From Polynucleobacter necessarius (GTDB lineage: Bacteria; Pseudomonadota; Gammaproteobacteria; Burkholderiales; Burkholderiaceae), in assembly GCA_900095165.1 (NCBI GenBank), contig LT606947.1, positions 620,001-684,000 on the forward strand: a stretch of 64,000 nucleotides of DNA. The letters are read 5' to 3'. The position numbers and the translations under genes were made by a program. How positions within the stretch are numbered: position 1 is the stretch's first letter; each line of letters begins with the position of its first letter. The notes under the pieces were generated by a model that made no database searches, was not told the DNA's origin, and was given only the letters and a program-made list of their open reading frames with translations. This document shows, piece after piece, positions 1-64,000 of this stretch.

Positions 1-1
1 T

Positions 2-2884
2 CCATTTGATGATGCGTCACGCACCGCCTTCCGCAGCAGATGGCGCGAAGTATTTGAAGGTGATCCAACGCGATGCTCAATATATAAAGATGCCAACCTC
101 GGAATCCCTAGCGCTGGTATTGAATCGTATTTACCCCTCTTCTTTGAAGAGTCATCGACAGTCTTTGAATATTTCCCCCGCTCAGGCGATCCCGTCTGGC
201 TAGTCAGCATTGGTGATGTTGAAAAATCGATTAAGAGCTTTTGGAAAGATACGCTTTCAAGATATGAATTCCTAAAACACGATCTTGATCGCCCCATTCT
301 TCCACCAGAAGAGTTATTTCTGGATGTCGATCAATTATTTACGGCGGCTAAACCCAATGCGCGTTTGGCATTAGATAAAGAGGCGGATAAGGAATCAAGA
401 GCCACCCCACAATTTTTAGCTGTACCTGATTTAGCAGTACATCGTCGTGATGCCGATCCAATGAATCGCTTGCGCGCTTTGGTTTCCCAAGAAAAAGTTC
501 GCGTACTTATTTGCAGCGATAGCAATGGTCGCAAGGAATCGATTCGCCAACTCTTTGAAGAGAGCAATTCAGTTGCCGGACAAAATGGCAAATCACTCTA
601 CCCATTAAAGCCAGAAGGCTTTGAAGGTGTCGCTGACTTTATTAAGAGTGATGCCCTATTTGGTTTGGTCACAGCACAACTTTTTAATGGATTTACTTGG
701 CCCGCAGAAAACCTCATCGTTGTTACCGAAGCTGAGCTCTTTACCACTACCGCTCGCCAACGACGCAATGGTAAAGAAAGCGAGAGCGCAGATCCAGATA
801 TGCTCTTCAAAGATTTATCTGAGCTCAAGATTGGTGATCCTGTTGTACATTCAGATCATGGCATTGGTCGCTATCAAGGTTTAGTGCTACTCAATTTAGC
901 ACCCTCCAAAGAAGAGCCCATTTTTGAAGAGTTCCTGCATTTGGTTTACGCCAAAGATGCAACACTGTACGTACCAGTGCAACAACTACAGATGGTGACC
1001 CGATATGCAGGCTCTGATCCTGACTCAGCACCATTGCACCAATTGGGTTCTGGTCAATGGGATAAGGCAAGGCGTAAAGCTGCACAACAAATTCGGGATA
1101 CCGCTGCTGAGCTATTAAGCCTATATGCAGCAAGAGTGATTCGCAAAGGCCATGCCTTCGAATTCTCAGCACATGATTACGCAGCCTTTGCCGAAAGCTT
1201 TGGCTTTGAAGAAACGCCGGATCAAGCAAATGCGATTGCCGCAGTGATCGGCGATATGACCAGCGGCACACCGATGGATCGACTAGTGTGTGGCGATGTG
1301 GGCTTCGGTAAGACCGAGGTTGCGCTACGTGCCAGCTTTGTTGCGGTTATGGGTGGCAAGCAGGTGGCCATCTTGACGCCAACTACCCTACTCGCGGAAC
1401 AACACGTTGCAACTTGGAAGGATCGCTTTGCTGATTGGCCGGTACGCATTGTTGAGCTCTCACGTTTTAAAACCACTAAAGAAATTAATGCAGTTCTAGA
1501 GGCAATCGCTAAAGGCGAAGCTGACATCATCATTGGGACGCACAAACTGCTCTCGAAAGAAACACAATTCGCAAACTTGGGCTTAGTTATCGTTGATGAG
1601 GAGCATCGCTTTGGTGTGCGTCAAAAGGATGCGCTCAAAGCATTGCGCGCCGAAGTCGACATCCTAACCTTAACCGCCACCCCCATTCCGAGAACACTTG
1701 GCATGGCCATGGAGGGTTTGCGTGAGTTCTCAATTATTGCAACAGCACCTCAGAAACGTTTAGCTATCAAAACATTTGTGCGCCGTGAAGGTGATAGCGT
1801 GATTCGTGAGGCTGTGCTTCGCGAGATTAAACGTGGTGGACAGGTCTATTTTCTGCACAACGAAGTTGAAACTATTCAAAACCGTAAGCATGCATTACAA
1901 GAACTTATTCCAGAGGCACGCATTAGCGTTGCGCACGGTCAAATGCATGAGCGTGAATTGGAATCAGTTATGCGTAAGTTTGTGACTCAACGCTCCAACA
2001 TCTTGTTGTGCACCACCATTATTGAAACGGGTATTGATGTTCCGACTGCCAACACCATCATCATGCATCGCGCAGATAAGTTTGGCTTGGCGCAGTTACA
2101 TCAATTGCGTGGTCGCGTTGGTCGCTCACATCATCAAGCATATGCCTATTTGCTAGTGCCAGACCCTGAGGCGCTCAGTAAGCAAGCGCAGCTGCGTTTA
2201 AATGCGATTCAAGCTATGGAAGAACTGGGGTCTGGTTTTTATTTAGCGATGCATGATCTAGAAATCCGTGGTGCAGGCGAAGTCCTGGGTGACAAACAAT
2301 CTGGTGAAATCCATGAAATTGGCTTCCAGCTATATACCGAGATGCTCAATTGCGCAGTCAAATCACTGCGCAGTGGCAAAGAGCCCGATTTACTATCTCC
2401 GCTGCAGGCGACCACCGACGTCAATCTCGGTGTACCCGCCATTTTCCCAAATGACTATTGCCCCGATGTCCACGAGCGACTCTCAATGTACAAGCGTTTC
2501 GCCAGTACAAATGATTTCTCTGATCTTATGGGATTGCGTGAAGATTTGGTAGACCGCTATGGCGACTTGCCTGACCAAGCCAAGTCCTTATATGAAACAC
2601 ATCGACTGCGTCTAGAAATGGCTGGTTTTGGAATCAAGAAAATTGATGCTAGCCCAGCATCGATACAGATTCAGTTCATCCCCAATCCTCCGATTGATCC
2701 GATGAAGATTATTCAATTGATTCAGTCATCCAAATACATACAACTCAACGGGCAAGATAAATTAAAAATTCTTCCCAAAAAAGAGAAAGATTTTGAGAAA
2801 CTAGAGCATCGTCTAGACCATATCCGGAAAATTCTCAGAAGCCTCAATGAATCTGCCATGCTTAACACCGTTCAAGCAAATTAA
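2..2884 (+). CDS. mfd: Mfd transcription-repair coupling factor (5' end outside window)
   Basis: Mfd is a cytoplasmic ATPase that pushes RNA polymerase stalled at DNA damage off the template and recruits UvrA. The reading frame is open from base 2, so the visible 960 residues are the C-terminal part of a protein of about 1150. A TTG at 365 is an internal Leu codon, not a start. Visible parts: end of the UvrB-like domain (about 1-120), RNA-polymerase-interacting CarD-like domain around 276-340 (GDPVVHSDHGIGRYQGL), Walker A GDVGFGKT at about 431-438, the DEEH box (VDEEHRFG), helicase motif VI (QLRGRVGRS) and a C-terminal TRCF domain. No lesions are seen. serB follows after 19 bases on the same strand. 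Confidence 0.96.
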   Translation, partial: PFDDASRTAFRSRWREVFEGDPTRCSIYKDANLGIPSAGIESYLPLFFEESSTVFEYFPRSGDPVWLVSIGDVEKSIKSFWKDTLSRYEFLKHDLDRPILPPEELFLDVDQLFTAAKPNARLALDKEADKESRATPQFLAVPDLAVHRRDADPMNRLRALVSQEKVRVLICSDSNGRKESIRQLFEESNSVAGQNGKSLYPLKPEGFEGVADFIKSDALFGLVTAQLFNGFTWPAENLIVVTEAELFTTTARQRRNGKESESADPDMLFKDLSELKIGDPVVHSDHGIGRYQGLVLLNLAPSKEEPIFEEFLHLVYAKDATLYVPVQQLQMVTRYAGSDPDSAPLHQLGSGQWDKARRKAAQQIRDTAAELLSLYAARVIRKGHAFEFSAHDYAAFAESFGFEETPDQANAIAAVIGDMTSGTPMDRLVCGDVGFGKTEVALRASFVAVMGGKQVAILTPTTLLAEQHVATWKDRFADWPVRIVELSRFKTTKEINAVLEAIAKGEADIIIGTHKLLSKETQFANLGLVIVDEEHRFGVRQKDALKALRAEVDILTLTATPIPRTLGMAMEGLREFSIIATAPQKRLAIKTFVRREGDSVIREAVLREIKRGGQVYFLHNEVETIQNRKHALQELIPEARISVAHGQMHERELESVMRKFVTQRSNILLCTTIIETGIDVPTANTIIMHRADKFGLAQLHQLRGRVGRSHHQAYAYLLVPDPEALSKQAQLRLNAIQAMEELGSGFYLAMHDLEIRGAGEVLGDKQSGEIHEIGFQLYTEMLNCAVKSLRSGKEPDLLSPLQATTDVNLGVPAIFPNDYCPDVHERLSMYKRFASTNDFSDLMGLREDLVDRYGDLPDQAKSLYETHRLRLEMAGFGIKKIDASPASIQIQFIPNPPIDPMKIIQLIQSSKYIQLNGQDKLKILPKKEKDFEKLEHRLDHIRKILRSLNESAMLNTVQAN

Positions 2885-2903
2885 TACTGATCTTTAATCG
2901 CCC

Positions 2904-3794
2904 ATGTCTAAGCACCTTATTCTTGTAGCCATTGCTAACACCCCAATCACTTCGCAATTGAATTCCGCATTGACTGCATATGCAAATGTCTTGGGGATTG
3001 AACTTATCAAGGAGAGTTATGAGGCGCCTCAATCTAAATACTCTAGCGCTCGATGGACTTGCTCTCATAGCTTGTTACCTGAAGCAAGAGTAGCGATGCA
3101 TGATATTGCTGCAGCACACGACGCGGATTTGGCTTTTCTTTCCCCGGGATTTAATTCAAGCGATGTGAAGGTGCTAGCAATGGATATGGACTCCACCCTC
3201 ATCAATATAGAGTGCATTGATGAGATTGCAGACTTCACAGGCAAAAAAGCTGCAGTCTCAGAAATCACTGAAGCCACTATGCGCGGTGAAATTAAAGACT
3301 TTAAAGAAAGCTTGCGTAGACGCGTAGCCCTTCTAGAGGGCGTATCTGCCGATGTATTGGAGTCGGTCTATCGGGAACGTTTACGACCCAACCCTGGCGC
3401 CGTTGAATTGCTAGCCGGAGCTAATGCTAGAGGCTTGTACACGCTACTAGTTTCTGGAGGCTTCACTTTCTTTACCCAAAAACTCCAACAGGAGTTGGGC
3501 TTCATGCAAACCCAAGCTAATACATTGGAGATCATTGACGGCAAACTGACGGGCAAGGTTATTGGTGAAATTGTTGATGGCGCAGCTAAGAATGTCTATC
3601 TAGAGCAAGCCTGCAAACTGATGAATTGCCAGAAAATAAACTCCATCACCATGGGTGATGGATCAAACGACCTGCCAATGATGCATGGCTCTGGACTTAG
3701 CATTGCCTACAAAGCAAAACCGATCGTCAAAGAAAAAGCCGACGCGGCTTTTGACCGAGTCGGCTTGGATGCTGCTTTACTGTTAACTGCCTAA
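2904..3794 (+). CDS. serB: phosphoserine phosphatase SerB
   Basis: Catalyses the last step of serine synthesis, phosphoserine to serine, in the cytoplasm. The 296 residues fit the long proteobacterial SerB with an N-terminal regulatory segment (about 1-85) and a C-terminal HAD domain. The HAD nucleophile motif DMDSTLI has Asp94 and Asp96. Motif II lies in LLVSGGFTFF, and the metal-binding motif in ITMGDGSNDLPMM. The ATG at 2904 follows mfd closely, so cotranscription is likely. The gene is intact. It ends convergently with the minus-strand thiolase. Confidence 0.95.
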   Translation: MSKHLILVAIANTPITSQLNSALTAYANVLGIELIKESYEAPQSKYSSARWTCSHSLLPEARVAMHDIAAAHDADLAFLSPGFNSSDVKVLAMDMDSTLINIECIDEIADFTGKKAAVSEITEATMRGEIKDFKESLRRRVALLEGVSADVLESVYRERLRPNPGAVELLAGANARGLYTLLVSGGFTFFTQKLQQELGFMQTQANTLEIIDGKLTGKVIGEIVDGAAKNVYLEQACKLMNCQKINSITMGDGSNDLPMMHGSGLSIAYKAKPIVKEKADAAFDRVGLDAALLLTA

Positions 3795-3823
3795 CGCACT
3801 TGGTTTAGGCTAGAGTAGTAAAT

Positions 3824-3844
3824 GAGCGCTGATTACAGGCGCTC
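3824..3844. terminator. hairpin between serB and phaA
   Basis: A 6-bp inverted repeat GAGCGC/GCGCTC with a 9-base loop lies between the convergent serB and thiolase genes and overlaps the thiolase stop codon. On the plus strand it is followed by AAAAATAG, and on the minus strand by a weakly T-rich stretch. No strong U-tract exists, so it may be only a weak bidirectional terminator. Confidence 0.35.
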
Positions 3845-5017
3845 AAAAATAGTTGCAATACCTTGACCACCACCAATACACATTGTGACCAAAGCATATT
3901 TGCCTTGAATGCGGTGTAACTCATGAATAGCTTTAGTAGCAATAGCGGCACCAGAGCAACCAATTGGGTGACCCAATGCAATCGCTCCACCATTGACGTT
4001 AGTCTTGGCTGGATCCAGACCTAAGCCTTTAATTACAGCTAATGCTTGAGCTGCAAAAGCTTCATTGGATTCGATCACATCAATTTGATCCAACTTCAGG
4101 CCTGCACGCTCTAGAGCAATCTTAGTTGCTGGGATTGGACCTTCACCCATGATGTGATTCGGTACGCCAGCAATAGCATAAGACACTAAGCGAGCGATTG
4201 GTTTATGGCCAGCCTTCTTAGCGGCTTCAGCTTCTGCCAATACAAAGAATGCTGCGCCATCATTAATTCCCGATGCATTGCCTGCAGTAACACTACCACC
4301 CTCTTTTTTGAAGACTGCTTTCATCTTCGCCAAAGTTTCGATTGTGGCGTCTGGCTTGCAATGTTCGTCTGTATCAAACACAACATCACCCTTACGAGTT
4401 TTGATAGTGATTGGAACGATTTGTGATTTAAAACGACCTTCTTTAATTGCGTGTGCAGCACGACGATGGGATTCCACGGCGAGAGCATCTTGCTCTTCAC
4501 GTGTAAATTTCCATTTCTCAACAAGGTTCTCTGCAGTAACACCCATATGACCAACGCCAAATGGATCGGTCAAAACAGAAACCATCAGATCGAGCATTTT
4601 GGTATCACCCATACGGGCACCACTGCGCATTGCTGGTGAACCATACATACCGCGTGACATCACTTCAACACCACCGCCGATACCATAATCACAATCGCCC
4701 AACATAATTTGTTGGGCAGTCGTCACAATTGCTTGCAAGCCTGAACTGCATAAACGATTCAATGCCATGGCAACAGATTCCATTGGCAGGCCAGCTTGGA
4801 TAGAGGCTACACGAGCTACATAGGCATAACGGTTATCTGTAGGAATGGTGTTGCCCACAGTAACGTAATTAATTAAGGCTGGATCTACTCCAGATCGCGC
4901 AACCGCCTCTTTCATCACAATACCGCCGAGCTCACATGGCTCAAGGCTACTTAGTGATCCATTAAAAGCACCAATTGCAGAACGTATCGCACTTAAAACG
5001 ACGACATCACGACTCAT
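3833..5017 (-). CDS. phaA: acetyl-CoA C-acetyltransferase (beta-ketothiolase)
   Basis: Condenses two acetyl-CoA to acetoacetyl-CoA, the first step of polyhydroxybutyrate synthesis, or the reverse in fat oxidation. The 394 residues match biosynthetic thiolases. The acyl-accepting Cys90 is in NRLCSSGLQA, His350 in GHPIGCSG and the acid/base Cys380 in MCIGGGQG. The frame is intact. phaR, phaB and phaC lie upstream on the same strand with only rimO between, so a PHA role is the natural reading. Thiolases of this subfamily also serve as general acetyl-CoA acetyltransferases, so the exact substrate is inferred. Confidence 0.9.
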   Translation of the reverse strand: MSRDVVVLSAIRSAIGAFNGSLSSLEPCELGGIVMKEAVARSGVDPALINYVTVGNTIPTDNRYAYVARVASIQAGLPMESVAMALNRLCSSGLQAIVTTAQQIMLGDCDYGIGGGVEVMSRGMYGSPAMRSGARMGDTKMLDLMVSVLTDPFGVGHMGVTAENLVEKWKFTREEQDALAVESHRRAAHAIKEGRFKSQIVPITIKTRKGDVVFDTDEHCKPDATIETLAKMKAVFKKEGGSVTAGNASGINDGAAFFVLAEAEAAKKAGHKPIARLVSYAIAGVPNHIMGEGPIPATKIALERAGLKLDQIDVIESNEAFAAQALAVIKGLGLDPAKTNVNGGAIALGHPIGCSGAAIATKAIHELHRIQGKYALVTMCIGGGQGIATIFERL

Positions 5018-5035
5018 AACAATCCCCTTTACGGT

Positions 5036-5047
5036 GCCTAATTAGGC
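5036..5047. promoter_or_regulatory. 12-bp palindrome upstream of phaA
   Basis: GCCTAATTAGGC is a perfect 12-bp palindrome ending about 19 bases before the thiolase start codon, in the 78-base gap behind rimO. It could be an operator or a small leader hairpin. No regulator is assigned. Confidence 0.3.
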
Positions 5048-5095
5048 AAAATAATGACCCAGATGCAGGTCAAAACACTATTTTTATTCCAATAG

Positions 5096-6454
5096 TCAAG
5101 TTTCGGCTATTAGGTCATGCCCTTGGGAGCTAATCACCGTTACTTTAATGATTTCACCCACACGATATCGCTTAGACGGCTTGCTAGTGGGTAAAACCCT
5201 TACTAAACCATCAATTTCAGGGGCATCACCGATGGTTCGGCCAATTCCGCCGGATTCGTCCATGCGGTCAATGATGACCTGAATACGCTTGCCTATTTTT
5301 TTTGCAAGCCGATTTGTAGAGATTTCTTCAGCCTTGGCCATAAAACGGACTCGGCGATCTTCACGCACTACATCCGGAACTGGGTTATCCAAAGCATTGG
5401 CAGTAGCTCCGTCCACAGGTGAATACGCAAAACAACCGGCGCGATCTATTTGAGCCTCATCAAGGAAATTCAAAAGATATTCAAACTCTTCCTCGGTTTC
5501 ACCGGGAAAGCCCGCAATAAATGTACTGCGAATGACTAAATCTGGGCATGCAGTTCGCCAAGCCTGAATGCGCTCTAAATTCTTTTCTCCGCTAGCAGGA
5601 CGCTTCATGCGCTTGAGCACATCAGGATGCGCATGCTGCAAAGGAATATCCAAATAGGGGAGGATACCATAGCCATGATCAGAGAACTCAGCCATTAAAG
5701 GCAAAACATCATCAACGTGCGGATAGGGATAAACGTAATGGAGGCGAACCCAAGCTTGATGCTCCCTCGCAATTTGATTCAAAGCATTTACTAAATCAAA
5801 CATTCGCGTCTTAACCGGCTTGCCATCCCAAAAGCCAGTGCGATATTGAATATCAACACCATAGGCGCTGGTGTCTTGAGAAACAACTAACAATTCTTTT
5901 ACACCGGACTCAAATAATTTTTTAGCCTCTAGCAATACTTCGCCAATCGGGCGTGAAACTAAATCACCACGCAAACTAGGGATGATGCAGAAAGTGCATC
6001 GGTGATTACAACCTTCGGAGATTTTGAGGTAAGCATAATGCTTTGACGTGAGCTTCACACCAATCGGTGGCAGCAAATCGGTAAAGGGGTCATGCGGCTT
6101 TGGCAGGTGCAAATGAATAGCCTGCATCACCTCTTGGGTGGCGTGTGGGCCCGTAACAGCAAGGACTTTAGGGTGGATACTCTGGATGAGATCACTGCCA
6201 TCAGCATTTTTACGAGCACCGAGACAGCCCGTAACAATCACCTTGCCATTTTCGGATAATGCCTCACCGATTGCCGCAAGACTTTCCTCAACAGCAGAGT
6301 CAATAAAGCCACAGGTGTTCACAACTACGAGATCGGCACCAGAGTAATCCTTGGCAGTCTCATAACCTTCAGCACTTAATTGCGTGAGGATGAGTTCAGA
6401 ATCAACTAGAGCCTTGGGGCATCCCAAGGAAACAAAACCAACTTTACCCGCCAC
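5096..6454 (-). CDS. rimO: ribosomal protein S12 methylthiotransferase RimO
   Basis: A radical-SAM enzyme that adds a methylthio group to the conserved aspartate of ribosomal protein S12. The 452 residues show the N-terminal MTTase domain with Cys12, Cys48 and Cys77 (one [4Fe-4S] cluster). The radical-SAM CxxxCxxC motif is at Cys149, Cys153 and Cys156 ([10 protein letters not shown]). A C-terminal TRAM domain covers about 380-452. [14 protein letters not shown] is typical of RimO rather than MiaB. It sits 2 bases after phaR on the same strand. Intact. Confidence 0.95.
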
Positions 6455-6456
6455 AA

Positions 6457-7017
6457 CTATTCTTTTTCTGTTGGGTTAGATTGACCTGGAAATGGGAAGC
6501 CTTTAAATATTGTTGGTGAGTTTTGCATTTGCTCTTGCATCTTCACAAACAGATCTTTGCTTTGTTTCATGTAATTACCCATAAGGCCTTGCATCATTGG
6601 GTTTTGAAGATTCATCATCTTGGCCAATGCCTCAGGCGTGCTGCCTGCACCCAAGCCTTGGATTTGATCGCCTAGCTTATTGTGAATATCCACAAAAGAT
6701 TGCATGGTCTTTTCAAGGTAGCTACCCATCAAACCTTGCATGGAATTTCCATAAAAACAAATGATTTGAGAAAGCATTTGAGTTGAAAATACCGGCGCTC
6801 CGCCAGCCTCTTCCTCCAAAATAATTTGCAGCAAGATGTTACGCGTTAAATCATCTTCAGATTTTGCATCAACAACACTAAAAGCATCGCCGGTCATCAC
6901 TAAATTTTTAATATCAGCCAGCGTGACATAGGTGCTGGTTTGGGTGTCATATAAACGACGATTGGGGTATTTCTTAATCAAGCGGGTGTCGCCGGCTTTT
7001 TTTGAACGTGTGGCCAT
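6457..7017 (-). CDS. phaR: polyhydroxyalkanoate synthesis repressor PhaR
   Basis: A DNA- and PHA-binding repressor of granule-protein genes that is usually autoregulated. The start at 7017 (MATRSKK) is preferred. AGGA lies 9 bases upstream (7027-7030), and the N-terminal PHB/PHA accumulation DNA-binding domain begins right away with [17 protein letters not shown]. An in-frame ATG 30 bases further upstream has no better site. The predicted protein is 186 residues: DNA-binding domain about 10-70, then a central region binding the granule, then a Met/Gln-rich tail. It lies between phaB and rimO on the same strand. Intact. Confidence 0.92.
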
Positions 7018-7042
7018 GTAATTTTTTCCTAACTCTCGGTAC

Positions 7043-7051
7043 TGCAATGCA
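7043..7051. promoter_or_regulatory. possible PhaR autoregulatory box
   Basis: TGCAATGCA lies 26 bases upstream of the chosen phaR start. TGCA-type repeats are a plausible target for PhaR, and autorepression is common in the family. No second copy was seen before phaC or phaB, so this is weak. Confidence 0.2.
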
Positions 7052-7132
7052 ACATGGGCATAGTTTATCCCTAGTTTGACCTAAAGGTAAATATGCCGAT
7101 GAGTACACCACTAAAACCGCATTTTAAGGTGT

Positions 7133-7873
7133 TTAGCCTGTATGTAGGCCGCCATTCAAGGAGAAGTCGGCGCCAGTTGCATAGCCGCCATCATCAGAGG
7201 CGATCCAGCAGCGAATAGAAGCAATCTCTTCTGGAGTACCCAAACGCTTAACCGGAACGCCGGCAACAATCTTCTCCAGAACATCCTCACGAATAGCCTT
7301 GACCATATCTGTGCCGATGTACCCAGGAGAAACTGTATTAACAGTCACACCCTTGGAGGCTAGCTCTTGTGACAAGGCCATCGTAAATCCGTGCAAGCCT
7401 GCTTTTGCTGTTGAATAGTTAGACTGGCCAAACTGGCCCTTTTGACCATTTACTGAGGAGATGTTGATAATGCGTCTCCAGCCGTTATCTGCCATGCCAT
7501 CAACCACTTGCTTGGTCACATTGAACAAAGAATTGAGATTGGTATCAATCACTGTCTTCCACTGTTCTGAAGCCATTTTGCGGAAGACGCTGTCTTTGGT
7601 AATGCCAGCGTTATTCACTAAAACATCAACACGCCCTATCTCAGCCTTAACTTTATCGAATGCAGCAACAGTACTTTCCCAATCAGAAACATTACCTTCA
7701 GAAGCAATGAAGTCATAACCCAAAGCTTTTTGCTCGCTAATCCAGCGATCTTTACGTGGGGAGTTTGGGCCGCAACCAGCAATAACTTTAAAGCCATCCT
7801 TGGCAAGGCGTTGGCAAATAGCAGTACCAATGCCACCCATACCACCAGTAACGTATGCAATCTTTTGAGACAT
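7133..7873 (-). CDS. phaB: acetoacetyl-CoA reductase PhaB
   Basis: Reduces acetoacetyl-CoA to (R)-3-hydroxybutyryl-CoA with NADPH, feeding the PHA synthase. A 246-residue classical short-chain dehydrogenase: cofactor motif TGGMGGIG at 9-16, NNAG at 87-90, and the catalytic Ser140, Tyr153 and Lys157 (SNYSTAKAG). It lies 24 bases downstream of phaC on the same strand, so one transcript is likely. Intact. Confidence 0.95.
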   Translation of the reverse strand: MSQKIAYVTGGMGGIGTAICQRLAKDGFKVIAGCGPNSPRKDRWISEQKALGYDFIASEGNVSDWESTVAAFDKVKAEIGRVDVLVNNAGITKDSVFRKMASEQWKTVIDTNLNSLFNVTKQVVDGMADNGWRRIINISSVNGQKGQFGQSNYSTAKAGLHGFTMALSQELASKGVTVNTVSPGYIGTDMVKAIREDVLEKIVAGVPVKRLGTPEEIASIRCWIASDDGGYATGADFSLNGGLHTG

Positions 7874-7897
7874 GTGCTTCCCCTTATAAAAACATTA

Positions 7898-9529
7898 TTA
7901 AGCAGCTGCGGATACTTTTTCTTTCACGTACTTACCAGGCGCCGCTTCTAGTTTTTTGTACCGTGCATTACCAAACGTTTTGCTGGCATTAATTTTTTTG
8001 CCACCAAACTGTTCTAACCATTGGGCGTAGTTAGGCCACCAACTACCCTTGATATCCTTTGCTGCAGCTAACCACTCGTCTGCAGTCTTCGCCAATTTAT
8101 TGTTTTCAAAATAATGACGTTTATTTTTTGCCGGTGAATTGATCACTCCAGCAATATGTCCTGATGCACCCAAGACAAATCGATTCTTGCCCTTCAAGAT
8201 ATGAGTGGACTCATAAGCCGATTTCCATGGCACGATGTGATCATCATGTGATGCATAAATATAGGCTGGTACAGTGATCTTGCCTAAGTCGACCTTTTCA
8301 CCACAAACGGTAAGCTTGCCTGGTTTAATCAACTCATTTTGTAAGTAAGTATGGCGTAGATACCAGCAGTACATAGGGCCAGGCAAATTGGTGGAGTCGC
8401 CATTCCAATAAAGCAAATCAAATGGGGGTGGCGAATTTCCTTTCAAGTAATTCTCAACAACATAGTTCCACACCAAATCATTTGGACGCAAGAATGAGAA
8501 GGTATTGCCCAGATCTAAACCCGACATCATCCCGAAATGACCGCCCTCACCACCAATAGTGCTTTCGCGTAACTTGACCATGCCTTCATCGATAAAGACA
8601 TCCAGAATTCCAGTGTCAGTGAAGTCTAATAGCGTGGTGAGCAAGGTTAAGCTGGCAACATAATCTTTTTTACGCGCCGCCAATACAGCCAAGGCAGTGG
8701 AAGTTAAAGTTCCGCTGACGCAGAAGCCGAGTAAATTGATCTGATCCGTCGCCCCAATTTCCCTGGTCACCTCAATTGCTTTGATGACGCTTTCACCAAC
8801 GTAGTCATCCCAAGTTACTTTAGACATGGAGGCGTCAGGATTTTTCCAGGAAACTAAGAAAACCGTGTGATCCTGCTCGACCATATAACGCACAACAGAA
8901 TTATCGGGTTGCAGATCTAATATGTAGTACTTATTAATACAAGGTGACACCATTAAATATGGTCGCTCGTAAACTGCGTCAGTCAGCGGCGAATATTGAA
9001 TCAACTCAAAGAGATCATTGCAAAATACCACCTGACCTTCTGTTGTTGCAATATTCTTTCCTACCTCAAAAGCACTTTCATCAGTCAGTGAAACTTTGCC
9101 TTTTTTCATATCTCCCAACAAGTTCACTATTCCATTTTTGATGGACTGTCCTTGTGAGCTAATAATGTTTTCAAGAACCTCAGGATTGGTTGCGATAAAG
9201 TTCGACGGGGATAAGGCATCAATCATTTGCTCTGTGGTGAACAAAATTTTGACCTTAGTTTTTTCGTCTGCATCAACCGCTTTGGCAAGAGCTAGCAAAT
9301 GCTTAGAGTTCAACAAGTAAGTTGCGGCAATCATCTTGCTCCAAGACGAATGCCAAGCTTTGCCAGAGAAGCGGCGATCTTTTACTTCAATAGATTCTGG
9401 ATTAGTTGCAAGGTGTGCGAATTCAGCGAAGTATTCTTTCTGAATTTCTGCCAAACGCTCTGATGGAATTAACGCCATGTGGTGAGGGGCCAATGAGGGC
9501 GCAACACCTGTATTCATACCTGCAAACAT
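7898..9529 (-). CDS. phaC: class I poly(R)-hydroxyalkanoate synthase PhaC
   Basis: Polymerises 3-hydroxyacyl-CoA into storage polyester at the granule surface. At 543 residues it is slightly shorter than the Cupriavidus enzyme, mainly at the N-terminus. The lipase-like box GFCVSG at 268-273 carries the catalytic Cys270. The Asp and His partners are in the ASHDDHIVPW and GASGHIAG regions. PhaB follows directly, with phaR and phaA beyond. Together these form a complete and apparently functional PHB pathway, which contrasts with the decay elsewhere in the window. Confidence 0.95.
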   Translation of the reverse strand: MFAGMNTGVAPSLAPHHMALIPSERLAEIQKEYFAEFAHLATNPESIEVKDRRFSGKAWHSSWSKMIAATYLLNSKHLLALAKAVDADEKTKVKILFTTEQMIDALSPSNFIATNPEVLENIISSQGQSIKNGIVNLLGDMKKGKVSLTDESAFEVGKNIATTEGQVVFCNDLFELIQYSPLTDAVYERPYLMVSPCINKYYILDLQPDNSVVRYMVEQDHTVFLVSWKNPDASMSKVTWDDYVGESVIKAIEVTREIGATDQINLLGFCVSGTLTSTALAVLAARKKDYVASLTLLTTLLDFTDTGILDVFIDEGMVKLRESTIGGEGGHFGMMSGLDLGNTFSFLRPNDLVWNYVVENYLKGNSPPPFDLLYWNGDSTNLPGPMYCWYLRHTYLQNELIKPGKLTVCGEKVDLGKITVPAYIYASHDDHIVPWKSAYESTHILKGKNRFVLGASGHIAGVINSPAKNKRHYFENNKLAKTADEWLAAAKDIKGSWWPNYAQWLEQFGGKKINASKTFGNARYKKLEAAPGKYVKEKVSAAA

Positions 9530-9630
9530 AATGATCTCGTAAAGTTATTAAGGCCATTCTCCATCTATCAGGCTGGAAGGGTTATACGCACTAACCCTAG
9601 CCCTGGGGCTAAGCTAGTAATAACCCCAAG

Positions 9631-10410
9631 TTATGTATCAGCAGATATCCAAATCAAGGAAGCGAAACGGCCGCTTTCTTTGTCTCTACGATAAGAAAAG
9701 AATCTCTGTGAATCATGGAAGGTGCAAAAGTCACCGCCATCAATTTGCTTAATACCTAATGATCGCAGTCGCTCTCGGGCTAGCAGGTATAGATTTGTTA
9801 AATACTTTCCGGAACTCCCGGTAATTGGCATAAATGCCTTTGACAAAATACTGTGGCCTTGGTCAGAGAAAGCCTGGAGCACATCTTCACCCACCTCAAA
9901 TGCTGTTGGACCAATAGCCGGGCCCATCCATACAACAATATCTACAGGACTCAAGCCTGGTGATACAGCAAGCATTTCTTGAAGAGTATTTTCAAGGATG
10001 CCCCCGCTCAGACCACGCCAGCCAGCATGCGCAGCGCCAATCACGCCCCCACTCTTGCTTGCGAACAATACTGGCATGCAATCCGCAGTCAGAATTGCTA
10101 ACACCTCATTTGGAATATTGGTGACAGCAGCATCTGCCTGAAATGGTTTACCGGGGGAAGCGCGCCTGGAGGCTGGGGTACTCACGGTCATACCATGAAT
10201 CTGCTTGAGCCAAAGTGGCTCAGCAGGCAGATGTAAGCTGACGATGCTGCGGTTTTGCAGAACGTCTACCGCATCATCACCCGCATTAAGTCCAAGGTTG
10301 AGGGTATTAAATGGTGACTTGCTGACACCGCCATAGCGAGTTGTACAAAAAGCCCTAACTTGCTGCGGTACAACCCAGATTGGGTCAATCAAATTAATTG
10401 CGCTGGTCAT
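9631..10410 (-). CDS. pgeF: YfiH/PgeF family copper oxidase-like purine nucleosidase
   Basis: A 259-residue member of the DUF152 'multicopper polyphenol oxidase' family. Members hydrolyse or phosphorolyse purine nucleosides, and E. coli YfiH edits peptidoglycan precursors. The conserved zinc ligands are visible: His in KQIHGMTV, Cys in LTADCMPVL and His in AAHAGWRGL. The start overlaps the end of rluD by 17 bases, which is the widespread rluD-pgeF order. The exact cellular role here is not settled by sequence. Intact. Confidence 0.88.
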   Translation of the reverse strand: MTSAINLIDPIWVVPQQVRAFCTTRYGGVSKSPFNTLNLGLNAGDDAVDVLQNRSIVSLHLPAEPLWLKQIHGMTVSTPASRRASPGKPFQADAAVTNIPNEVLAILTADCMPVLFASKSGGVIGAAHAGWRGLSGGILENTLQEMLAVSPGLSPVDIVVWMGPAIGPTAFEVGEDVLQAFSDQGHSILSKAFMPITGSSGKYLTNLYLLARERLRSLGIKQIDGGDFCTFHDSQRFFSYRRDKESGRFASLIWISADT

Positions 10411-11434
10411 TTTTGATGGACGCCATTAGCACCTCTTCTTTGGGGAGGTCTGCTTGACTCATCCCTACTGCTGGCAATAAATCGATTAAATCTTGTGGAG
10501 GCAACCTAAACCAGGTCATGACTTCATGCGTTGCTGGATGATGCAAGCTGAGAGCGTATGCATGTAGAGCTTGGCGAGTGAACGGCAATAATTTAGCTGC
10601 GCCAGGTATACGTTTACGATAAACGGGATCCCCTAGGAGTGGAAAACTCAAGGATTCCAAGTGCACCCGAATTTGATGGGTGCGACCCGTCTCTAGACGG
10701 CACTCCAACAATGCGGTGGGACTTTCTGCAAAAACACCTTTGGCTAAGCGTCGAAACAGCGTTGCTGCAGGCTTGCCCTGGGATGAGCCGACTGCCATTT
10801 TGAGACGATCACGTTGATCACGACCAACAATTGCCAATACCTTGCCCTGTGATGGGGCATCACCCCAAACCCAAGCGAGATAGCGTCGGCCAACCGTTCT
10901 CTCCTGTAGCTGCCTTACTAGGGAGGTTTGGGCGATATCCGTGCGGGCAACCACCATTAATCCAGAGGTATCTTTATCTAAGCGATGGACAATTCCAGCC
11001 CTTGGTAGTTGCTTGAGTTCAGGAAAGCGATGCAACAGGCCATTTAACAAGGTGCCCGTCCAATTGCCAGCGGCCGGATGAACCACGAGCCCAGCAGGCT
11101 TATTGATGACAATGAGCGTGTCATCCTCATAAACGACATCCAAGGGGATATCCTCTGGAGCAAAGGCAAACTGTTCTGGCATTTCTTGCGGGAAGACCTT
11201 AATACTCTCGCTCCCACGGAGTAAATGGCGAACTTTGGTGACTTTTCCATCAACCGTAACCGCCCCAGCCTCAACCCAGGCCTTGAGCCGATTCCGCGAA
11301 TAATCAGGCAAAGCACCGCCAAGGAACTTATCCAAACGCTCTCCGCTAACCTCAAGGGGAACTTCTAGGGCAATGAAATCCTCATCATCGATATAATCAA
11401 TGGGATTCGAATCGGGAGTATGCGACAACACCAC
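10394..11434 (-). CDS. rluD: 23S rRNA pseudouridine synthase RluD
   Basis: Makes the pseudouridines of helix 69 of 23S rRNA (positions 1911, 1915 and 1917). The 346 residues have an S4 RNA-binding domain at about 30-80 (ERLDKFLGG) and the RluA-type catalytic domain. The motif HRLDKDTSGLMV carries the catalytic Asp153. It is divergent from bamD with only 20 bases between the two starts, so their promoters must overlap the opposite coding regions or be very compact. The rluD/bamD divergence is common in betaproteobacteria. Intact. Confidence 0.94.
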   Translation of the reverse strand: MVLSHTPDSNPIDYIDDEDFIALEVPLEVSGERLDKFLGGALPDYSRNRLKAWVEAGAVTVDGKVTKVRHLLRGSESIKVFPQEMPEQFAFAPEDIPLDVVYEDDTLIVINKPAGLVVHPAAGNWTGTLLNGLLHRFPELKQLPRAGIVHRLDKDTSGLMVVARTDIAQTSLVRQLQERTVGRRYLAWVWGDAPSQGKVLAIVGRDQRDRLKMAVGSSQGKPAATLFRRLAKGVFAESPTALLECRLETGRTHQIRVHLESLSFPLLGDPVYRKRIPGAAKLLPFTRQALHAYALSLHHPATHEVMTWFRLPPQDLIDLLPAVGMSQADLPKEEVLMASIKNDQRN

Positions 11435-11454
11435 GCTTAAAGAGCCTTTTAGTT

Positions 11455-12327
11455 ATGTCGGACGTTATTACAGACGCCAGTTTAAGGCTTACTGCCATCC
11501 TTGGGTCATCTTCCATAAAATCCCTCTTTTCTATATTTGTCACAGCCAGCGCGGCCTGCCTAGTTCTCAGTGGGTGCGCAGGTAGTGATGGCTCAAAGGA
11601 TGACTCAGATCTGTGGTCTGAAACCAAGCTGTACTCCGAAGCTACCGACAAATTGAATGATGCTGACTACGCTAAGTGCGGCAAGTATTTTGAGAAGCTT
11701 GAAGGTCGCTTCCCTTTTGGCCCTTATTCACAACAAGCTCAAATCAATGCTGCGTATTGCTACTGGAATGGTCAGGAGCAAGCCCAAGCTTTGGTTGCTA
11801 TTGATCGCTTTATCAAGCTACATCAAGGGAGTCCAAATTTAGATTACGGCTACTACCTCAAGGGCTTGATTAGCTTTAATGATGACCTGGGTTGGCTTGG
11901 TAAATTTACCGGGCAAGATTTAAGTGAGCGAGATCCTAAGGCGGCGAAGGAGGCTTTTGAATCGTTCAAAGTCGTTGTTGAGCGCTTCCCAGATAGCAAA
12001 TATGCGCCAGACTCTTTAGATCGCATGCGCTACATCGTGAACTCTTTAGCAGAGGCTGACGTTATCGTGGCTCGCTTCTACTATCAACGTGGCGCCTATT
12101 TAGCATCGGCTAATAGAGCTCAGCTCGTCATTCGTGATTACGATCGTGCACCTGCTGTTGAAGAGGCGCTCTACCTTCTTACCAAGTCCTACGAAAAGTT
12201 GGGCATGACTGATCTAAGCAATGATGCCGCACGGGTATTCAAACTCAACTTCCCTGACAGTCAAATGATGGTTACCGGCCAACGCGTTCAAAAAGAGCGT
12301 CGTTGGTGGCAGATCTGGAATAAGTAA
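11455..12327 (+). CDS. bamD: outer membrane assembly lipoprotein BamD
   Basis: A periplasmic lipoprotein of the BAM complex that folds outer-membrane beta-barrels. The 290 residues begin with a long hydrophobic export signal and lipobox LSGC, with the lipidated Cys at 41. TPR-like repeats follow (FEKLEGRFPFGPYSQQAQ, then AFESFKVVVERFPDSKYA). The signal before the Cys is 40 residues, so the true start may lie somewhat downstream. Intact. Confidence 0.93.
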   Translation: MSDVITDASLRLTAILGSSSIKSLFSIFVTASAACLVLSGCAGSDGSKDDSDLWSETKLYSEATDKLNDADYAKCGKYFEKLEGRFPFGPYSQQAQINAAYCYWNGQEQAQALVAIDRFIKLHQGSPNLDYGYYLKGLISFNDDLGWLGKFTGQDLSERDPKAAKEAFESFKVVVERFPDSKYAPDSLDRMRYIVNSLAEADVIVARFYYQRGAYLASANRAQLVIRDYDRAPAVEEALYLLTKSYEKLGMTDLSNDAARVFKLNFPDSQMMVTGQRVQKERRWWQIWNK

Positions 12328-12368
12328 TAATCAAATAAGATAACTGCAATCAAAAGTAGCGCAGAGAC

Positions 12369-13511
12369 TTACTTGATTACTACGGGCACCCTTTGCGCCA
12401 ATGCGCAAATAAGCTCATAACCAATAGTGCCACTCATCTGGGCCACATCATCTACCGGTACTTCCTGACCCCACAGCTCAACCACGCTGCCAATTTTGGC
12501 ATTCGGTGCCTCACGCAAATCAATCGTTAGCATATCCATTGATACACGCCCAACAATGGGACAAATAACGCCAGCACCTTGGGCGCCGGCAGCATCAACC
12601 CAAACTGGTGTGCCGTCTTCCGCTTGACGAGGGTAGCCATCAGCATAGCCGCAAGCAATCACACCGATACGCATATCCTCTGGAGCTTGGTAGCGACCAC
12701 CATAACCAACGTGATCACCCCCCTTTAATTCCTGAATATCAATTATTTCACTACGGAGCTGCATCACCGCCTGAAGTTCAGAGCGAACAATATCGGCATG
12801 AACTCCAGTAGGTGAAGCGCCGTACAACATAATTCCTGGGCGAACCCAATCACCTAATGCATTGCGATGCCAGAGTATTGCCGCTGAATTAGCCAAGGAG
12901 CTTGGAACTTCTAAACCATTGGTTGCTTGTTCAAAACAGTCCATTTGCTCACCAACCGATGGCGCTTGATCAACTTGATCGGCATTAGCAAAATGGGTCA
13001 TGTGATGCAAGTGATAACCAGCAGCATGTAAACGGTGAAAGGCGGTTCGGTATTGATCCGGCCTAAAACCGAGCCGATTCATGCCGGAATTGAGCTTTAA
13101 AAAGAGGTTGATTGGGTGACTTGAATGATTGATGAAGAACTCCAGCCATGCGACTTGCTTCTCGCTATGGACCACCAAGTCACATTTAAGCTTACTTACA
13201 AGCTCTAACTCCTGTTGACTAAAAAGACCTTCCAAAAGGAGGATCCGACCTCCCCATCCATGATCTCTAAGCCATTGTGCATCTGTAATATCAAGCAAGG
13301 CGAAACCATCAGTAGACTCAAGCCCTTTAAATGCCGCCTCTAGGGTGTGGCCATAGGCTTTAGCCTTTACAACCGACCAGATTTTGGATTCCGGGGCGAG
13401 TTCACGAATCCGGCTTAAATTATGACGAAAGGCATCAGTGTGTATAGTTGCCAAAATTGGCCTATTTATTAAGCGATTAGCTGACAAGCTTATATCCACC
13501 CCTCCTTTCAT
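12369..13511 (-). CDS. alr: alanine racemase
   Basis: A PLP enzyme that interconverts L- and D-alanine for peptidoglycan. The PLP lysine is Lys49 in VVKAKAYGHT, and the second-subunit catalytic Tyr is in ACGYADGYPR. The start is uncertain. The ATG at 13511 is followed inside the frame by a strong AAAGGAGG. That could be the ribosome site for a TTG start at 13487, which would remove eight residues outside the conserved barrel. The neighbouring lplT is divergent, 32 bases away. Intact. Confidence 0.92.
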   Translation of the reverse strand: MKGGVDISLSANRLINRPILATIHTDAFRHNLSRIRELAPESKIWSVVKAKAYGHTLEAAFKGLESTDGFALLDITDAQWLRDHGWGGRILLLEGLFSQQELELVSKLKCDLVVHSEKQVAWLEFFINHSSHPINLFLKLNSGMNRLGFRPDQYRTAFHRLHAAGYHLHHMTHFANADQVDQAPSVGEQMDCFEQATNGLEVPSSLANSAAILWHRNALGDWVRPGIMLYGASPTGVHADIVRSELQAVMQLRSEIIDIQELKGGDHVGYGGRYQAPEDMRIGVIACGYADGYPRQAEDGTPVWVDAAGAQGAGVICPIVGRVSMDMLTIDLREAPNAKIGSVVELWGQEVPVDDVAQMSGTIGYELICALAQRVPVVIK

Positions 13512-13543
13512 GTTTTAATTACATCAATGACTAGATTGTACGA

Positions 13544-14863
13544 ATGAACCGTAGTTTTTACATCATTATGGCGGCGCAATTTTTTTCGTCGCTTGCTGAT
13601 AACGCATTGCTGATCGCAGCAATCGCCCTCTTGGTCCAGCTTAATGCTCCGGCCTGGATTACTCCTTTACTCAAATTATTCTTCGTTCTCTCTTATGTAT
13701 TACTGGCAGCCTTTGTAGGAGCGTTTGCGGACTTCCGGCCTAAGGGCAATGTCATGTTCATCACCAATACGATTAAGTTTGTCGGTTGCGTGGCGATGCT
13801 TTTTGGCAGCCACCCTTTGCTGGCCTATGCCATTGTTGGCCTTGGGGCTGCTGCTTATTCACCAGCTAAATACGGCATCCTGACCGAGTTGCTCCCGCCG
13901 GAGAAGTTGGTTGCCGCTAATGGCTGGATTGAGGGTCTCACTGTTGGTTCGATCATTATGGGCACCGTACTTGGGAGCGTCCTGATTAGCAAGTCCGTAT
14001 CCCAAGGTCTTTTGGGGCTTGATATGCCTCTTCTTGAGACCAGCATTGATACTGCGGCAGAATCAGCCATCATGATCATCATGATGATTTACATCCTAGC
14101 CGCCCTAATCAACCTACGTATTCCAGATACCGGGGCGCGCTATGAATCCCAAAAGACCAATCCGATTGAGCTGGTAAAGGATTTTGCAGTCTGCTTTAAG
14201 ACGCTCTGGGATGATCGCCTTGGACAAATCTCTTTAGCAGTCACCACTCTGTTTTGGGGGGCTGGGGCTACCTTGCAATTTATTGTGATTAAGTGGGCTC
14301 AAGTTGCACTGCACATGAGCTTGTCACAGGGAGCCATTCTTCAAGCAATCTCGGCTTTTGGTGTTGCTGGAGGGGCTGTGTGGGCTGCTTGGCGCGTTCC
14401 TCTGCGTAGCTCCCTCAAGGTCCTTCCTTATGGCATCGTTATGGGTTTAGTGGTCTGCGTTATGGCAATCTACAACTCAGATATGTTGCCTAATACCAGT
14501 CTTTGGACTATTGGCAAGCTTGAGATCTCCTTGAACCTCTTGCCAGCCTACTTCTTATTGATATTGGTTGGATGGCTAGCCGGTTATTTTGTAGTGCCAA
14601 TGAATGCACTGCTACAACATCGTGGACATGTTCTGATGTCTGCCGGTCATTCGATTGCCGTGCAAAATTTCAACGAAAACATTTCAGTGTTGATGATGCT
14701 GTTAATCTACTCTGGCTTAATTTGGTTAGATGCACCGATTCAGGCAGTAATTATTGGCTTTGGTGTCGCTGTAAGCGCAATCATGTGGCTAGTCATTAAA
14801 CGTCATGCCACCAATCAAGCTGAATACGACTCAATGCATTTGATTGGTGAGCACAAGCACTAG
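13544..14863 (+). CDS. lplT: lysophospholipid transporter LplT
   Basis: A major-facilitator protein of the inner membrane that flips lysophospholipids inward for re-acylation. It has 439 residues and about twelve membrane helices, starting MNRSFYIIMAAQFFSSLADNA, the typical LplT beginning. The fused or neighbouring acyltransferase/synthetase Aas is not in this window. Intact. Confidence 0.88.
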   Translation: MNRSFYIIMAAQFFSSLADNALLIAAIALLVQLNAPAWITPLLKLFFVLSYVLLAAFVGAFADFRPKGNVMFITNTIKFVGCVAMLFGSHPLLAYAIVGLGAAAYSPAKYGILTELLPPEKLVAANGWIEGLTVGSIIMGTVLGSVLISKSVSQGLLGLDMPLLETSIDTAAESAIMIIMMIYILAALINLRIPDTGARYESQKTNPIELVKDFAVCFKTLWDDRLGQISLAVTTLFWGAGATLQFIVIKWAQVALHMSLSQGAILQAISAFGVAGGAVWAAWRVPLRSSLKVLPYGIVMGLVVCVMAIYNSDMLPNTSLWTIGKLEISLNLLPAYFLLILVGWLAGYFVVPMNALLQHRGHVLMSAGHSIAVQNFNENISVLMMLLIYSGLIWLDAPIQAVIIGFGVAVSAIMWLVIKRHATNQAEYDSMHLIGEHKH

Positions 14864-14872
14864 ACGCAAGGC

Positions 14873-15433
14873 TTAGATACTTTGCAATACTGATTTAGCA
14901 AGCAAGAGATCTTGCCATAACAGAGCCTTATCCTTTGGCCTAGCGATCAATTGATTTAACTCAAAAGTAGCAATCAGCGGCAGATCCTCTGCACCATCAG
15001 CATTAATAGCTAAAACGGTTTCACGAAGCTCTGGGAGTACGTCACGTTCACCTGATAATTTTTGAGCCGCTGGACCACCAAAGGCCAAAACAACTATTGG
15101 CGCTCCATCCTGGGGCAACAATTCCGAACTGAATTTATCAGCGGGATTTTTCCAAGACCATTCTTGCGGCGTTAAACCAAGAACGCGAATGATGTTTTGA
15201 AAAAGCACTTCTGCATCACCCTGAGGCTTATTACCAAAAAACCACCATATTCCAGAAGAAATTCGCTCGCTCACTTCTGCGGTAACAGAGGCTGCAGCAT
15301 TGATTGGATCAGTCTGTTGGATAAGCACTTCCGCAGAAACCATTGCTTGGGCTTGCGCTGGAACGGCATCTCGTGAAGTCCATTCAGTAATACCCATCTC
15401 TTTTAAAAAGGCAGAGTTTGTACTCATATTCAT
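14873..15433 (-). CDS. holD: HolD-like DNA polymerase III psi subunit
   Basis: A 186-residue protein with a split resemblance to E. coli HolD (psi). The N-terminus FLKEMGITEWTSRD matches the helix that binds chi and SSB (E. coli psi has ...LGITQWSLR). The C-terminus (FELNQLIARPKDKALLWQDL) matches the psi end with its ALWQ motif. The gene follows rimI with a 4-base ATGA overlap, and in E. coli holD is also next to rimI. The middle (VVLAFGGPAAQKL) resembles the uracil-DNA-glycosylase fold, which psi shares, so automatic annotation may say 'uracil-DNA glycosylase-like' or hypothetical. Assignment rests on motif memory and synteny. Confidence 0.7.
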   Translation of the reverse strand: MNMSTNSAFLKEMGITEWTSRDAVPAQAQAMVSAEVLIQQTDPINAAASVTAEVSERISSGIWWFFGNKPQGDAEVLFQNIIRVLGLTPQEWSWKNPADKFSSELLPQDGAPIVVLAFGGPAAQKLSGERDVLPELRETVLAINADGAEDLPLIATFELNQLIARPKDKALLWQDLLLAKSVLQSI

Positions 15434-15975
15434 GCCTCAAGCTTAATCGATTTAGCTAGAACCAAAGCATCTTCACGTAAACCGCTTGCCGCATCGACTG
15501 GGTAATAGTTTTTGCGCAAACCAATTTGCTCGTACCCAAGGCTTTGATAGAGTTTTAAGGCAGCTTCATTGCTGGGGCGAACCTCAAGAATAATCCGGGG
15601 AATTTTTTGTTGTGCCACTACACCTTCGATTGCATTCATCATTTTTATGCCAATACCCAAACGACGCAATTTTGGAGAAACGGTAATATTCAGGAGATGT
15701 AACTCATCTACCACCGGAAATAAAATGCAATAGGCCCAAAGCACTTCTGGATCCAAATAGCTACCCCTTACCACATCCGTTAATTGAGGTCGAACACAAT
15801 ATGCCCAATGACCGGCTGCAAGCGAATTTGAGAAATTACCCTTTGCCCAGGGATGAATGTGTGAAACAGATTCGATGGTCAGCACAGAATCTAAATCTGC
15901 CAATGTCATGGGTAGAAATGAGAGCTCTGATACACCTTCGGTGCTGGAGCGCAAAGGCTGAATCTGATCAACCAT
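15430..15975 (-). CDS. rimI: ribosomal protein S18 alanine N-acetyltransferase RimI
   Basis: A GNAT acetyltransferase that acetylates the N-terminus of ribosomal protein S18. The acetyl-CoA motif is KLRRLGIGIKMM (R/QxxGxG/A) and the GNAT C-terminal part is ALKLYQSLGYEQIGLRKNYY. Its start lies inside the end of tsaB (8-base overlap), and its stop overlaps the HolD-like start. This gives a tight tsaB-rimI-holD operon. It ends in TGA, showing that TGA is a normal stop here. Intact. Confidence 0.92.
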   Translation of the reverse strand: MVDQIQPLRSSTEGVSELSFLPMTLADLDSVLTIESVSHIHPWAKGNFSNSLAAGHWAYCVRPQLTDVVRGSYLDPEVLWAYCILFPVVDELHLLNITVSPKLRRLGIGIKMMNAIEGVVAQQKIPRIILEVRPSNEAALKLYQSLGYEQIGLRKNYYPVDAASGLREDALVLAKSIKLEA

Positions 15976-16690
15976 GTTGCTGACTTCGCTCCACTGAGGT
16001 CAATGCCACCTTATTGCGGATATATAAAGGTTCCAATAAATGCACGTCTTGTTGTAGCCCCTTGCCCCACATTTCTTTCGCACAAGCCAAAACGCCTAGA
16101 GCATTCACTCCAATAGTTGAATCAAGCTGGCTACTCGCCAGTGGATGTGAAACACTGGCAAATACACGATTACCAAACTCAGTAATCGCACTACCAGCCA
16201 AGAACTTAATATGCGAGAGCTCTATTCCCTCTGGTGGCGTCAGATGTATCTCTCCCTGACGCTGAGGCAATTGATTGGCAACATTCTTGTAGTTAGCCCA
16301 GTAAACCTCTTCCATACGGGCATCAACTGCAACTACAAAAGACTGAGCTCGCGAAGCGATAAACGCAGGAGTTTGAACAAGTTGGCAAGCAATGGCATCT
16401 AAGCTTGCTACAGGTATCACTGGCAGCCTTGCCGCAATGGCTAGACCCTGAACAGCAGCTACACCTAAACGCACCCCCGTGAAAGCTCCTGGACCATTAC
16501 CAATGGCAATCACATCTAAAGCAGAAAGCTCAATCGAAGCTTCGGATAACAACTCTTCCACCCATGGCAGCAAGAGTTGGCTAGCGCCAGCAGACACCTT
16601 TTGATGGCGAACTAAAGGCGGAGTATCAGGTAGAAATAAAGCCACCGAACACCAAGCTGAGGAGGTGTCGATGGCCAATATACGGGTCAA
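15968..16690 (-). CDS. tsaB: tRNA threonylcarbamoyladenosine protein TsaB
   Basis: Partner of TsaD in making t6A37 in ANN-decoding tRNAs. The 240 residues have the ASKHA fold: phosphate-1 loop LAIDTSSAWCSVAL and the dimer motif IGNGPGAFTGVRLG typical of TsaB. Followed by rimI with overlap. Intact, as expected for an essential gene. Confidence 0.93.
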   Translation of the reverse strand: MTRILAIDTSSAWCSVALFLPDTPPLVRHQKVSAGASQLLLPWVEELLSEASIELSALDVIAIGNGPGAFTGVRLGVAAVQGLAIAARLPVIPVASLDAIACQLVQTPAFIASRAQSFVVAVDARMEEVYWANYKNVANQLPQRQGEIHLTPPEGIELSHIKFLAGSAITEFGNRVFASVSHPLASSQLDSTIGVNALGVLACAKEMWGKGLQQDVHLLEPLYIRNKVALTSVERSQQHG

Positions 16691-16705
16691 TTTGAACTCT
16701 CTAGA

Positions 16706-17173
16706 TTAGGATGAACTCAGACTCGCAATGATATCTGGTGGCGCTTGAACTAGTTCAATCAATACGCCCTCGCCACAAAACGGGAACTCCTCGTTCCCCT
16801 TGGGGTGGACAAAAGTAATGTCATACCCAGCGGCGCCCTTGCGAATACCACCTGGAGCAAAGCGCAGACCCTGAACCGACAGCCATTCAACAGCCTTTGG
16901 TAGGTCATCTACCCATAGGCCAATGTGATTTAAGGGAGTTTGATGAACAGCTGGCTTCTTTTCAATATCAAAGGGTTGCATCAGATCAACTTCAATTTCA
17001 TGAGCGCCTTTGCCGATAGCGCAAATATCTTCATCCACGTTTTCACGTTCAGAGACAAAAGTGCTCTTGTATTCAAAGCCAAATAAGTCAACCCAAAGCT
17101 TACGGAGGCGATCTTTATTCTCGCCACCGATAGCAATCTGCTGAATTCCCAAAATCTTGAATGGTTTAGTCAT
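16706..17173 (-). CDS. mce: methylmalonyl-CoA epimerase (VOC family)
   Basis: A 155-residue vicinal-oxygen-chelate protein with two beta-alpha repeats and metal-ligand candidates at GIQQIAIG (weak), NHIGLWVDD and LIELVQAP. The family includes glyoxalase I, epimerases and dioxygenases. The position 8 bases after pccA, in a complete propionyl-CoA pathway, makes methylmalonyl-CoA epimerase (S to R) the best call. Sequence alone says only VOC fold. Confidence 0.75.
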
Positions 17174-17181
17174 GGCCAGCC

Positions 17182-19218
17182 TTATTCGAAGCGAATGATC
17201 AATTGATCAACCGCCAAGCTTTCGCCAACATTAGCGCAGATTTCAGCAACAACGCCGTCTTGTCCAGCAACGAGCGTGTTCTCCATTTTCATTGCTTCAA
17301 TGGCAGCCAATTTCTGACCAGCAGTAACTGCTTCGCCAACCTTTACAGAAATATTGGTCAGGAGACCAGGCATTGGAGATATGACTAACTTAGAAGTATC
17401 TGGTGGAACCTTGACCAACATGCGACGTTGAAGTTCGGCGCCTAGAGGGCTTAAGACCATACATTCGTAATGCGCACCATCCAAAACGAGTCCGTATTTA
17501 ACGCCCTTACGCTCTACCTGTGCAGCGATCTTGTGTGTGCCATTGATGGTTGCACGTAGGCAAAGCTCGCCTGGACGCCAATTGCTAACGATGTTGTAAC
17601 GACTAACATTACTCTCTTCCTCTATGTAGACAGAATAGACGCCCTCTTTTAGATCAACGCGAACCGGAATTTCTTTAATCTCTTCACTTGATCCGACACG
17701 TGATCCGGTAACCACTACAAACTTCTTCGCAATCGTCATTTCATGACCAGCTAATTGGCTGTCAATCATCTTAATGTGCTCAAGGTAGCGATAGCGCATA
17801 AATGCTGCTAAGGCCGCTAAACGCTTCGGGTCAGAGGGCTGAACAGAATCCTTTTTGAAGCCATCTGGATACTCTTCAGCAATAAAGCCGGTAGTGAAAT
17901 CGCCCGATACAAATCTTGGATGCTGCAAAAGCGCTGCTTGGAAAAGAATATTGGAATGAATGCCGCGAATGACAAAATCATTTAGTGCAGCACGCATCTT
18001 CTCAATTGCTTCAGTACGATCCTTGCCATGAACGATCAACTTCGCAATCATTGAGTCGTAATACATCGGGATCTCGCCACCCTCGTACACACCAGTGTCT
18101 ACGCGCACACCATCCAACTCTTCTGGCGGACGGTATTTCACCAAACGGCCTGTAGATGGAAGGAAGTTACGGAATGGATCATCCGCATTGATACGACACT
18201 CCATCGACCAACCATCAAGCTTAATATCTTCTTGTTTAAATGCCAGCTTCTCACCCGCAGCTACACGAATCATTTGCTCAACTAAATCTAAGCTGGTAAT
18301 ACCTTCGGTTACTGGATGCTCAACCTGCAAACGGGTATTCATCTCGAGAAAGTAGAAGGACTTATCTTTATCAACTACGAACTCGACTGTACCGGCGGAT
18401 TGGTAGTTCACAGCCTTTGCCAAAGCAACGGCTTGCTCACCCATTGCTTTACGGGTTGCAGGATCAATAAATGGAGATGGGGCTTCTTCAATCACCTTTT
18501 GATGGCGACGCTGAATGGAGCAATCACGCTCACCCAAATACACCACATTGCCATGGGAATCACCTAGAACCTGAATCTCAATATGGCGCGGACCTTCAAC
18601 AAACTTCTCAATGAAGATGCGATCATCGCCAAAGCTATTCATTGCCTCTGTTTTACAGGCGGCAAAACCTTCAGCCGCCTCTTTATCATTAAATGCAACA
18701 CGCAAACCTTTGCCACCACCGCATGCTGATGCCTTGATCATTACAGGGTAACCAATGCCTTGGGCAATCTTGACTGCTTCCTCATTGGTATCAATTGCTT
18801 CGTTGTAGCCAGGAATGGTATTGACCTTGGCCTCTAAAGCCAGCTTCTTGGAGGCAATCTTATCCCCCATGGCAGCGATTGACTGGTGTTTTGGTCCAAT
18901 AAATACAATGCCCTCTTCTTCGCAGCGCTTAGCAAACTGTTCGTTCTCCGATAAGAAACCATAACCCGGATGAACGGCTTCAGCACCAGTATCTTTACAG
19001 GCCTGGATAATTCGATCCATTACCAAATAGGATTCTCGTGAAGGAGTCGGTCCAATGCAAATCGCTTCATCAGCCATTTGAACGTGACGCGCCTCTTTAT
19101 CCGCCTCGGAGTAGACGGCCACCGTCTTGATACCCATCTTTTTGGCGGTTTTCATTACACGGCAAGCAATCTCACCGCGGTTAGCAATCAAAATTTTCTT
19201 AAACATTTTCGTAGTCAT
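17182..19218 (-). CDS. pccA: propionyl/acetyl-CoA carboxylase alpha subunit (biotin carboxylase + BCCP)
   Basis: Carboxylates biotin with ATP and bicarbonate for transfer to propionyl-CoA by PccB. The 678 residues carry an N-terminal biotin carboxylase domain ([14 protein letters not shown]), ATP-grasp loop [10 protein letters not shown], the catalytic [14 protein letters not shown], a BT linker, and a C-terminal biotinyl domain with AMKMEN (biotinyl Lys about 644). An internal Met four codons in (MFKKIL) is an alternative start. It follows pccB by 14 bases. Intact. Confidence 0.93.
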
Positions 19219-19232
19219 AATGTGTCGGCGCC

Positions 19233-20765
19233 TTAGAGGGGAATATTGCCGTGTTTACGCGGTGGGTTTGTGAGCTCTTTGTCTTTCAGCATTGCCAAAG
19301 AACGTGAGATGCGCTTACGCGTTTCATGCGGCAAGATCACATCATCAATGTAGCCACGTCGACCAGCTACAAACGGGTTGGCAAACTTCGCTTTGTATTC
19401 AGCCTCACGTGCAGCAATTTTTGCTGGGTCTGATTTCTCTTCACGGAAAATAATCTCAACAGCGCCTTTAGGCCCCATTACTGCAATTTCAGCTGAAGGC
19501 CATGCAAAGTTCACGTCACCACGCAAATGCTTGGAGGCCATCACGTCATAGGCGCCACCATAGGCTTTACGAGTAATAAGCGTGACTTTAGGAACGGTGC
19601 AATCCGCATAGGCGTAAAGCAATTTCGCGCCATGCTTAATAATGCCGCCATATTCTTGTGATGTACCCGGCATAAATCCAGGCACATCCACCAAGGTCAC
19701 AACAGGAATGTTAAAGGCATCGCAGAAGCGGACAAAACGAGCAGCTTTAATAGATGCCTTGATATCTAAACAGCCTGCTAAAACTAAAGGCTGGTTGGCC
19801 ACGATGCCAATTGAGCGATCTTCCATGCGCGCAAAACCGATCAAGATATTTTTTGCGTAATCCGGCTGGAGCTCAAAAAACTCACCATCATCAACAATCT
19901 TCCCAATCAACTCTTTCATATCGTAAGGTTGATTCGGATTGCTTGGCACCAATGTATCCAGAGAGAAATCAGGCTCCTCAGTACGCATTGCCCCATTGAT
20001 CATGGGCGGCTTTTCACGATTGGATAAAGGCAGGTAATTGAAGAAACGACGCAGCATCATGATGGCATCAACGTCATTATCAAAAGCCAAATCACAAACA
20101 CCTGAAATGGTGGAATGAGTTACCGCACCACCCAACTCTTCTGCAGTGACATCCTCATGCGTAACCGTCTTAACCACTTCTGGTCCAGTAACGAACATGT
20201 AAGAGCTATCCTTCACCATGAAGATGAAGTCAGTGAGGGCTGGCGAATACACGGCACCACCAGCTGATGGCCCCATGATTAAAGAGATTTGCGGAATCAC
20301 ACCGGAGGCAGTCACATTGCGCTGGAAAATCTCAGCATAGCCGCCCAATGAAGCAACACCCTCTTGAATACGTGCACCACCCGAGTCATTCAGACCAATC
20401 ACAGGTGCGCCTACTTTGAGTGCCTGATCCATGATCTTGCAAATCTTCTCGGCATGTGCCTCTGAAAGAGAGCCGCCCAGAACAGTAAAGTCTTGTGAGA
20501 ATACGAAAACCAAGCGACCATTAATCATGCCGTAACCAGTAACAACACCATCACCTGGAACCGTTTGATCGGCCATACCGAAATCGTGGCAACGATGCTC
20601 AACGAACATATCCAACTCTTCAAAGGTACCAGCATCAAGCAAGAGTTCAATGCGTTCGCGTGCGGTGAGCTTACCTTTGAAATGTTGAGCTGCAATACGC
20701 TTTTGTCCGCCACCTAATCTGGCAAGTTCGCGCTTTGCTTCAAGCTGTTGAATGATGTCCTTCAT
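19233..20765 (-). CDS. pccB: propionyl-CoA carboxylase beta subunit
   Basis: The carboxyltransferase that moves CO2 from biotin to propionyl-CoA, giving (S)-methylmalonyl-CoA. The 510 residues show the two crotonase-type halves: acyl-CoA site [17 protein letters not shown] and carboxybiotin site [36 protein letters not shown] at the N-terminus and the -RKHGNIPL end are typical for PccB. It lies 9 bases after meaB. Intact. Confidence 0.94.
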
Positions 20766-20774
20766 AACTACTCC

Positions 20775-21800
20775 TTAGAAAAATTCGTGCCTCATTGCTT
20801 CGAGTAAACGTCTCGCAGCAACAGAAGCGGCCATGGTTCCTTGATTTACCTCGGCACTTAGACCGGGTAAAAGTGTTTGCACTGCTGGGTGATTCTGAAA
20901 AGCATTCTTAAGACCTGCGTCAATTCGATCCCACATCCAAGCGCCTGCTTGTTGCTTGCGACGAGACTGCAATTTGCCATTAGCGTTTTGTAGTTTCTGA
21001 AAATGCAGAATTTTTTCCCATAACTCAGGAACGCCATTGCCATCTAGGGCGCTTAAGGTCATGACAGTGGGATGCCAATACTCTTGATCGTGCGAAGCGT
21101 GATCAGGATTTCCCTGGAAACCTAAAAGGCGTAGAGAGCTCGTAATAAATAATTGTGCGCGCATAGCGGCGTCTGGATCGATATCAACCTTGTTGATCAC
21201 AATCAGATCGGCAATCTCCATGACGCCTTTTTTAATCGCCTGCAGATCATCGCCAGCATTGGGTAATTGCAAGAGCAAGAACATGTCCGTCATACCTGCA
21301 ACTGCAATTTCACTTTGGCCAACGCCTACTGTTTCAACAATCACAATGTCAAAGCCAGCCGCTTCAGCAACTAACATCGCTTCACGGGTTTTCTCGGCTA
21401 CACCACCCAATGTGCAAGATGACGGGCTGGGACGGATAAAGGCCTTATCTAGTACTGATAACCTCTCCATGCGCGTCTTATCGCCCAATATGGATCCGCC
21501 GGATAGGCTAGAAGAAGGATCGATTGCCAGAACGGCAACGCGATGACCTTTTTCAATCAGATGCAGACCGAGAGTCTCGATCAGAGTGGATTTTCCAACG
21601 CCTGGAACACCGGAGATACCCAACCGAAAGGACTTGCCGGTCTTTGGCAACAAGGTATTTAGCACCTCATCTGCACGCTTGCGATGATCCATGCGAGTAG
21701 ATTCAAGCAAGGTGATGATCTTGGCCAAGGCTCGACGTTGCGCCGATGAGGGCGCACCGGTGAGATCATTCACCAAGGCTTGGTCAACTGCATTGAGCAT
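20775..21800 (-). CDS. meaB: methylmalonyl-CoA mutase chaperone GTPase MeaB
   Basis: A G3E-family GTPase that protects and reloads the B12-dependent mutase. The 341 residues have the P-loop GVPGVGKST at about 63-71, switch region ETVGVGQSE, the NKVD guanine-specificity motif, and a C-terminal dimerisation region. It was once named ArgK. It lies 22 bases after the mutase gene. Intact. Confidence 0.93.
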   Translation of the reverse strand: MLNAVDQALVNDLTGAPSSAQRRALAKIITLLESTRMDHRKRADEVLNTLLPKTGKSFRLGISGVPGVGKSTLIETLGLHLIEKGHRVAVLAIDPSSSLSGGSILGDKTRMERLSVLDKAFIRPSPSSCTLGGVAEKTREAMLVAEAAGFDIVIVETVGVGQSEIAVAGMTDMFLLLQLPNAGDDLQAIKKGVMEIADLIVINKVDIDPDAAMRAQLFITSSLRLLGFQGNPDHASHDQEYWHPTVMTLSALDGNGVPELWEKILHFQKLQNANGKLQSRRKQQAGAWMWDRIDAGLKNAFQNHPAVQTLLPGLSAEVNQGTMAASVAARRLLEAMRHEFF

Positions 21801-21822
21801 GCTGATATCTGTAATCTGAAAA

Positions 21823-24018
21823 TTACTCTGGCTTTACAGATTTACGAATCTGCTCAAGCACATCCTTGGCTGATGCTGGAATCGGGGTACCCGGGCCATA
21901 AATACCCTTCACGCCAGCCTCATACAAGAAGTCGTAATCCTGCCTTGGAATCACGCCACCAACGAAAACAATAATGTCATCAGCACCCTGCTTTTTCAAT
22001 TCAGCAATGATGGCTGGCACCAAAGTCTTATGTCCAGCAGCTAGCGTTGAAATTCCTAAAGCGTGAACGTCATTTTCAATTGCTTGACGAGCACACTCTT
22101 CAGGAGTTTGAAACAAAGGACCAATATCAACGTCAAAACCCAAGTCAGCAAAGGCGGTTGCAACAACTTTTGCGCCGCGATCATGACCATCCTGACCAAG
22201 CTTCGCAATCATCACGCGTGGGCGACGGCCAAAGTCTTTTGCAAAATCAGCAATCTCTACCTTCAATTTTTCCCAGCCTTCTGCTGAGTCGTAAGCAGCT
22301 GCATACACACCGGTCACCTTTTGAGTATCGGCGCGATGACGCCCGTAAACTTTTTCCAATGCATCAGAAACTTCACCAACCGTGGCGCGCAAACGTATTG
22401 CCTGTACAGCCAGTTCTAATAGGTTGCCGGTATTTTCTTCTGCAGCTTTAGTTAAGGCTACTAATGCAGCCTCAACTTTTTGGGAATCGCGCTTCGCTTT
22501 GATCTCTTTTAATCGAGCAACCTGGCTTTCGCGAACTTTGTCGTTATCAATCATCAAGACATCAACTAAATCTTCTTTGCCGAGTTTGTATTTATTAACA
22601 CCGACGATGACATCAGAACCAGAATCAATCTTGGCCTGCTTCTCAGCAGCTGCAGCTTCAATCTTCAGCTTAGCCCACCCGCTTTCCACTGCCTTGGTCA
22701 TGCCACCCATGGCGTCCACTTCTTGAATAATTTCCCAGGCTTTATCAGCCATCTCCTGGGTGAGGTTCTCCATCATGTAAGAACCAGCCCATGGATCAAT
22801 CACGCTAGTAATATGCGTTTCTTCCTGAAGAATTAACTGGGTATTACGGGCGATACGACTAGAAAATTCGGATGGCAAAGCAATCGCTTCATCAAATGAG
22901 TTCGTATGCAAAGATTGAGTGCCGCCAAATACTGCAGCCATGGCTTCGACAGTTGTACGAACAACGTTGTTATACGGATCTTGTTCAGTTAAAGACCAGC
23001 CTGATGTTTGGCAATGCGTACGCAACATCAGCGACTTTGGATTCTTTGGCTCAAAGGATTTCATGATGCGCCACCACAACAAGCGTGCAGCGCGCAACTT
23101 AGCAACTTCTAAATAGAAATTCATGCCAATAGCGAAGAAGAATGAAAGACGACCAGCAAAGCCATCGACATCCAAGCCTTTAGCCAAGGCGGTTTTTACA
23201 TACTCTTTACCATCTGCTAATGCAAATGCCAATTCGAGAACTTGATTTGCGCCTGCCTCTTGCATGTGATAACCCGAAATAGAGATCGAGTTAAATTTCG
23301 GCATGTGTTTGGCGATGTACTCAATAATGTCACCGATGATGCGCATAGAAGGCTCTGGTGGGTAGATGTAAGTATTACGCACCATGAACTCTTTCAGAAT
23401 GTCATTCTGAATCGTTCCAGATAACAACTCTTGATTCACGCCCTGCTCTTCACCGGCAACAATATATCCAGCCAATACAGGTAACACGGCACCATTCATC
23501 GTCATTGAAACGGATACTTTGTCCAATGGGATGCCATCAAACAAAATCCTCATATCCTCTACAGAATCAATTGCTACACCGGCTTTACCAACGTCGCCAG
23601 TTACGCGTGGATGATCAGAGTCATAGCCGCGATGAGTTGCTAAGTCAAAAGCAACAGAAACTCCCTGCCCGCCTGCATCTAGCGCCTTGCGGTAAAACGC
23701 ATTTGATTCTTCTGCAGTTGAAAACCCAGCGTATTGACGGATAGTCCAAGGGCGAACTGAATACATCGTTGCCTGAGGACCGCGAACGAATGGCTCGAAT
23801 CCTGGCAATGAATGTGTGTATTGAAGACTTTCAGTATCTTCGGCGGTATATAAAGCCTTGAGATGTATTCCATCGGGTGTTTGCCAACCTAATTTATCGA
23901 CATCACCATTCGGCGCTGACTTTTGGGCTAATTTTTTCCAAGCATCTAAATTGCTATCCGGCACATTAAGCCAAGTATTGGATGAATTCGATGTTGACTT
24001 TTTTTCACTTGCACTCAT
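21823..24018 (-). CDS. scpA: methylmalonyl-CoA mutase, adenosylcobalamin-dependent
   Basis: Rearranges (R)-methylmalonyl-CoA to succinyl-CoA. The 731 residues hold an N-terminal TIM barrel for the substrate and a C-terminal B12 domain with DGHDRG, whose His is the cobalt ligand. GGGTP-type features appear further on ([11 protein letters not shown]). Start supported by GGGAG 7 bases before the ATG. First gene of the scpA-meaB-pccB-pccA-mce operon, which oxidises propionyl-CoA into the TCA cycle. B12 must be imported or made elsewhere, since no cobalamin genes are in the window. Intact. Confidence 0.96.
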
Positions 24019-24074
24019 AAAGCACTCCCGGTTGGCTTTATTACATTGTTACCAAATTTGTAGGGCTATTTTGC

Positions 24075-24110
24075 TTGACATTTTTGAATTTGTCTAGATA
24101 CTGTATACAT
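24075..24110 (+). promoter_or_regulatory. promoter and operator of the GntR regulator gene
   Basis: TTGACA at 24075-24080 and GATACT at 24097-24102 (16-base spacer) make a sigma-70-like promoter. GTATAC at 24103-24108, within CTGTATACAT, is a palindrome of the type bound by FCD-class GntR regulators. It overlaps the -10/start region, so repression by the encoded protein is plausible. The same gap holds the divergent mutase-operon promoter. Confidence 0.5.
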
Positions 24111-24114
24111 AATT

Positions 24115-24753
24115 ATGAATACAAAACTGATAAACAGACCCTTATATGAAGATGTAGTTGAGCGACTACGCGAGCAGATCTTTTTCCACGAACTGGCCCC
24201 TGGAAGCTGGCTAGACGAGCAAAGCTTGGCAATGGCTTTTGGCATCTCGCGTACACCGATGCGTGAAGCCATCAAGGTGTTGGCCTCCGAGGGCTTGGTG
24301 ACAACCAAAATGAATAAAGGCGCCTATGTCACCGAGATCGATCGCCGTGATCTAGAGCAAATCTTTACCGTTCTCTCTCTGCTAGAAGGTCAAGCAGCTA
24401 AAGAAACAGCCATAAAGGCGTCTGAAGCTCAGCTCACGCAGCTTGATAACCTGCATCACCGCCTGGAAAAGGCTGCGGCAGATCGTGATACCGAGCAATT
24501 TTTTGAAATTAACGTTAAATTTCATGATCTGATCCAAGAGATTGCTGGCAATAAGTGGATGAATGGCGTGATCGAAGACCTTCGCAAGGTGCTCAAGCTC
24601 CATAGAAGAGATTCTTTGACCAGAAGTAGACGTTTGTTAAGTTCACTCGTTGAACATCGCGAGATTCTCCAGGCCATTCTCAAAAGAGATCCATTGGCAG
24701 CGGATCTGGCCATGCGCAAACACCTCACCAGAGGGCTTGAGGCAGCCAAATAA
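24115..24753 (+). CDS. GntR-family (FadR/FCD) transcriptional regulator
   Basis: The 212 residues have an N-terminal winged helix (YEDVVERLREQIFFHELAPGSWL, then GISRTPMREAIKVLASEGLV) and an all-helical FCD ligand domain at about 85-205 with His/Asp metal-binding candidates. It is transcribed divergently from the propionyl-CoA operon with 96 bases between. It is therefore probably that operon's regulator, sensing a pathway acid or CoA ester. The ligand is unknown. Intact. Confidence 0.85.
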   Translation: MNTKLINRPLYEDVVERLREQIFFHELAPGSWLDEQSLAMAFGISRTPMREAIKVLASEGLVTTKMNKGAYVTEIDRRDLEQIFTVLSLLEGQAAKETAIKASEAQLTQLDNLHHRLEKAAADRDTEQFFEINVKFHDLIQEIAGNKWMNGVIEDLRKVLKLHRRDSLTRSRRLLSSLVEHREILQAILKRDPLAADLAMRKHLTRGLEAAK

Positions 24754-24775
24754 AGAGGTGAATCTTATAAAGAAC

Positions 24776-24806
24776 AAAGGCTTAGGTAATTAACCTAAGC
24801 CTTTTT
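24776..24806. terminator. bidirectional Rho-independent terminator
   Basis: A 12-bp perfect stem (AAAGGCTTAGGT / ACCTAAGCCTTT) with a 5-base loop AATTA lies between the convergent GntR gene and the cytochrome genes. T-runs flank it on both strands. Confidence 0.85.
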
Positions 24807-24830
24807 ACTTGAGCAACAAGAATTCTTGAA

Positions 24831-25175
24831 TTACTTCTTAATTACGAAATTTCCTGGCAGGGAAGCGATATAAGCAGCAATATCTTGCATATCAGCATCT
24901 GAGAAAGACTGAACTTGAGATCCCATCACGGCATTGTTACGGCCGTATTGAGCGTTTCCATCACCTACTTTATATGCCTTTAATGCGTAATAGAGGTAAT
25001 CAGAATACTGTCCAGCCAACTTTGGGTAAGCCGGCAAAATCGGTGCATTGAGGCCAACTCCATGGCAAGAGGCGCAATTGGCCTTCTCTACAAGCGCTTG
25101 ACCTTTTTCAGCGCTAGCAGCTTGAGCTAGACCGATGCTGGATAACAAAATGGCGGTAATTAGTGCGAATTTCAT
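24831..25175 (-). CDS. periplasmic class I cytochrome c
   Basis: A small monohaem cytochrome of about 114 residues. The start at 25175 (MKFALIT) is chosen because GAGG lies 8-9 bases upstream and it avoids overlap with the gene before. Signal peptide to about AQA. Haem motif CASCH and a distal Met candidate in AVMGSQ. Paired with the next cytochrome, it may accept electrons from a molybdenum hydroxylase whose accessory genes follow, but the partner is not in the window. Confidence 0.82.
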   Translation of the reverse strand: MKFALITAILLSSIGLAQAASAEKGQALVEKANCASCHGVGLNAPILPAYPKLAGQYSDYLYYALKAYKVGDGNAQYGRNNAVMGSQVQSFSDADMQDIAAYIASLPGNFVIKK

Positions 25176-25192
25176 AAACGTGCCTCTAAATA

Positions 25193-25570
25193 TCACTTCA
25201 ATGGGTTATTTGGTGAGCTGGCAGTTTGCGCAGCATAGTATTCGCCAAGATCAGCCATGTCTTGATCAGACAAGCTGGCAGCAATAGAACGCATAGTAGG
25301 ATGCTTTCTTTCGCCCTTCTTATAAGCTGATAAAGCGCTTGCAATATAAGCAGCATTTTGGCCACCCAGCATTGGAACCTTGTAAACCAAGGGATAGTCT
25401 GCGCGGTAGTCAGGAATGGAGTGGCAACCAATACAGAGCAAAACCTTGCCTTGTCCAGCCTGAGCAGAGCCTTTGACGTCTTGAGCTTGAGCAGTAAAAC
25501 CAGCAAAAGCCAAACCAGCACAGAGGGCCAATTGGGAAAGAATGAGGTGTTTTTTCATAGAAATCATCAT
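25193..25570 (-). CDS. periplasmic class I cytochrome c
   Basis: A 125-residue monohaem cytochrome with a signal peptide ending near AQAQ, haem motif CIGCH, and a Met candidate in PTMRSIA. The start may be the Met at 25558 (MKKHLI), which leaves a more usual signal peptide. First gene of a two-cytochrome unit. A perfect FNR-type palindrome lies immediately upstream. Confidence 0.82.
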   Translation of the reverse strand: MMISMKKHLILSQLALCAGLAFAGFTAQAQDVKGSAQAGQGKVLLCIGCHSIPDYRADYPLVYKVPMLGGQNAAYIASALSAYKKGERKHPTMRSIAASLSDQDMADLGEYYAAQTASSPNNPLK

Positions 25571-25578
25571 TAACGAGT

Positions 25579-25592
25579 TTGATTTAAATCAA
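25579..25592. promoter_or_regulatory. FNR/Anr-type box upstream of the cytochrome pair
   Basis: TTGATTTAAATCAA is a perfect TTGAT-N4-ATCAA palindrome. It lies only 9-21 bases before the possible cytochrome starts, so if used it fits oxygen-dependent repression better than class II activation. It could also act on the divergent coxD-like gene 130 bases away. Confidence 0.5.
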
Positions 25593-25723
25593 TTTGCACA
25601 GAGTATAGCGGAGGCAGGAGCAAATCCACCATTTCAGAGCTTGAAATCAGTGAAAACACTGAAAATATCAGTCCTTTTACCTATACTTGAACGCTAGTTA
25701 AAGACAAATTGATTGCCACAGAG

Positions 25724-26581
25724 ATGACCAAGACCAAATCCTGCTTCTATGGATCCCAAAGCTATGTAGCTACTGATGACTTGAAATTAGCGGTAAATGC
25801 CGCGATTCAACTGCAGCGCCCTCTTTTAATTAAGGGGGAACCAGGTACAGGAAAAACGATGCTGGCCGAAGAAGTTGCTGCAGCATTGAATATGCCCCTG
25901 ATGCAATGACATATCAAGTCAACGACTAAAGCTCAACAAGGACTCTATGAATACGATGCAGTTAGCCGACTAAGAGACTCTCAACTTGGCGATGAAAAAG
26001 TGAATGACATTCGCAATTACATTGTTAAAGGCGTCCTTTGGCAAGCATTTGAAGCGGATGAGCCTGTGGTACTGTTGATTGATGAGATTGATAAAGCAGA
26101 TATAGAATTTCCAAACGATATTTTACGAGAAATTGATCGTATGGAGTTCTACGTATATGAAACAAGGGAGCCCATCAAAGCCAAGCACCGCCCTCTTGTT
26201 ATCATTACCTCAAACAACGAAAAAGCATTGCCAGATGCTTTTTTGCGTCGCTGCTTTTTTCATTACATCTCATTTCCAGATGCGGGAACAATGCAAAGCA
26301 TTGTGGATGTCCATCACCCAAACATCAAACAAGAATTGCTTGAAGCAGCTCTTAAATCTTTTTATCAAATCAGATCACTGCCAGGCTTGAAAAAGAAACC
26401 CTCTACCTCTGAATTAATTGATTGGTTAAAACTATTGCTCGCAGAAGATATTCCAGCTGAGGCACTTTACAGTGGCGATGAAAAGATCACGATTCCCACT
26501 CTGCATGGGGCGCTTCTAAAGAATGAACAAGATATTCACCTATTTGAGCGCCTAGTGATGATGAACCGTAATCACCGTTAA
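25724..26581 (+). pseudogene. coxD: MoxR-family AAA ATPase (CoxD-like), interrupted by in-frame TGA
   Basis: MoxR ATPases act with VWA proteins to mature metalloenzymes. The frame is ATG 25724 (TKTKSCFYG) with Walker A GEPGTGKTM, Walker B LLIDEIDKAD and sensor I IITSNNEKALPDAFLRR. After NMPLMQ an in-frame TGA (25907-25909) replaces what should be the Trp of MQWHIKSTTKAQQGLYEYD. The same frame then continues without a shift to 26581. This is a single TGG-to-TGA nonsense change. Without suppression only the 61-residue N-terminal piece would be made. A GTG at 26000 could in principle restart the C-terminal part, but it lacks the P-loop. Confidence 0.85.
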
Positions 26582-26606
26582 TTTCAAGTATCGCTCTAGC
26601 TGAATC

Positions 26607-27775
26607 ATGTTGATTCAATTTTTCCTCAAGCTGAAAGAAGCCAAGGTACCGGTTTCTGTCAGAGAATTTTTAACTTTGCTAGAGGCTTTAAAGGAAGGTG
26701 TTATTGAACCTTCAATTGATGAGTTTTATCAATTGGCGCGCATGACATTGGTAAAGGATGAGCAACACTTTGATCGCTTTGATCAAGTCTTTGGCTCTTA
26801 CTTTAATGGGGTGGAGCAAATCATAGCTTTAGCCCCTGACATTTCCCTGGACTGGCTTGAGAAAAAATTACAGCGCCTACTAACTAATGAAGAAAAAGCA
26901 GCTCTTAAAAAGTTGGGAGGTCTTGAGGCTTTGCAAAAGCGCCTTCAAGAACTCCTGAAGGAGCAAAAGGAATGGCACGGCGGCGGCACCAAATGGATTG
27001 GCGCTGGAGGTTCATCCCCTTTTGGTCATAGCGGCTATCACCCAGAAGGAATTCGGATTGGTGGCGAGAGCGCTGGTAATCGCACGGCCATCAAGGTTTG
27101 GGAAGCGCGCGAGTTTAAAGATTACGACAGCGACCTCAGCCTGGGGGCCCACAATATCAAAATGGCATTGCGTCGTTTTGCCAGAGAAGGCTCAAGCCTA
27201 GAGTTAGATCTCGATAAGACCATTCACTCCACTGCAGCAAATGCGGGAATGCTCGATATCCAAATGCGTCCTGAGCGACACAATCAAGTCAAAGTCTTAT
27301 TGCTCATGGATGTCGGTGGATCGATGGATGACCATATTCAGCGTATATCTGAATTGTTTATTGCCGTCAAAACTGAATTCAAATTCCTGGAGTATTACTA
27401 CTTTCATAACTGCGTATACGAATATCTTTGGCAAAGTAACCGCCGCAGACGAGACCAGGTGACAGCTACTCAAGACATCATTAATAAGTATGGCCCTGAC
27501 TACAAGCTGATTTTTATTGGAGACGCCACGATGTCTCCTTATGAAATTCTGAGCCCTAACGGATCAGTTGAATACAACAACCGTGAAACTGGGGCTGCAT
27601 GGATCAATCGCCTGATTGATCACTTCCCGCACTTTGCTTGACTCAATCCAGAGCCAGAATCCGTTTGGCAGTATCGTCAATCCATTGTGACATCATGAAG
27701 GTTTTAATGAAAGACCGCATGTATCCTGTGACTTTGAATGGTCTTGAAAATGCCATGCGTCAACTATCAAAGTAA
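26607..27775 (+). pseudogene. coxE: VWA-domain CoxE-like protein, C-terminus broken
   Basis: Partner of the MoxR protein in cox/xdh-type clusters. The open part (26607-27641, 344 residues) has the MIDAS motif in LLMDVGGSMDD, normally DxSxS. The second residue of interest is Gly rather than Ser, which is unusual. At 27639 a TGA stands where the family has Trp (HFAWLNPEPE). The same frame goes on with LNPEPESVWQYRQSI, then a frameshift near 27690 leads to MKDRMYPVTLNGLENAMRQL ending at 27775. Two lesions remove the conserved last ~45 residues. It is probably inactive together with coxD. Confidence 0.8.
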
Positions 27776-27834
27776 TCCAGCAAGATTTACCTGAACCATC
27801 TGCATCTTTTTCTTTTTAATTCTCAATAAAACCT

Positions 27835-28293
27835 ATGACAAACCACATTAGCGATCGCCTGAAAACTCTTGGTATAGATTTACCACCACCCGGACCCCCT
27901 GCCGCTGCTTATGTCATGGCAGTCACTTCTGGTAACACTGTTTTTCTATCCGGCCACATTGCCAAGAAAGATGGCAAGCCTTGGGTTGGAAAACTTGGTC
28001 AAGATATGGATATAGAGACTGGCAAAGCCGCAGCTAAGTCAATTGCGATTGATTTGATTGCCACCCTACAAAATCACTTTGGCTCTCTAGATAAAGTAAA
28101 GCGTATTGTGAAGGTTATGGGTCTTGTGAACTCCACCTCAGAATTTACTGAGCAACACTTAGTTGTTAATGGATGTTCAGAACTACTCTTTGAGGTATTT
28201 GGAGATGCTGGCAAACATGCACGTAGTGCATTTGGTGTCGCACAAATCCCCTTGGGTGCTTGCGTTGAAATCGAGCTGATTGCTGAGATTTAA
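27835..28293 (+). CDS. RidA/YjgF-family protein
   Basis: A 152-residue member of the RidA superfamily (reactive imine/enamine deaminase fold, trimeric, cytosolic). FLSGHIAKKDGKPWVGKLG and ARSAFGVAQIPLGACVEIE match the longer YjgF subgroup. The catalytic Arg of canonical RidA is not clearly at its usual place, since ARSAFGVAQIPLG replaces RxxVxVxxLP. The deaminase role is therefore uncertain. Intact; it sits after the broken coxE. Confidence 0.8.
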   Translation: MTNHISDRLKTLGIDLPPPGPPAAAYVMAVTSGNTVFLSGHIAKKDGKPWVGKLGQDMDIETGKAAAKSIAIDLIATLQNHFGSLDKVKRIVKVMGLVNSTSEFTEQHLVVNGCSELLFEVFGDAGKHARSAFGVAQIPLGACVEIELIAEI

Positions 28294-28296
28294 AAA

Positions 28297-28947
28297 CTAA
28301 ATTAGGCTTAATTTATGGTGTTGGATGTCTTCCGGTGTGTCGACATCCATTACAAACGCTTGATTGCTGGTAAGCATAGTTCTCACTTTGTCAGGATGAG
28401 CATCCATATATTCCCGACAAACCATCCCAGGAGTTGCGAGGACCTCTGATACAACTCTTTGTGAAAAGAGCACTGGATTTCCGCGATTACCCTCCACCAT
28501 CGGGAGAATGATTTCCTCGCCGATATCTCGGTTGAGAAATGCATCAAGTAGTTCTTGCACTTCCCTTGCCCCTATCTCGGGCTGATCCGAGAGCGCGACC
28601 AATAAGACATCAAATTCCCCCTGAATGGACTCAAGTCCAAGACGAACAGATGAAGCTTGACCCCTTTCTGGGGCGCTATTTTGAATAGTCTTGATTGGAT
28701 GCGCTAGTGAAGCATTCCACTTTGCAATATCAGACTCAATCGCCTTTGTATGAAAGCCAGTTGCCACAATATATTCATCAGGGGCAAATTCTTGAATTGC
28801 ACTTGAAAACCGCCGCAGTAGGGTCTGACCATCCTTTAGCAGCAAGGCTTTAGGATGTGCACCTAAGCGACTGCCCTTTCCCGCCGCCAGCAAGAGTACG
28901 GCAAGGCGTAAATGTGAAGCTTGATTGGATGAGCTAGAACTTGTCAT
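28297..28947 (-). CDS. mocA: MobA-like NTP transferase (molybdenum cofactor cytidylyltransferase type)
   Basis: A 216-residue nucleotidyltransferase with LLLAAGKGSRLGAHPKALL (nucleotide-binding signature) and ALSDQPEI (metal-binding Asp region). In context with XdhC it probably attaches CMP to molybdopterin for a xanthine-dehydrogenase-type enzyme. It ends 3 bases from the RidA gene (convergent) and is divergent from xdhC. Intact. Confidence 0.8.
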   Translation of the reverse strand: MTSSSSSNQASHLRLAVLLLAAGKGSRLGAHPKALLLKDGQTLLRRFSSAIQEFAPDEYIVATGFHTKAIESDIAKWNASLAHPIKTIQNSAPERGQASSVRLGLESIQGEFDVLLVALSDQPEIGAREVQELLDAFLNRDIGEEIILPMVEGNRGNPVLFSQRVVSEVLATPGMVCREYMDAHPDKVRTMLTSNQAFVMDVDTPEDIQHHKLSLI

Positions 28948-29008
28948 TAGGGTGATAATAATTACATTGCCAGAAAAAATAATAAGTACAAAAAATTAAA
29001 GTTAAGAA

Positions 29009-29968
29009 ATGAATAGTACTGATTTAAGCGTATTAAAAGCCGCCGTTGACTGGCTCAAGGCAGGTCATGCGGTTGCTATTGCCACAGTGGTTCAAACCTG
29101 GGGTTCCGCCCCAAGGCCTATCGGCTCTTGGTTAGCTATTCGAGGTGATGGACAAGTCACTGGATCAGTATCGGGTGGTTGCGTCGAAGATGACTTGATT
29201 CGACGCGTTCAAACTGAAATCTTGACCAGAGACTTGCCAGAGATGGTGGTCTATGGTGTTAGCCAGCAAGAGGCTGCGCGTTTTGGCTTGCCTTGCGGTG
29301 GAACGCTACGCTTACTCGTTGAACCTAAGCCGGAATTATCGATTCTGAAAGCCATTCTAGATTCCATCTCCAATCACCAAATTACCTCCCGCACGATGGA
29401 TCTGGCGACCGGTAAATCCATGCTAGAAGATGGAAACCGTAATGAGCCATTTGTCTGTGATGAGCAAATAATGAAGACCACTTATGGTCCTCGTTGGCGC
29501 ATGGTCATTATTGGTGAAGGGCAACTATCACTTTATGCAGCTGACTTCGCACTCGCATCTGACTTTGAAGTCATCGTCATTGATCCTCGTGAAGAGTATG
29601 CAGAAGGAATTAATCGCGAGCACATTCAATTTATCAAGGGTATGCCAGATGATGTGCTGTTAGAAATTGGTGTTGATTCACATACTGCGGTGGTTGCTTT
29701 AACCCATGACCCCAAGTTCGATGACATGGCATTGATGGAGGCATTAAAGTCCCCTGCTTTTTATGTTGGCGCACTGGGCAGCAGAATCAATACCCTGAAA
29801 CGCAAAGCCCGCTTATTAGAATTTGATGTCACACAGGACCAGGTAGAGCGTCTTCACGGGCCTGTTGGCCTCTTTATCGGCGCTTTAACGCCACCTGAAA
29901 TCGCCGTATCAATATTGGCTGAAGTGATTGCCGTGAAATACGGCGTGCCAATACCAGCAAAACTCTAA
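29009..29968 (+). CDS. XdhC/CoxF-family Mo-hydroxylase maturation protein
   Basis: Inserts or protects the sulfurated molybdenum cofactor of xanthine dehydrogenase-like enzymes. The 319 residues have the N-terminal XdhC/CoxI domain (WGSAPRPIGSWLAI, VSGGCVEDDLI, LPCGGTLRLLVEP) and a C-terminal Rossmann domain (VIIGEGQLSLYA). The usual GAGQLS is GEGQLS here. Intact, but no molybdenum hydroxylase structural gene is in the window. Confidence 0.88.
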   Translation: MNSTDLSVLKAAVDWLKAGHAVAIATVVQTWGSAPRPIGSWLAIRGDGQVTGSVSGGCVEDDLIRRVQTEILTRDLPEMVVYGVSQQEAARFGLPCGGTLRLLVEPKPELSILKAILDSISNHQITSRTMDLATGKSMLEDGNRNEPFVCDEQIMKTTYGPRWRMVIIGEGQLSLYAADFALASDFEVIVIDPREEYAEGINREHIQFIKGMPDDVLLEIGVDSHTAVVALTHDPKFDDMALMEALKSPAFYVGALGSRINTLKRKARLLEFDVTQDQVERLHGPVGLFIGALTPPEIAVSILAEVIAVKYGVPIPAKL

Positions 29969-29977
29969 GCGGCAAAT

Positions 29978-30010
29978 AAAAAATCCGCTCAGCTGATGAC
30001 CGGGTTTTTT
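29978..30010. terminator. Rho-independent terminator after xdhC / parC
   Basis: A 10-bp stem AAAAAATCCG / CGGGTTTTTT (one T-G wobble) with a 13-base loop lies between the convergent xdhC and parC genes. It can serve both strands. Confidence 0.7.
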
Positions 30011-30035
30011 AAATCCACCAAACTTGGCTTAATTC

Positions 30036-32483
30036 TTAGTTTGCCTTGAGCTTTCCATTTTTTAGTCTTGGCTCTACAAAATGACCCTTGCGCGCGCGAT
30101 TACCCGCGAACGATTTCAGGGTTTTCGCATCAAGACTTAACTCGGTTGGCTTGCCAGCACGTCCAGCACCAGAATATGCAGCACCATCAGGACCAACCGC
30201 AATTGCAGACGCCAACTTCTCTTTGTCATCCAAGCCCATCAGAATTACCCCCTTACCGCCTGTTGGCAAACGCTTGAGCTCATCCAGTGGGAATACCAAC
30301 AACTTAGAGCTTTCAGATAAGCAGGCTACTTGCTTCATGCCAGCAATAACTTTAGCCGCCCCAAGAGGGGCATCACCACCTGGGAACTTGCTATCGATAC
30401 CAACGAAAGATTTACCAGCCTTATTACGGGTAGTCATATCTGCTACATTTGCAAGGAAGCCGTTGCCTGATCTTGTAGAAATGAGAACTAGATCATCCGG
30501 TTGACCGGCATAGTAAGCCACCATTTGTGAACCAGCAGCTAAGTTCACAAAGCTGGTCAATGGCGAACCATCACCGCGAGCTCCTGGCAACTCACTAACC
30601 GGTACCGTGTATACGCGGCCATCACTACCAAAACCTTGCATCACATCAACCGTACGGCACTCGAATGTTCCATAAAGAGCATCCCCCGCCTTGAAGCCAA
30701 ACTGAGTCGCATCATGCTCATGACCTTGGCGTACACGCACCCAGCCTTTTTGAGACACAATGACTGTTACCGGTTCATCCAATACCTTCGTTTCGGCAAC
30801 GGCGCGCTTATCTTTCTGAATCAAGGTACGACGATCATCACCAAAATCCTTCATGTCGGATTCAATTTCTTTGATGATGCGTTTACGCAGAACGGTATCG
30901 CTCTGTAACAAACCCTCAAGATCGTCGCGCTCAGATTTGAGCTCTTTCAACTCTTGCTCAATCTTGATACCCTCAAGTCGAGCCAACTGGCGCAAACGGA
31001 TATCCAAGATATCTTCTGCTTGGCGATCACTGAGCTTGAATTCTTTAATGAGATCAGCCTTAGGCTCATTGCTATTGCGAATGATCTTGATGACCTTATC
31101 AATATTCAGAAGAACGATTAAGCGCCCTTCTAAAATATGCATACGATCGTTTACCTTACCCAGGCGATGCTGAGTACGACGGGTAACAGTACCTACCCTG
31201 AAAGAAATCCACTCGGAAATAATCTCTTTGAGACCCTTTTGACGTGGACGACCATCAGTACTAATCATCACCAAGTTCATTGGCGCATTGGACTCCAATG
31301 AAGTATGGGCTAGCAATAAGTTCGCGAACTCATTGACATCAATATTTTTGCTCTTAGGCTCAAATACCAAACGCACAGCAGCATCTTTGCTAGACTCATC
31401 ACGCACACCATCAAGGACATTCAAGATGGTCGATTTGAGATTGTTCTGTTCTGGGGTTAAGGTCTTCTTGCCAACCTTGACCTTAGGATTAGTAATTTCT
31501 TCAATCTCTTGCAGTACGCGTTGCGATGAAGTGGATGGTGGCAATTCATTCACCACAATTTGCCACTGACCACGTGCCAATTCTTCGATAGACCAACGGG
31601 CACGTACTTTAAGACTACCGCGACCCGATTCATAGATTTGCGCAATCTCTGCTGGAGAAGAAATAATTTGACCGCCACCTGGATAGTCGGGGCCAGGCAT
31701 GATTTCTAGGAGTTCTGAAGTACTCATCTTCGGAGACTTCATCAGAGCAATAGCTGCGCTAGCTACTTCACGTAAATTATGTGAAGGAATCTCCGTCGCC
31801 ATACCTACGGCAATACCAGATGCGCCACTCAAAAGAACAAACGGCAAGCGCGCTGGCAACAACCTAGGCTCTTGGAAAGATCCGTCATAGTTCGGCGCAA
31901 AATCTACTGTACCTTCATCAATCTCACTCAGTAAGAGGCCAGCAATTTTGGTTAAACGTGCTTCGGTGTAACGCATTGCCGCCGCACCATCACCATCACG
32001 TGAGCCGAAGTTACCCTGACCATCGATCAGTGGATAGCGTAATGTGAAGCTCTGAGCAAGACGAACTAATGCGTCATAAGCAGATTGGTCACCGTGTGGG
32101 TGAAACTTACCCAATACATCACCCACAACACGAGCACTCTTCACTGGCTTAGCATCGGCACGCAAACCCATCTCACTCATCGAGAACAGAATACGGCGTT
32201 GAACTGGCTTTTGACCATCCGATACATCTGGCAAAGCGCGACCTTTAACTACGCTAATTGCGTAATCTAAATAAGCGCGCTCTGCATAGACTGCCAAGGT
32301 TAAGCTGTCTTTGTCATCCTCATTAAGTTCAACAATTTTGGGATCATGTGGATCCTTAGGGCCGCCCGCTTGAACAGCAATGGGCTCATCCACTTCAACG
32401 ATATTCATTTCAATAGGCTCTCCCGCAAACAAGTCTGCTTGATCATCTGAACCAGTAGCACCTAGAGTTTTTTTAGTAGTCAT
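30036..32483 (-). CDS. parC: DNA topoisomerase IV subunit A
   Basis: The breakage-reunion subunit that decatenates daughter chromosomes. It has 815 residues, with a 60-residue N-terminal extension before [19 protein letters not shown]. The active-site Tyr is Tyr172 in [11 protein letters not shown]. The C-terminal beta-pinwheel is shortened relative to GyrA and lacks a GyrA box, which supports ParC. The start shares one base with the parE stop (TAATG). Intact. Confidence 0.92.
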
Positions 32484-34471
32484 TAGATATCCGCCTCCAC
32501 TTCATTACCGCGCTCTTCTAACCAATCACGACGCGCCCCGGATTCGGATTTACCCATCAACATGTCCATTGTTTTAATCGTTTCATCTTCTGTCCAGGTA
32601 CCCAATGTCACCGGCAAGAGGCGGCGGGTATCTGGATTCAAAGTGGTATCCCACAATTGCTCAGCACTCATTTCACCCAAACCCTTGAAGCGAGAAATCT
32701 GCCAAGCAGTTTCTTTAACGCCATCTTTGCGCAATTTATCTTCAATTGCCTGGAGTTCATTTACATCAAGTGCATAAATCTTTTGCGCTGGCTTTTTGCC
32801 GCGTGCTGGTGCATCCACCCTAAACAATGGTGGTCTTGAAATATGCACGCGACCCAACTCAATGAGTTTTGGGAAATGCTTGTAGAACAAGGTGAGCAGC
32901 AATACCTGAATATGTGCGCCATCGACGTCCGCATCAGACAAGATGCACACCTTGCCGTAACGCAAGTTCGATAAATCAGGTGTGTCATTAGCGCCATGCG
33001 GATCTACACCAATCGCAACGGCAATGTCATGCACTTCATTATTTGCAAACAAGCGATCGCGTTCTGCTTCCCAGGTATTAAGAACCTTGCCGCGCAAAGG
33101 CAAAATTGCTTGATATTCTTTATTACGACCCATCTTGGCTGAGCCGCCCGCTGAATCTCCCTCTACGAGGAAAATTTCATTCAGGCTAATGTCTTGACTC
33201 TCGCAGTCAGTTAACTTTCCAGGCAGAACCGCCACGCCAGAAGATTTTTTCTTCCCTACTTTTTGACCGGTACGGGTTCTTGCTTGGGCCTGCTTAATTA
33301 CTAAGTCAGCTAATTTACGACCGCAATCCACGTGTTCGTTAAGCCAAAACTCAAGCGCGGATTTAGCGTAGCCAGAGACCAGGCGTACTGCGTCTCTGGA
33401 ATTCAAACGCTCTTTAATTTGACCTTGGAACTGCGGGTCTAAAACTTTGGCCGACAAAATAAAGGAAGCGCGTGCAAACACATCCTCAGGCATGAGCTTC
33501 ACACCTTTAGGCTGCAAAGCATGCATCTCGATAAAACCCTTGACGGCATTAAAGAGGCCTTCACGCAAGCCGCTTTCATGGGTACCGCCCGCTGGAGTTG
33601 GAATCAAATTCACGTAACTCTCACGCACTGGCGGGCCATCTTCAGTCCAGGTCACTACCCACGCAGCGCCCTCGCCCTCAGCAAAGGAATCGTCATCACC
33701 ATTACCGGTAGCGTATTGCTCACCTTCAAATGGGGGGATGACTTCTGCGCCATGGCCTGCTTGAGCCATTGCTTCATTTAAATAACCGCGCAAGCCTTGG
33801 GCATATTGCCAAGTTTGACTCTCGCCAGACTTCTCTTGAATCAGGGTTACCTTTACGCCTGACAACAAGACTGCTTTAGAGCGCAAGAGGCGAATGAGTT
33901 CTGGCATCGGGATCGCAGCACTATCAAAGTACTTACCATCAGGCCATGCACGAACGCGAGTCCCATGTGATTTATCTTCTTTACCAGCAACACTTGTTTT
34001 AAGCTTTTCGATGACCTTGCCATCGGCAAAAGTTAAAGTAGACACTTGGCCTTCACGCCATACCGTGACTTCAAGTCGTTTAGATAAGGCGTTCGTTACC
34101 GAAACACCAACTCCGTGCAAACCACCAGAGAATGCATAGGCACCGCCAGTGCCTTTTTCAAACTTACCGCCAGCATGGAGTTGGGTAAAGACGATTTCTA
34201 CAACTGGTAGCTTCTCAGTAGGATGCATTCCCACCGGAATTCCACGGCCGTCGTCCTCCACGCTGACACTACTATCGGTATGCAAAGTTACGATAATTTG
34301 CTTACCAAACCCACCTAAAGCTTCGTCCGAAGCGTTATCGAGCACTTCTTGAATGATGTGCAAAGGGTTGTCGGTGCGGGTGTACATTCCCGGCCGCTGA
34401 CGGATGGGTTCGAGTCCTTTTAAGACCTGAATCGATGATTCGCTGTATTCGGATGTTTTACGTGTAGCCAT
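32483..34471 (-). CDS. parE: DNA topoisomerase IV subunit B
   Basis: The ATPase subunit of topoisomerase IV. The 662 residues show a GHKL ATPase ([36 protein letters not shown]), a transducer domain, and the TOPRIM motifs EGDSAGGSA and DADVDGAHI. Length suits ParE rather than the longer GyrB. First gene of a parE-parC operon. Intact. Confidence 0.93.
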
Positions 34472-34549
34472 GCGGGCAAATTGTAGTCATGTGTAAAGCA
34501 AAACCCGAATTTTCTTGAATTACCCCTTTATTCATGCCAAAATTGGCAG

Positions 34550-35751
34550 ATGGGAGCCTTAAGTCATATTCGCGTTTTAGACCTCAGCCGTGTGCTTGCC
34601 GGCCCGTGGTGCGCACAAAACCTCGCCGACCTCGGCGCAGACGTCATTAAAGTGGAGCGCCCAGGCGTTGGGGCCCTTCCTTTGTAAAGGATGCCCAAGG
34701 CAATGACACGCTAGAAACGGCCTATTTCATCTGTATTAATCGCAATAAGCGCTCCATTACGGTCGATATCAGCAAGCCTGAGGGCCAAGAAATCATTCGC
34801 CAGCTCGCCAAAGAGTCTGAAGTGGTCATTGAAAACTATAAGGTTGGTGATCTAGCCAAATATGGCTTAGATTATGAAAGCTTTAAAAAGGTTAAATCTG
34901 ACCTAATTTACTGCTCCATTACGGGATTTGGACAAAATGGCCCCTATGCTCATCGCCCAGGTTACGACTTCATCATCCAGGGTATGGGTGGTTTTATGAG
35001 CGTGACTGGTGAGGCGGATGACTTTCCAGGGGCCAGCCCGCAAAAAGCTGGCGTAGCGATAGCCGATATCTTTACGGGCATGTATGCCAGCACGGCAATC
35101 TTGGCGGCAGTAGTCCATCGCGATCAGACAGGGCAAGGTCAATACATCGATATGGCCCTTTTAGACACTCAAATTGCAGTCATGGCCAATGTTTCCAGCG
35201 CCTATTTATGCTCGGATAAAGTTCCCCGTCGCTGGGGTAATGCCTCACCCATCATCGCCCCTTACTAAACCTTTCCAACCTCAGATGGATGGATGATTGT
35301 GGCCGTCGGCAACGATGGTCAATTCAAGCACTTTGTCACTGCGGGTGGCGAAGCTCATTTAGCGGAGAACTCGCTCTATGTTAACAACCCTCTGCGAGTA
35401 GAAAATCGTAAGTCATTGATTTTATTACTAGAAGTGATGACTCGACGCAAAACTAAGGCAGAGTGGATAAGCCTGTTAGAGGCAGCAAACGTACCCTGTG
35501 GCCCCATCAATAACTTCGAGGAAGTCTTTGATAACGAGCAAGTTAAGGCGCGCGACGTCCAAATTGACGTTCCACACCCTACAGCCGGCAATATGAAGCT
35601 TGTGGGTAGCCCGATGCGACTTTCAGAAACACCTGTTGAGGTTCGTATGGCTCCTCCGACCTTGGGTCAGCATACGAATGAGATTCTGAAGGAGCGCCTG
35701 AGCCTGGAACCACAGGCCATCGCCGCCCTTCAAGAAAAAGGCATTATTTAA
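34550..35751 (+). pseudogene. CaiB/BaiF family (class III) CoA-transferase, two lesions
   Basis: Moves CoA between carboxylic acids. The frame from ATG 34550 reads [34 protein letters not shown] and then breaks. The family's GDDTRxWGP segment is missing about 19 bases between two GG copies, and [12 protein letters not shown] resumes in another frame. Further on, IIAPY is followed by TAA (35266-35268) where CAA (Gln) is expected. The frame then continues TFPTSDGWMIVAVGNDGQF to 35751. A deletion plus a nonsense change make this a clear pseudogene. The next gene is an MFS carrier, so the pair may once have handled an organic acid. Confidence 0.9.
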
Positions 35752-35755
35752 CCCA

Positions 35756-36976
35756 ATGCCATCGAGCCATTCAAGTCAAAAGTTATCACTTAAACAAGTG
35801 CTGATTTTTGGCGGGCTGATGGTTACCTTCTCCATGGGGATACGCCATGGTTTTGGCCTCTTCAATTTACTCATTACTTCAGCCAATGGTTGGGGGCGAG
35901 AAACTTTTGCGCTACAGAATTTGATTTGGGGTGCAGTTCAACCCATTACTGGAGCACTAGCCGATCGTTATGGCGCACTCAAAATCATGATCGCCGGTGG
36001 TGGGCTTTATGCACTTGGTTTAGTGGGCATGGCGATCTCCACCGATGCCTTGAGCTTTTCATTAGCTGGTGGATTGCTGATTGGTCTTGCGCAAACTGCG
36101 ACAACCTATAGCGTGGTCTACGGAATCTTAGGTCGCAACGTTGCCACAAAAAAACGGGTGTGGGCAATGGGCATTGCAGCAGCCGCAGGATCATTTGGAC
36201 AGTTCCTGATGATTCCGGTTGAGCAAGGTTTCCTCAGCAGCTTTGGCGCCAACGATGCGCTACTCATGTTGGCGCTGATGGCCAGCTTAATGATTCCGAT
36301 TGCGTTTATGTTGCGCGAATCCAAAGTAAGTAATTCGCAGCAAGCGAACGATCAAACAATTAAGCAAGCTCTAAAAGAAGCTGTCGGCAATCCTAGTTTT
36401 CGATTGCTTACCTTAGGTTATTTTGTGTGCGGATTTCAAGTTGTGTTTATCGCAGTTCATTTGGCACCCTACCTCAAAGATTTATCCAAGATTTATCCCG
36501 ATGTTGGTGCGCCAGCGGTAGCGACGACTGCGCTGGCATTAATTGGCTTATTCAATATTTTTGGCACCTATAGCGCTGGAATACTGGGCCAACGCTTTCC
36601 TAAACGCTACCTACTATCGGGCATCTACATCCTTAGGTCTGTTGCCATTATGGCTTTTGTTTGGCTACCACTCAGCCCAACATCTACCTACATCTTTGCA
36701 GCCATCATGGGCTTCCTTTGGCTATCCACCATCCCCTTGACCAATGCTATCGTAGCGCAGATCTTTGGCGTTAAATATCTCATCATGCTTTCTGGCTTGG
36801 TGTTCTTCTCACATCAATTGGGCAGCTTCTGCGGCGCTTATTTCGGTGGCTACTTATTTGATCGCACTGGTTCCTATTTGATTGTTTGGAATATCGCGAT
36901 TGCCTTAGGCGTGTTTGCATTTTTTGTCAACTTGCCAGTGAAAGAGCGTGCGATTCATCGTGCTGCTCTCGCCTAA
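35756..36976 (+). CDS. MFS transporter, oxalate/formate antiporter-like
   Basis: The 406 residues form about twelve membrane helices with MFS signatures (GALADRYGALKIMIAGG after helix 2). The early segment GWGRETFALQNLIWGAVQ appears to lack about four residues that relatives have between TFAL and QNL (typically TFSLALAVQN). This would be an in-frame 12-base deletion at the helix 2 entry, so function may be impaired although the frame is open. It starts 5 bases after the dead CoA-transferase. The substrate is probably a small carboxylate. Confidence 0.75.
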   Translation: MPSSHSSQKLSLKQVLIFGGLMVTFSMGIRHGFGLFNLLITSANGWGRETFALQNLIWGAVQPITGALADRYGALKIMIAGGGLYALGLVGMAISTDALSFSLAGGLLIGLAQTATTYSVVYGILGRNVATKKRVWAMGIAAAAGSFGQFLMIPVEQGFLSSFGANDALLMLALMASLMIPIAFMLRESKVSNSQQANDQTIKQALKEAVGNPSFRLLTLGYFVCGFQVVFIAVHLAPYLKDLSKIYPDVGAPAVATTALALIGLFNIFGTYSAGILGQRFPKRYLLSGIYILRSVAIMAFVWLPLSPTSTYIFAAIMGFLWLSTIPLTNAIVAQIFGVKYLIMLSGLVFFSHQLGSFCGAYFGGYLFDRTGSYLIVWNIAIALGVFAFFVNLPVKERAIHRAALA

Positions 36977-36982
36977 GACAAC

Positions 36983-37123
36983 ATGCAAGCAAAACTACGT
37001 TTCCCGCAATGTCTCCTATATCCATTTGTAATCATAATTTTGGGAATGATTTTTTTCTCCTACTTTGCACCGGACATGATGGTTGCCATCACCAATTCAG
37101 TATGGGCAATGTGTGGCTGGTAA
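36983..37123 (+). CDS. 46-residue single-pass membrane protein
   Basis: An ATG at 36983, 6 bases after the MFS stop, opens a 47-codon frame: basic start MQAKLRFPQ, one hydrophobic helix (YPFVIIILGMIFFSYFA), then DMMVAITNSVWAMCGW. The composition and its position directly behind a transporter suggest a small membrane partner. No ribosome site is strong. Function unknown. Comparison with relatives would show whether it is conserved. Confidence 0.5.
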   Translation: MQAKLRFPQCLLYPFVIIILGMIFFSYFAPDMMVAITNSVWAMCGW

Positions 37124-37184
37124 TCAGTGGATAATGTTTCAAGCTTTAACATCTTTTTAAAAAATAGTTTTTTATTTTTTAATT

Positions 37185-37259
37185 CTCGCCGTAGCACAAT
37201 GGATAGTGCACATGCCTCCTAAGCGTGGGATACAGGTTCGATTCCTGTCGGCGGGACCA
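37185..37259 (+). tRNA. tRNA-Arg (CCT)
   Basis: A 75-base cloverleaf: acceptor CTCGCCG / CGGCGGG, D-stem GCAC / GTGC, anticodon stem CATGC / GCGTG with loop CTCCTAA (anticodon CCT, reads AGG), T-arm ACAGG-TTCGATT-CCTGT, encoded CCA. A very A/T-rich stretch precedes it. Confidence 0.95.
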
Positions 37260-37275
37260 CTCCCGAATAAAAAAC

Positions 37276-37298
37276 TTATCCACAGGTTTTGTGGATAA
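37276..37298. promoter_or_regulatory. inverted pair of perfect DnaA boxes
   Basis: TTATCCACA (37276-37284) and its reverse complement TGTGGATAA (37290-37298) are separated by five bases, 17 bases after tRNA-Arg. A one-mismatch copy AGTGGATAA lies at 37126-37134. It could be a DnaA-binding site, or a hairpin that ends the tRNA transcript, although no U-run follows. Confidence 0.5.
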
Positions 37299-37472
37299 AT
37301 GCTCGAAAGTTTTCGTAAGTCGTAGATTTGTATAGAGTGACCTAGCTTGCTTAAATTATGAGCATCCGCCTCCGACAAAAATATAAGTAAAGATCTGTTG
37401 ACAATTGAAATTCGTTTATAGATTTTTAGACTACTTTTTTCAGTATTTTTTAATTTCTCTTACACTGAGAGC

Positions 37473-38312
37473 ATGTATAAGCTCACCACCAGCACGATTG
37501 CCTCTCTTGAGGAGATGCTCCAAAACACGGCAAAATCAGCTCCACAAGATTATTTACCCATCCATTTTCTGGGGGGAGCTGCCTCTGGACAGGTCATTGG
37601 ACACCTAAATCCGGATTTCATCTCTTATTTACAGGAATCCTTGGCCAAAAATCCAATCTCCCACGTAGAAATGGGTCACGATCGCCTGACTATTCGCCAT
37701 GCAAGACCTGTGGCACTCTCGGAAAGCTTGGCGAAATTGGCTGATCGTATGCACCAAGGTGGCTTTATTCCGGGCTGGCGACATGAAGATTTCGCCTGGA
37801 TTGACCAAAATGGGCATGAATATTTCCGTTTAGAGCGCTCTGCCTTCCGTACTTTTGGCTTTCGCAGCATGGCAACCCACATTAATGGCTATACCAAGAC
37901 AGGCAACCTTTGGCTTGGACGTCGGAGCGAAACTAAGCCCACTGACCCAGGACGACTGGATAACCTAGCTGCTGGCGGTATTGGGGCCAATGAAACCCCT
38001 TTGGTAAGCGCCCGCAGGGAATTATGGGAAGAAGCCGGTGCTCCACCCCAGATTTCTGATCAAATTGAGCCGGTGGGCCGCATTCATATGCGCCGACCCA
38101 TTCCAGGAAGAGGTTTTCATGATGAGCAGCTGTATGTCTACGATCTACAGCTAGCGGACAACTTTGTTCCCACCAATCATGACGGCGAAGTCAGCGGTTT
38201 TATTGAAATCTCGCTTTCAGAGGCTGCAGCCCGGATTCTTGCTGATGAATTCACTAGCGATGCCGCATTTGTGACGGCAGATTTCATTTTGCGCAATACC
38301 AGGGCGAGCTAG
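37473..38312 (+). CDS. DUF4743 Nudix hydrolase (Tnr3/NUDT20-like)
   Basis: The 279 residues have an N-terminal DUF4743 domain (about 1-120) and a Nudix domain with GGIGANETPLVSARRELWEEAG at about 170-192 (Nudix box GX5EX7REUXEEXGU, well kept). Eukaryotic relatives (Tnr3 C-terminal part, Nudt20/24) hydrolyse oxidised, toxic thiamine diphosphate derivatives. The gene lies directly upstream of the TPP riboswitch and thi operon, which supports a thiamine-damage role. Intact although the pathway next door is dead. The 213 bases before it hold the DnaA boxes and A/T-rich DNA only. Confidence 0.8.
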   Translation: MYKLTTSTIASLEEMLQNTAKSAPQDYLPIHFLGGAASGQVIGHLNPDFISYLQESLAKNPISHVEMGHDRLTIRHARPVALSESLAKLADRMHQGGFIPGWRHEDFAWIDQNGHEYFRLERSAFRTFGFRSMATHINGYTKTGNLWLGRRSETKPTDPGRLDNLAAGGIGANETPLVSARRELWEEAGAPPQISDQIEPVGRIHMRRPIPGRGFHDEQLYVYDLQLADNFVPTNHDGEVSGFIEISLSEAAARILADEFTSDAAFVTADFILRNTRAS

Positions 38313-38398
38313 ACTCCCTCCTAAACCGAGCCACCCTTCACCACTTGACTTTGATCACCCAGCTTGTTGTGAATTCGTGGTTAAATGAGTTCTAAGGA

Positions 38399-38492
38399 TG
38401 AAACAGAGGTGCCCTGATGATGATTTTTACTGTGAGGCGCTGAGAAAGACCCTATAACCCGATCCAGGTAATGCTGGCGTGGGGAGTTTTCC
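38399..38492 (+). ncRNA. TPP riboswitch (THI element)
   Basis: Conserved thi-box parts occur in order: GAGGTGCC (38406-38413), CGCTGAGAAAGACCC, then CCCGATCCAGGTAATGC and TGGCGTGGGGA (to 38487), with an A-rich/T-rich P1 pair at the ends. It sits about 50 bases before the thiC start. The aptamer core shows no evident damage although the downstream thiC is broken. Confidence 0.93.
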
Positions 38493-38515
38493 ATCAGACC
38501 GTCACCCGGTTTCGT

Positions 38516-38540
38516 CCATCTAATTACAGTCAGGAGATGG
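38516..38540 (+). promoter_or_regulatory. possible Shine-Dalgarno-sequestering stem for thiC
   Basis: CCATCT (38516-38521) can pair with AGATGG (38535-38540), burying the CAGGAG ribosome site (38531-38536) of the thiC start at 38543. This would suit a translational expression platform of the TPP riboswitch. Pairing is by eye. Confidence 0.4.
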
Positions 38541-38542
38541 AC

Positions 38543-40481
<1,939 letters not shown>

Positions 40482-41633
40482 GTGACTAGCGCATTCTCAA
40501 ACGGCAAATACGCCATCGTTGGCGTCGGCCTCATGGGGCGGTTGCTAGCGGTCGCGCTTGCCAAGCGAGGCGCTCATGTTGAACTGTTTGAGAAAGGCGG
40601 TTCAGATGCCGCCAATTCAGCCGCGCGTATTGCTGCTGCAATGCTTGCTCCACTTGCGGAATCTGCTATTACCGAAGATAACGTCGTGCGTATGGGTATT
40701 CATAGCCTGCCACGCTGGAAGCAACTGATCGATGAATTAGCAAAGCCCGTATTCTTTCAACAGGATGGCACTTTGATTTTATGGCATCGACAAGATGCTA
40801 GCGATGCTGAACGTTTTGCCTCTCACCTTGAGAGAAATTGCGATCGCAATCAGGTGCTTTCCAGGCCGATTCATTTGGATACCCAATCTCTGATAGAAAT
40901 AGAGTCCGGTGTTGCTGATCGCTTTACTCAAGGCCTCTATCTTCCCAATGAAAGTCAACTAGATAATCGTCAAATACTAGAGGCTTTGTTAGCTGAACTG
41001 TCTTTGATGAAGGTGCCGTGTCATTGGAATCAATCGGCTGATCCTGAGCAGCTCCGCAATAAGGAGCATGGCTTTGATTGGGTTATCGATTGTCGCGGCT
41101 TGGGTGCTAAGGATTCCTGGAAACAGTTTGGTGATGATACAAAAAATTTGCGTGGCGTTCGTGGCGAAGTCATTCGCTTGCATGCGCCCGAAGTCAAATT
41201 ACGTCGCCCTACTCGCTTAATTCATCCACGCTACCCAATTTATATCGCCCCAAAAGAAGATGATGTCTATGTTGTTGGTGCAACAGAAATTGAATCCGAG
41301 GATTTATCTCCTATGAGTGTGCGCTCTGCCATGGAATTACTCAGCGCAGCCTATACAGTACACGGTGGATTTGCCGAAGCACGCATTTTAGAAATGGCAA
41401 CACAGCGCCGCCCCACGCTCAAAGATAACTTGCCAGAAATTTCGCTTGATCAAAAAACCAATCAGGCCGACTTCATGATGATCAATGGCCTCTATCGCCA
41501 TGGCTTCATGATCTCTCCAGCCATTCTGGATTGCGCATTAGAGGTATTAAGTTCAGGATCCAGTCCCACCGCAATTGAATTAGGATTAGAGGTATCAGGC
41601 TTAACACATCAGGAGCTGACTGCATGCGCATAA
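40482..41633 (+). CDS. thiO: glycine oxidase ThiO (FAD-dependent)
   Basis: Oxidises glycine to the imine used for thiazole synthesis. The 383 residues start with GTG directly after the thiC stop. The FAD motif is VGVGLMGRLLAVALAKRGAHVELFEKG, and the C-terminal DAO end is YRHGFMISPAILD. The open frame is intact and overlaps thiS by 10 bases. With thiC, thiG and thiE broken around it, selection on it is probably relaxed. Confidence 0.88.
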   Translation: MTSAFSNGKYAIVGVGLMGRLLAVALAKRGAHVELFEKGGSDAANSAARIAAAMLAPLAESAITEDNVVRMGIHSLPRWKQLIDELAKPVFFQQDGTLILWHRQDASDAERFASHLERNCDRNQVLSRPIHLDTQSLIEIESGVADRFTQGLYLPNESQLDNRQILEALLAELSLMKVPCHWNQSADPEQLRNKEHGFDWVIDCRGLGAKDSWKQFGDDTKNLRGVRGEVIRLHAPEVKLRRPTRLIHPRYPIYIAPKEDDVYVVGATEIESEDLSPMSVRSAMELLSAAYTVHGGFAEARILEMATQRRPTLKDNLPEISLDQKTNQADFMMINGLYRHGFMISPAILDCALEVLSSGSSPTAIELGLEVSGLTHQELTACA

Positions 41634-41821
41634 TGGTCAACCAAGTTGCTCAAGAAGTTCCAGATAACAGCACGATTGATGATGTTCTATTACTCATTGA
41701 TGCAAAGCCGCCATTTGCCGTCGCCATCAATTATGAATTCGTTCCTAAGACTAGGCATGCGGAAGAAGTTTTGTGTGAAGGCGATGAAATGAAAGTTATT
41801 GCGCCGGTTACTGGCGGCTAG
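41624..41821 (+). CDS. thiS: sulfur carrier protein ThiS
   Basis: A 65-residue ubiquitin-like sulfur carrier that ends in the diagnostic Gly-Gly (VIAPVTGG) to be thiocarboxylated. The ATG overlaps the thiO end. MRIMVNQVAQEVPDNSTIDDVL is the usual beta-grasp start. Intact in frame, but its acceptor ThiG is broken. Confidence 0.9.
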   Translation: MRIMVNQVAQEVPDNSTIDDVLLLIDAKPPFAVAINYEFVPKTRHAEEVLCEGDEMKVIAPVTGG

Positions 41822-41865
41822 CTTATCTACGAATAAAGAAATCAATACATAAGTATTCTATTTAC

Positions 41866-42671
41866 ATGACAGCTCCATTACCTAACTCTTTAAATACTGC
41901 AGATCCCTTGGTGCTGCATGGGGAGACATTTGCTAGCCGTTTATTGTTAGGGACTTCGCGTTACCCCTCTCCACAAGTTTTGGAAAATGCCGTCAAGCAA
42001 TCCAACCCAGGAATGATTACTGTTAGCATTCGCAGGCAATGAACTTCTACTACAGAAGCGCACTCTGGTTTTTGGGATTTTTTAAAGAAAATGGCTGTAC
42101 CAGTTTTACCCAACACCGCAGGATGTCACAGCCCAAAAGAAGTGATTGCAACAGCCAAAATGGCTCGTGAAGTTTTTGAAACTCATTGGATTAAGTTAGA
42201 ACTAATTGGTGATGACTACACATTGCAACCCGATACTTTGCGCTTAGTTTCCGCAGCGGAAACTTTAATCAAAGATGGTTTTAAGGTTCTACCGTATTGC
42301 ACGGAAGATCTCATCTTGTGCCAACGCTTGGTTGATGTGGGATGCCCTGGGCTGCGCCGATCGGTACAGGTCAAGGACCTTTAAATCCTTACGCATTAAA
42401 ACTCTTACGCGACCGTTTAGATGTTCCACTTTTAGTGAATGCTGGCTTATGCCTGCCTTCACATGCATGTAGTGTGATGGAATGGGGTTTTGATGGCGTG
42501 CTGCTAAACACAGCCGTTGCATTGGCTGATGATCCAGTAGCAATGGCTAAGGCATTTGCGATGGCAGTAGGTGCCGGTCGCAGTGCCTACCTTTCTGGCG
42601 ACATGAAAGCGCAGCAGTCTGCTCAAGCTAGTACGCCATTAGTTAGCACACCTTTCTGGCATCAAAGTTAA
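41866..42671 (+). pseudogene. thiG: thiazole synthase ThiG, nonsense plus deletion
   Basis: Builds the thiazole ring with ThiS and dehydroglycine. From ATG 41866 the frame reads GETFASRLLLGTSRYPSP and ITVSIRRQ, then an in-frame TGA (42040-42042). It continues [17 protein letters not shown] in the same frame. At about 42339 the conserved [16 protein letters not shown] is shortened to [14 protein letters not shown] in two frames. This fits a 13-base deletion between two ATGCC copies. The last part ([23 protein letters not shown]...) ends at 42671. Two lesions, so it is dead. Confidence 0.92.
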
Positions 42672-42681
42672 GGAAATACTG

Positions 42682-43609
42682 ATGAGCTTAGTGCGTGACC
42701 TTGCGGATCAAATTGTTGCAGCCCATAGCAAAGCGGATTTATGCATTCCGATTCCAGCATTCAGCTTGGCATCGCCACCTCCATCAATTGATAACGAACA
42801 TGCTGCTGATCATTACGAACTAGCTGGCATGGTTGCCGCAATTGAAATGGGCTTTATTGAATGTGATGCCAAGGTTTTGGGTAAGACGTGGTCTCGCATG
42901 GCTCACCAAGATTGGGGGGTTTAATCCTTTTAAATGGTCATCCAGACCCGAGCATTTTGATTTACCTCCTTGGACCCGAAATATGAACCCCAATGCTTTT
43001 GCGGAATGTCCAAAGCGCCTGGGTTTGTATGCAGTGATGCCAGATGCGGATTGAGTAAAGCGCATGGTGGAAGCAGAGGTACCAACCGTACAACTGCGCC
43101 TTAAATCCGATGATACAAAACTTACTCGTAAGCAGATTGCTCAATCTGTTGATGCAGTTCAGGGTAGCAAAACCTTACTCTTTATTAATGATTATTGGCA
43201 AGAAGCGATTGAGGCTGGCGCCTACGGAATCCACCTAGGACAAGAAGATTTAGAGACTGCAGATTTGGATACCATTCGAACTAAAGGCCTTCGACTCGGC
43301 TTAAGTACCCATGGTTATGCGGAGATGGTTTATGCCGATCGCTTCTGCCCAAGTTATATTGCTATGGGTGCGATTTTTCCAACGAATTTGAAGAAAATGG
43401 AAACTGCCCCACAGGGTTTGGGGCGTTTATATAAATATGCCCAGTTAATGAGTCACTATCCTTTGGTTGCCATCGGCGGTATCGATGAAAGCAGTATTCA
43501 TGCGGTGGCACAAAGTGGTGTGGGATCAGTTGCTGTCGTCAGGGCTATTAATGGCGCTAGTGACCCTAAAGTAGCTGTGAAGCATCTTCAAGAGCTGATG
43601 AAAACTTAA
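42682..43609 (+). pseudogene. thiE: thiamine-phosphate synthase ThiE with N-terminal extension, two lesions
   Basis: Joins HMP-PP and thiazole phosphate. The gene has an extra ~110-residue N-terminal region (MSLVRDLADQIVAAHSKADL... to PKRLGLYAVMPDAD) before the ThiE TIM barrel (LFINDYWQEAIEAGAYGIHLGQEDL; GAIFPTNLKK; ALVAIGGI-like). A G6 tract at 42914-42919 seems to have gained one G, ending the first frame at 42924. In the corrected frame a TGA at 43052 replaces Trp in PDADWVKR. ATG 43064 could start a 181-residue barrel alone, so rescue is conceivable. Ends convergent with thiD. Confidence 0.88.
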
Positions 43610-44496
43610 GGCTTAATGCTTACCCCTTCTTCTGACAATGCAGTGCGATAGAAATCATGCATATGCCATAAGGGTCCAGGACCATCACCAATACTCAAGA
43701 AACGCCCTGCCTCAAGCCCTGCTTCAACATAAGAAATTGCCTTAGCAACTGCATGAGAGAGATCGTGACCATCCGCCAAATAGGTTGCAATCGCTGATGC
43801 CAAAGAACAACCAGTGCCATGGGTATTGGCTGTATTGACGCGGTAATGCTTGAACTCTTTTGATTGAATTACCTCAAGACCATCCTCAATAGTTCGCCAC
43901 ATCAGAAAATCAGTCAATTGAGTGTGGGTGGTATCGAGATGCCCGCCCTTAATCAAGACCGCTTGAGGTCCCATATCTAGCAAGTCTTCTGCAGCCAGCT
44001 TGAAATCCTCCGGGCCAGTCAATTCTCGGCCCAATAATAATGAGGTCTCTTCCAGATTAGGGGTTACTAGAGTCGCCATCGGAAACAACTCTTTAATAAT
44101 GGCCTGGGCGGCGTCATCGCCACCAAGACTGGCACCTGAAGTAGCTCTTAATACGGGGTCCAGAACAATTCTTTTTGCTCCATGGCGCTTTAGGGCTGAT
44201 GCCACAGTACGGACGATTTCTGGGCTAGCCAACATGCCAATTTTTACGGTATCCACCCCAATATCCAGAAATACCGCATCGATCTGAGCTTCGACCACAT
44301 CAAGACCTATATCCTGAATACGGCTCACCCCTAAAGTGTTCTGGGCGGTGATGGCAGTGATGACCGACATCCCATACCCACCAAGGGCTGTAATAACTTT
44401 GAGGTCTGCCTGGATCCCCGCGCCACCGCCACTATCGGACCCGGCGATAGTCAAGACTTTATGGGTCTGCATAGAAGTTGGAGTGAGCGATCTCAT
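43606..44496 (-). CDS. thiD: hydroxymethylpyrimidine/phosphomethylpyrimidine kinase
   Basis: Phosphorylates HMP and HMP-P. The ribokinase-fold protein has [20 protein letters not shown] at the N-terminus and [18 protein letters not shown] (anion hole and catalytic Asp/Cys region) near the C-terminus. The ORF start at 44496 gives 296 residues. The internal Met at 44472 (MQTHKVL) is nearer the family start. The upstream TATTAT/TATAAT region is shared with the divergent tRNA-Asn promoter. It overlaps the thiE end by 4 bases. Intact, so salvage of HMP may persist. Confidence 0.9.
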
Positions 44497-44507
44497 CTTG
44501 CTATAAT
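44478..44507 (+). promoter_or_regulatory. promoter of tRNA-Asn
   Basis: TTGGAG (44478-44483) and a perfect TATAAT (44502-44507), 18 bases apart, lie 10 bases before the mature tRNA start. The -35 lies inside the thiD coding start. Confidence 0.55.
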
Positions 44508-44517
44508 ATCGGCTTAT

Positions 44518-44593
44518 TCCTCGATAGCTCAGTTGGTAGAGCGCCGGACTGTTAATCCGTAGGTCCCTGGTTCGAGCCCAGGTCGAGGAGCCA
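44518..44593 (+). tRNA. tRNA-Asn (GTT)
   Basis: A 76-base cloverleaf with acceptor TCCTCGA / TCGAGGA, anticodon loop CTGTTAATC (GTT), T-loop GGTTCGAGCC and encoded CCA. It stands alone, followed by a terminator and then IS debris. Confidence 0.97.
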
Positions 44594-44602
44594 AATAAGT
44601 AG

Positions 44603-44637
44603 AAGCCTTCAGAGTTAATAGCCCTGAAGGCTTTTTT
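44603..44637 (+). terminator. Rho-independent terminator of tRNA-Asn
   Basis: Stem AAGCCTTCAG / CTGAAGGCTT (10 bp) with an 11-base loop and a following run of Ts. Confidence 0.85.
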
Positions 44638-44659
44638 ACTTTCTGGTCCATAGACAACA

Positions 44660-45298
44660 TATGGACAAAATTGACCCCATGAAATAAGTTATGAATCGCT
44701 ACCAATATCCTAGACACTTGCCAACCTCGCTTGGTACCGCTTTTCAAATACTACCGGAGATAAGCCATTGTTAGAACTATGGCGCCTGACCGGGTTGCAA
44801 AACAACTCAATGTAATTAAAGATATCTTCGCGTGCTTCACTTCCGGTGTTGTAGGTCTTGCGTTTGATTCGTTCTCGCTTAAGTAGCTGGAAGAAGCTTT
44901 CCACCACAGCATTGTCGTAACAGTTCCCCGTCGGCTCATGCTAGGCCGTTTGATCATCCCCCGCTAGGCATTGCTCAGCTGGTATCGCGTATTTATTGAC
45001 CTAGGCATACAGACTATGGGGTGATGTACCGAGCCTAGAGGTCATTTCTCGAACCCCAAAACCTCGCTCCACAGTTTTGAATTAACTGCAAGCATTAAAG
45101 CCGTTACATTTTTTAAAGGTTTTATACCTGAATCCTCTCGAAGCCCTATATTGATGCCGTATAAGTTGGCTACCCTCAGGTAGCTTCCACCTTTTAGATA
45201 TTCTTGAATTACTTTTGGCTTGAACTGCGTGCTGTATTTACTCATGAAGCCGATCCTTTTTAGTTGGATTGGGTGTCCAACTTTTGTGGGTCAGTTCA
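44660..45298 (-). mobile_element. scrambled IS3-family remnants
   Basis: On the minus strand: a terminal repeat TGAACTGACCCACAAAAG (from 45298), then the start of an orfA (MSKYSTQFKPKVIQEYLKGG, ATG near 45243). It runs into a different orfA fragment (VERGFGVREMTSRLGTSPHSLYA, then TAG in place of Trp), and finally the end of an orfB/DDE transposase. That last part has IKRPSMSRRG, a 1-base shift, then NCYDNAVVESFFQLLKRERI and ends QARLASV at 44710. A full IS3 element is 1.2-1.5 kb and only about 0.6 kb is left. At least two elements seem to be joined. The low-coordinate border (near TTGACCCC at 44670) is uncertain. Confidence 0.8.
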
Positions 45299-45665
45299 TT
45301 TTTAGGGGTTTTTTCTTTACAAAAAAATCTACAGGCAATAGGCCTCATGAGGCAAGGATTGCCTTTAAAGAACCCACCTTACCCTGCGGATCAAAACACC
45401 CCCCTGAACGCAAATATGTCTTGCCAACAATAAGCCCTAGACCCCCGAATTAGACCGAGGCGTCAGGCAAGCATAAGCAGTCGGCTGAAATGGTAAGGCT
45501 CATGGCGCTTTAGTTCGATCACAAAAAACATTTGATCTATTGACTTTGATCAAAGGGAGTCGCCTGGACCTCAAAAGGGAAACGAAGCCAATCAATTCGA
45601 CAACCCTGCGAAAAATATTTAACACCCATAGAAATTGCCAGCAACTTAGAACGCCTCAATAATGC
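45299..45665. other. noncoding gap beside IS remnant, with FNR-like box
   Basis: This 367-base stretch has no convincing gene. It contains TTGACTTTGATCAA at 45540-45553 (one mismatch to TTGAT-N4-ATCAA), within a wider inverted repeat TTTGATC/GATCAAA (45531-45554). No gene starts near it, so it may be a leftover of a lost promoter. Confidence 0.5.
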
Positions 45666-46272
45666 CTAATAATTCAAAAGTGCCGGCATTTGATAGCCCT
45701 CCTTACGAATTAAATTACTACAAGCATCAACAGCATCACTGTCGTACTGCAAACCACGGCCCCGACCTATCTCGGTCAGCGCAGCTCGATAAGGGCGAGC
45801 CTACATCATGGAAACCCACAACATCCGCGATTGCCAAAATTCGCGCCTGCATGCTGATAGCATCATCTTTGATATGGTTTGGGTACCCACTCTCATCAAG
45901 ACGCTCGTGGTGCTCTAAAACCGCCCTCGTTATATTTGAAGGCAGGCTGACCTCTTTAAGCAAGTCAAATCCCGCTTGTACATGATTTTGAATCAGACTG
46001 TATTCTTCTGGGGATAGCTTTCCGGGTTTTGTCAGAATTGATACAGGAATAATTATTTTTCCAACATCATCTAAATAACCCCCAATCAACAACTCCTCCT
46101 GAAACTTTTCATCAAATCCTATTTCAACTGCAATAGCCTTAGCAAACTCGCCAACATGATTTTCATGGTGAGCCGTATATGGATCCCTAAGAGCAATTAA
46201 TTGTCTGGCCAAGCGCACAGCCTCATTCACAGAAAGGGCTGTATTTGTATTCGCAAAGTCTTTCATGAACAC
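45666..46272 (-). pseudogene. degenerate HD-GYP domain protein, frameshifted
   Basis: HD-GYP proteins hydrolyse cyclic-di-GMP. The frame from 46272 shows ALRDPYTAHHENHV, then YLDDVGKIIIP where active members have LHDIGKI. The metal-binding His is Asp. LDESGYPNHI replaces LDGSGYP. After ILAIADVV the frame is wrong. The true C-terminus (ALTEIGRGRGLQYDSDAVDA...LIRKEGYQMPALLNY) continues in another frame to 45666 after a deletion that also removes the usual MxSHRPYR. Already a degenerate catalytic site, then a frameshift. Confidence 0.8.
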
Positions 46273-46308
46273 CTCCTAGTGCACCCAAAAAATCAGTTGG
46301 CATCACCC

Positions 46309-47730
46309 CTAAAATGAATACCGATCCCCGCCCGCTTGTTTTGCCCGGAACATAGCCTGATCCGCCTTATCGACCAAATTATTCTCTAGTAGCGCATCGT
46401 TATAAGTGGCGGTAGCTACGCCAATGCTTACCGTAATGAATATTGGTGCATAACCCTGTATATAAATTGGCGCACCCTTCATCTTCATCAGGATATGTTC
46501 GGCCACTTGCGCCGCACCCTCAGCGGAAATATTGGGCAAAAGCGCCATCAACTCTTCACCACCCCATCTACAACAAAAATCAAGAGGTCTACGCATACAG
46601 CTTTGTAAACGTTTAGCTACTTCTTTGAGCACTAAATCACCATTCTCATGGCCATATGTGTCATTACAGACCTTAAATTTATCAATATCGACAAATAGAA
46701 TACTGATTTCATACCCGTAACGTCGAGCATCCCCTAGAAATTTATCGTACTCCACATCAAAAGCCCGACGATTTGGCAGATTGGTTAGCCCATCGGTGAG
46801 CGAGGATATCTTCACTATATGAATTTCAACAACATAGTGATATAGGCGCCATAACATGACTGTAAAAATCAAAATCCCAAGTGCAGCATAAATAATAAAA
46901 GTTAAATTATTATGCAAAAAATGAGTGCGAATATGGTTCAAATAATCATATAAATAAATTTGCACTCCAATCTCAGGCATTTCTCCAAATGCAACAAGTC
47001 GATCCTGCATAGAAGCGCCCATATTAAACAAAATACCAGTCTGTGAATTTGGGGTAATCTGTGAGTTAGCATTTGCAAACACAACTTGGCCAGATCCATT
47101 AATGGCAATTACGCTGGCATTATCATTGCTTAGCACTTTGACCAATCTATCAGCGAATAAATCAGACTGAACCTGTAAAACTAAGGCTCCAATAAAACAA
47201 TTATTTTCATCTTTAACAGGAGAAGCAATATGAAATACATCTCGCCCAGTTGTTCTAGCATGTAACAAAGGCCCTATAGTTATCACCTTATTAGGATGGG
47301 CTCTTAAATCTTGAAAATAATATCGATCTGAAAAATCAATCGATGAGGTCGGTTTTCCATCTGACCTGGCAATCAGCACCCCATCCTTATTCGTAAGAAA
47401 TAAGATTCCATATTCACCAACATCGTTATAAAGGCTGAATGCAGATGTTGCACGATTTAAAGCATGATAAATATTATCATCCGTGAATTTGCGGTCTACT
47501 TTGAGTTTTTGCAAATCACTTCTTGCGATTTCAAGCAACTTAAATCCATTTGATATAACGTTTTCCACCACCGTGACTGCAATGTTGGCATCACGACTCA
47601 AGATGTCCTGATTTTGGGTCTTAATATCCCCCCATTGCCTATATAAAGAAATTCCAATCCCCGCGCTATTAATTACCAAGAAAACCAGGAAGATTAAAAA
47701 AAACTTTGCCTTGAGATTTAATAACCGCAT
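46309..47730 (-). CDS. membrane-bound diguanylate cyclase (dCache-type sensor + GGDEF)
   Basis: Makes cyclic-di-GMP. The 473 residues: an N-terminal membrane helix (about 8-27), a periplasmic sensor of about 240 residues with the Cache-like DRYYFQDLRAHPNKVITIGPLLHARTTGRDV, a second helix near 280-300, then a GGDEF domain. The active site is GGEEL, and an inhibitory site RxxD (RPLD) lies five residues before it. A good GGAGG ribosome site is 9 bases before the ATG. Intact, unlike both neighbouring HD-GYP genes. Confidence 0.92.
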   Translation of the reverse strand: MRLLNLKAKFFLIFLVFLVINSAGIGISLYRQWGDIKTQNQDILSRDANIAVTVVENVISNGFKLLEIARSDLQKLKVDRKFTDDNIYHALNRATSAFSLYNDVGEYGILFLTNKDGVLIARSDGKPTSSIDFSDRYYFQDLRAHPNKVITIGPLLHARTTGRDVFHIASPVKDENNCFIGALVLQVQSDLFADRLVKVLSNDNASVIAINGSGQVVFANANSQITPNSQTGILFNMGASMQDRLVAFGEMPEIGVQIYLYDYLNHIRTHFLHNNLTFIIYAALGILIFTVMLWRLYHYVVEIHIVKISSLTDGLTNLPNRRAFDVEYDKFLGDARRYGYEISILFVDIDKFKVCNDTYGHENGDLVLKEVAKRLQSCMRRPLDFCCRWGGEELMALLPNISAEGAAQVAEHILMKMKGAPIYIQGYAPIFITVSIGVATATYNDALLENNLVDKADQAMFRAKQAGGDRYSF

Positions 47731-48011
47731 ATCATCAGTCCTCCGACCATGCTTTATAAATATACCGACCTAAGGGATTTTTTATATAGTAAATCATTGC
47801 GGCAAAATGGGTTGATTTTGGATGATTTTAGGGATCTGCGGTGCGGGCGGTCTGTAACCTAATGCGCTCTGCGGTCATTTAGATTTCATAATGACCATCT
47901 ATAGTCAATTTCATGAACAAGCGACCGCCAAATAATATACAGACCCTATTCTCACTATATCCGCATAAGAATTGAATATACCCAGCCCGTTCAACCGAAA
48001 AGCACCAGTAA

Positions 48012-49320
48012 TTAGTCTTTATGGGTGTTATAAATACGCTTAAATGCCCCCGGCTCAAGGGCAAGAGCTTCGACTATTTGCGGGTCCAAATGAGAACCGC
48101 TCAATTTTTTAAGTTCTTCACATGCCGCCTCATGGGTCCATGGTTCTTTGTAAACCCTGCGACTTACTAATGCGTCATACACATCTGCTACAGCCATAAT
48201 TCGGGCAGATAATGGAATATCATCACCAGATAAGCCCCTGGGGTAACCAGAACCATCCCAACGCTCATGATGCCCCCCCTGAAATTTCAATTGCATGATT
48301 TAAATAATTGGGGGGATCGAAAAAGCTTGCTTTAGCGGTAATTAAGATAGCTTTCCCAATAGAAGCATGTGTATTCATAATTGCCCGCTCAGAAGGATTG
48401 AGTTTGCCTGGCTTATTAAGAATTGCATCTGGGATACCAACCTTACCAATATCATGCAAAGGCGCAGCTCTATAAAAATCTTGAATGCGATCCCTGGTCA
48501 ATAATTTCGAATATTTCCCAGACTGCTTTAACCTCGTCGCAAGTACTTTTACATACTGAGCCGTACGAACAATATGACAACCAGTTTCATTATCCCTTTT
48601 GGATGTCAACTCAATTAAGCTGACTATCATTGCTTCTTGTGCTTCAAACGTCTTCTTTATTTGCTCACTTAAGCGCACCTTAAAAATTTCAGATAGCCTA
48701 ATTGCCAGATACGCTAGCTGACGCGCTATTCCAAGAATGACAATGGAGGCGAGGATTCCTACATTGATTAAACCTGGGGATCCCAGCGTTTCTATCAAGC
48801 CAGCAACTAAAGTCGGAATTCGCATCACCCACAAAATCGCCGAGGCAACAAACAACCACATCATGAGGGTGACATAGCCATTTTTTAAAACATTATTGAC
48901 CCGCCATGACAAAAAAACAGGAAATATAAGTGAAATACACCATGCCACAGCAACAACGACCGGAACCAGGCGCCCAGAACCTGAATTAACCAAATAGGCA
49001 AGAACAAGGCCATATGCAACACATACCAGCAAAAATAGGTAAGGCGGTTTTGCCTTTTTATCCACAAGAAGTAAAAGGCTGCATCCAAACAGTATTGAAG
49101 ACGATGTAGAAAGAATATGAGCTACAGAGTAGCTTAAAAATGCTGGTACTAAAGGGCGAAATAATATAAACCCAACGCCAAAGGATAGCGCCAGTGAAGC
49201 AAAGAACCAATATTTTGCCGACATGTTGTTTTGACCCCAATAAAGAAATAAAACCAGTAGGCCAATCACTAGATTGACAACTATTGAAATTAAATAAAGC
49301 GGCTCAACAGTAAAAGTCAC
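48012..49320 (-). pseudogene. membrane HD-GYP phosphodiesterase split at a G7 tract
   Basis: The N-terminal ~210 residues hold about seven membrane helices, followed by an HD-GYP domain with APLHDIGKVGIP and, beyond the break, [11 protein letters not shown] (both canonical). The coding strand has seven Gs at 48273-48279. Reading six joins EISGG to [13 protein letters not shown], while seven gives GGAS then TGA at 48265. It is therefore either a pseudogene by +1 slippage or a slippage-prone switchable gene. The 281-base gap to the next gene (47731-48011) shows nothing clear. Confidence 0.82.
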
Positions 49321-49369
49321 TTTGATTCACCCTCTTTCAGATAGATCGAAATTTCATATGCTTTTTTTA

Positions 49370-49401
49370 TTCTATTCCCAATATGCATATTGGGAATAGA
49401 A
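49370..49401. repeat. 32-bp perfect palindrome upstream of the HD-GYP gene
   Basis: The left half TTCTATTCCCAATATG is followed directly by its reverse complement. It lies 50 bases upstream of the membrane HD-GYP start and is flanked by T-rich sequence on both sides. It could be a terminator hairpin for either strand (T-run on both sides) or an operator. The rest of the 49321-49605 gap has no recognisable element. Confidence 0.7.
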
Positions 49402-49605
49402 CTTTTATTAAATAATTAAGATGGCAGCAGAAAAATTTGATGAAATTGACTAATATGCCAAAGTTCTTCAGCTTGGATTGGACACAAACTCTTTGGGTTG
49501 AGAAAAAATACTGTCAGAACGGAAAAATTAGCTCTTCCATCCCATAACGATAAAAAAATTTGGCCCTGGAGGTCAAGCCGGTTTGTGGGAGGAAGTCAAT
49601 TAGAT

Positions 49606-50190
49606 TTAGATCAAACCTTTTTTGCGCAGGTTGGCTAGGCGGTTATTCAGAGTTTTGACGGTGAGAAGATTCAGCTTATCCCCCTCAGGCCAATTGCTAC
49701 CCTTCCACTCAATGCCTTCAGGCGTGACATTGGCAAATGGCTCTTTACCTTCTTTTGCATAGCCTTCCAAAATAGCGATTAATGCAGAACGATCATCAGA
49801 TCCACCAGCATCTTTAATGGCATCCAAGATTGGTTTGGCGATCGTATCGCCATATCTTACTTTTGAGGCTGGATACTTGGCTGCTGCCGGCTCTTCAAAG
49901 ATGTACTCATGAGGCTGCTCAAATATGTTTCTAGCTGAATTCTTTACCGAGTCTGGACTTACGGCACCGCTTGCAGGATTTTTGGGATCAGCCGGTAAGT
50001 TGAGTTCCGCAATCCAGGGTTCGAATTCTGCAATGCGGGCATAGCGTTTTTCTTCGCTATCGCGCTTTTGCTCTTCTTGTGACAACAATAATGTAACCCA
50101 GGCCCAGGCGATGTCTTTAGGTATAGCAAACTCTTGCGCCAGAATGCCGCTTGCTTTTTTGAGGATTGGCTTGGATGTGAGTTTTGTCAT
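49606..50190 (-). CDS. conserved hypothetical protein
   Basis: I do not recognise this protein. The start at 50190 (MTKLTSKPILK) is preferred over the ORF's upstream Met at 50226, with AGAAAGA weakly preceding. About 194 residues: Lys-rich helical start (KKASGILAQEFAIPKDIAWAWVTLLLSQEEQ), a Pro-rich middle, and a C-terminal region (SALIAILEGYAKEG, then LLTVKTLNNRLANLRKKGLI) that resembles a winged-helix end. No membrane helix or signal peptide. Codon use is like its neighbours. A DNA-binding role is only a guess. Confidence 0.6.
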   Translation of the reverse strand: MTKLTSKPILKKASGILAQEFAIPKDIAWAWVTLLLSQEEQKRDSEEKRYARIAEFEPWIAELNLPADPKNPASGAVSPDSVKNSARNIFEQPHEYIFEEPAAAKYPASKVRYGDTIAKPILDAIKDAGGSDDRSALIAILEGYAKEGKEPFANVTPEGIEWKGSNWPEGDKLNLLTVKTLNNRLANLRKKGLI

Positions 50191-50415
50191 TGCGTTCTTT
50201 CTGCATTCTTTAATAAGTGCCTTCAATTTTGGGTAGACAGCTCAAGGGAAGGCTCCCTGTGTTTATTGTTACGATACTTGCCACAGACCCCGTAGGATAC
50301 TCTTCATAGCAGTTTATTTACCTGAAATACTCGCATAAACTTCAGCCTAGCAGGCCCCAAGGCATCTTCATGTGGTAATTCGAGCAAGAATGCCTGTATT
50401 CACTAAAATAGCCCT

Positions 50416-51717
50416 ATGACTAAGATTCCAGAGCTTCTAGCCCCTGCAGGTAGCCTATCTATGCTGCGCACCGCCTTTGACTTTGGTGCCGACGCTATTT
50501 ATGCCGGACAACCACGTTATTCACTCCGGGTGCGTAATAACGACTTCGGAAAAATGGAAACGCTCAAGGAAGGTATTGATACCGCACATGCTTTGGGTAA
50601 AAAGTTTTATCTAGTATCTAACCTACTGCCTCATGGTGGCAAGACGCGCACCTATATAAAAGACATGGATCCAGTGGTTGCATTAAAGCCAGATGCCATG
50701 ATCATGTCAGATCCTGGTCTCATCATGATGGCAAGAGAAGCTTGGCCGGATATGCCCATACATTTATCGGTTCAGGCCAATACAGTGAATGGTGCGTCCG
50801 CTAAGTTTTGGCGCTCCGTTGGCATCAGCCGCGTCATTCTGTCACGTGAACTGTCTTTTGATGAAATAGAAGAAGTTCGTCAAGACTGTCCAGAAATGGA
50901 ATTAGAAGTATTTGTTCATGGAGCCCTGTGTATCGCTTACTCCGGTCGCTGCTTGCTATCGGGCTACATGTCACATCGCGACTCCAACCAAGGCGCCTGC
51001 ACTAATGCCTGTCGCTGGGATTACAAGGTCAAGCCAGGACAACAAAATACGAGTGGTGATGTGGTCCTTCTTCAGGAGGCGCGTCGTCCAGATGATTTGA
51101 TGCCCATGGAAGAAGATGAGCATGGCACTTACATCATGAACTCCAAAGATTTGCGTGCGATTGAGCATATAGAACGCCTAACTAAGATGGGTGTGGACTC
51201 ATTCAAGATTGAGGGTCGCACTAAGTCACCCTATTACGTTTCTCGCACTTGCCAGGCTTACCGCACTGCCATTGATGATGCAGTAGCTGGTCGCCCCATG
51301 AATATGTCCCTCATTGGCAATCTAGAGGGCCTTGCAAATCGTGGCTATACAGATGGTTTTTATGAGCGTCATCACGATAAAGAATATCAACTCTATATGC
51401 GTGGCCACTCTCTGTCAGGTAGAAGTCTGTATGTTGGCGAAACTTTAGAGATTGATGAGTCCTCAGGTCGCGTCAAGGTAGATGTCAAGAACCGCTTTTC
51501 CCTTGGAGATAAATTAGAAATCATTGAACCTGAAGGTAATCAGGATGTGGTGCTGGATGCCATGTGGAATCTTAAAGGCGAGCCCATTGATGTTGCGCCT
51601 GGATCAGATCACTTTGTTTGGATTAATTCACCACTGAAGAGCAAGCACGCATTTATTGCTCGCTACACCCATGAACCTGCTCCTGTTGAAGCTGGCGGTT
51701 CTTGCAGTAACTGCTAA
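50416..51717 (+). CDS. trhP: tRNA 5-hydroxyuridine synthesis protein TrhP (U32 peptidase family)
   Basis: Formerly YegQ. Needed for prephenate-dependent 5-hydroxylation of U34 in some tRNAs. The 433 residues start PELLAPAGSLSMLRTAFDFGADAIYAGQPRYSLRVRNN, as in E. coli YegQ. They carry the Fe-S cysteine cluster HGALCIAYSGRCLLSGY and CTNACRWDY, and the U32 motif SFKIEGRTKSPYYV. Intact. Not the larger RlhA. Confidence 0.88.
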   Translation: MTKIPELLAPAGSLSMLRTAFDFGADAIYAGQPRYSLRVRNNDFGKMETLKEGIDTAHALGKKFYLVSNLLPHGGKTRTYIKDMDPVVALKPDAMIMSDPGLIMMAREAWPDMPIHLSVQANTVNGASAKFWRSVGISRVILSRELSFDEIEEVRQDCPEMELEVFVHGALCIAYSGRCLLSGYMSHRDSNQGACTNACRWDYKVKPGQQNTSGDVVLLQEARRPDDLMPMEEDEHGTYIMNSKDLRAIEHIERLTKMGVDSFKIEGRTKSPYYVSRTCQAYRTAIDDAVAGRPMNMSLIGNLEGLANRGYTDGFYERHHDKEYQLYMRGHSLSGRSLYVGETLEIDESSGRVKVDVKNRFSLGDKLEIIEPEGNQDVVLDAMWNLKGEPIDVAPGSDHFVWINSPLKSKHAFIARYTHEPAPVEAGGSCSNC

Positions 51718-51751
51718 CCATCAATAAGGGTGCACTGCACATAATATTTAT

Positions 51752-52286
51752 ATGGATTCCACACACATCACACAATCAATCTAAAAGCTTTAAAGAAAAG
51801 ACGAAAGAAGAATTTGTTAAAGCGTTTCAGTTAACTATTTACTTTGGCGCTTGGTTTTGCGCTCTTGCCTTTTTGGCCGCAACATCGCTCGATGAGAGGC
51901 CAATACCTTTATCTATTTTTGGTTTTGCCTTATTCAAAGCAGCTGTGTGCGCGAAGTTCATGCTACTTGCTCAAGCGGCTTACCCAATCAAAGCAAACAA
52001 ACAGCATGGCATTGTAGGATCTTTGATTCTGGAGTCCTTGATGTATCTACTTGTCGTTTTGGGTTTAAATTATGTTGAAGCTGGAGTTCACGGTTTGCTA
52101 CATGGAAAAGAATTCCTTATCTCCATGACTGAATTTGGCCGATCAAATCCATTGCGTGTTGTGGCGATGTCGATCGTTTATTGGCTGATTGTATGGCCAT
52201 ACCTTCTATTGAAAGGCATGAGTCTAATGCTAGGCAGTCATGCCACTCTTGAGATTTTATTTGGCAATAAATCAGAGCCAAGCTAA
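51752..52286 (+). pseudogene. four-helix membrane protein with an N-terminal frameshift
   Basis: ATG 51752 opens MDSTHITQSI and hits TAA. One base later the frame KSFKEKTKEEFVKAFQLTIYFG runs without stop to 52286. No usual start lies in that frame before TTG 51873, which would cut into the first helix. A 1-base insertion near 51781 is the simplest reading. Four hydrophobic helices are visible (TIYFGAWFCALAFLAA, GFALFKAAVCAKFMLLA, LILESLMYLLVVLGL, MSIVYWLIVWPYLLL). No family recognised. Confidence 0.6.
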
Positions 52287-52307
52287 TAACATTTCAATAA
52301 GACGCTC

Positions 52308-53219
52308 TTGATGATGAAATCATGCTTCACTCTTCTGGGTAGAAGTCATTGGTTTTTCATATGGCTAGCACTTTTTTTGGGTGCTGTGTTTCCCGCTGCA
52401 TCGCATGCACAGGAAATCGAGGTGCGAACTTATTCCAATGCGCCAGTTGGTATTAACTTTCTAAGTGGTGGTATCGCTCAGGCCAAGGCTGGTAATTACA
52501 CCCTGACTAGTGAGGCCATGAGTCTTACCCATATCTTTGATGCTGGTGGTCAATCCGGAAAACTCACACTAGTTCTTCCCTATAGTCAACTGTCTGGATC
52601 GAGCACTATTGGCGGGCGAACAGTCAATGCCAGCTCCGAGGGTTTGTCAGATCCACTCATCAAGGCCGCAATTAATCTCTATGGTGCGCCAGCCTTAAGT
52701 TTGGATCAATTTAAAACTTATCAGCAGGACCTCATTGTTGGCGTCAGCTTGACAGCATCGGTTCCATGGGGCGAGTATGACGATAATCAACTAATCAATG
52801 TGGGTGCGAATCGCTGGTTTATTCAGCCTGGCTTAGGAGCATCCAAAGCATTTGGCCCATGGAGACCGGAGTTAGCTGGCGCAGGAATTTTTTACACCAG
52901 TAATACCGACTTTATGGGCGGTAATTCCTTATCTCAAAATCCCGTCTACTCAACCCAGACTCATGCGATTTATTGCTTTCAGAATACCGCCTGGATTTCG
53001 GTAGATGCAACCTACTTCACCGGCGGACAATCCTATGTCAATGGTAATCCGATTAGTGGCAGTCAGGAGAACTGGCGCTTTGGTACAACGATGTCATATC
53101 CGGTAAACAAACATAACTCAATTCGACTATCAGCGAGCACTGGCGCGTACTCGAGAACTAATAATAGCTATGAGTTATATGGGATTTCTTGGCAATACCG
53201 CTTTGGTGGCGGTTTATAG
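52308..53219 (+). CDS. outer-membrane transporter (phenol MetA-pathway family)
   Basis: The 303 residues begin with a signal peptide (cut near ASHAQE) and show alternating beta strands ending GISWQYRFGGGL, like the PF13557 'putative MetA-pathway of phenol degradation' channels. These form outer-membrane barrels for hydrophobic or aromatic substrates. The initial MMMK allows several starts. Intact. Substrate unknown. Confidence 0.72.
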   Translation: MMMKSCFTLLGRSHWFFIWLALFLGAVFPAASHAQEIEVRTYSNAPVGINFLSGGIAQAKAGNYTLTSEAMSLTHIFDAGGQSGKLTLVLPYSQLSGSSTIGGRTVNASSEGLSDPLIKAAINLYGAPALSLDQFKTYQQDLIVGVSLTASVPWGEYDDNQLINVGANRWFIQPGLGASKAFGPWRPELAGAGIFYTSNTDFMGGNSLSQNPVYSTQTHAIYCFQNTAWISVDATYFTGGQSYVNGNPISGSQENWRFGTTMSYPVNKHNSIRLSASTGAYSRTNNSYELYGISWQYRFGGGL

Positions 53220-53222
53220 CGC

Positions 53223-54892
53223 CTATAAATCGCGTAGATGCCTGCGCAAAATTTTACCAACATTGGACTTTGGCATTTCATTAATAAAAGCAATTTTTCT
53301 AGGGCGCTTATAACTAGTCATTTGCTCTTTGCAATACTGAATAACCTGAGCCTCGGTTAACTCAGATCTGTCCTTGACAATGTAAGCCTTCACAATCTCA
53401 CCAAGCTTACGGTGCAGGAATCCAATCACGGCACACTCCCTCACACCTGGCATTAATGAAATCACCTCTTCTATTTCATTGGGGAACACTTTGAAGCCGG
53501 CAACCACAATCATGTCCTTTTTACGATCCACAATTTGCACATAACCATCAGGGCTCATGATGCCAATATCACTAGACTTGAAATAGCCTTCCGGCGTAAT
53601 AAATTGCTCAGTCTCTTCGGGTCTATTCCAGTAACCCGCCATAACTTGCGGGCCCTTGATGCAGATCTCTCCAGGCGTACCAAACGGAAGCTCTACGCCC
53701 TCATCATCCAGCATCAATACATCCGTACTGGGAACTGGCATACCAATGGAGCCAGTAAATTCTTTTACAAAAGGTGTATTGACGCAGACTACTGGCGAGG
53801 TCTCAGAAAGACCATAGCCTTGAGTAATAACAACACCTGTCAGCTTTTGCCAAAGATCAGCAGTTTTCTTGAGAACCGCCATACCGCCACCAATCGTAAC
53901 CAAGAGATTAGGTAATTTCACCTTGAAAAATTCAGGTCGATGTATCAGCGCATGAAATAAGGTATTGACACCCGGAAAAATATTGATATCGGGGTGCTTC
54001 ATCAGCAGCCTAATAAAGCCGGTAATGTCACGAGGGTTAGCCACCAATAATAGCTTTCCACCCTTGCGCATTCCAAGCAGACCACAGGCGGTAAGCGCAA
54101 AGATATGGGTCATTGGTAATGCACATAAAAATACCAGTTGCTGATGGAGATCTTTTAATGCAGGATCAAGCCAAGACTCAATTTGAATGATATTGGCCAA
54201 AATATTTCGGTGCAATAAGATGGCGCCTTTAGAAATGCCAGTAGTGCCACCCGTGTATTGCAAAAACGCAATATCGTCTTGCTCTATTTTGGGACTAGTA
54301 AAGCCATGACCTGCACCTAATTTAAGAGCTTGATTAAATTTAAGGCAAGGAAAGCTCCAATGTGGGATGAGTTTCTTAATATGGCGAGCAACTAAATTAA
54401 CAATGACGCCTTTCGGACCCATCGTCTCACCCAAGCTACTCACAATTACTTTCTTTACAAGCCCTTGATTGGCGATATCTTGGTATACGTGCGCAAAGTT
54501 TTCCAGCATCACCAGAACGGTTGCACCACTGTCTTGCAGTTGATGTTCGAATTCACGGGCGGTATAGAGCGGATTAATATTCACCACAACAAAGCCGGCG
54601 CGCAGGGTGCCCAGCATCGCAATCAAGTATTGCAGAACATTGGGAAACATGATGCCGATACGGGCGCCCGCTTCAAGGCCTAAAGTTTGCAAATAAGCGG
54701 CAAAATCCTTAGACAAGATATCAAGCTGGCGGTAGCTAATCGAGAGTGGCCCATCGACTCAATTGCAATGCGATTGGGATAAGCCTGAAATGACTCTTCT
54801 ATTAAGTCAATAACTGATGAGTGGTCCGCTAAATTGATCTCATGGGGAACATCCTCGAGATAGTTTTTCAGCCAAGGTTTACGAGCGTTCAT
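53223..54892 (-). pseudogene. fadD: long-chain fatty acid-CoA ligase, one frameshift
   Basis: Activates fatty acids to acyl-CoA. The start at 54892 (MNARKPWLKNYLEDVPHEI) leads to IAIESMG, then the frame shifts. The protein goes on LSISYRQLDILSKDFAAYLQ in another frame to 53223. Loss of one C in ATGGGCCCACTC-like sequence explains it. The rest is complete: AMP motif YTGGTTGISKGAIL, GYGLSETSP and the C-terminal KSNVGKILRRHLRD. An internal TTG at 54716 would give 497 residues lacking the N-terminus, so partial activity cannot be excluded. Confidence 0.83.
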
Positions 54893-54913
54893 CTTGATAT
54901 TGCCAGATTAACT

Positions 54914-55486
54914 TTAAGCGCCTATGAGCTCTTTGAGCTTTTCTAGGTAGAGCTCTTGCCCGTGATTAACGCGATGAGTCCATTCATTGCCAGAGCCTGC
55001 ATTGGCGTCGTCGGTCACGTACTTAAATGATTGCCAGGGAATATTAAATTGATAGGCTATATTTGCTATCGTAAATAACTCCATATCCACCACATCAATA
55101 CCTTGGGATATCAACCAAGAATCGTGAGCCGTTACAAAACTATCACCAGTGCCACAAGTATGCTCACCACCAAGAGATAGATATTGAGATGGCTTAGGGC
55201 AAAACGAGGTCTGCCCTCTTGGCGCCAGCGGTACCGTCATCATGTCGCGCTGTATTACCTTGCCGATTTCCAATAAGCCATGCAATGCAGCGTTAATTTT
55301 TCCAACGGTCCCAAAGTTCACTATCCGCTTAGGTTGATATTCGTGAATAGCCCCAATACTTGCCGCCGTTGCATTAATTTTGCCAACGCCTGAATACACA
55401 ATATTGACACCTGCCAGCAAAACGCTTTTATCAAGCTCGGACTCCAATGCGGTAATAATGAGTAATTGTGTTTTCATATCAGTCAA
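54914..55486 (-). CDS. nucleoside phosphorylase-family nucleosidase
   Basis: The 190 residues carry PNP/UDP fold motifs: LLIITALESELDKS, YSGVGKINATAASIG, RIVNFGTVGKIN and VVDMELFTIANIAY (the MTAN-like ribose-binding Met-Glu). It is shorter than MTA/SAH nucleosidase (about 230). Purine nucleosidase is likely, but the substrate is unsure. It starts 2 bases from the divergent apt start. Intact. Confidence 0.75.
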   Translation of the reverse strand: MTDMKTQLLIITALESELDKSVLLAGVNIVYSGVGKINATAASIGAIHEYQPKRIVNFGTVGKINAALHGLLEIGKVIQRDMMTVPLAPRGQTSFCPKPSQYLSLGGEHTCGTGDSFVTAHDSWLISQGIDVVDMELFTIANIAYQFNIPWQSFKYVTDDANAGSGNEWTHRVNHGQELYLEKLKELIGA

Positions 55487-55488
55487 AA

Positions 55489-56006
55489 ATGAATTTATTA
55501 GATTATCTACCCGGAGTCCCCGACTTTCCTAAGCCAGGAATCCTTTTCAGGGACATCTCCCCTCTTTTGGTTGATCCAACGGCATTTAAGGAAGCCACTC
55601 TGCAACTAGAGGCGCTAGCCCAACAGTTCGACTGCAGCCATATTCTTGGCATTGAGTCACGTGGTTTTATCTTTGGAGCTGCCCTAGCCCACCAAGCCCA
55701 TAAGGGGCTCGCATTAGCTCGAAAACCCAACAAACTACCCTTGGCTAGCCATCGAGAACCTATGGTCTGGAATACGGCTCTGACTCCCTGGAGATCCAGC
55801 AATCCACCATCCCGGCTGGGGCACGAGTTTTGATTCTGGATGATGTTTTAGCTACCGGCGGAACCATCATTGCAGCCAGTCAATTACTTAAAAAAGCAGG
55901 TTTTCAAGTAGCTGGTGCTGTCACATTTTTAGAGATTGCCGGCTTAAAAGGGGGAGAAATCCTCACTCAAAAGAGAATTCTCAATAAGACAGTCCTGATT
56001 GCTTGA
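55489..56006 (+). pseudogene. apt: adenine phosphoribosyltransferase, one frameshift
   Basis: Salvages adenine to AMP. The start at 55489 (MNLLDYLPGVPDFPKPGILFRDISPL) is typical. After KPNKLPLASHREP one T is missing (CCTATGGT for CCTTATGGT). The rest (LEYGSDSLEIQQSTIPAGA) and the PRPP loop VLILDDVLATGGT continue in another frame to 56006. The first frame gives only 121 residues without the PRPP loop, so it is inactive. Confidence 0.88.
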
Positions 56007-56014
56007 GCTTGGGC

Positions 56015-56296
56015 TTAAAGAAGAGTCTTGGCGCTTTTAAGCAATTTAACAGTGCCCCAACCTACAGCCAGGACTTTGCTGGCAAGCTTAGGCTTGTAGT
56101 GGGCTAATACGGCGAAAGCACTAGTCCAAAGGATGGGTGTGCTCTTCACAAAATTAAAAGCATCTATGCCCTTATCAGCCCAAGACAGCGGCTTTTCTAT
56201 TGGTTCAAAATGCAGGGCAAAATCAGCGCGCTCTTGTGCAGCTCGCTTTTGGAGTACCTTCTGCCTAGCCTGTAGTTCTGCTAGCGTTTGGCTCAT
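56015..56296 (-). CDS. yqjK: YqjK-like protein
   Basis: A 93-residue protein with a charged helical start (LAELQARQKVLQKRAAQERADF) and a weakly hydrophobic C-terminal half, like the small YqjK family. Third gene of an elaB/yqjD-yqjE-yqjK unit. Its start overlaps the YqjE stop by 4 bases. Role in membrane or ribosome association is not known. Confidence 0.65.
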   Translation of the reverse strand: MSQTLAELQARQKVLQKRAAQERADFALHFEPIEKPLSWADKGIDAFNFVKSTPILWTSAFAVLAHYKPKLASKVLAVGWGTVKLLKSAKTLL

Positions 56297-56664
56297 CGCT
56301 TAGCAAGCTCCTGGCGATCTTTGGATAACTCAGTAATCGTTGCTTCGAATAATTTGGGCATGACCTTGAGAGAGCGCAAAACTACCAGCGCCAAAATAAT
56401 TCCAACGGATAAGAATCCAGCAGCAAGCAAACTTAATGCCATGATGCGATCGGTTTCCCAGCTATAAATAACAATGAGCAAAGCTAGCATCACCAAGCCA
56501 AAAAACAAGAAAAATAATGTAAACATAATCATAATCAACAGACTCAGAAACTTAGAGCGTGCGATCTGAACATCAGTAGAAATCAACTCCAAACGAGTCT
56601 GGGCAATTGACGCCCCCGTGGAGGCAAGATTCTTAAGAGACGATAAAAGATTTTCTTGGGACAT
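56293..56664 (-). CDS. yqjE: YqjE/phage holin-3 family membrane protein
   Basis: A 123-residue inner-membrane protein with two central helices (LSLLIMIMFTLFFLFFGLVMLALLIVIYSW and ALSLLAAGFLSVGIILALVV), the DUF1469/YqjE layout. Middle gene of the three-gene unit. Intact. Confidence 0.8.
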   Translation of the reverse strand: MSQENLLSSLKNLASTGASIAQTRLELISTDVQIARSKFLSLLIMIMFTLFFLFFGLVMLALLIVIYSWETDRIMALSLLAAGFLSVGIILALVVLRSLKVMPKLFEATITELSKDRQELAKR

Positions 56665-56670
56665 GAGTGC

Positions 56671-57006
56671 CTAGCGACGACGAATAAAGAGGCCAATTAA
56701 CAGTCCAAGACCAGCTGCAACACCGACCGCCTCCCAAGGATTGCGATGCACGAACTCATCAGTACTCTCAGCCACCACTTTAGCCTTCTCAGTCAGGGCG
56801 CCCTCAACAGATGAAAGTGTTTCTTTTGCATTATTCAGGGTATCCAAAGCCCTTGATCGAATCGCACCAAGAGGTCCATCTTCATTCACCGCTGTGACTT
56901 TAATGAGCTCCTCAGCATCAGCCATAAGCGCCTTGAAATCGCCAATCAAATTCTCAGAGTTGATCTGAACTTCTTCATGCGTACTTGTTGATTTTTTAGC
57001 AGTCAT
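56671..57006 (-). CDS. ElaB/YqjD family (DUF883) membrane-anchored ribosome-binding protein
   Basis: The 111 residues have an amphipathic N-terminal region (DFKALMADAEELIKVT) and a C-terminal anchor RNPWEAVGVAAGLGLLIGLFIRRR, the DUF883 hallmark. E. coli YqjD and ElaB bind ribosomes at the inner membrane in stationary phase. First gene of the yqjD-yqjE-yqjK unit. Intact. Confidence 0.85.
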   Translation of the reverse strand: MTAKKSTSTHEEVQINSENLIGDFKALMADAEELIKVTAVNEDGPLGAIRSRALDTLNNAKETLSSVEGALTEKAKVVAESTDEFVHRNPWEAVGVAAGLGLLIGLFIRRR

Positions 57007-57071
57007 TGCCGCTCCTAGCTGATAGCAATTAATTAGATGATAGTTCTATTCTAAGCAATTCCATCTAGGGA

Positions 57072-57502
57072 TCACAGTAATAAGACCGTCATACCCGCAT
57101 TATCTTCTTTGAAGTGCTTAAGATGAGCCTTCTCCGCAATAGTGCATGGTAGGCCTCACTACCAAAGGCGGCTTGCTCGCCAAAATGATATTCATCGACC
57201 CGGTCGGAGAGGTAGTTATTTTCGAGGGCGTCATGCACAGCCCGCTTAATTCTTCCGCCCTCACCGCTTGCTCCATAACCATGGATCAAGATCATCGCCT
57301 TAATACCCACTTCTGATGCGCGGCGCAAAGCAATAGTTAGACGGTCCAACGCCTCTTCAGCACTTGGGCTATCGAACTTCAAATTCAGCGCCATAGTGTC
57401 GCCATGCGGAATGGGCAGCTTCTCACTGCCGCATTGACGACATTCTCCAAGCATCCCTCTAGGGTTGCCACATTCTGGACACTCAAATGAATGGGTCATC
57501 AA
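57072..57502 (-). pseudogene. zinc-ribbon + Smr-domain protein with shifted C-terminus
   Basis: An N-terminal zinc ribbon (CPECGNPRGMLGECRQCGS) is followed by an Smr-like domain (GDTMALNLKFDSPSAEEALDRL, IKAMILIHGYGASGEGG). The open frame ends at 57089 with LILSTSKKIMRV. A different frame from about 57140 reads EKAHLKHFKEDNAGMTVLLL to a stop at 57072, which looks like the native tail. A 1-base deletion near LLRRR is inferred. The domain itself is complete, so the altered protein may still work. Confidence 0.55.
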
Positions 57503-57543
57503 ATCCTTTGTAGATGATTGAGAAGCAACCCATTCATGGCAAC

Positions 57544-57839
57544 TTAAGAGCAGTACTTTGCCTCTAAAGCAGATGTTGAATTGATTTGATCATCAACCAT
57601 GCGGTTTAAGGTCATCTGCGCTGCATCTTTATTTTCCTGAACCTTGATGTTTAGGTTGATCAGCCCAGCCACATCCTTTCGAGTTGATGTATTGCCATAG
57701 CGCAAACCTTTCAACGTGGAAACTGCTTCAGCCGAGATCTTGCATTGCTGACTTACCAATTCAGAAGAATCAGATGAGGTATTTGCATATGCAAACGCAG
57801 CTACGGAGATTGAGGCGACAGCTAACAGAGTTTTTTCAT
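57544..57839 (-). pseudogene. small secreted protein, start frame lost at an A-run
   Basis: ATG 57839 is followed by six As, giving MKKLC then TAG. With seven As it would read MKKTLLAVASISVAAFAYA, a perfect signal peptide. That leads in frame to a ~70-residue mature part (SSDSSELVSQQCKISAEAVSTL...EAKYCS) with two Cys, which could form a disulfide. No family recognised. Single-base loss in a homopolymer, so transcriptional slippage or sequencing error could matter here. Confidence 0.6.
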
Positions 57840-57840
57840 C

Positions 57841-58020
57841 TTATTTCCTTAATTTGTGACCACATGTTGGACAACAACCTAAATCTTTTGCTTTTGTTTT
57901 TCTTAAGGCGGCGTAAACACTAGATTCTGAAATTTCCATTTTCCTAGCGGCTTGAGCTGCGGTCATTCCCCTCCCTATCCAATCCAAAGCTTGATGTGTT
58001 TTTGGTATTGCTCTTCTCAT
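57841..58020 (-). CDS. 59-residue helix-turn-helix protein with C-terminal zinc knuckle
   Basis: MRRAIPKTHQALDWIGRG begins a helix-turn-helix region (MTAAQAARKMEISESSVYAAL), which continues RKTKAKDLGCCPTCGHKLRK. The CCxxCGH tail could bind zinc. A good AAGGA lies 8 bases before the ATG. It stops one base before the small secreted protein's ATG, so one transcript is possible. Basic and small, so probably DNA-binding and reminiscent of phage or plasmid regulators. Family unknown. Confidence 0.6.
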   Translation of the reverse strand: MRRAIPKTHQALDWIGRGMTAAQAARKMEISESSVYAALRKTKAKDLGCCPTCGHKLRK

Positions 58021-58249
58021 TTACCATCCTTTGATATAACTATACTACAGAAGTTGTGAAGTTATGAACTTTATCAACGGTGTTGCGCACATGCACACAA
58101 ACTAGACTGGGGTGCGGTCCCAGGGAATAAATATGAAAAAAATGAAAATTAGTGTTCAGGCAGCTGATCCAAGCTAGAAATAGATGCACTGCACCAAAAT
58201 GAAGATCAAGTAATATGAAAAATTAATTACCACTTCAAACAGGATTCAC

Positions 58250-59213
58250 ATGAACCGCCTATTGCAGTTAGCGTTTGTAACTTGTTACTTCGTTTTGTCT
58301 GGCCTAGCTGTTGCCTATCCGAACAAACCGATAACGATTATTGTTCCTCAAGCACCTGGCGGCACTAACGACATTGTTGGTCGAGTTGTTGCACAACGTC
58401 TTGGTGAGCAAATGAAAACTTCGGTTATTGTCGAAAATAGACCAGGCGCTGGCGGCAATATTGGCACCCAGTTTGTTGCTAATGGGCCAAAAGATGGGTA
58501 CACCCTCTTGATGACTATAAGCAGCGCTCAAGCCATTAATCCAGCTCTCTATAAAAATCCCGGGTTTGATCCGGTCAACGACTTTGTTCCGCTGGCGATG
58601 ATCGGCTCAGTATCAAATGTGCTTGTGGTAAATCCTAATTTTCCAGCCAAAAAACTTAGAGGATTTCTTAAAGCTAGTTAAATCAAAGCCACCTGAGACC
58701 TATCAATATGCTTCAGCAGGAAATGGCACCCTCAACCACCTCTTAGGTGAAATGCTGAATCAAAACTACGGAATTTCCTTACAACACATTCCCTACAAAG
58801 GTGTGGCGCCAGCGCTCAATGACCTCTTAGGAGGTCAGGTTCAAATTGCATTCGCAAGCTTGCCATCTGTATTGCAATACATCAACTCACAAAAACTGAT
58901 TGCCCTTGGCGTGAGCTCATCAAAGCGCTCACCCGTTCTTCCAGATGTTCCATCCATTTCGGAAAAAGTGCCAGGTTTCTCGGGCTCACTATGGATTGGT
59001 CTATTTGCACCCAAAGGGACGCCTAAGCCCGTGGTAGATAAATTGCAAAAAGAAATGCAGCTCACGCTTGCAAATCCAGACTTAAAAGAAAAATTACAAA
59101 GCTCAGGTGTAGAGCTTGCAAGCATGACGTCGGCTGAATTCGCAAAACAGCTTCAAGACGATATTGCTCGTTGGGCCAAGATTGTTAAAGCCTCAGGCGC
59201 CTCTCTAGACTAA
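58250..59213 (+). pseudogene. TctC/Bug-family solute-binding protein, frameshift in an A-run
   Basis: A periplasmic receptor for a carboxylate taken up by a tripartite tricarboxylate transporter, or a lone Bug sensor. The signal peptide MNRLLQLAFVTCYFVLSGLAVA is followed by YPNKPITIIVPQAPGGTNDIVGR and RPGAGGNIGTQFVA. At FPAKK an A6 run (58650-58655 region) carries one extra A. The rest (LEDFLKLVKSKPPETYQYAS, then ASAGNGTLNHL, AFASLPSV) continues in another frame to 59213. No TctA/TctB genes are near. The 229 bases before it show only a small hairpin. Confidence 0.82.
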
Positions 59214-59236
59214 GTTTTGTTTGAGCCTTGAATATG

Positions 59237-59322
59237 AAAAAAGCCCCATGCGATTGAACTGACCCATTTTAGTTGGATTGGGTGTTCAACTTTTGTGGGT
59301 CAGTTCAGATTCGGGGCTTTTT
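59237..59322. terminator. tctC/lpdA terminator interrupted by a mini-IS
   Basis: The arms AAAAAAGCCCC (59237-59247) and GGGGCTTTTT (59313-59322) form a bidirectional terminator. Its loop now carries a 53-bp element. Without the element and one GAT copy, the loop would be the nine bases ATGCGATTC. Confidence 0.7.
59255..59307. mobile_element. 53-bp mini-IS (IS3-type ends only)
   Basis: It starts TGAACTGACCCA and ends TGGGTCAGTTCA (12-bp perfect inverted repeat), flanked by GAT on both sides, a 3-bp duplication as IS3 elements make. Bases 59271-59307 match the end of the IS remnant at 45262-45298 with one mismatch. This is therefore that element's end with the whole inside deleted. Confidence 0.75.
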
Positions 59323-59352
59323 CTTATATAACAAGCAGTAAGGATGGGAAGT

Positions 59353-61143
59353 TTAATGCGCCTTCTTTTTAACCGGCGGTAAATCAGTGCAGTGGCCATG
59401 AGCGGCCTCTGCAGCCAAGCCAACTGACTCGCCCAAGGTTGGATGAGGATGAATGGTTTTACCGATATCAACAGCATCAGCACCCATCTCAATCGCAAGG
59501 CACACTTCACCAATTAAATCGCCAGCATGCGTACCAACGATTCCACCACCAATAATGCGCTTGGTTGCAGCATCAAAAATGAGCTTAGTGAAACCTTCAT
59601 CACGACCGTTAGCAATCGCCCTACCACTAGCAGCCCAAGGGAATAAGCCCTTCTCGCAAGCAATACCTTTAGCCTTGCATTGCTCTTCAGTGAGACCGGC
59701 CCAAGCTACCTCAGGATCGGTATACGCTACAGATGGAATCTGCTTAGCATCGAAGTAGGATTTTTCACCAGCCGCTACTTCAGCAGCAACGTGACCTTCA
59801 TGCACTGCTTTGTGAGCAAGCATAGGTTGGCCAACGATATCGCCAATAGCAAAGATATTGTTCACATTTGTGCGCATTTGATTGTCAACTGGGATAAAGC
59901 CACGCTCGCCCACAATGACGCCTGCAGCAGATGCATTAATCTTCTTGCCATTCGGTGTGCGCCCTACCGCAACCAAGACCAAGTCGTATGTCTGCGGTTC
60001 CGAAGGAGCGCTCTCACCCTCAAAACTCATTTGAATACCATCGGCCTTAACTTCAGCTTTGGATGCACGAGTCTTGAGCATGATCTTTTCAAAACGGCCA
60101 GCGTTAAATTTCTCCCAAACCTTTTCTAAATCGCGGTCTGCGCCTGCCATCAAGCCATCCATCATTTCAGAAATATCAATACGAGAACCAAAGGCGCTAT
60201 AGACAGTGGCCATTTCCAAACCAATAATGCCGCCACCAATAACTAACATTCGCTTTGGAATGCTCTTCAGCAATAAAGCGCCGGTGCTATCCACAATGCG
60301 AGGATCTTCTGGCAAGAACGGTAGTTTTACAGGTTGACTTCCAGCGGCAATAATTGCCTTCTGGAAACGAATCACTTCTTTTTGGCCCGCTAAATCCTGA
60401 CCATCACCCTTGGTTAACTCAACCTCAACGTGATTGGTATCCAAGAAACGACCAAGACCGCGAACAACAGTCACCTTGCGTGCTTTGGTCATCCCAGCCA
60501 ATCCACCCGTTAACTTGGCAATAACTGAATTTTTGTAACCACGTAGTTGATCTATTTCAATTTTTGGAGCGCCATAGCTAATGCCATGTTTAGACATGGT
60601 CTTCACTTCATCCATCACCGCAGTGGTGTGAAGCAAAGCCTTTGATGGGATGCAACCCACGTTTAAGCAGACGCCACCCAATGTTGAATAACGCTCCACC
60701 AAAATAGTGCTCATACCCAAGTCTGCACTCCGGAATGCAGCGCTATAACCTCCTGGGCCAGCGCCGAGGACAAGCACTTCACACTCGCGATCAACCTTAC
60801 CGTTATATTGACCAGCGATAGGAGCGCTAATCACAGGAGCAGCTACTGGAGCTACCGCAGGAGACGGGCTTGCTGCAGGTGCAGAAGCCTGAGGCGCAGA
60901 TGCCGCCCCCACTTCAATTTCTGCAACCGCACTACCCTTGCTAACCTTGTCGCCTGCCTTAACAGAAATACTCAAAATAGTTCCAGCAGCGTCCACCGGA
61001 ACTTCCATGGTTGCTTTGTCAGATTCCAAAACGAGCAGACTCTGTTCTTTTTCAATCACATCGCCTACCTTGATGAGCACTTCAATAACGTGTACATCTG
61101 AATAATCACCAATATCTGGAACGAGAATAATTTGCTTAGCCAT
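59353..61143 (-). CDS. lpdA: dihydrolipoyl dehydrogenase with N-terminal lipoyl domain
   Basis: The E3 of pyruvate dehydrogenase. The 596 residues: lipoyl domain at 1-80 (lipoyl Lys43 in ESDKATM), Ala/Pro linker, then the FAD-disulfide reductase with VLGAGPGGYSAAFRSADLG, the redox pair in GGVCLNVGCIPSKA and the C-terminal HPHPTLGE. A lipoyl-E3 fusion is usual in Burkholderiales. It lies 9 bases after aceF. Intact. Confidence 0.95.
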   Translation of the reverse strand: MAKQIILVPDIGDYSDVHVIEVLIKVGDVIEKEQSLLVLESDKATMEVPVDAAGTILSISVKAGDKVSKGSAVAEIEVGAASAPQASAPAASPSPAVAPVAAPVISAPIAGQYNGKVDRECEVLVLGAGPGGYSAAFRSADLGMSTILVERYSTLGGVCLNVGCIPSKALLHTTAVMDEVKTMSKHGISYGAPKIEIDQLRGYKNSVIAKLTGGLAGMTKARKVTVVRGLGRFLDTNHVEVELTKGDGQDLAGQKEVIRFQKAIIAAGSQPVKLPFLPEDPRIVDSTGALLLKSIPKRMLVIGGGIIGLEMATVYSAFGSRIDISEMMDGLMAGADRDLEKVWEKFNAGRFEKIMLKTRASKAEVKADGIQMSFEGESAPSEPQTYDLVLVAVGRTPNGKKINASAAGVIVGERGFIPVDNQMRTNVNNIFAIGDIVGQPMLAHKAVHEGHVAAEVAAGEKSYFDAKQIPSVAYTDPEVAWAGLTEEQCKAKGIACEKGLFPWAASGRAIANGRDEGFTKLIFDAATKRIIGGGIVGTHAGDLIGEVCLAIEMGADAVDIGKTIHPHPTLGESVGLAAEAAHGHCTDLPPVKKKAH

Positions 61144-61152
61144 ATCTTTTCC

Positions 61153-62457
61153 TTATAGTGCTGCGCGACGGAAGTCGGACATCAGCTGAGCAATATAGAC
61201 ATTGAAGCGTGTAGCCAAAGCGCCATCAATTACGCGATGATCGGCGCTCAATGACAATGGACAAATTAAGCGTGGCACAAATTGCTTGCCATCCCAAACA
61301 GGCTTCATAGCAGCCTTGCTTACACCCAAAATTGCTACCTCAGGTGCATTCACGATTGGTGAGAAATACGTACCGCCAATACCACCTAAAGAAGAGATCG
61401 TGAAACTAGCACCCTGCATTTGATCTGGCTTTAATTTTCCATCTCGTGCGAGCGCAGCCAATTCGGAGGTTTCGCGCGCAAGTTCAAAGATGCCTTTTTT
61501 ATCTGCATCACGAATTACTGGCACCACCAAACCATTTGGCGTATCAGCAGCAAAAGCAATATTGAAATACCTCTTCAATACCAAGTCATCGCCATCAATA
61601 GAGCTGTTGAACTCAGGGAACTTCTTGAGCGCAGCCACGGCAGCCTTCATCAAGAAAGCCAACATGGTGATTTTGAGACCCTGCTTTTCATTCTCTTTAT
61701 TGGTGAGAACTCGAAATGCTTCGAGATCGGTAATGTCCGCATTTTCGTGATAAGTGACGGCAGGAATCATGACCCAATTTCGACCGAGGTTTGCTGCAGT
61801 CAATTTCTTAATACGATTGAGTGGCTGACGCTCTGTCTCTCCAAATTTGGAGAAATCCACTTTAGGCCAGGGAATTAAATTCAGGCCACCCAAGCTGCCA
61901 CCGGATGCATTTGATCCATTGCCAGCTCCACCACTCATTGCCGCCTTTACAAAGGCTTGCACATCTTCTTGAGTAATTCTGTCTTTGGGCCCGGAGCCCT
62001 TAACTTGATGAACAGCAACACCAAGTTCACGAGCAAATTTACGCACGGAAGGACTTGCATGACTTGCCGTTGGATCCACTTCAACTGGAGTATTACTCAC
62101 AGAAGGTGGTGCGGGCGCACGCACAATCGGTGGCTCCGCTTTAGGAGCTGAGACTGGAGCGGGTTCAGCTTTTGCAACCGCTGGGGCAAGAGCTGCATCT
62201 GAAGTAACTGCAGCACCACTCTCTTCAAGAACTAAAACAACCGCTCCCTCTGAAATCGAGTCACCTACTTTAACTTTGACCTCTTTCACCACACCGGAGT
62301 GTGATGATGGAACGTCCATCGTTGCCTTATCTGACTCAAGAACAACAATAGATTGCTCTTTTTCAACACGGTCACCGGCTTTTACCAATACCTCGATGAC
62401 AGGCACATCTTTGTAATTCCCAATATCTGGGACTTTAATATCAATTAGTTGGCTCAT
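61153..62457 (-). CDS. aceF: dihydrolipoamide acetyltransferase (PDH E2)
   Basis: The 434 residues: one lipoyl domain (Lys44 in ESDKATM), Ala/Pro linker, peripheral-subunit-binding domain (ASPSVRKFARELGVAVHQVKG) and the trimeric catalytic domain ending with SADHRVIDGALATRF (catalytic His). Only one lipoyl domain, the extra one being on E3. It lies 15 bases after aceE. Intact. Confidence 0.95.
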   Translation of the reverse strand: MSQLIDIKVPDIGNYKDVPVIEVLVKAGDRVEKEQSIVVLESDKATMDVPSSHSGVVKEVKVKVGDSISEGAVVLVLEESGAAVTSDAALAPAVAKAEPAPVSAPKAEPPIVRAPAPPSVSNTPVEVDPTASHASPSVRKFARELGVAVHQVKGSGPKDRITQEDVQAFVKAAMSGGAGNGSNASGGSLGGLNLIPWPKVDFSKFGETERQPLNRIKKLTAANLGRNWVMIPAVTYHENADITDLEAFRVLTNKENEKQGLKITMLAFLMKAAVAALKKFPEFNSSIDGDDLVLKRYFNIAFAADTPNGLVVPVIRDADKKGIFELARETSELAALARDGKLKPDQMQGASFTISSLGGIGGTYFSPIVNAPEVAILGVSKAAMKPVWDGKQFVPRLICPLSLSADHRVIDGALATRFNVYIAQLMSDFRRAAL

Positions 62458-62472
62458 ATTCTTTGTCCCTGA

Positions 62473-64000
62473 TCAAACCATCATTGGGTTTGGTTTAGTG
62501 ATATCGATTTCATATTTCTTAATCGCTTCAGCTAGTTTTTGACGATCAAGTTGACCGGCATCCACCAACGAACGTAGCGCTGTTAGTACTACCCAGCGAC
62601 GATCCACTTCAAAGAAATCACGTAATTTTTCGCGAGTATCGGAACGACCAAAGCCATCGGTGCCCAACACTTCGAAACGACGACCCATATGTTGAATTGC
62701 CGGACGAATTTGCTCAGCGAACAAACGAACATAGTCAGTAGCAGCAATCACTGGGCCGGCAGTGTCTTTAAGGCACTTCTCGACATGAGACAAGGTAGGT
62801 GCCGCTGTTGGGTTAAGTAGATTGTTGCGATGTACCGCAGTCCAGTCACGACCCAACTCAGTAAAGCTTGGGCAACCCCATAAATCAGAAGCAATACCCC
62901 AATCTTTACTTAAGATTTCTGCAGCTTCAATTACTTCGCGGAAAATCGTTCCCGAACCTAAAAGTTGCACACGCAATTTCGCATTAGCATCACCAACCGA
63001 TTTGAGTTTGTACATACCCTTAATGATGTCTTGCTCTGCACCTTTTGGCATTGCTGGGTGCGCATAGTTCTCGTTCATCAAGGTGATGTAGTAATACACA
63101 TCTTCCTGTTCGGCCAACATGCGACGCATACCATCTTGAATAACCACGGCCACTTCAAATGAGAATGAAGGGTCATAGCTGATGCAGTTTGGAATAGCAG
63201 CACTCCACACCTGACTGTGGCCATCTTCGTGCTGAAGACCTTCGCCGTTCAGGGTAGTTCTACCGGCAGTACCGCCCAACAAAAAACCACGGCTGCGCAT
63301 ATCGCCTGCAGCCCAACAGAGGTCGCCAATACGTTGGAAGCCAAACATGGAATAGAAGATGTAGAAAGGCAACATCAGCACACCATGGGTAGAGTATGAA
63401 GTTGCGGCAGCAATCCAATCGCACATACCACCAGCTTCATTAATGCCTTCTTGCAAAATCTGACCAGTTTTATCCTCTTTATAGAACATCAATTGATCGT
63501 GATCTTCCGGAGTATAAAGCTGACCCAACTGATTCCAAATACCTAGCTGGCGGAACATACCTTCCATACCAAAGGTGCGGAACTCATCCGGAACAATCGG
63601 AACCACTCTCTTACCTAAAATCTTATCTCGCACAATCGTATTGAGCATGCGAACAAAGGCCATCGTTGTAGAGATCTCGCGACCCTCTGAAGTTGCCTCT
63701 AACAATGGGGCAAATACATCTAGCGCGGGAACTGGCAAGCTCTTAGCCTTCATACGACGCTGCGGCAAATAACCACCCAACTCTTGACGACGGGCTTTCA
63801 TATACTCAAGCTCAGCACTACCCTCAGCAAATTTCACCAAAGGCATTTTATCGAGCTGCTCATCTTTAACCGGAATCTCAAAACGATCACGGAAACGACG
63901 TACGTCATCCGCATTCATCTTCTTGGCTTGGTGGGCAATGTTCATCGCTTCGCCTGAACCACCCATACCGTAGCCCTTAATCGTGTGAGCCAAAATAACT
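62473..64000 (-). CDS. aceE: pyruvate dehydrogenase E1 (start outside window)
   Basis: Homodimeric thiamine-diphosphate-dependent E1. The visible 509 residues are the C-terminal part of about 890. The frame is open to the window edge, and the TTG at 63993 is an internal Leu. Seen: HTIKGYGMGGSGEAMNIAHQ, the central DEFRTFGMEGMFRQLGI, and the C-terminal VLGTDGFGRSDTREKLRDFF. First gene of aceE-aceF-lpdA. It needs thiamine diphosphate, yet thiamine synthesis in this window is broken. Confidence 0.95.
   Translation of the reverse strand, partial: VILAHTIKGYGMGGSGEAMNIAHQAKKMNADDVRRFRDRFEIPVKDEQLDKMPLVKFAEGSAELEYMKARRQELGGYLPQRRMKAKSLPVPALDVFAPLLEATSEGREISTTMAFVRMLNTIVRDKILGKRVVPIVPDEFRTFGMEGMFRQLGIWNQLGQLYTPEDHDQLMFYKEDKTGQILQEGINEAGGMCDWIAAATSYSTHGVLMLPFYIFYSMFGFQRIGDLCWAAGDMRSRGFLLGGTAGRTTLNGEGLQHEDGHSQVWSAAIPNCISYDPSFSFEVAVVIQDGMRRMLAEQEDVYYYITLMNENYAHPAMPKGAEQDIIKGMYKLKSVGDANAKLRVQLLGSGTIFREVIEAAEILSKDWGIASDLWGCPSFTELGRDWTAVHRNNLLNPTAAPTLSHVEKCLKDTAGPVIAATDYVRLFAEQIRPAIQHMGRRFEVLGTDGFGRSDTREKLRDFFEVDRRWVVLTALRSLVDAGQLDRQKLAEAIKKYEIDITKPNPMMV

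Follow-up and report, generated by a model that had tools for sequence, protein, structure and literature searches.

A 53-bp insert in a terminator loop of Polynucleobacter necessarius is probably the deletion scar of an IS3-family element

Nearly precise excision of the transposon Tn10 reportedly leaves a remnant of about 50 bp and is said to be independent of RecA and of transposase. The process goes back to Foster, Lundblad, Hanley-Way, Halling and Kleckner (1981) and to d'Alencon et al., as cited in the available parts of PMC12524634 and PMC5991714. MITEPsy1 is described, in the portion of its report available to us, as a 100-nt element present six times in strain 1448A and observed to transpose (PMC3189936). 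According to the accessible sections of the corresponding papers, the IS3-family elements IS1397, ISKpn1 and ISPsy8 insert in REP palindromes (Tobes and Pareja 2006, PMC1525189), and ISPpu9, an IS110-family element, carries a 5' leader that blocks translation (PMC8450116). Here, we analyzed a 64,000-nucleotide stretch (the window), which spans bases 620001-684000 of a single-contig genome of 1.89 Mb, and followed up a short palindromic insert that lies within a terminator.

The insert, which we refer to as a mini, is 53 bp long, occupies 59255-59307 (TGAACTGACCCA...TGGGTCAGTTCA) and has perfect 12-bp inverted ends. It is flanked by the trinucleotide GAT at 59252-59254 and 59308-59310, and the arms of the host terminator, AAAAAGCCCC (59238-59247) and GGGGCTTTTT (59313-59322), lie outside it. 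The host hairpin is placed between tctC on the plus strand and lpdA on the minus strand, gene names that we took from an earlier, sequence-only reading of this DNA. That reading had described a 53-bp element with a 3-bp GAT duplication in the loop of the tctC/lpdA terminator, and the sequence confirms it. Its statement that the element is made only of IS3-type ends also stands, with a correction to the idea of two IS ends: approximately 41 bp of the mini derive from the left end, leader hairpin included, and 12 bp from the right end. As had been noticed, 36 of 37 bases are shared with the relic of an IS end at 45262-45298, and the match extends to 40 of 41. The features of the site are as follows.

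59238-59247, no strand: left arm of the host lpdA/tctC terminator, AAAAAGCCCC (from the sequence; pairs with 59313-59322 in the fold; relatives have the hairpin without the insert)
59252-59254, no strand: target duplication GAT, left copy (from the sequence)
59255-59307, minus strand: 53-bp mini-element, with the left inverted repeat and leader end at 59307 (one crossover between the leader and right end of IS copy L129, 1 mismatch)
59255-59266, minus strand: IS right-end part, 12 bp, plus-strand reading TGAACTGACCCA (crossover at position 12)
59267-59307, minus strand: IS left-end part, inverted repeat plus leader hairpin, 41 bp (crossover at position 12; 40 of 41 bases as in the relic at 45258-45298)
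59308-59310, no strand: target duplication GAT, right copy (from the sequence)
59313-59322, no strand: right arm of the host terminator, GGGGCTTTTT (from the sequence and the fold)

The RNA of the mini-bearing terminator is predicted to form one long hairpin on either strand, in agreement with the earlier statement that the stem still pairs and that the insert itself folds. The predicted plus-strand structure has an energy of -46.4 kcal/mol (z approximately -8), and none of 200 shuffled sequences was equally stable. A simple terminator scan left the site uncalled because it permits loops of 3-8 only. Rfam returned no matches at the gathering score for nine loci (44,897 bases). The neighboring tctC (58250-59213) is broken into two ORFs, 58250-58681 and 58752-59213, probably by a frameshift or a stop.

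Full-length copies with the same ends, 1.41-1.45 kb in length, are found in the genus and elsewhere. They have the two ORFs of the IS3 family, with a DDE integrase core in OrfB: the OrfB of one copy (L137) matched the NCBIfam IS3 transposase model at 310 bits (cut-off 160) as well as Pfam rve. OrfA matched HTH_Tnp_1 and, at 50 bits and thus under that model's cut-off, the N-terminal part of the IS3 model. The parent may belong to the IS150-like subgroup. A search for relatives of the Polynucleobacter OrfA at E 0.001 found none in 25 of 32 mini-bearing genomes.

We examined the flanks of the full-length copies after dropping duplicates that agreed in leader and 12 flank bases, a step that also removed L183, L186 and L188; 33 of 35 copies had both flanks. 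Hairpin arms with a stem score of at least 7 bracketed 29 of these 33 (re-paired flanks: mean 11.4, largest 17), which argues that hairpin targeting is a property of the parent. The earlier suggestion that the terminator loop is a safe site is supported in a stronger form, since full-length elements sit in such hairpins too. Exact 3-bp duplications were present in 15/33 copies and exact 4-bp duplications in 9/33 (counts without a shuffled control), matching the 3-4 bp target duplications of the IS3 family.

The left end of the parent leads into a leader hairpin, one arm of which is the left inverted repeat; because of this, the far arm, located immediately upstream of the orfA start, is a repeat of the right end. 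The far arm reads GGGTCAG in one subtype and GGGGGT or TGGGGT in others. In the leader RNA of L137, an intact copy, the left repeat is predicted to pair with a segment that precedes the AUG and extends across it (z -4.5). The leaders of L196, L198 and L203, from several taxa, have a hairpin followed by TTTT(T) ahead of orfA and so have the look of an intrinsic terminator.

A pattern of the two ends 15-45 bases apart was searched in a collection of ~85,000 species genomes (257 Gb) and yielded 88 stretches with the architecture of the mini, 38-65 bp in length, against a chance expectation of ~0.45 from a simple equal-base estimate. Lengths concentrate at 45-48 and 51-53 bp. Going by the record titles, the minis are spread over Proteobacteria, Firmicutes, Actinobacteria, Spirochaetes, Bacteroidota and other phyla. 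The sequence-only reading had proposed a search for further copies; the same architecture recurs elsewhere, and the genome of the window holds just the one mini. Among 186 genomes of the genus, the exact end pair occurs in six. The 53-bp form with at most 2 mismatches was found at 10 places in eight of them; one of these (L223) is an intact IS leader, which we left out of the mini count, and with a 52-bp mini in G109 the genus total is 10 minis in 8/186 genomes. We re-searched 40 genomes of other taxa, a chosen subset of those behind the 88 stretches: 34 had one copy, four had 2-4, and two had none in that gap range. In E. coli, none of 5,426 genomes had a place covering 80% of a 47-base rhizobial mini.

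Removing duplicates and minis with fewer than 30 flank bases left 86 distinct minis. Flanking stems scored at least 7 in 55 of them (re-paired flanks: mean 10.75, largest 18). Of the same 86, 31 were flanked by an exact 3-bp duplication (re-paired mean 2.2) and 10 by an exact 4-bp duplication (mean 0.43), 41 in all. The other 31 minis had a stem score below 7; by eye, some of these sites resemble interrupted hairpins and others do not. A T-run on at least one strand accompanied only 40 of the 55 stem-flanked minis, and no terminator was recognisable at the site of L225. The host palindromes of Advenella and of an Alcaligenaceae MAG are repeats of the GTTCCCACGC type, which we call REP-like.

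Individual sites illustrate these targets. Polynucleobacter sp. AM-25C3 carries a mini in the TTCG loop of AAAACCACCTTCGGGTGGTTTTTT; within the same 8 kb, this terminator occurs uninterrupted in five further copies, some of them diverged. Short blocks of genes in the surrounding region (L031, 1029-7430) are separated by repeats resembling tRNA 3' ends together with this terminator, a layout that would fit successive integration of islets at a tRNA gene. On Rhizobium plasmids, ten records of one terminator, which adjoins a small gene close to nanR, comprise five minis, two one-ended leader remnants and three empty sites; the five minis are of at least two sequence types, and one is oppositely oriented. 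For the remnant in R. johnstonii TP60 (L233), we infer a deletion between the host arm and a similar stretch of the leader, GCAAAAACCCC, and the two remnants (L233 and L237) suggest a second deletion route, from host arm to leader. Among the open-access titles and abstract starts that our literature searches listed, none names IS3-family elements in terminator loops or minis of this kind.

The parent of the window's mini is absent from its own genome, where only relics are found. A 35-base IS end, searched with up to 3 mismatches, occurs at two places only. The relic within the window consists of two parts.

45258-45298, minus strand: decayed IS of the mini's family, left end with leader (sequence match)
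44680-45257, minus strand: remainder of the decayed IS, the orfA start and then a C-terminal orfB portion of IS3 type that looks unlike the parent's (translation and by-eye comparison; coordinates approximate)

As a whole, the relic (44680-45298, minus strand) looks like a chimera in which the terminator-targeting IS supplies the left end and the beginning of orfA, and a different IS3-type OrfB supplies the C-terminal part. Outside the window, at G000:C1:1522724 (L190), lies a decayed one-ended IS end of another subtype. It comes after AAAAAGCCATTCGAA, which resembles a terminator arm.

The sequence-only reading had also proposed comparing empty sites in relatives. A draw of 41 genomes of the genus, including the one analysed here, gave lpdA matches in 40; the remaining genome (G051) matched the IS end only. 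The loci of 29 of the 39 relatives were read, and the mini was absent from the lpdA terminator in all 29. A script recognized a terminator-like hairpin there in 24 and none in the other five, two of which (L165 and L168) show the hairpin by eye. In the best-matching relative (G096, L148), the terminator reads AAAAAAGCCCCGAGAGATCGGGGCTTTTTCTTAT. A genome outside the draw, G152, has a truncated IS end in its lpdA terminator (L121, 1340-1600), and the far half of that terminator is gone. We rejected this insertion as the window's event, since the truncated end is a different one and is oppositely oriented.

We compared nine pairs of mini and full-length IS, picked for their closest-looking leaders, taking both the leader and the right end from a single IS copy in each pair; two artefactual rows, in which the mini L226 had counted as a leader (for itself and for L008), were set aside. 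A single crossover between leader and right end reproduced five of these nine chosen minis with 0 mismatches and 5-7 bp of microhomology, so that the junction lies in a short direct repeat near both ends of the parent, as in nearly precise excision. In three of the five pairs, mini and IS copy share a genome: Herbaspirillum RV1423, a Mesorhizobium and a Burkholderiaceae MAG, respectively. In the remaining four pairs the mismatches numbered 1, 1, 1 and 4. The window's mini is among those with a single mismatch; its switch falls at position 12, one base past the shared GGGTCAG, with no exact overlap at the junction. The minis of Advenella mandrilli and Billgrantia each agree with a one-ended leader of their own genome over 45 of 52 bases, up to the junction. 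These junctions are all from Proteobacteria and from the minority of minis for which a cognate leader was available. At the level of the letters, the insertion, its target and the structure of its junction can be considered established.

The sizes of the elements fall into two classes. Counting exact end pairs within 2 kb in 17 genomes chosen for holding such ends, we found 31 full-length elements (1413-1451 bp), 12 minis and nothing intermediate. The 12 genomes of the genus contributed 22 full-length copies and four minis, and the five others contributed nine and eight; copies with decayed ends, such as the relic at 44680-45298, escape this count. The all-or-nothing distribution weighs against random internal deletions, which would give a spread of sizes.

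Collectively, these data favor an in-situ deletion as the origin of the mini, and we consider it probable that the 53 bp are the scar of a full-length IS3-family insertion. An element of ~1.44 kb that targets the loops of terminator-like hairpins would have entered the lpdA terminator loop and duplicated GAT. Its leader hairpin would pair the left inverted repeat with the stretch before the orfA start codon, and that stretch (GGGTCAG or GGGGGT) would thus be a direct repeat of the right inverted repeat. A replication error of the host, by template switch or slippage between the direct repeats and with the flanking palindromes helping, would then have deleted ~1.39 kb, fusing the leader with the terminal bases of the right end. 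The 53-bp remnant would allow the terminator stem to pair again as a longer hairpin, and the cost to the host would for that reason be small. What we infer is that the deletion took place in situ, that slippage caused it and that termination was regained. The proposal draws on the junction fits, the two size classes, the single copies, the hairpin target shared with full-length elements, the predicted leader fold, the empty sites in relatives and the proximity of most genus minis to a leader. It is weakened for the window's mini by the absent parent and the imperfect junction fit, and more broadly by the minis with poor stems, those lacking a T-run, the site of L225 and the 25 genomes without an OrfA relative. 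In addition, among the Rhizobium and Sinorhizobium plasmids and the loci that were read (some of the listed records), no site was full-length in one strain and a mini in another.

The sequence-only reading had raised the idea of a MITE-like mobile form. On this account, the mini would have arisen once by deletion and later been moved into the terminator by the transposase of a full-length IS acting in trans. We regard this as unlikely, and less likely than a scar formed in place. The mini does share the terminal inverted repeats, the target duplication and the absence of coding sequence of a MITE; the minis at large have intact ends, 3-4 bp duplications and the same type of target as the full-length IS. 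Against this, a MITE would be expected to multiply, and the mini is present once in its own genome, as minis are in 34 of the 40 re-searched genomes. The letter-for-letter match of five minis to a leader/right-end deletion of a full-length IS also speaks against it, as does the exact leader of an own-genome IS in the minis of Herbaspirillum, Mesorhizobium, the Burkholderiaceae MAG, Advenella and Billgrantia, all of them Proteobacteria. Counted as plain base differences over the first 41 bp, a short stretch, seven of the ten genus minis are closer to a leader of the IS than to another mini, one is at equal distance and two are nearer to each other. The equidistant one is the window's mini, with one difference from the leader of the relic and one from the mini of G060. 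The two in G134 (L008 and L226) are identical over the leader part and closer to each other than to any leader, and two minis of Advenella mandrilli (L041 and L054) are identical at different sites. Such pairs fit transposition in trans and keep the MITE reading alive. The oriented letters of L224 look reversed, and its distances mean little.

The transposase could also have made the minis directly, by using the repeat inside the leader as a false right end and moving the leader alone. The inner arm of the leader does resemble the right inverted repeat (GGGTCAG before the ATG), but the minis terminate in true right-end bases (TTCA or TCAGTTCA) and not in those of the leader (TCTCA, TTTTG), and we give this route very little credence; our search patterns demanded the true end and would miss copies ending in the leader. 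We dropped fold-back copying of the left end alone; the second end is without the left end's inner bases. A chance palindrome, or a native three-part terminator of no mobile origin, is next to inconceivable. Palindromes are common near terminators, which lends it little support, and against it stand the excess of 88 stretches over the chance expectation, the GAT target duplication and the 29 relatives without the insert, none of which shares the 53 bp without the GAT repeats.

If the minis are deletion scars with a predictable junction, they are a record of lost insertions and hint at how terminators struck by an IS recover; they would also connect the control of the transposase by the leader hairpin with the instability of the IS that encodes it. 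Small palindromes inserted in terminators are readily overlooked or labelled MITEs. More speculatively, the IS may carry its own undo switch, in that a leader hairpin shielding the transposase start codon forces a direct repeat of the right end, and targeting of terminator loops makes the deletion rebuild a closed terminator. If this tentative idea is correct, insertion into terminators would be a cheap, self-healing strategy, and the minis of 38-65 bp found across several phyla would amount to a fossil tally of earlier invasions, with the junction evidence coming from Proteobacteria.

The closest parallel to the deletion we propose is nearly precise excision of Tn10, which, as the available parts of PMC12524634 and PMC5991714 present it, likewise involves deletion between short direct repeats in the ends of the element, linked to inverted repeats and to copy-choice. 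In the minis, by contrast, the direct repeat is owed to the leader hairpin, one arm of which copies the right end; the scars occur in natural genomes, in terminator loops, and the remnant lengthens the terminator stem. MITEPsy1 is also short and non-coding, with inverted ends and target duplications, and is thought in the accessible text to derive from an IS by internal deletion (PMC3189936), whereas the minis are mostly single copies (34 of 40 genomes). The REP-targeting elements similarly offer a palindrome as the target of an IS3-family transposase, judging from the sections available (PMC1525189). Our parent IS differs in entering the loops of unrelated terminator-like hairpins, along with the REP-like palindromes of Advenella, and not one REP family. 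ISPpu9 is comparable in that a hairpin in the mRNA leader buries the ribosome-binding site of the transposase, as the portion at hand describes (PMC8450116); in the parent IS, one arm of the leader hairpin is the left inverted repeat itself. Finally, the pneumococcal SPRITE, a rho-independent terminator-like element, is another short repeat tied to terminators (PMC10969869, available in part); there the repeat is itself terminator-like, while the minis lie inside a terminator of the host.
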